NCBI GenBank assembly: GCA_023247875.1 | Contig: JAHFFQ010000033.1 | Coordinates: 1 to 11,598 of the forward strand | Direction: 5' to 3' | DNA from: Candidatus Omnitrophota bacterium | GTDB lineage: Bacteria; Omnitrophota; Gorgyraeia; Gygaellales; Profunditerraquicolaceae | DNA length: 11,598 nt | Part shown: one piece after another, positions 1-11,598 of the stretch | Numbering within the stretch: the stretch's first letter is position 1 | Layout of the letters: each line of letters begins with the position of its first letter | Notes under the pieces: model-generated | Told to the model about the DNA's origin: nothing | Database searches by the model: none | What the model saw: the letters and a program-made list of their open reading frames with translations, nothing else | Translations under genes and position numbers: made by a program

Positions 1-797
1 TGCTGCCGCTTATATTCCTGGTCTCGCCGCTAATTGTTTTGTTCTTGACAAGCGCGGTCATTGTTTCAAGGCGCTATACCAGAAAGATAATTTTTGGCAG
101 CCTCTTTTTCTTGGTTTGTCTTTTTCCGGTCCTCCAATTGATACCTACGGGCAATGCCATAGTCGCCGACCGTTATGCGTATTTATCGTCAATAGGCATA
201 TTTTATATCATCGCCGAGTTTATCATCTGGTTTTATCAAAATAAACTAAAAAAGGCACCGATTATCAAGGCATTTAGCATAACGGCTTTGGTTATAGTAA
301 TAGCGGCGTTGTCTTTTTTGACCTGGAATAGGTCTAAAGTGTGGGGGAGCTCCGATACCTGGTTTGACGATGTTTTAGAATCCTATCCTGACCGGGTAAA
401 AGAGAAGATAAGATTTTATAAGAAAGAGGTCGATCGGCATCATGGGTCTCCGGAGGCATATAACAATCTTGCCGTCTTCTGCGGAGGGCTTGGTAACCAT
501 AAGGTAGCGATTTTCTATTCCCAAAAGTCAATAGAAATTAATCCGAATTCTCCGGAGGCATATAACAATCTTGCCGCCGCGTACGGATTTTCCGGAAATT
601 CTGAGAAAGCCATAGAATTTTCTCAAAAATCCATAGCTTTGGATCCGCGCTTTGCCCCGGCTTATAATAATCTAGCCGTAGCGTATTACGGTATGAAACA
701 GTATGACTTGGCCGTCCAAAATATCGATATGGCTATGGGGCTGGGTTTTGAAGCAAATCCCGCATTTTTAAGGGAGTTAAATAAACACAGGCAATGA
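1..797 (+). CDS. C-terminal part of a TMTC/GT-C-like membrane protein with three TPR repeats (5' truncated)
   Basis: The frame is open from the left edge (first full codon at base 3), so the true start lies upstream; the TTG at 39 is internal. The visible part begins with hydrophobic helices. It then carries the stretch PTGNAIVADRYAYLSSIG (about 153-212), a hallmark of TMTC-type and related bacterial GT-C membrane glycosyltransferases with TPR tails. A further membrane helix follows at about 279-320, then a Trp-rich juxtamembrane segment (WNRSKVWGSSDTWFDDV), and then three 34-residue TPR units at 447-548, 549-650 and 651-752, each with the AYNNLA core. In the family the membrane part transfers or handles sugars from a polyprenyl carrier, and the TPRs bind partner proteins outside the cytoplasm. 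The catalytic N-terminus is not in the window, so activity is inferred. The same TPR tail also occurs in uncharacterised relatives. No terminator is visible after the TGA stop. Confidence 0.8.
   Translation, partial: LPLIFLVSPLIVLFLTSAVIVSRRYTRKIIFGSLFFLVCLFPVLQLIPTGNAIVADRYAYLSSIGIFYIIAEFIIWFYQNKLKKAPIIKAFSITALVIVIAALSFLTWNRSKVWGSSDTWFDDVLESYPDRVKEKIRFYKKEVDRHHGSPEAYNNLAVFCGGLGNHKVAIFYSQKSIEINPNSPEAYNNLAAAYGFSGNSEKAIEFSQKSIALDPRFAPAYNNLAVAYYGMKQYDLAVQNIDMAMGLGFEANPAFLRELNKHRQ
447..576 (+). repeat. 28-bp identical direct repeat, two copies 102 bp apart, in adjacent TPR units
   Basis: The 28 bases at 447-474 and at 549-576 are identical and encode the start of TPR units 1 and 2 (SPEAYNNLA). 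The offset of 102 bp is exactly one 34-codon TPR. The rest of the two units has diverged, so this is either a fairly recent unit duplication or local gene conversion at the conserved first helix. The third unit (from 651) has the same protein core but different DNA. Confidence 0.9.
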
Positions 798-820
798 GGT
801 CAATTTGCATCAAGTTATGT

Positions 821-848
821 TTGACAAACCGCAATAATGTAGTATAAT
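821..848 (+). promoter_or_regulatory. Sigma70-type promoter for the leader, zinc mini-protein and helicase
   Basis: A perfect -35 box TTGACA lies at 821-826 and a perfect -10 box TATAAT at 843-848, separated by 16 bases. Transcription would start near 854-856, at the beginning of the structured leader. It sits 24 bases after the stop of the TPR gene. Having both hexamers at consensus suggests strong basal initiation, so control probably acts after initiation through the leader. Confidence 0.8.
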
Positions 849-853
849 AAAAC

Positions 854-909
854 AAAGATTAGCGAAAACTTTAAGCCGCCGGGGGACCACTAACCTTTGC
901 GGCTTTTTT
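854..909 (+). ncRNA. Short structured 5' leader: candidate pseudoknot or attenuator RNA
   Basis: The predicted transcript begins here and two helices can be drawn. Helix A pairs 854-862 (AAAGATTAG) with 890-898 (CTAACCTTT): nine positions with one A-C mismatch. Helix B pairs 873-879 (AAGCCGC) with 899-905 (GCGGCTT): seven perfect pairs. They interleave, so they either form an H-type pseudoknot or hinder one another sterically. With no bases between the two 3' strands and two 10-base linkers, a fully stacked pseudoknot would be strained, and alternation may be more likely. The purine-rich linker at 880-889 (CGGGGGACCA) is unpaired and could be a recognition element. The leader runs straight into a U-run and then a strong Shine-Dalgarno. 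I cannot assign it to a known riboswitch class. It could also be a plain attenuator, or a short independent RNA if the hairpin terminates efficiently. Confidence 0.5.
873..909 (+). terminator. Terminator-like hairpin with U-run in the leader
   Basis: A perfect 7-bp GC-rich stem (873-879 with 899-905) encloses a 19-base loop and runs into six T residues (904-909). The large loop is unusual for a simple terminator. It lies only about 20 bases after the predicted transcription start and directly before the next gene, which suits attenuation better than the end of the TPR gene's transcript, although it could serve both. Confidence 0.55.
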
Positions 910-1074
910 ATGGAGGTGCATATCAAAAAGGTAAAGACTTCACTAAAAGGAAGGAAATGCAAATTTTTGCATTGCAAGCATATTTTGAGTATTTATAATC
1001 ATGAGGATTATTGCCATGTGCATCTGGGCTTGTTAGCTTACGATCACAAACCCAAGGCCATGAAGGTATCATGA
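910..1074 (+). CDS. 54-residue putative zinc-binding mini-protein, coupled to the DEAD-box helicase
   Basis: This short frame is open from 838, with its only ATG at 910, and ends in TGA at 1072-1074, overlapping the helicase ATG (1071) as ATGA. The product is basic at the N-terminus and carries a compact Cys/His cluster: C17, C22, C35 and H38 (H36 is an alternative), spaced C-x4-C-x12-C-x2-H around the core LSIYN. This resembles the small C-x2-C...LSxYN...C-x2-C/H zinc-ribbon cores seen in some bacterial regulators. The role is unknown; binding nucleic acid or the helicase is an inference from context. Start choice is uncertain. ATG 910 has no Shine-Dalgarno, while the strong GGAGGTG at 912-918 would best serve the in-frame ATC at 922, giving 50 residues. 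The cysteine cluster is kept either way. The coupled overlap and preserved motif argue that it is real. Confidence 0.65.
   Translation: MEVHIKKVKTSLKGRKCKFLHCKHILSIYNHEDYCHVHLGLLAYDHKPKAMKVS
912..918 (+). promoter_or_regulatory. Very strong Shine-Dalgarno (GGAGGTG) with no standard start codon at the right distance
   Basis: GGAGGTG matches seven consecutive bases of the anti-Shine-Dalgarno complement. No ATG, GTG or TTG follows at 4-10 bases in any frame. The codon five bases after GGAGG is ATC (922-924), in frame with the zinc mini-protein. Alternatively the site may be a ribosome standby site for the ATG at 910, or part of the leader's regulatory fold. Confidence 0.5.
956..973 (+). repeat. 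AT-rich 8-bp inverted repeat inside the mini-protein gene
   Basis: AATGCAAA (956-963) and TTTGCATT (966-973) are perfect inverted copies around two T residues. In RNA this makes a weak, AU-rich hairpin just downstream of the ribosome-binding region, over the codons for the first two cysteines. A role in temperature- or helicase-dependent translation is possible but unproven. The palindrome could equally bind a protein in DNA or be coincidental. Confidence 0.4.
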
Positions 1075-2336
1075 CGAATAAACCGGCCGTGACAAATAAT
1101 ATTACACAAGCTAACCCGGGTTTTTATGGACTGGGTATCGCACCGAAAATACTGGATATCCTGGAGCGCATGAAGTTCAAGGTGCCTACTCCGATCCAGC
1201 TAAAGGCGATCCCTCTGGCCATTGAAGGTAAGGATATTGTAGGTATTGCCCAGACCGGAACCGGCAAGACGCATTCCTTTGCTATCCCCATGGTTCAACG
1301 CCTGGTGCAAAAAAAGGGCATTGGTTTGGTGCTGGCTCCGACCAGGGAGCTGGCCATTCAGATCGACGAAGCTTTTCAGAATATTGCTCATGCCTTTGGC
1401 ATGAAGACCGCCTGCCTTATAGGTGGGGCGCCCATGGAGCCCCAGGTGCAGGCACTGCGCAGGGATCCTCGCGTGGTTATCGCTACCCCCGGCAGGCTCA
1501 TTGACCATATGTCGCAGTGGAATTTTATTCCGGACATGGTGGTCATGCTTGTGCTTGATGAAGCCGACCGTATGCTGGATATGGGTTTTGCCCCGCAGAT
1601 AGATAAGATCCTGCGTTTCCTGCCCAAAGAAAGACAGACAATGCTATTTTCGGCGACCATGCCCAAAGAGATCATGAATATAGCATCCAAGCACATGAAA
1701 TTGCCCTTAAGTGTTGAGATCGCCCCTTCCGGGACTACCGCTGAGTTGGTCACCCAGGAATTATTCATCGTCAAGAGGGAGGATAAATCGCGCCTGTTAA
1801 AGAAGCTGCTTGCGCAATACCACGGTACCGTGCTTTTGTTTTCGCGCACTAAACATAATGCCAGAAAGATCGTCAAGTCGATCAGGGATATGGGGCATTC
1901 GGCTTCAGAAATACATTCCAACCGTACCCTTAGTCAGCGCCGGGATGCACTGGAAGGTTTTAAATCCGGGAAATACCGTGTGCTGGTTGCTACTGATATT
2001 GCCTCGCGGGGTATTGATGTTACCGGTATTGAGTTAGTGCTTAATTATGACCTGCCGGAAGATGCGGAAAATTACGTGCACCGCATCGGCCGCACCGCCC
2101 GGGCCGGGCATAAAGGCCATGCCGTTTCTTTTGCCACCCCTGACCAGAGTAATGATGTGCGTGATATTGAAAAACTGATCAAAGCCACCCTGCCCGTATC
2201 AAAGCACCCTGAGATCACCCTTGATAAATTCAGCGAATCCGGTCATCACCCCGCTCATCAACCAGGCCATAGGCAGCCAAAACATGCTCAAGCCAAGAAA
2301 CCGTATAAATTTCCCCGTCCCAAATTCTACCGCTAA
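1071..2336 (+). CDS. rhlE: ATP-dependent DEAD-box RNA helicase, RhlE type
   Basis: A 421-residue protein with every helicase motif in order: Q motif (F18 to Q43), motif I AQTGTGKT (60-67), Ia PTRELA (90-95), GG (118-119), Ib TPGR (139-142), II DEAD (163-166), III SAT (194-196), IV around LLFSRT (255-260), V ATDIASRGID (307-316) and VI HRIGRTARAG (337-346). The tail (about 390-421) is rich in His, Pro, Lys and Arg and ends in an aromatic-basic stretch, as in RhlE-like proteins that use basic tails to hold RNA. It would unwind RNA in the cytoplasm, for example in ribosome assembly or mRNA turnover at low temperature. ATG 1071 is preferred over the upstream TTG at 1011 because it overlaps the mini-protein stop (ATGA), has AAGG at 1063-1066 and puts the Q motif at the normal distance. 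The leader at 854-909 probably controls it. Confidence 0.95.
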   Translation: MTNKPAVTNNITQANPGFYGLGIAPKILDILERMKFKVPTPIQLKAIPLAIEGKDIVGIAQTGTGKTHSFAIPMVQRLVQKKGIGLVLAPTRELAIQIDEAFQNIAHAFGMKTACLIGGAPMEPQVQALRRDPRVVIATPGRLIDHMSQWNFIPDMVVMLVLDEADRMLDMGFAPQIDKILRFLPKERQTMLFSATMPKEIMNIASKHMKLPLSVEIAPSGTTAELVTQELFIVKREDKSRLLKKLLAQYHGTVLLFSRTKHNARKIVKSIRDMGHSASEIHSNRTLSQRRDALEGFKSGKYRVLVATDIASRGIDVTGIELVLNYDLPEDAENYVHRIGRTARAGHKGHAVSFATPDQSNDVRDIEKLIKATLPVSKHPEITLDKFSESGHHPAHQPGHRQPKHAQAKKPYKFPRPKFYR

Positions 2337-2342
2337 AAATCC

Positions 2343-2371
2343 TTGCTAAACAGCCCATTTTTTTCTATAAT
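2343..2371 (+). promoter_or_regulatory. Sigma70-type promoter for the efflux operon
   Basis: TTGCTA (2343-2348) and TATAAT (2366-2371) are separated by 17 bases, with an AT-rich discriminator region after them. Predicted start is near 2378, giving a leader of about 25 bases before the TTG start at 2403. No terminator hairpin is visible between the helicase stop and this promoter, so read-through from upstream may add to expression. Confidence 0.65.
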
Positions 2372-2391
2372 AATATAAATAAATTAAGAAA

Positions 2392-2397
2392 AAGGAG
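2392..2397 (+). promoter_or_regulatory. Shine-Dalgarno fixing the TTG start of the TolC-like gene
   Basis: AAGGAG ends five bases before TTG 2403, which is the only start codon placed so that a complete signal peptide is made. Confidence 0.75.
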
Positions 2398-2402
2398 TCG
2401 CG

Positions 2403-3779
2403 TTGTCAGATAAGAAACAGATAATCTTTAGCGCTGTGTCATTATCCGTGTTTCTTATCTTTCCCCCCGTTTTCAGTCAGGATAACCAGCCAACCGGCGG
2501 AAGCGATCTCAATCTTTCCGATACCATCCTGCTGGCTTTTAAAAACAATAAAGACATCCAGATACAGGAAAAAGAAATTACTATTGCCTCTGCCGATATA
2601 CTCAACGCTACCAGCGTATTCCTGCCGCAGATAAACCTTCAAGGGACATATACCCATAACGATAAGGCGCTTTCACCTCAAAATATCTTCTCCGGGTATA
2701 AGAATGATAACCTGGCCAATCTATCGCTATCCCAATCCGTTTACAGCGGCGGGTTTAATATGGCTAACCTCAATCAGGCCAAGCTTTCTTTAGATGCGCA
2801 GAAGGAGACTTTGCGCGCCAAGAAATTGGATGTAGAGTTTGATGCCAGGAGGCTTTATTACGGGCTCCTGCTTGCTTATGAGACCGAGCGTATTGCCAAG
2901 GATGCCCTGGAGCAGGCAATAGCGCATTACGAAGATGTAAGGCGGATGTATGAGCAGGGGACAGCTTCGCGTTTTGACCTGCTGCAATCCGGGGTGCAGG
3001 TTTCCTTGCTTGAGCCGGAGGTGGTCAGGGCAAAAAATGATATTGAGACCCTGAAAGCCGACCTGAACAAACTCCTGAGCCGCAATGTAGATGTTCCCAT
3101 AGAAACGAAAGAAAAACTTTCCTACTCCATTATTGAGATAAGAGAGGGTGAGTTTTTGAAGGCAGCTTACCTGGAGCGGCCGGAGATAAAGCTGAAATCC
3201 CTGGGAATCGATATTGATAAATGGGGTATCCAGATGGCCAGGTCAGGGTATCGGCCGCAGGTGGATATCCTGGCGGGGTATTCTTACCGTTCAAATAATC
3301 TCGGCAATATGATCAATGAGGAGCATAAGAATTGGAATGCCGGGATATCGGTGAATATCCCGATCTTCGAAGGTTTTTCTACCAAAGCCAAGGTTGACGC
3401 GGCAAAAGCGCGTTTCGCGCAGGCAAAGCTCAGCAAGGAAAATTTAACCGACCAGATTGCCGTAGAGGTGCGTAAGGCCTGTCTTGGGCTGAAGGAATCG
3501 GAAGCGATTATCAGGTCGCAGAAGGATAATGTAGGCCAGGCGCGGGAGGCTTTAAGGATATCCGAGGTCAGCTACGCCAACGGTGTAGCGATAAATCTGG
3601 ATGTTTTAGATGCCCAGGTCTCACTTGCTCAGATCCAGAAGAACCTGGCTTCGGGTATTTATGACTATTTGATGGCGCAGGCCTATCTTGACCGCAGCAT
3701 CGGCCGTTCCGTATTAAGTGTAGCGCCAGGTACTGCTGCCGCAGGCAGCCACGGAGGAGAGAATGAAAAAAAAGGTTAA
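2403..3779 (+). CDS. TolC-family outer-membrane efflux channel
   Basis: A 458-residue protein with a signal peptide (basic MSDKK, hydrophobic core about 8-24, likely cleavage after VFS near residue 25). Two related OEP repeats follow (about 35-225 and 245-440). Each has a long amphipathic helix pair rich in Ala, Gln, Lys and Glu and a beta segment marked by LPQINLQGTYTHND and RPQVDILAGYSYRS. Length and layout fit TolC/OprM-type channels, which form trimers spanning the outer membrane and periplasm. Translation starts at TTG, supported by AAGGAG. The last 17 bases overlap the adaptor gene, so the two are probably translationally coupled. As first gene of the operon it makes the pump self-contained, whereas E. 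coli ybhGFSR has no adjacent channel gene. The C-terminal Gly/Ala-rich, charged tail is unlikely to be structured. The substrate cannot be read from the sequence. Confidence 0.93.
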   Translation: MSDKKQIIFSAVSLSVFLIFPPVFSQDNQPTGGSDLNLSDTILLAFKNNKDIQIQEKEITIASADILNATSVFLPQINLQGTYTHNDKALSPQNIFSGYKNDNLANLSLSQSVYSGGFNMANLNQAKLSLDAQKETLRAKKLDVEFDARRLYYGLLLAYETERIAKDALEQAIAHYEDVRRMYEQGTASRFDLLQSGVQVSLLEPEVVRAKNDIETLKADLNKLLSRNVDVPIETKEKLSYSIIEIREGEFLKAAYLERPEIKLKSLGIDIDKWGIQMARSGYRPQVDILAGYSYRSNNLGNMINEEHKNWNAGISVNIPIFEGFSTKAKVDAAKARFAQAKLSKENLTDQIAVEVRKACLGLKESEAIIRSQKDNVGQAREALRISEVSYANGVAINLDVLDAQVSLAQIQKNLASGIYDYLMAQAYLDRSIGRSVLSVAPGTAAAGSHGGENEKKG

Positions 3780-4593
3780 ATTGATGATCTTAATCGCCGC
3801 TCTTTTTATCGCGGGGTTAGTTTGCGCGGTGTATTTTATGGTGGAGAGGAACCACAATAAGATGATAAAGGTCTCCGGTAATATTGAAGGTGATGATGTG
3901 CGCATCTCCTTCCGCGTGGACGGGCAGATCGTTGAACTGCTTACCGACGAAGGGGAGGTTGTGAAAGCCGGGGATATAGTTGCTCGTTTGAATACCGATG
4001 AGTTGACCAAGGAAAGGGACAATTCCGCAGCCGCGCTAAAAGCGGCGGAGTTCGATTATGAACTGGCAAAGATAGATTATCAAAGATCAGAGAACCTGTT
4101 GAAAGAAGGGGCGGTCTCCGTGCAAAAAAGGGACCAGGATAAAACTGCCTACGATGCCAGCAAGGCAAAAGTAGAGCAGCTGAAGGCATCCCTGGCTCTG
4201 GCTGAAACCCGCCTGGGTTTTGCGGAGTTGGCTTCCCCCTTGGACGGTTTTATACTGGTTAAGAGCAGTTTAGGGGGAGAGGTTGTAAAGTCAGGTACCC
4301 CGGTCTTTACCGCGATCGACCTGCGCAATATCTGGGTCACCGCTTACCTTGACGAAAAAGACCTGGGGAGGGTTAAGCTCGGCCAGAAGGCGGAGGTGGC
4401 TACCGATACGTTCCCGGGAAAGAGATATAAGGGAACGATTTCTTTTCTTGCGAGCCAGGCGGAGTTCACCCCTAAATTCATCCAGACCCAGGAGGAAAGA
4501 GTTAAATTAGTCTACCGTATCAAGGTCAGGGTGGATAATTCCAGCCTTGAATTAAAGCCGGGTATGCCTGCCGACGCCTATATAATCGAATAA
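3763..4593 (+). CDS. ybhG: YbhG/HlyD-like periplasmic adaptor (membrane fusion protein)
   Basis: A 276-residue protein with an N-terminal membrane anchor (about 7-26). The first lipoyl half (about 44-78, with RVDGQIVELLTDEGEVVKAG) is followed by a helical hairpin (about 80-150) and the second lipoyl half (about 152-185, with ASPLDGFI and GGEVVKSGTPV). A beta-barrel region ends in EFTPKFIQTQEERVKLVYRI and LKPGMPADAYI, which is typical of YbhG-like adaptors. It would bridge the inner-membrane ABC transporter and the outer-membrane channel in the periplasm. It is somewhat shorter than E. coli YbhG (about 330 residues). ATG 3763 has GGAGGAGA just upstream, inside the end of the TolC-like gene. 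Only three bases separate its stop from the next ATG, so the pump genes are almost certainly co-transcribed. Confidence 0.93.
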   Translation: MKKKVKLMILIAALFIAGLVCAVYFMVERNHNKMIKVSGNIEGDDVRISFRVDGQIVELLTDEGEVVKAGDIVARLNTDELTKERDNSAAALKAAEFDYELAKIDYQRSENLLKEGAVSVQKRDQDKTAYDASKAKVEQLKASLALAETRLGFAELASPLDGFILVKSSLGGEVVKSGTPVFTAIDLRNIWVTAYLDEKDLGRVKLGQKAEVATDTFPGKRYKGTISFLASQAEFTPKFIQTQEERVKLVYRIKVRVDNSSLELKPGMPADAYIIE

Positions 4594-4596
4594 AAC

Positions 4597-5334
4597 ATGG
4601 TCACCATTAAAGCCAGCCGATTAACCATGAAATTCGCTTCCCTTGTCGCCGTTGATAACCTTAATCTTGAAGTGGAGGAGGGTGAGATATTCGGTTTGGT
4701 TGGTCCGGACGGAGCAGGAAAGTCTACGACCATACGTTTATTGACCAGCATACTTGATCCCACTGAGGGGGATGCCTGGGTTTGCGATAAGCATACGGTC
4801 AAAGATGCCGAAACGGTTAAGGAATCTATCGCTTACATGTCCCAGCGTTTCGGCTTATACGAGGAGTTAAGCGTTATAGAGAATATCAATTTCTACGCCG
4901 ATGTTTACGGCATTGCCCGGGATAAGCGCACCGCTGCCATTGACCGGCTGCTTGGGTTTTCCGGCCTGATACCTTTTAAGCAGCGTTTTGCCGGGAAACT
5001 CTCCGGAGGAATGAAACAGAAATTAGGGCTTGCCTGCGCCCTCATACATACCCCAAGGGTATTATTCCTCGATGAGCCCACTAACGGGGTTGACCCTGTC
5101 TCAAGAAGGGATTTCTGGAATATCCTTTACGGTTTGCTGAAAGAAAAGGTCACTATATTCTGTTCCACCTCCTATCTTGATGAGGCCGAGCGCTGCCACA
5201 GGGTCGGCCTGATGCACAAGGGCAAGCTCTTACGCTGCGACTATCCGAGCAATATCAAGAAGGAATTCAATGCCAGGACACTGGAAGAGGCTTTTATAAC
5301 TATAATCAATGAATACGAACGAAAACAGCCCTGA
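4597..5334 (+). CDS. ABC exporter ATPase 1 (equivalent to the N-terminal half of YbhF)
   Basis: A 245-residue nucleotide-binding protein with Walker A GPDGAGKST (36-44), Q-loop Q83, signature LSGGMKQ (135-141), Walker B VLFLDE (155-160) and D-loop region GVDP (164-167). The GPD variant of Walker A and the LSGGMKQKLGLACALIH block match the first ATPase domain of YbhF. The position of the switch histidine is Ser192 (TSYLDEAE in place of THYMDEAE), so this site may hydrolyse ATP poorly and act mainly as a partner. The protein ends right after the catalytic domain, without the C-terminal extension of ATPase 2. Its last 26 bases overlap the next gene in another frame. It should form a heterodimer with ATPase 2 on the cytoplasmic face of the two permeases. 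No clear Shine-Dalgarno precedes the ATG; translation probably re-initiates from the adaptor gene. Confidence 0.93.
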   Translation: MVTIKASRLTMKFASLVAVDNLNLEVEEGEIFGLVGPDGAGKSTTIRLLTSILDPTEGDAWVCDKHTVKDAETVKESIAYMSQRFGLYEELSVIENINFYADVYGIARDKRTAAIDRLLGFSGLIPFKQRFAGKLSGGMKQKLGLACALIHTPRVLFLDEPTNGVDPVSRRDFWNILYGLLKEKVTIFCSTSYLDEAERCHRVGLMHKGKLLRCDYPSNIKKEFNARTLEEAFITIINEYERKQP

Positions 5335-6280
5335 CAATATCGCCGTAAGCGTAAAGGACCTGGAAAAGAAATTCGGGGATTTTACCGCGGTGAATAAGAT
5401 CAGTTTTGATGTCCGGCGGGGGGAGATATTCGGATTTCTCGGGCCTAACGGCGCCGGTAAATCCACCACTATCAGGATGTTGTGCGGGATTATTTCTCCT
5501 TCGTCGGGCAGCGGACAGGTCGGAGGTTTTGATATTATCAGGGAGCAGTATAAGATCAAGGAACATATCGGATACATGTCGCAGAAATTTTCCCTTTATA
5601 ATGATCTGAGCGTGGAGGAGAATATCAATTTCTACAGCGGCATCTATAAGATACCGAAAGCACAAAAGAAGGAGCGTTTTAATATGGTGATCCGCTCCGC
5701 TGGGTTAGAGGGGATGGAAGGCGCCCTTACCTCTACCCTTGCCGGAGGATGGAAGCAGCGCCTGGCTTTAGGTTGCGCGCTCCTGCATAAGCCCACGATC
5801 ATATTCCTCGATGAGCCCACATCGGGGGTTGACCCTATTACCCGGGCTAATTTTTGGGGGGTCATCAAAGAGCTGGCCGCCGGAGGCGTAACGGTGTTTG
5901 TTACCACGCATTATATGGATGAGGCGGAGAATTGCAACCGCATGGTTTTGATCTATCACGGAACGATCATTGCCGGCGGGACCCCCCAAGAGATGAAAAC
6001 TACGTGCATGAAGAATGAGGTGCTTGAGATAACCCTGCCCGACTCCAAGGATTGGCTGGAAAAGATAAGCCGGATAGAAGGGGTCAAGGAGGCTTCACTT
6101 TTCGGCTCCGACATTCATACTGTTGTTTACGACAGCGCCAAGGCAATATCCGCGATAAAGGAGTTCTTTCGGCAGGAAAAGGTGGAGGAGTTTGATGTCA
6201 GGAAGATCCTTCCATCGCTGGAAGATGTATTTGTTTCTTCAATAGAGGAATATGACAAGAGAGAGCCTGAAAAGAATTAA
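5309..6280 (+). CDS. ABC exporter ATPase 2 (equivalent to the C-terminal half of YbhF)
   Basis: A 323-residue nucleotide-binding protein with Walker A GPNGAGKST (45-53), Q-loop Q92, a variant signature LAGGWKQ (144-150), Walker B IIFLDE (164-169), GVDP, and the switch histidine H201 in THYMDEAE. The Trp-containing signature is like that of the second YbhF domain. A C-terminal domain of about 95 residues follows (from about 228), resembling the DrrA-type accessory region that helps couple to the permease. The catalytic and signature residues it keeps complement those changed in ATPase 1, which fits one proficient and one degenerate ATP site in a heterodimer. The start at 5309 lies inside the end of ATPase 1, and its 3' end overlaps the first permease by 29 bases, indicating coupled translation and fixed stoichiometry. 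Confidence 0.94.
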   Translation: MNTNENSPDNIAVSVKDLEKKFGDFTAVNKISFDVRRGEIFGFLGPNGAGKSTTIRMLCGIISPSSGSGQVGGFDIIREQYKIKEHIGYMSQKFSLYNDLSVEENINFYSGIYKIPKAQKKERFNMVIRSAGLEGMEGALTSTLAGGWKQRLALGCALLHKPTIIFLDEPTSGVDPITRANFWGVIKELAAGGVTVFVTTHYMDEAENCNRMVLIYHGTIIAGGTPQEMKTTCMKNEVLEITLPDSKDWLEKISRIEGVKEASLFGSDIHTVVYDSAKAISAIKEFFRQEKVEEFDVRKILPSLEDVFVSSIEEYDKREPEKN

Positions 6281-7394
6281 AGCGGTAGCCTGGAAGGAGT
6301 TCATCCAGATCAAGCGTGACCCGCGAAGCCTCGGCCTTGCCCTGGCCATCCCGATATTCATGCTCTTGATCTTCGGTTACGGGCTTTCACTTGACATCGA
6401 TCATGTGCGCACCCTTGTCTGGAACCAGGATGCCTCAAGCCAGGTTAGCCGGGATTTCCTGCTTAATTTCAAGAACTCCAAATATTTCAGGATAGTCGGC
6501 TACACCGATAATTACCGGGATATCCAGAATAAGATCGATAAAGGGGATATAATGATGGCGCTGGTCATCCCTAAGGATTTTTCGCATTATATCGAATCCG
6601 GAAAGATCGCGCCTTTACAGCTTTTAATCGACGGTAGCGATGCCAACACCGCGACCATTGCCATTGGCTATGTGCGCTCGGTAGTTTCTAAATACAACGT
6701 GGATCTCCTGACCAGCGCCTTTAGGGAACATGGGTTAAACCCGGTTAACTCTTTGGATCCCCGGATGAGGGTTTGGTTCAATATGGGGATGGTCAGCACC
6801 TGGTTTATAATCCCCGGGGTCATTGCCATGATCATTATGATCATCTCGGCTTTGCTGATTTCCTTAACCATTGCCCGGGAGTGGGAGAGAGGAACGATGG
6901 AGCAATTGATCTCTACCCCGGTAAAAGGCCCGGAGCTTATTACCGGGAAATTCATACCGTATTTTGCCATCGGGTTCTTTGACCTTATGGTGGGTGTAGT
7001 CATGGCCAGGTTTTTATTCGGTGTCCCCTTCAGGGGCAGTTATACCCTGCTTATAATTTTAAGCTCTCTATTTATAACCGGGGCTTTATCCCTGGGGATA
7101 TTTATCTCCGTTGTCGCCAGGACCCAGCTTATGGCAAGCCAGCTGGCCAGCCTTTTAACGCTCATACCGACGATGCTGCTCTCCGGATTTATTTATCCTA
7201 TCTTTAATATGCCGAAAGCAGTGCAGGCAATTACTTATCTTATCCCGGCGCGTTACTATATAGTCGTATTAAGGGACCTCTTCCTGAAAGGCAACGGCAT
7301 CGCTACCATATGGGATGAAGCGCTCTTTTTGTTATTGTTCGCTTTTTTTATGTTTAGTTTTGCGCTGAGAAGATTCAGGAAGAAGGTGGCATAA
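6252..7394 (+). CDS. ybhS: ABC-2 type permease, YbhS-like
   Basis: A 380-residue membrane protein with the ABC-2 exporter layout. An N-terminal amphipathic region has KEFIQIKRDPRSL, then comes helix 1 (about 28-47). A large extracytoplasmic domain (about 50-175) contains LLIDGSDANTATIAIGYV. Five helices then follow to the C-terminus. The coupling segment AREWERGTMEQLISTPVK and the late motif LLSGFIYPIFNMP are characteristic of YbhS/YbhR and related drug or lipid exporters. Length is close to E. coli YbhS (377). It would pair with the next gene product to form the inner-membrane channel energised by the two ATPases. The ATG lies within the end of ATPase 2; GAGG at 6245-6248 is only three bases upstream, so re-initiation is likely. 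Confidence 0.93.
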   Translation: MTRESLKRIKAVAWKEFIQIKRDPRSLGLALAIPIFMLLIFGYGLSLDIDHVRTLVWNQDASSQVSRDFLLNFKNSKYFRIVGYTDNYRDIQNKIDKGDIMMALVIPKDFSHYIESGKIAPLQLLIDGSDANTATIAIGYVRSVVSKYNVDLLTSAFREHGLNPVNSLDPRMRVWFNMGMVSTWFIIPGVIAMIIMIISALLISLTIAREWERGTMEQLISTPVKGPELITGKFIPYFAIGFFDLMVGVVMARFLFGVPFRGSYTLLIILSSLFITGALSLGIFISVVARTQLMASQLASLLTLIPTMLLSGFIYPIFNMPKAVQAITYLIPARYYIVVLRDLFLKGNGIATIWDEALFLLLFAFFMFSFALRRFRKKVA

Positions 7395-7402
7395 GGTGTC
7401 CT

Positions 7403-8530
7403 ATGTTTGAGCGAGTCAAGGCGATCCTGATAAAGGAATTCAAGCAGATCTTTCGCGACCCGCGGATGAAAACGATAATTTTTATTTCTCCGCTTATCCA
7501 GATAATCCTGTTCGGTTACTCCGCCAACAGGGATATCACTTATGTGCCCACCGCGATCTTCGACCGGGATAACACAAAGGAAAGCCGGGATCTTCTGCGC
7601 AAGTTCACCTATTCCAAATATTTTGTACCCGTGCGCTATCTCACCGAAGATAAGCAGGAGAATGAAGTCCTGGATAAGGGCCAGGTTAGCCTGGTCATCC
7701 GTATTGACCGCGGCTTTGGCCGCGACCTTAAGGCCGGTAAGCAGGCCGATATCCAGCTCGTTTTTGACGGCACGGATTCAAATACCGCCATGGTCGTTAT
7801 GAGTTATGTCAATACGATCATAAGTAACTACCAGCAGGAGCTGTTTAAGGACAGGGCCGACACAGCCGGATTTATAAATACCGTGCCCAGCGTTGACCTC
7901 AGGGACCGCGCCTGGTTCAACGGCAACCTTATCTCAAGGAACTATTATCTGCCCGGGGTCATCTCCACTATCGTGACCGTGATGTCTCTTTTGCTCTCTG
8001 CCATGGCGATAGTAAAAGAGAAAGAGATCGGCACCATGGAGCAGCTGACCGTCAGCCCTTTAAAGCCCTTAGAACTTATCATAGGCAAGCTCCTGCCTTT
8101 CGCGGTTATCGCGCTTATTCAGGTCACCCTTATTACCATATTGGGGGTACTTTGGTTCCAGATACCGTTAAGAGGCAATCTGTTTTTCCTTTTATTTGCT
8201 ACCTGCATATATCTATTTACTACCCTGGGGATAGGGCTGTTTATTTCCACGATATCGGCAACCCAGCAGGAGGCGATGATGTCGGTGTTTCTTTTTTATA
8301 TGCCCACCGTCCTATTATCCGGTTTTGCCTATCCGATATCCAACATGCCGCAGGTTATCCGGTGGTCTACCTTTATTAACCCGCTGCGTTATTTTATGGT
8401 GGTTATCAGGAGTGTTTTCTTAAAAGGGGTCGGAATTGAGGTGCTTTGGACGCAGCTTGTGCCGCTTTTATTTATCGGCCTTACGGTTATTACCCTAAGC
8501 TACCTGCGTTTTCGCAAAAGATTAGCTTAA
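7403..8530 (+). CDS. ybhR: ABC-2 type permease, YbhR-like
   Basis: A 375-residue paralogue of the preceding permease with the same layout. It has N-terminal KEFKQIFRDPRMK, helix 1 at about 24-42, an extracytoplasmic domain with LVFDGTDSNTAMVVMSYV, then the coupling segment KEKEIGTMEQLTVSPLKP, several helices and LLSGFAYPISNMP. Length fits E. coli YbhR (368). The eight-base gap from the first permease and AAGGTG (7393-7398) four bases before ATG 7403 support this start. Having two distinct permeases and two distinct ATPases indicates a heteromeric exporter. Homologues are linked to export of drugs or cations; the substrate here is unknown. The next gene starts 16 bases downstream with no hairpin between. 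Confidence 0.93.
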   Translation: MFERVKAILIKEFKQIFRDPRMKTIIFISPLIQIILFGYSANRDITYVPTAIFDRDNTKESRDLLRKFTYSKYFVPVRYLTEDKQENEVLDKGQVSLVIRIDRGFGRDLKAGKQADIQLVFDGTDSNTAMVVMSYVNTIISNYQQELFKDRADTAGFINTVPSVDLRDRAWFNGNLISRNYYLPGVISTIVTVMSLLLSAMAIVKEKEIGTMEQLTVSPLKPLELIIGKLLPFAVIALIQVTLITILGVLWFQIPLRGNLFFLLFATCIYLFTTLGIGLFISTISATQQEAMMSVFLFYMPTVLLSGFAYPISNMPQVIRWSTFINPLRYFMVVIRSVFLKGVGIEVLWTQLVPLLFIGLTVITLSYLRFRKRLA

Positions 8531-8546
8531 CCTTACTTTAAAATTT

Positions 8547-9302
8547 ATGCTTAAACGAATAAAGAGGATAATATTTTTTCTGTTTCTCGCCGCTGTTTTG
8601 ATCGTTCTGGGGGTGTCTTTGTTTACCATATTCTTTGATCAGGCGGTAATCGTCAGGAGGGGCACGATCTACCGTGTGCCTTCCGAGCAGAAAATAGTGG
8701 CCTTGACCTTTGACGACGGGCCTTCTCCTGATTGGACCCCTAAGATATTAGACGCGCTCAAGAAGGCAAATATCAAGGCTACTTTTTTTATGCTGGGAAA
8801 GCACGCGGAGGAGTATCCGGAGGTGGCCAGGCGTGTAGCCAAAGAGGGCCATGAGATAGGCAACCATACCTATGACCATCACGTTCTTATTTATTACAAA
8901 AGAGAGGAATTGGATAAGGAGATAAGGGATGCCCAGGCAGCCATATATAAGGCCACCGGCGTAACTACAAAATATTTCCGGCCTCCCAAGGCCTGGCTTA
9001 CCGGAGATGAAAAGAAACAGGTCAGGGAGATGGGCTATGAGATTATCCTCTGGTCTTTAAATTCCAAGGATTGGGTTACCTTCCACGATAAGCAGATCAC
9101 CTCGTATATTTTAAGGAATGTCCGTCCGGGGGATATTATTCTTTTTCATGATTCCGGGGGTGTCTTTCGCCCCGAAGGAGGGAGCAGGAAGCAGACGGTA
9201 AAAACTATCCTGCGCCTGGCCGCTAAACTAAGGGAAAGGGGTTACAGGTTTGTGACTATCAACGAGCTTTTGAATTTACGGGAGAAAAATGGAAAACCAT
9301 AA
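8547..9302 (+). CDS. Membrane-anchored polysaccharide deacetylase (NodB domain, carbohydrate esterase 4 type)
   Basis: A 251-residue protein with an N-terminal signal anchor (about 8-30) and a NodB-fold domain with all five family motifs. These are TFDDGP (54-59, catalytic D56 and metal ligand D57), NHTYDH (106-111, metal ligands H107 and H111), RPPKAW (145-150, where RPPYG is usual), WSLNSKDW (169-176) and HDSGG (201-205, catalytic His). All key catalytic and metal residues are present, so it should be an active metal-dependent deacetylase outside the inner membrane, removing N- or O-acyl groups from a glycan or glycolipid. The substrate could be peptidoglycan, a secreted polysaccharide or a lipid-linked sugar. 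Next to an ArnT-like gene an ArnD-like deformylase role is conceivable, but the sequence resembles generic NodB proteins. No Shine-Dalgarno is visible before ATG 8547. Its end overlaps the next gene by 14 bases. Confidence 0.92.
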   Translation: MLKRIKRIIFFLFLAAVLIVLGVSLFTIFFDQAVIVRRGTIYRVPSEQKIVALTFDDGPSPDWTPKILDALKKANIKATFFMLGKHAEEYPEVARRVAKEGHEIGNHTYDHHVLIYYKREELDKEIRDAQAAIYKATGVTTKYFRPPKAWLTGDEKKQVREMGYEIILWSLNSKDWVTFHDKQITSYILRNVRPGDIILFHDSGGVFRPEGGSRKQTVKTILRLAAKLRERGYRFVTINELLNLREKNGKP

Positions 9303-10953
9303 GACGTTAAAACAGGTTTTACTGCTGGTTATATTATCTTATTTCTGTTTCATGTTCGGCAACTCCCTGGTCTCACTTACTATCCCTGATGAGGTTTTTT
9401 ACGCTCAAACCGCCAAGGAGATGCTCAAAAACGGAAGCTGGATGACCCCTTACATCTTCGGCCAACCGCAGTTTGAGAAACCGGTATTTCTTTACTGGCT
9501 GCTTAAGTCGGCCTTTATGGTTTCCGGGATAAATAGTTTTTCCGCCAGGTTTTTCCCGGCTTTCTTCGGGATGATCGGTGTGGTTGCCGCTTATTTCCTG
9601 GGGTGGATCGGCTTTAAAGACCATAAAAAGGCATTTATTTCAGCGATAGTTTTAATGACCGGAGGCCTTTATGTGGGCCTGGCCAGGACAGTGTTTACGG
9701 ACCTGGTTTTTTCCGTATTCATACTTTTGTCCCTGTTATCTTTTTATTGGGGGTACTCTTTTAAAAACAGGAAGGGCCCCGGGATATTGTTGTTTTTTGT
9801 TTTTGCCGGACTGGCTACCCTGACCAAAGGCCCGCTGGGTTTATTCATCCCTCTGTTAGCGGTGATCGCGTTTTTATGGATCAGGAAAGATGCTAAATTC
9901 TTGTTTGGAGGTTATCTTTTCTGGGGATTGCTGATTTTTGGGTTGATTTCCATTCCCTGGTATCTTTTGATGTTTAAACTGTACGGCAACGCTTTTATCC
10001 GTGAATTTTTTTACAATGACCACGTTAGAAGGATCATCCAGGCAGAGCATATCGGCAATGACACCTGGTATTTTTATCCCTTCTCCATGATAGGCTGTAT
10101 ATTCCCCTGGAGCCTTTTCCTGGTTACCGCCTTATTTTTCCTCCCCCGGTATTTAAAGCAAAAAGATAACGCGTTCTATGTTTTTCTGGCTTGCTGGATA
10201 GCCGCGACTTTTGTGATCTTTCAGCCTGCGCATTCCAAGTTAGTAAGCTATATCTTCCCGCTTTTTCCGGCGTTGGCTCTTATTTGCGGGGGTTTTATCG
10301 CCGACTCCCTCGCCCGGGAGAAGAGGAGCCGTTTGCTTTACCTTGTTTTATCCCTGAGCTTGCTGGTTGTTTTCTTAATGCCCCTGGCTTTGATCGTTGT
10401 TTCCGCCTGGTTTAGGCATTATTTAAGCCCGTATGTTTCATCGCAGGGTGCGGTTATTTTCTTTGTTTTTGCGTTCCTCTTATTCGGGCTGATTATACTG
10501 TCTTTGATGCTTAAGAGAAAATTATTGGAAAGTATTTACTGCCTGGGGTTGTTTGTCCCGCTAATGCTGTATTTTATCCCGCTTGCGCGGCAGGATATCG
10601 AACCCTTTCTTTCTCCGCGGGAATCCTGCGAATACCTGCTCACGAATTATAAAGTGGATAACGTTATTTTAAGTTCAAAATTTTTCGTGCGCGGGATAAA
10701 ATATTACACGGACAAAGAGGTGGCGGTGATCGATATGCCGGGAACCCCATTTTTTAGCCCGCACCCGATACCTTTTTTGAACACGCAGGATAAGGTGCGC
10801 GATTTCCTGCGCAGGCAAAAAATTACCTACGCCATCCTGAAAAAGAATTCGGTAGAGGACATAGACCAGCTTGTCGGCGGGGAATTCAAGTATACGGTGT
10901 TAAAGGGCATAGGCAATGAATATATCGTGAAGATCGAAACCGTTGCTAAATAA
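9289..10953 (+). CDS. ArnT-like integral-membrane glycosyltransferase (PMT_2/GT83 family)
   Basis: A 554-residue polytopic protein with about twelve hydrophobic helices and a soluble C-terminal domain (about 445-554). Family hallmarks are the acidic pair in PDEVFYAQTAKEML (D34, E35), the segment QFEKPVFLYWL (61-71), TDLVFS (137-142) and LTKGPLG (178-184). These match ArnT-type enzymes that take a sugar from an undecaprenyl or polyprenyl phosphate and attach it to lipid A or another acceptor on the periplasmic side. The length is practically that of E. coli ArnT (550). The donor sugar is not predictable, and no aminoarabinose biosynthesis genes lie in the window, so the symbol arnT is not assigned. 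The ATG is preceded by GGAG (9281-9284) at four bases and overlaps the deacetylase gene by 14 bases, suggesting both modify the same envelope glycan. Confidence 0.92.
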   Translation: MENHKTLKQVLLLVILSYFCFMFGNSLVSLTIPDEVFYAQTAKEMLKNGSWMTPYIFGQPQFEKPVFLYWLLKSAFMVSGINSFSARFFPAFFGMIGVVAAYFLGWIGFKDHKKAFISAIVLMTGGLYVGLARTVFTDLVFSVFILLSLLSFYWGYSFKNRKGPGILLFFVFAGLATLTKGPLGLFIPLLAVIAFLWIRKDAKFLFGGYLFWGLLIFGLISIPWYLLMFKLYGNAFIREFFYNDHVRRIIQAEHIGNDTWYFYPFSMIGCIFPWSLFLVTALFFLPRYLKQKDNAFYVFLACWIAATFVIFQPAHSKLVSYIFPLFPALALICGGFIADSLAREKRSRLLYLVLSLSLLVVFLMPLALIVVSAWFRHYLSPYVSSQGAVIFFVFAFLLFGLIILSLMLKRKLLESIYCLGLFVPLMLYFIPLARQDIEPFLSPRESCEYLLTNYKVDNVILSSKFFVRGIKYYTDKEVAVIDMPGTPFFSPHPIPFLNTQDKVRDFLRRQKITYAILKKNSVEDIDQLVGGEFKYTVLKGIGNEYIVKIETVAK

Positions 10954-10958
10954 CAGCG

Positions 10959-11598
10959 ATGAACAATAAGAAAAAAACCGCGTTCCAGCTTATTTTACTT
11001 TTCGGCCTGGTCAGCCTTTTCGGGGATATGGTCTATGAAGGGGCGCGCAGCGTAAACGGCCCCTATCTTAAGACGCTCGGCGCTAATGCCGCCATAGTCG
11101 GCCTGGTTGCCGGGCTAGCCGAATTCTTAGGTTACGCGGTGCGCCTGGCTTCGGGGTATTTTGCCGATAAAACCAGGGCCTATTGGTTATTTACCTTCCT
11201 CGGTTATGGTATGTTGGTCAGCGTGCCTTTATTGTCCTTATCCGGGGTATGGCAGGTCGCGGTTATTTTCATCATTATGGAGAGGCTGGGTAAGGCCCTG
11301 CGCAGCCCGGCAAGAGACACCATTCTTTCTCAGGCAACTAAACAGGTGGGCACAGGAATTGGTTTTGCCATAGCCGAGGTGCTTGATCAGCTCGGGGCCA
11401 TCGCCGGGCCCTTGATCTTTACCGCGCTTTTTGTGATCCTCGGCAAAGGGAATAGAAATATAGCGGATTATCAATACGGTTATTCCCTGCTGTGGGTTCC
11501 TTTGGTTTTAGTTTTACTCTGCGTTATCCTTGCCTGGCGCCGCGTACCTGAGCCGGAAGCTTTAGAGACCCCTGTAATTAAAAGTTCGCAAACGGATA
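10959..11598 (+). CDS. MFS transporter, N-terminal half (3' truncated by window end)
   Basis: ATG 10959, five bases after the previous stop, opens a frame that runs off the right edge without a stop (213 complete codons). The translation has about six hydrophobic helices ending near residue 193. There is a motif A-like loop GYFADKTRAYW (66-76) between helices 2 and 3, the early segment LFGDMVYEGARSVNGPYL (20-37), and the conserved MERLGKALRSPARDT (107-121). A hydrophilic stretch starts near 194 and would be the central cytoplasmic loop of a 12-helix major facilitator protein. Substrate is unknown; family members with this GDMxYEGARS signature are mostly uncharacterised putative exporters. No clear Shine-Dalgarno is seen, so coupling to the ArnT-like gene is likely. 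Only the first half can be judged. Confidence 0.85.
   Translation, partial: MNNKKKTAFQLILLFGLVSLFGDMVYEGARSVNGPYLKTLGANAAIVGLVAGLAEFLGYAVRLASGYFADKTRAYWLFTFLGYGMLVSVPLLSLSGVWQVAVIFIIMERLGKALRSPARDTILSQATKQVGTGIGFAIAEVLDQLGAIAGPLIFTALFVILGKGNRNIADYQYGYSLLWVPLVLVLLCVILAWRRVPEPEALETPVIKSSQTD

What the first reader, a model, noticed from the sequence alone, without database searches (positions are those of the whole stretch)
854..909. Interleaved-helix leader RNA between a consensus promoter and a zinc-protein/helicase operon
Directly seen: a perfect TTGACA-16-TATAAT promoter fires into about 50 bases that can form a nine-position helix (854-862 with 890-898, one mismatch) interleaved with a perfect 7-bp helix (873-879 with 899-905) that ends in T6. 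The first helix completes before the 3' strand of the terminator-like stem is transcribed, so it could act as a kinetic antiterminator or form a ligand- or temperature-sensing pseudoknot. I recognise no known riboswitch class. Control of an RNA helicase by a structured leader that the helicase itself might unwind is an attractive autoregulation model (inference).
Basis: partly seen in the sequence, partly recalled or inferred. Interest (0 to 1): 0.72.

Follow-up and report, generated by a model that had tools for sequence, protein, structure and literature searches.

The report
Attenuator RNA of a cold-shock regulon
A short RNA segment at the start of cold-shock-type messages, found in many Omnitrophota bacteria, appears to choose between stopping transcription and letting it continue; it matched no family in the RNA library searched, and it may switch on in the cold.

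Summary
The same leader stands ahead of 24 of 30 orthologues of the downstream Zn-finger gene whose loci were held. Covariance models found it in 94 of 108 genomes of the window's family, 138 of 384 sampled phylum genomes and 7 of 248 genomes of the class of a Phycisphaerae MAG. No Rfam family reached threshold. Of 186 leaders classified, 166 precede a cold-shock protein (101), the Zn protein (54) or a DEAD-box helicase (11).

I read it as a transcription attenuator. The first helix is the outer part of a competing hairpin that holds the terminator's CCUU; it is nearly invariant, without significant covariation. An added inner helix does covary, moderately. The two folds probably exclude each other, so a pseudoknot is unlikely. 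In silico the competing hairpin is transient and cold-favoured, in the window more than in most relatives. Temperature sensing, or feedback by RNA chaperones, is inference; there are no expression data.

The parts
821..848 (+). Promoter TTGACA-N16-TATAAT
   Evidence: 12 of 12 matches; in 15 of 51 ZnP-type leaders with a recognisable -10 it lies 5-6 bases before strand A
854..862 (+). Strand A (AAAGAUUAG), 5' half of the antiterminator outer helix H1; probably the very 5' end of the RNA
   Evidence: sequence; conserved in A1, A2, A3; of 186 leaders A9 is kept in 186, G10 in 185, U7 and U8 in 182 each
869..872 (+). 5' half of the inner antiterminator helix H1' (CUUU, pairs with 881-884 GGGG, three of four pairs G-U in the window)
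   Evidence: fold with H1 imposed; covariation of this helix across leaders
873..884 (+). Strand B, terminator 5' strand (AAGCCGC, then GGGG at 881-884); in the competing fold 881-884 pair with 869-872 and the rest is apical loop
890..898 (+). Strand C (CUAACCUUU): 3' half of H1; its CCUU (894-897) is also the inner part of the terminator 3' strand
899..905 (+). Strand D (GCGGCUU), outer terminator 3' strand
   Evidence: covaries with strand B:
904..909 (+). U tract of the intrinsic terminator
   Evidence: sequence; U in 95-100 of 100 leaders at five successive columns (columns 73-77)
912..916 (+). Shine-Dalgarno GGAGG of the Zn-protein gene
   Evidence: sequence
922..1074 (+). Small Zn-finger-like protein (no Pfam or NCBIfam match), best start AUC at 922-924 rather than ATG910; stop overlaps the helicase start
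1071..2336 (+). DEAD-box RNA helicase (below the cut-off of every NCBIfam helicase model listed, e.g. CshA, DbpA, RhlE)

Best explanation
The leader is a cis-acting transcription attenuator, one copy of a family that controls a cold-shock-type regulon in Omnitrophota. RNA polymerase starts at or just before strand A. When strand C leaves the polymerase, A pairs with C (H1) and a second helix (H1') forms inside it, giving an antiterminator hairpin that holds the CCUU of the terminator's 3' strand and keeps strand B in or near its loop. If it persists, the terminator cannot form while the polymerase is on the U tract, and the Zn-protein/helicase operon is transcribed. If it is weak or opened, strand B pairs with CCUU-GCGGC and transcription stops after about 55 nt. 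I think the switch is set mainly by temperature (the hairpin lives longer in the cold), with feedback from RNA chaperones plausible. Shown: conservation, genes controlled, covariation of the terminator and, more weakly, of H1'. Inferred: in vivo use, mutual exclusion in three dimensions, direction of the switch, the signal.
For: Terminator strands covary (z 10.5, 0 of 3000) and are followed by a conserved U tract. H1': 0 of 3000 permutations on 147 unique pairs (6 of 3000 counting Watson-Crick pairs only); 1 of 3000 on 75 thinned rows; 12 of 3000 on 55 more strictly thinned rows. In a map of 56 registers the strongest signal and most pairs are at offset 3/3 (z 5.2), continuing along the same helix diagonal (4.1, 3.5, 4.6). 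Pair types include AUCUU:AAGAU, AACUU:AAGUU, AUCUC:GGGAU, AUCUA:UAGAU. H1: at four pairs outside the terminator 27 of 38 changed cells still pair, 26 gaps aside; at columns 61-62 A changes to G 25 times and to U twice, at neighbouring columns 57-58 45 to G, 63 to U, 16 to C; the mismatch column 6 is A 158, U 26, G 2. Transcripts ending at strand C: median P(H1) 0.90 at 37 C and 0.99 at 10 C for 163 of 186 leaders; window 0.15 and 0.94 (one base longer 0.30 and 0.97). Genes: CSP 101, ZnP 54, DEAD 11 of 186; 17 of 18 further leaders precede a CSP.
Against: H1 itself shows no significant covariation, and the changes on its 5' side (columns 7-10, nine cells) mostly break pairs. Eleven of 204 leaders have no recognisable strand C; two of them are csp leaders of the window's own genome (L155, L157). 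The complete terminator is about 7 kcal/mol more stable than the antiterminator at 37 and 10 C (medians -15.9 and -8.8; -24.2 and -17.6; 153 leaders), and H1 vanishes in equilibrium folds once strand D is present (five leaders), so antitermination must be kinetic. In ZnP-type leaders, the window's class, median P(H1) is only 0.28 at 37 and 0.52 at 10 C; in csp leaders it hardly changes (0.97, 1.00). Shuffling the loops lowers mean P(H1) only slightly (0.73 to 0.69 at 10 C, 0.68 to 0.59 at 37 C). H1' controls: slid registers (gap 4-5) reached z 3.6 against 3.3 for H1' in the thinned set, and two did as well; single registers elsewhere give z from -4.8 to 4.9, so relatedness inflates these z values. 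Low-temperature energies are extrapolated. No RNA data.
Confidence: 0.55

Rival explanations
1. The attenuator senses RNA-chaperone activity rather than temperature: free cold-shock protein or helicase opens the antiterminator (negative feedback), or melts the terminator (positive feedback).
For: 166 of 186 leaders precede CSP, Zn protein or DEAD helicase. Csps alter readthrough at terminators: reported as antiterminators in E. coli, and lack of CspB/CspD in B. subtilis changed readthrough in both directions (PMC8307031, passages).
Against: Leaders also precede acyltransferases, NMO/FabK-like enzymes, B12-radical SAM proteins and a Uup-like ATPase, which fits a common cold signal better than pure autoregulation, though a Csp-sensing regulon would also allow it.
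Confidence: 0.25
2. The leader ends in a terminator, but UUAG and CUAAC are conserved as a protein-binding site (Csp, Zn protein or ribosomal protein); A:C pairing is incidental.
For: UUAG and CUAA are almost invariant, more than a helix needs; no significant A/C covariation; 11 of 38 changed cells at the four core pairs do not pair.
Against: Changes in CUAA are mostly of the kind that keeps a G-U pair, and the A6/C63 mismatch position varies more freely; the inner helix H1' covaries.
Confidence: 0.15
3. A ligand-binding pseudoknot (riboswitch) formed by both helices together.
For: With only H1 and the 7-bp helix formed, no base is used twice.
Against: No linker between the two 3' strands; once H1' is included the pseudoknot is sterically unlikely (inference); the genes share a cold theme, not a metabolite; no Rfam class.
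Confidence: 0.03
4. A DNA-level operator (inverted repeat AAAGATTAG/CTAACCTTT) for a repressor.
For: The repeat sits next to the -10 in the window's genus.
Against: Spacing between the half sites varies, the -10 distance varies from 5 to over 25, and compensatory changes of the RNA type occur in the terminator stem.
Confidence: 0.02

Closest known systems
E. coli cspA mRNA thermosensor (cspA thermoregulator of Rfam; the Rfam name is recalled)
   Same: A 5' leader of a cold-shock gene with alternative structures; the cold structure exists only below 20 C (PMC9947658, passages).
   Different: That element is described as acting on ribosome binding and translation; this one is about 55 nt, ends in an intrinsic terminator, and reached no Rfam threshold.
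Terminator/antiterminator attenuators (trp, pyr and riboswitch type; recalled)
   Same: Two competing hairpins share a strand; one is followed by a U tract.
   Different: No leader peptide (no ATG or GTG between promoter and terminator; one TTG at 897-899 inside the stem region) and no recognised ligand aptamer.
B. subtilis cspB/cspC 5' UTR cold-shock boxes
   Same: Conserved boxes in csp 5' UTRs; suppressor mutations lay in or very close to one, and the one tested raised a cspC reporter about twofold (PMC8307031, passages).
   Different: No terminator/antiterminator pair is described in the passages seen; the sequences were not compared here.
S. aureus cspB/cspC RNA thermoswitches (recalled, no call)
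   Same: Mutually exclusive hairpins ahead of cold-shock genes (recalled).
   Different: Recalled as acting on translation; not tested here.

Membership tests
Intrinsic (Rho-independent) terminator | G+C-rich hairpin directly followed by a U tract | tested here: met
   window 873-909; stem covaries; U columns 73-77 at 95-100 of 100
Intrinsic (Rho-independent) terminator | Terminates transcription | not testable with these tools
   no RNA data or assay
Transcription attenuator leader | Located between promoter and regulated gene | tested here: met
   CSP, ZnP or DEAD gene within 400 bases in 166 of 186
Transcription attenuator leader | Alternative hairpin mutually exclusive with the terminator, supported by comparison | tested here: inconclusive
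   inner helix covaries but some slid controls score as high; outer helix near-invariant; exclusion is geometric inference
Transcription attenuator leader | Readthrough changes with a signal | not testable with these tools
   needs a termination assay
RNA thermometer/thermosensor | Structure changes within the physiological temperature range | tested here: inconclusive
   predicted only: window P(H1) 0.94 at 10 C, 0.15 at 37 C; the csp class hardly changes (1.00 to 0.97)
Any Rfam 15 family, including the cspA thermoregulator | Covariance-model match at gathering score | tested here: not met
   window; 12 loci; the only match is a tRNA; permissive scan of 780-1080 gave six matches, all far below gathering
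Leader-peptide attenuator | Translated leader peptide before the terminator | tested here: not met
   no ATG or GTG between 849 and 905

The most novel reading that the evidence does not exclude
A family of RNA elements in which the lifetime of a co-transcriptional antiterminator hairpin is the thermometer: cold makes it outlast the polymerase's stay on the U tract, so one attenuator turns on RNA chaperones, helicase and membrane-lipid genes together across an uncultured phylum, with a second control at the operon's first gene through a conserved AUU/AUC start codon.
Probability: 0.33. Interest if true: 0.85.

Novelty: new variant of a known kind. Interest (0 to 1): 0.7.

Why it matters
It gives a largely uncultured phylum a recognisable cold-shock regulon, defined by an RNA motif that can be searched for in genomes. 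It also offers a short, testable case of cold-shock control at transcription termination, whereas the cspA work seen here concerns translation. If the predicted temperature dependence holds, it would show how a thermometer can work by timing rather than by equilibrium melting.

Tried and rejected
Rfam at gathering and permissive thresholds gave no meaningful match. The 5' hairpin P0 (AAGAUU with AAUCUU) looked attractive in helicase-type leaders but does not covary (z -1.2); its 3' strand follows the L2 loop instead, which led to the antiterminator reading. Pairing energy of A with C gave only weak support against permutation (216 of 2000 for 127 unique pairs, 176 of 2000 for 53 non-canonical pairs), as did whole-segment energy for H1' (496 of 5000, though 0 of 200 when the letters of L2 were shuffled); fixed-register counts were clearer. 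One search's H1 table is not used, because its parser asks for purines at columns 61-62 and left out 11 of 204 leaders; one search counts by model columns instead. Searches used 163 and 156 of 186 leaders, those that could be parsed; one search used 163, its energies 153 and its loop control 157. One search kept 186 of the 195 rows of A2 and A3; dropped were the opposite-strand match of L299 and eight matches with E of 0.015 or more. The genome-wide pattern scan found 103 stretches, of which 80 were listed; L166 (Lentisphaerae) looks like a chance match. Paper searches: Omnitrophota with riboswitch, 0 papers; in the capped lists I saw, by title and abstract start, nothing that describes this element. 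The Zn protein had no match in Pfam or NCBIfam and none better than E 0.48 in PDB sequences. No structure prediction was run.

Full report
What is there. The minimum-energy fold extends the terminator stem inward: 881-884 pair with 894-897.

Conservation. The 54-aa reading frame from ATG910 was used to search 58 related genomes; 35 had it. Loci were held for 30 of these matches. In 24 of the 30 the upstream region holds AAAGATTAG (or a close variant), a short spacer, GCCGCCAAGG or similar, a short spacer, and CTAACCTTT followed by a GCGGC-like strand and T; of the six others one (L012) had almost no upstream DNA. The start of L006 was corrected by hand before alignment. The relatives belong to Omnitrophota: contig G004:C3 (297,952 bases, same genus as the window) has the length of DJVP01000011.1, titled Candidatus Omnitrophica bacterium UBA6253.

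Extent. Model R1 (24 leaders) matched 87 of 384 sampled phylum genomes at E 0.001 or better. Model R2 (100 leaders) matched 138 of 384 (two of the 138 lie outside the window's class), 94 of 108 genomes of the window's family and 7 of 248 genomes in the class of a Phycisphaerae MAG, two of the seven being the MAGs already known. All eight Phycisphaerae leaders fetched precede the same Zn protein. In the window's own genome R2 gives three matches at E 0.001 or better. R1 gave four further weak ones, of which three (C77, C51, C159) lie just ahead of a cold-shock gene. With R2 these score 33.9, 44.4 and 38.1 bits. C77 and C159 have no recognisable strand C. The genome has four cold-shock domains in three places, the fourth 160 bases behind the one at C51.

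Genes controlled. Of 186 leaders found by the models alone, the first recognised gene within 400 bases is a cold-shock protein in 101, the Zn protein in 54 and a DEAD helicase in 11; 19 are other genes and one contig ends. Read by eye from the protein starts printed there, the 19 are ten NMO/FabK-like, five acyltransferase, two B12-radical SAM, one Uup-like and one with a small CxxC protein. Pfam and NCBIfam were run on six of these 19 (two NMO, one acyltransferase, two radical SAM, one ABC-F) and agree; FabK, HpnJ, BchE and Uup themselves stay below their NCBIfam cut-offs, so a lipid role is likely for the acyltransferases and only possible for the others. Of 18 further leaders from outside the window's family, 17 precede a cold-shock protein and one was not classified.

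Structure by comparison. The terminator stem varies with compensating changes (z 10.5, 0 of 3000). The A:C helix hardly varies: no significant covariation (z 0.7). At its four pairs outside the terminator, in 186 leaders, 680 cells are canonical, 27 changed but paired, 11 unpaired and 26 gapped. On the C side 28 of 32 changes would keep a pair; on the A side (columns 7-10) there are nine changes and nearly all break one. At columns 61-62 A changes almost only to G, whereas unpaired neighbours change to anything, and the constant mismatch position changes freely from A to U. These counts are not corrected for relatedness. The segment after UUAG covaries with the segment before CUAAC in the register that extends A:C inward (H1'): 0 of 3000 permutations for 147 unique pairs, 1 of 3000 for 75 thinned rows, 12 of 3000 for 55 more strictly thinned rows. 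Slid registers form fewer pairs, but one reached z 3.6 against 3.3 in the thinned set and two matched H1'. A map of single registers puts the highest z (5.2) and the most pairs at 3/3, with 4.1, 3.5 and 4.6 further along the same helix; other registers range from -4.8 to 4.9. So the support is moderate and the exact register may differ between subfamilies. The alternative 5' hairpin P0 has none (z -1.2).

Mechanism. For transcripts ending at strand C, ViennaRNA gives a median P(H1) of 0.90 at 37 C and 0.99 at 10 C over 163 leaders. By class at 37 and 10 C: csp 0.97 and 1.00 (84), DEAD 0.63 and 0.96 (9), ZnP 0.28 and 0.52 (54). The window goes from 0.15 at 37 C to 0.94 at 10 C, with its midpoint near 25 C. 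Once strand D is included the terminator wins at the temperatures tried in the five leaders tried, being about 7 kcal/mol more stable (medians of 153). A polymerase covers about 14 nt of RNA (recalled), so strand C emerges when the polymerase is on the U tract: the competing hairpin and the terminator meet at the moment of decision. I infer that a longer-lived competing hairpin, as in the cold, gives readthrough. The terminator's outer 3' strand follows that hairpin without a linker while its partner lies near the hairpin's far end, so I also infer that the two cannot coexist.

Literature. I saw no paper describing this element in the capped listings; most subscription papers are not in that library. 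For B. subtilis Csps I saw passages (PMC8307031), for the E. coli cspA thermosensor passages (PMC9947658), for sigR and IF3 the abstract and outline (PMC5472188). A word search of the main text of the Omnitrophota survey PMC10066038 found no occurrence of cold, riboswitch, leader, start codon or helicase.

Start codon of the first gene. Among 59 distinct Zn-protein genes, the codon aligned with the start is ATC or ATT in 37, ATG in 17 and GTG in 1; four rows, among them Phycisphaerae, have ATG one codon earlier. By my count, 23 of the 37 have no in-frame ATG, GTG, TTG or CTG before the upstream stop. Where the leader was recognised within 150 bases and no csp intervenes, 22 are AUY and 5 ATG; where a csp intervenes, 1 is AUY, 7 ATG and 1 GTG; in the rest, with the leader further away or not recognised by the simple pattern, 14 are AUY and 5 ATG. 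In the window AUC at 922 lies 5 bases behind GGAGG, while ATG910 precedes it and GTG916 overlaps it. IF3 represses a non-canonical start in Streptomyces sigR, and E. coli IF3 rises at least 3-fold relative to ribosomes after cold shock (PMC6511841, abstract start). Any link to this operon is speculation.

Verdict. A real, widespread cis-regulatory RNA and very probably an attenuator of a cold-shock-type regulon; its signal and direction remain to be tested.

Noticed in passing
window 922-924 and 36 other distinct Zn-protein genes: The Zn-protein gene seems to start with AUC or AUU, usually behind a good Shine-Dalgarno sequence; 23 of 37 have no usual in-frame start codon (count).
   Followed up: partly
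csp-type leaders, e.g. L075, L096, L097, L098: A second possible switch: GUAGUAAAU at the 5' end and again next to the Shine-Dalgarno sequence, both complementary to a UUUACUA between them; all three parts in 34 of 101 csp leaders; 5' segment against downstream pairing 2 of 2000 permutations in csp leaders, 989 of 2000 in ZnP leaders.
   Followed up: partly
L061, L076, L079, L090, L300 (acyltransferase); L059, L110, L123, L138, L152, L296, L303, L305, L320, L351 (NMO/FabK-like); L070, L129 (B12-radical SAM); L329 (Uup-like); L312 (small CxxC protein): The same leader ahead of other enzymes, possibly lipid-related, and an ABC-F ATPase, suggesting a wider cold regulon (six of 19 checked by family search).
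   Followed up: partly
L300/L301 (G654:C121), L296 (G024:C9), G028:C22: Three or four leaders lie within about 6 to 26 kb of one another on one contig, hinting at clusters of cold-shock genes.
   Followed up: no
window 922-1074: Zn protein: C13, C18, C31, H32, H34 and SIYNH are invariant in 31 sequences aligned, 30 of the 51 homologues found and the window; no Pfam or NCBIfam family; non-significant PDB resemblance to a CREB-binding-protein zinc finger (best E 0.48).
   Followed up: partly
L340-L347: The leader and Zn protein also occur in some Phycisphaerae MAGs, which may mean transfer between phyla or mis-binned contigs.
   Followed up: no
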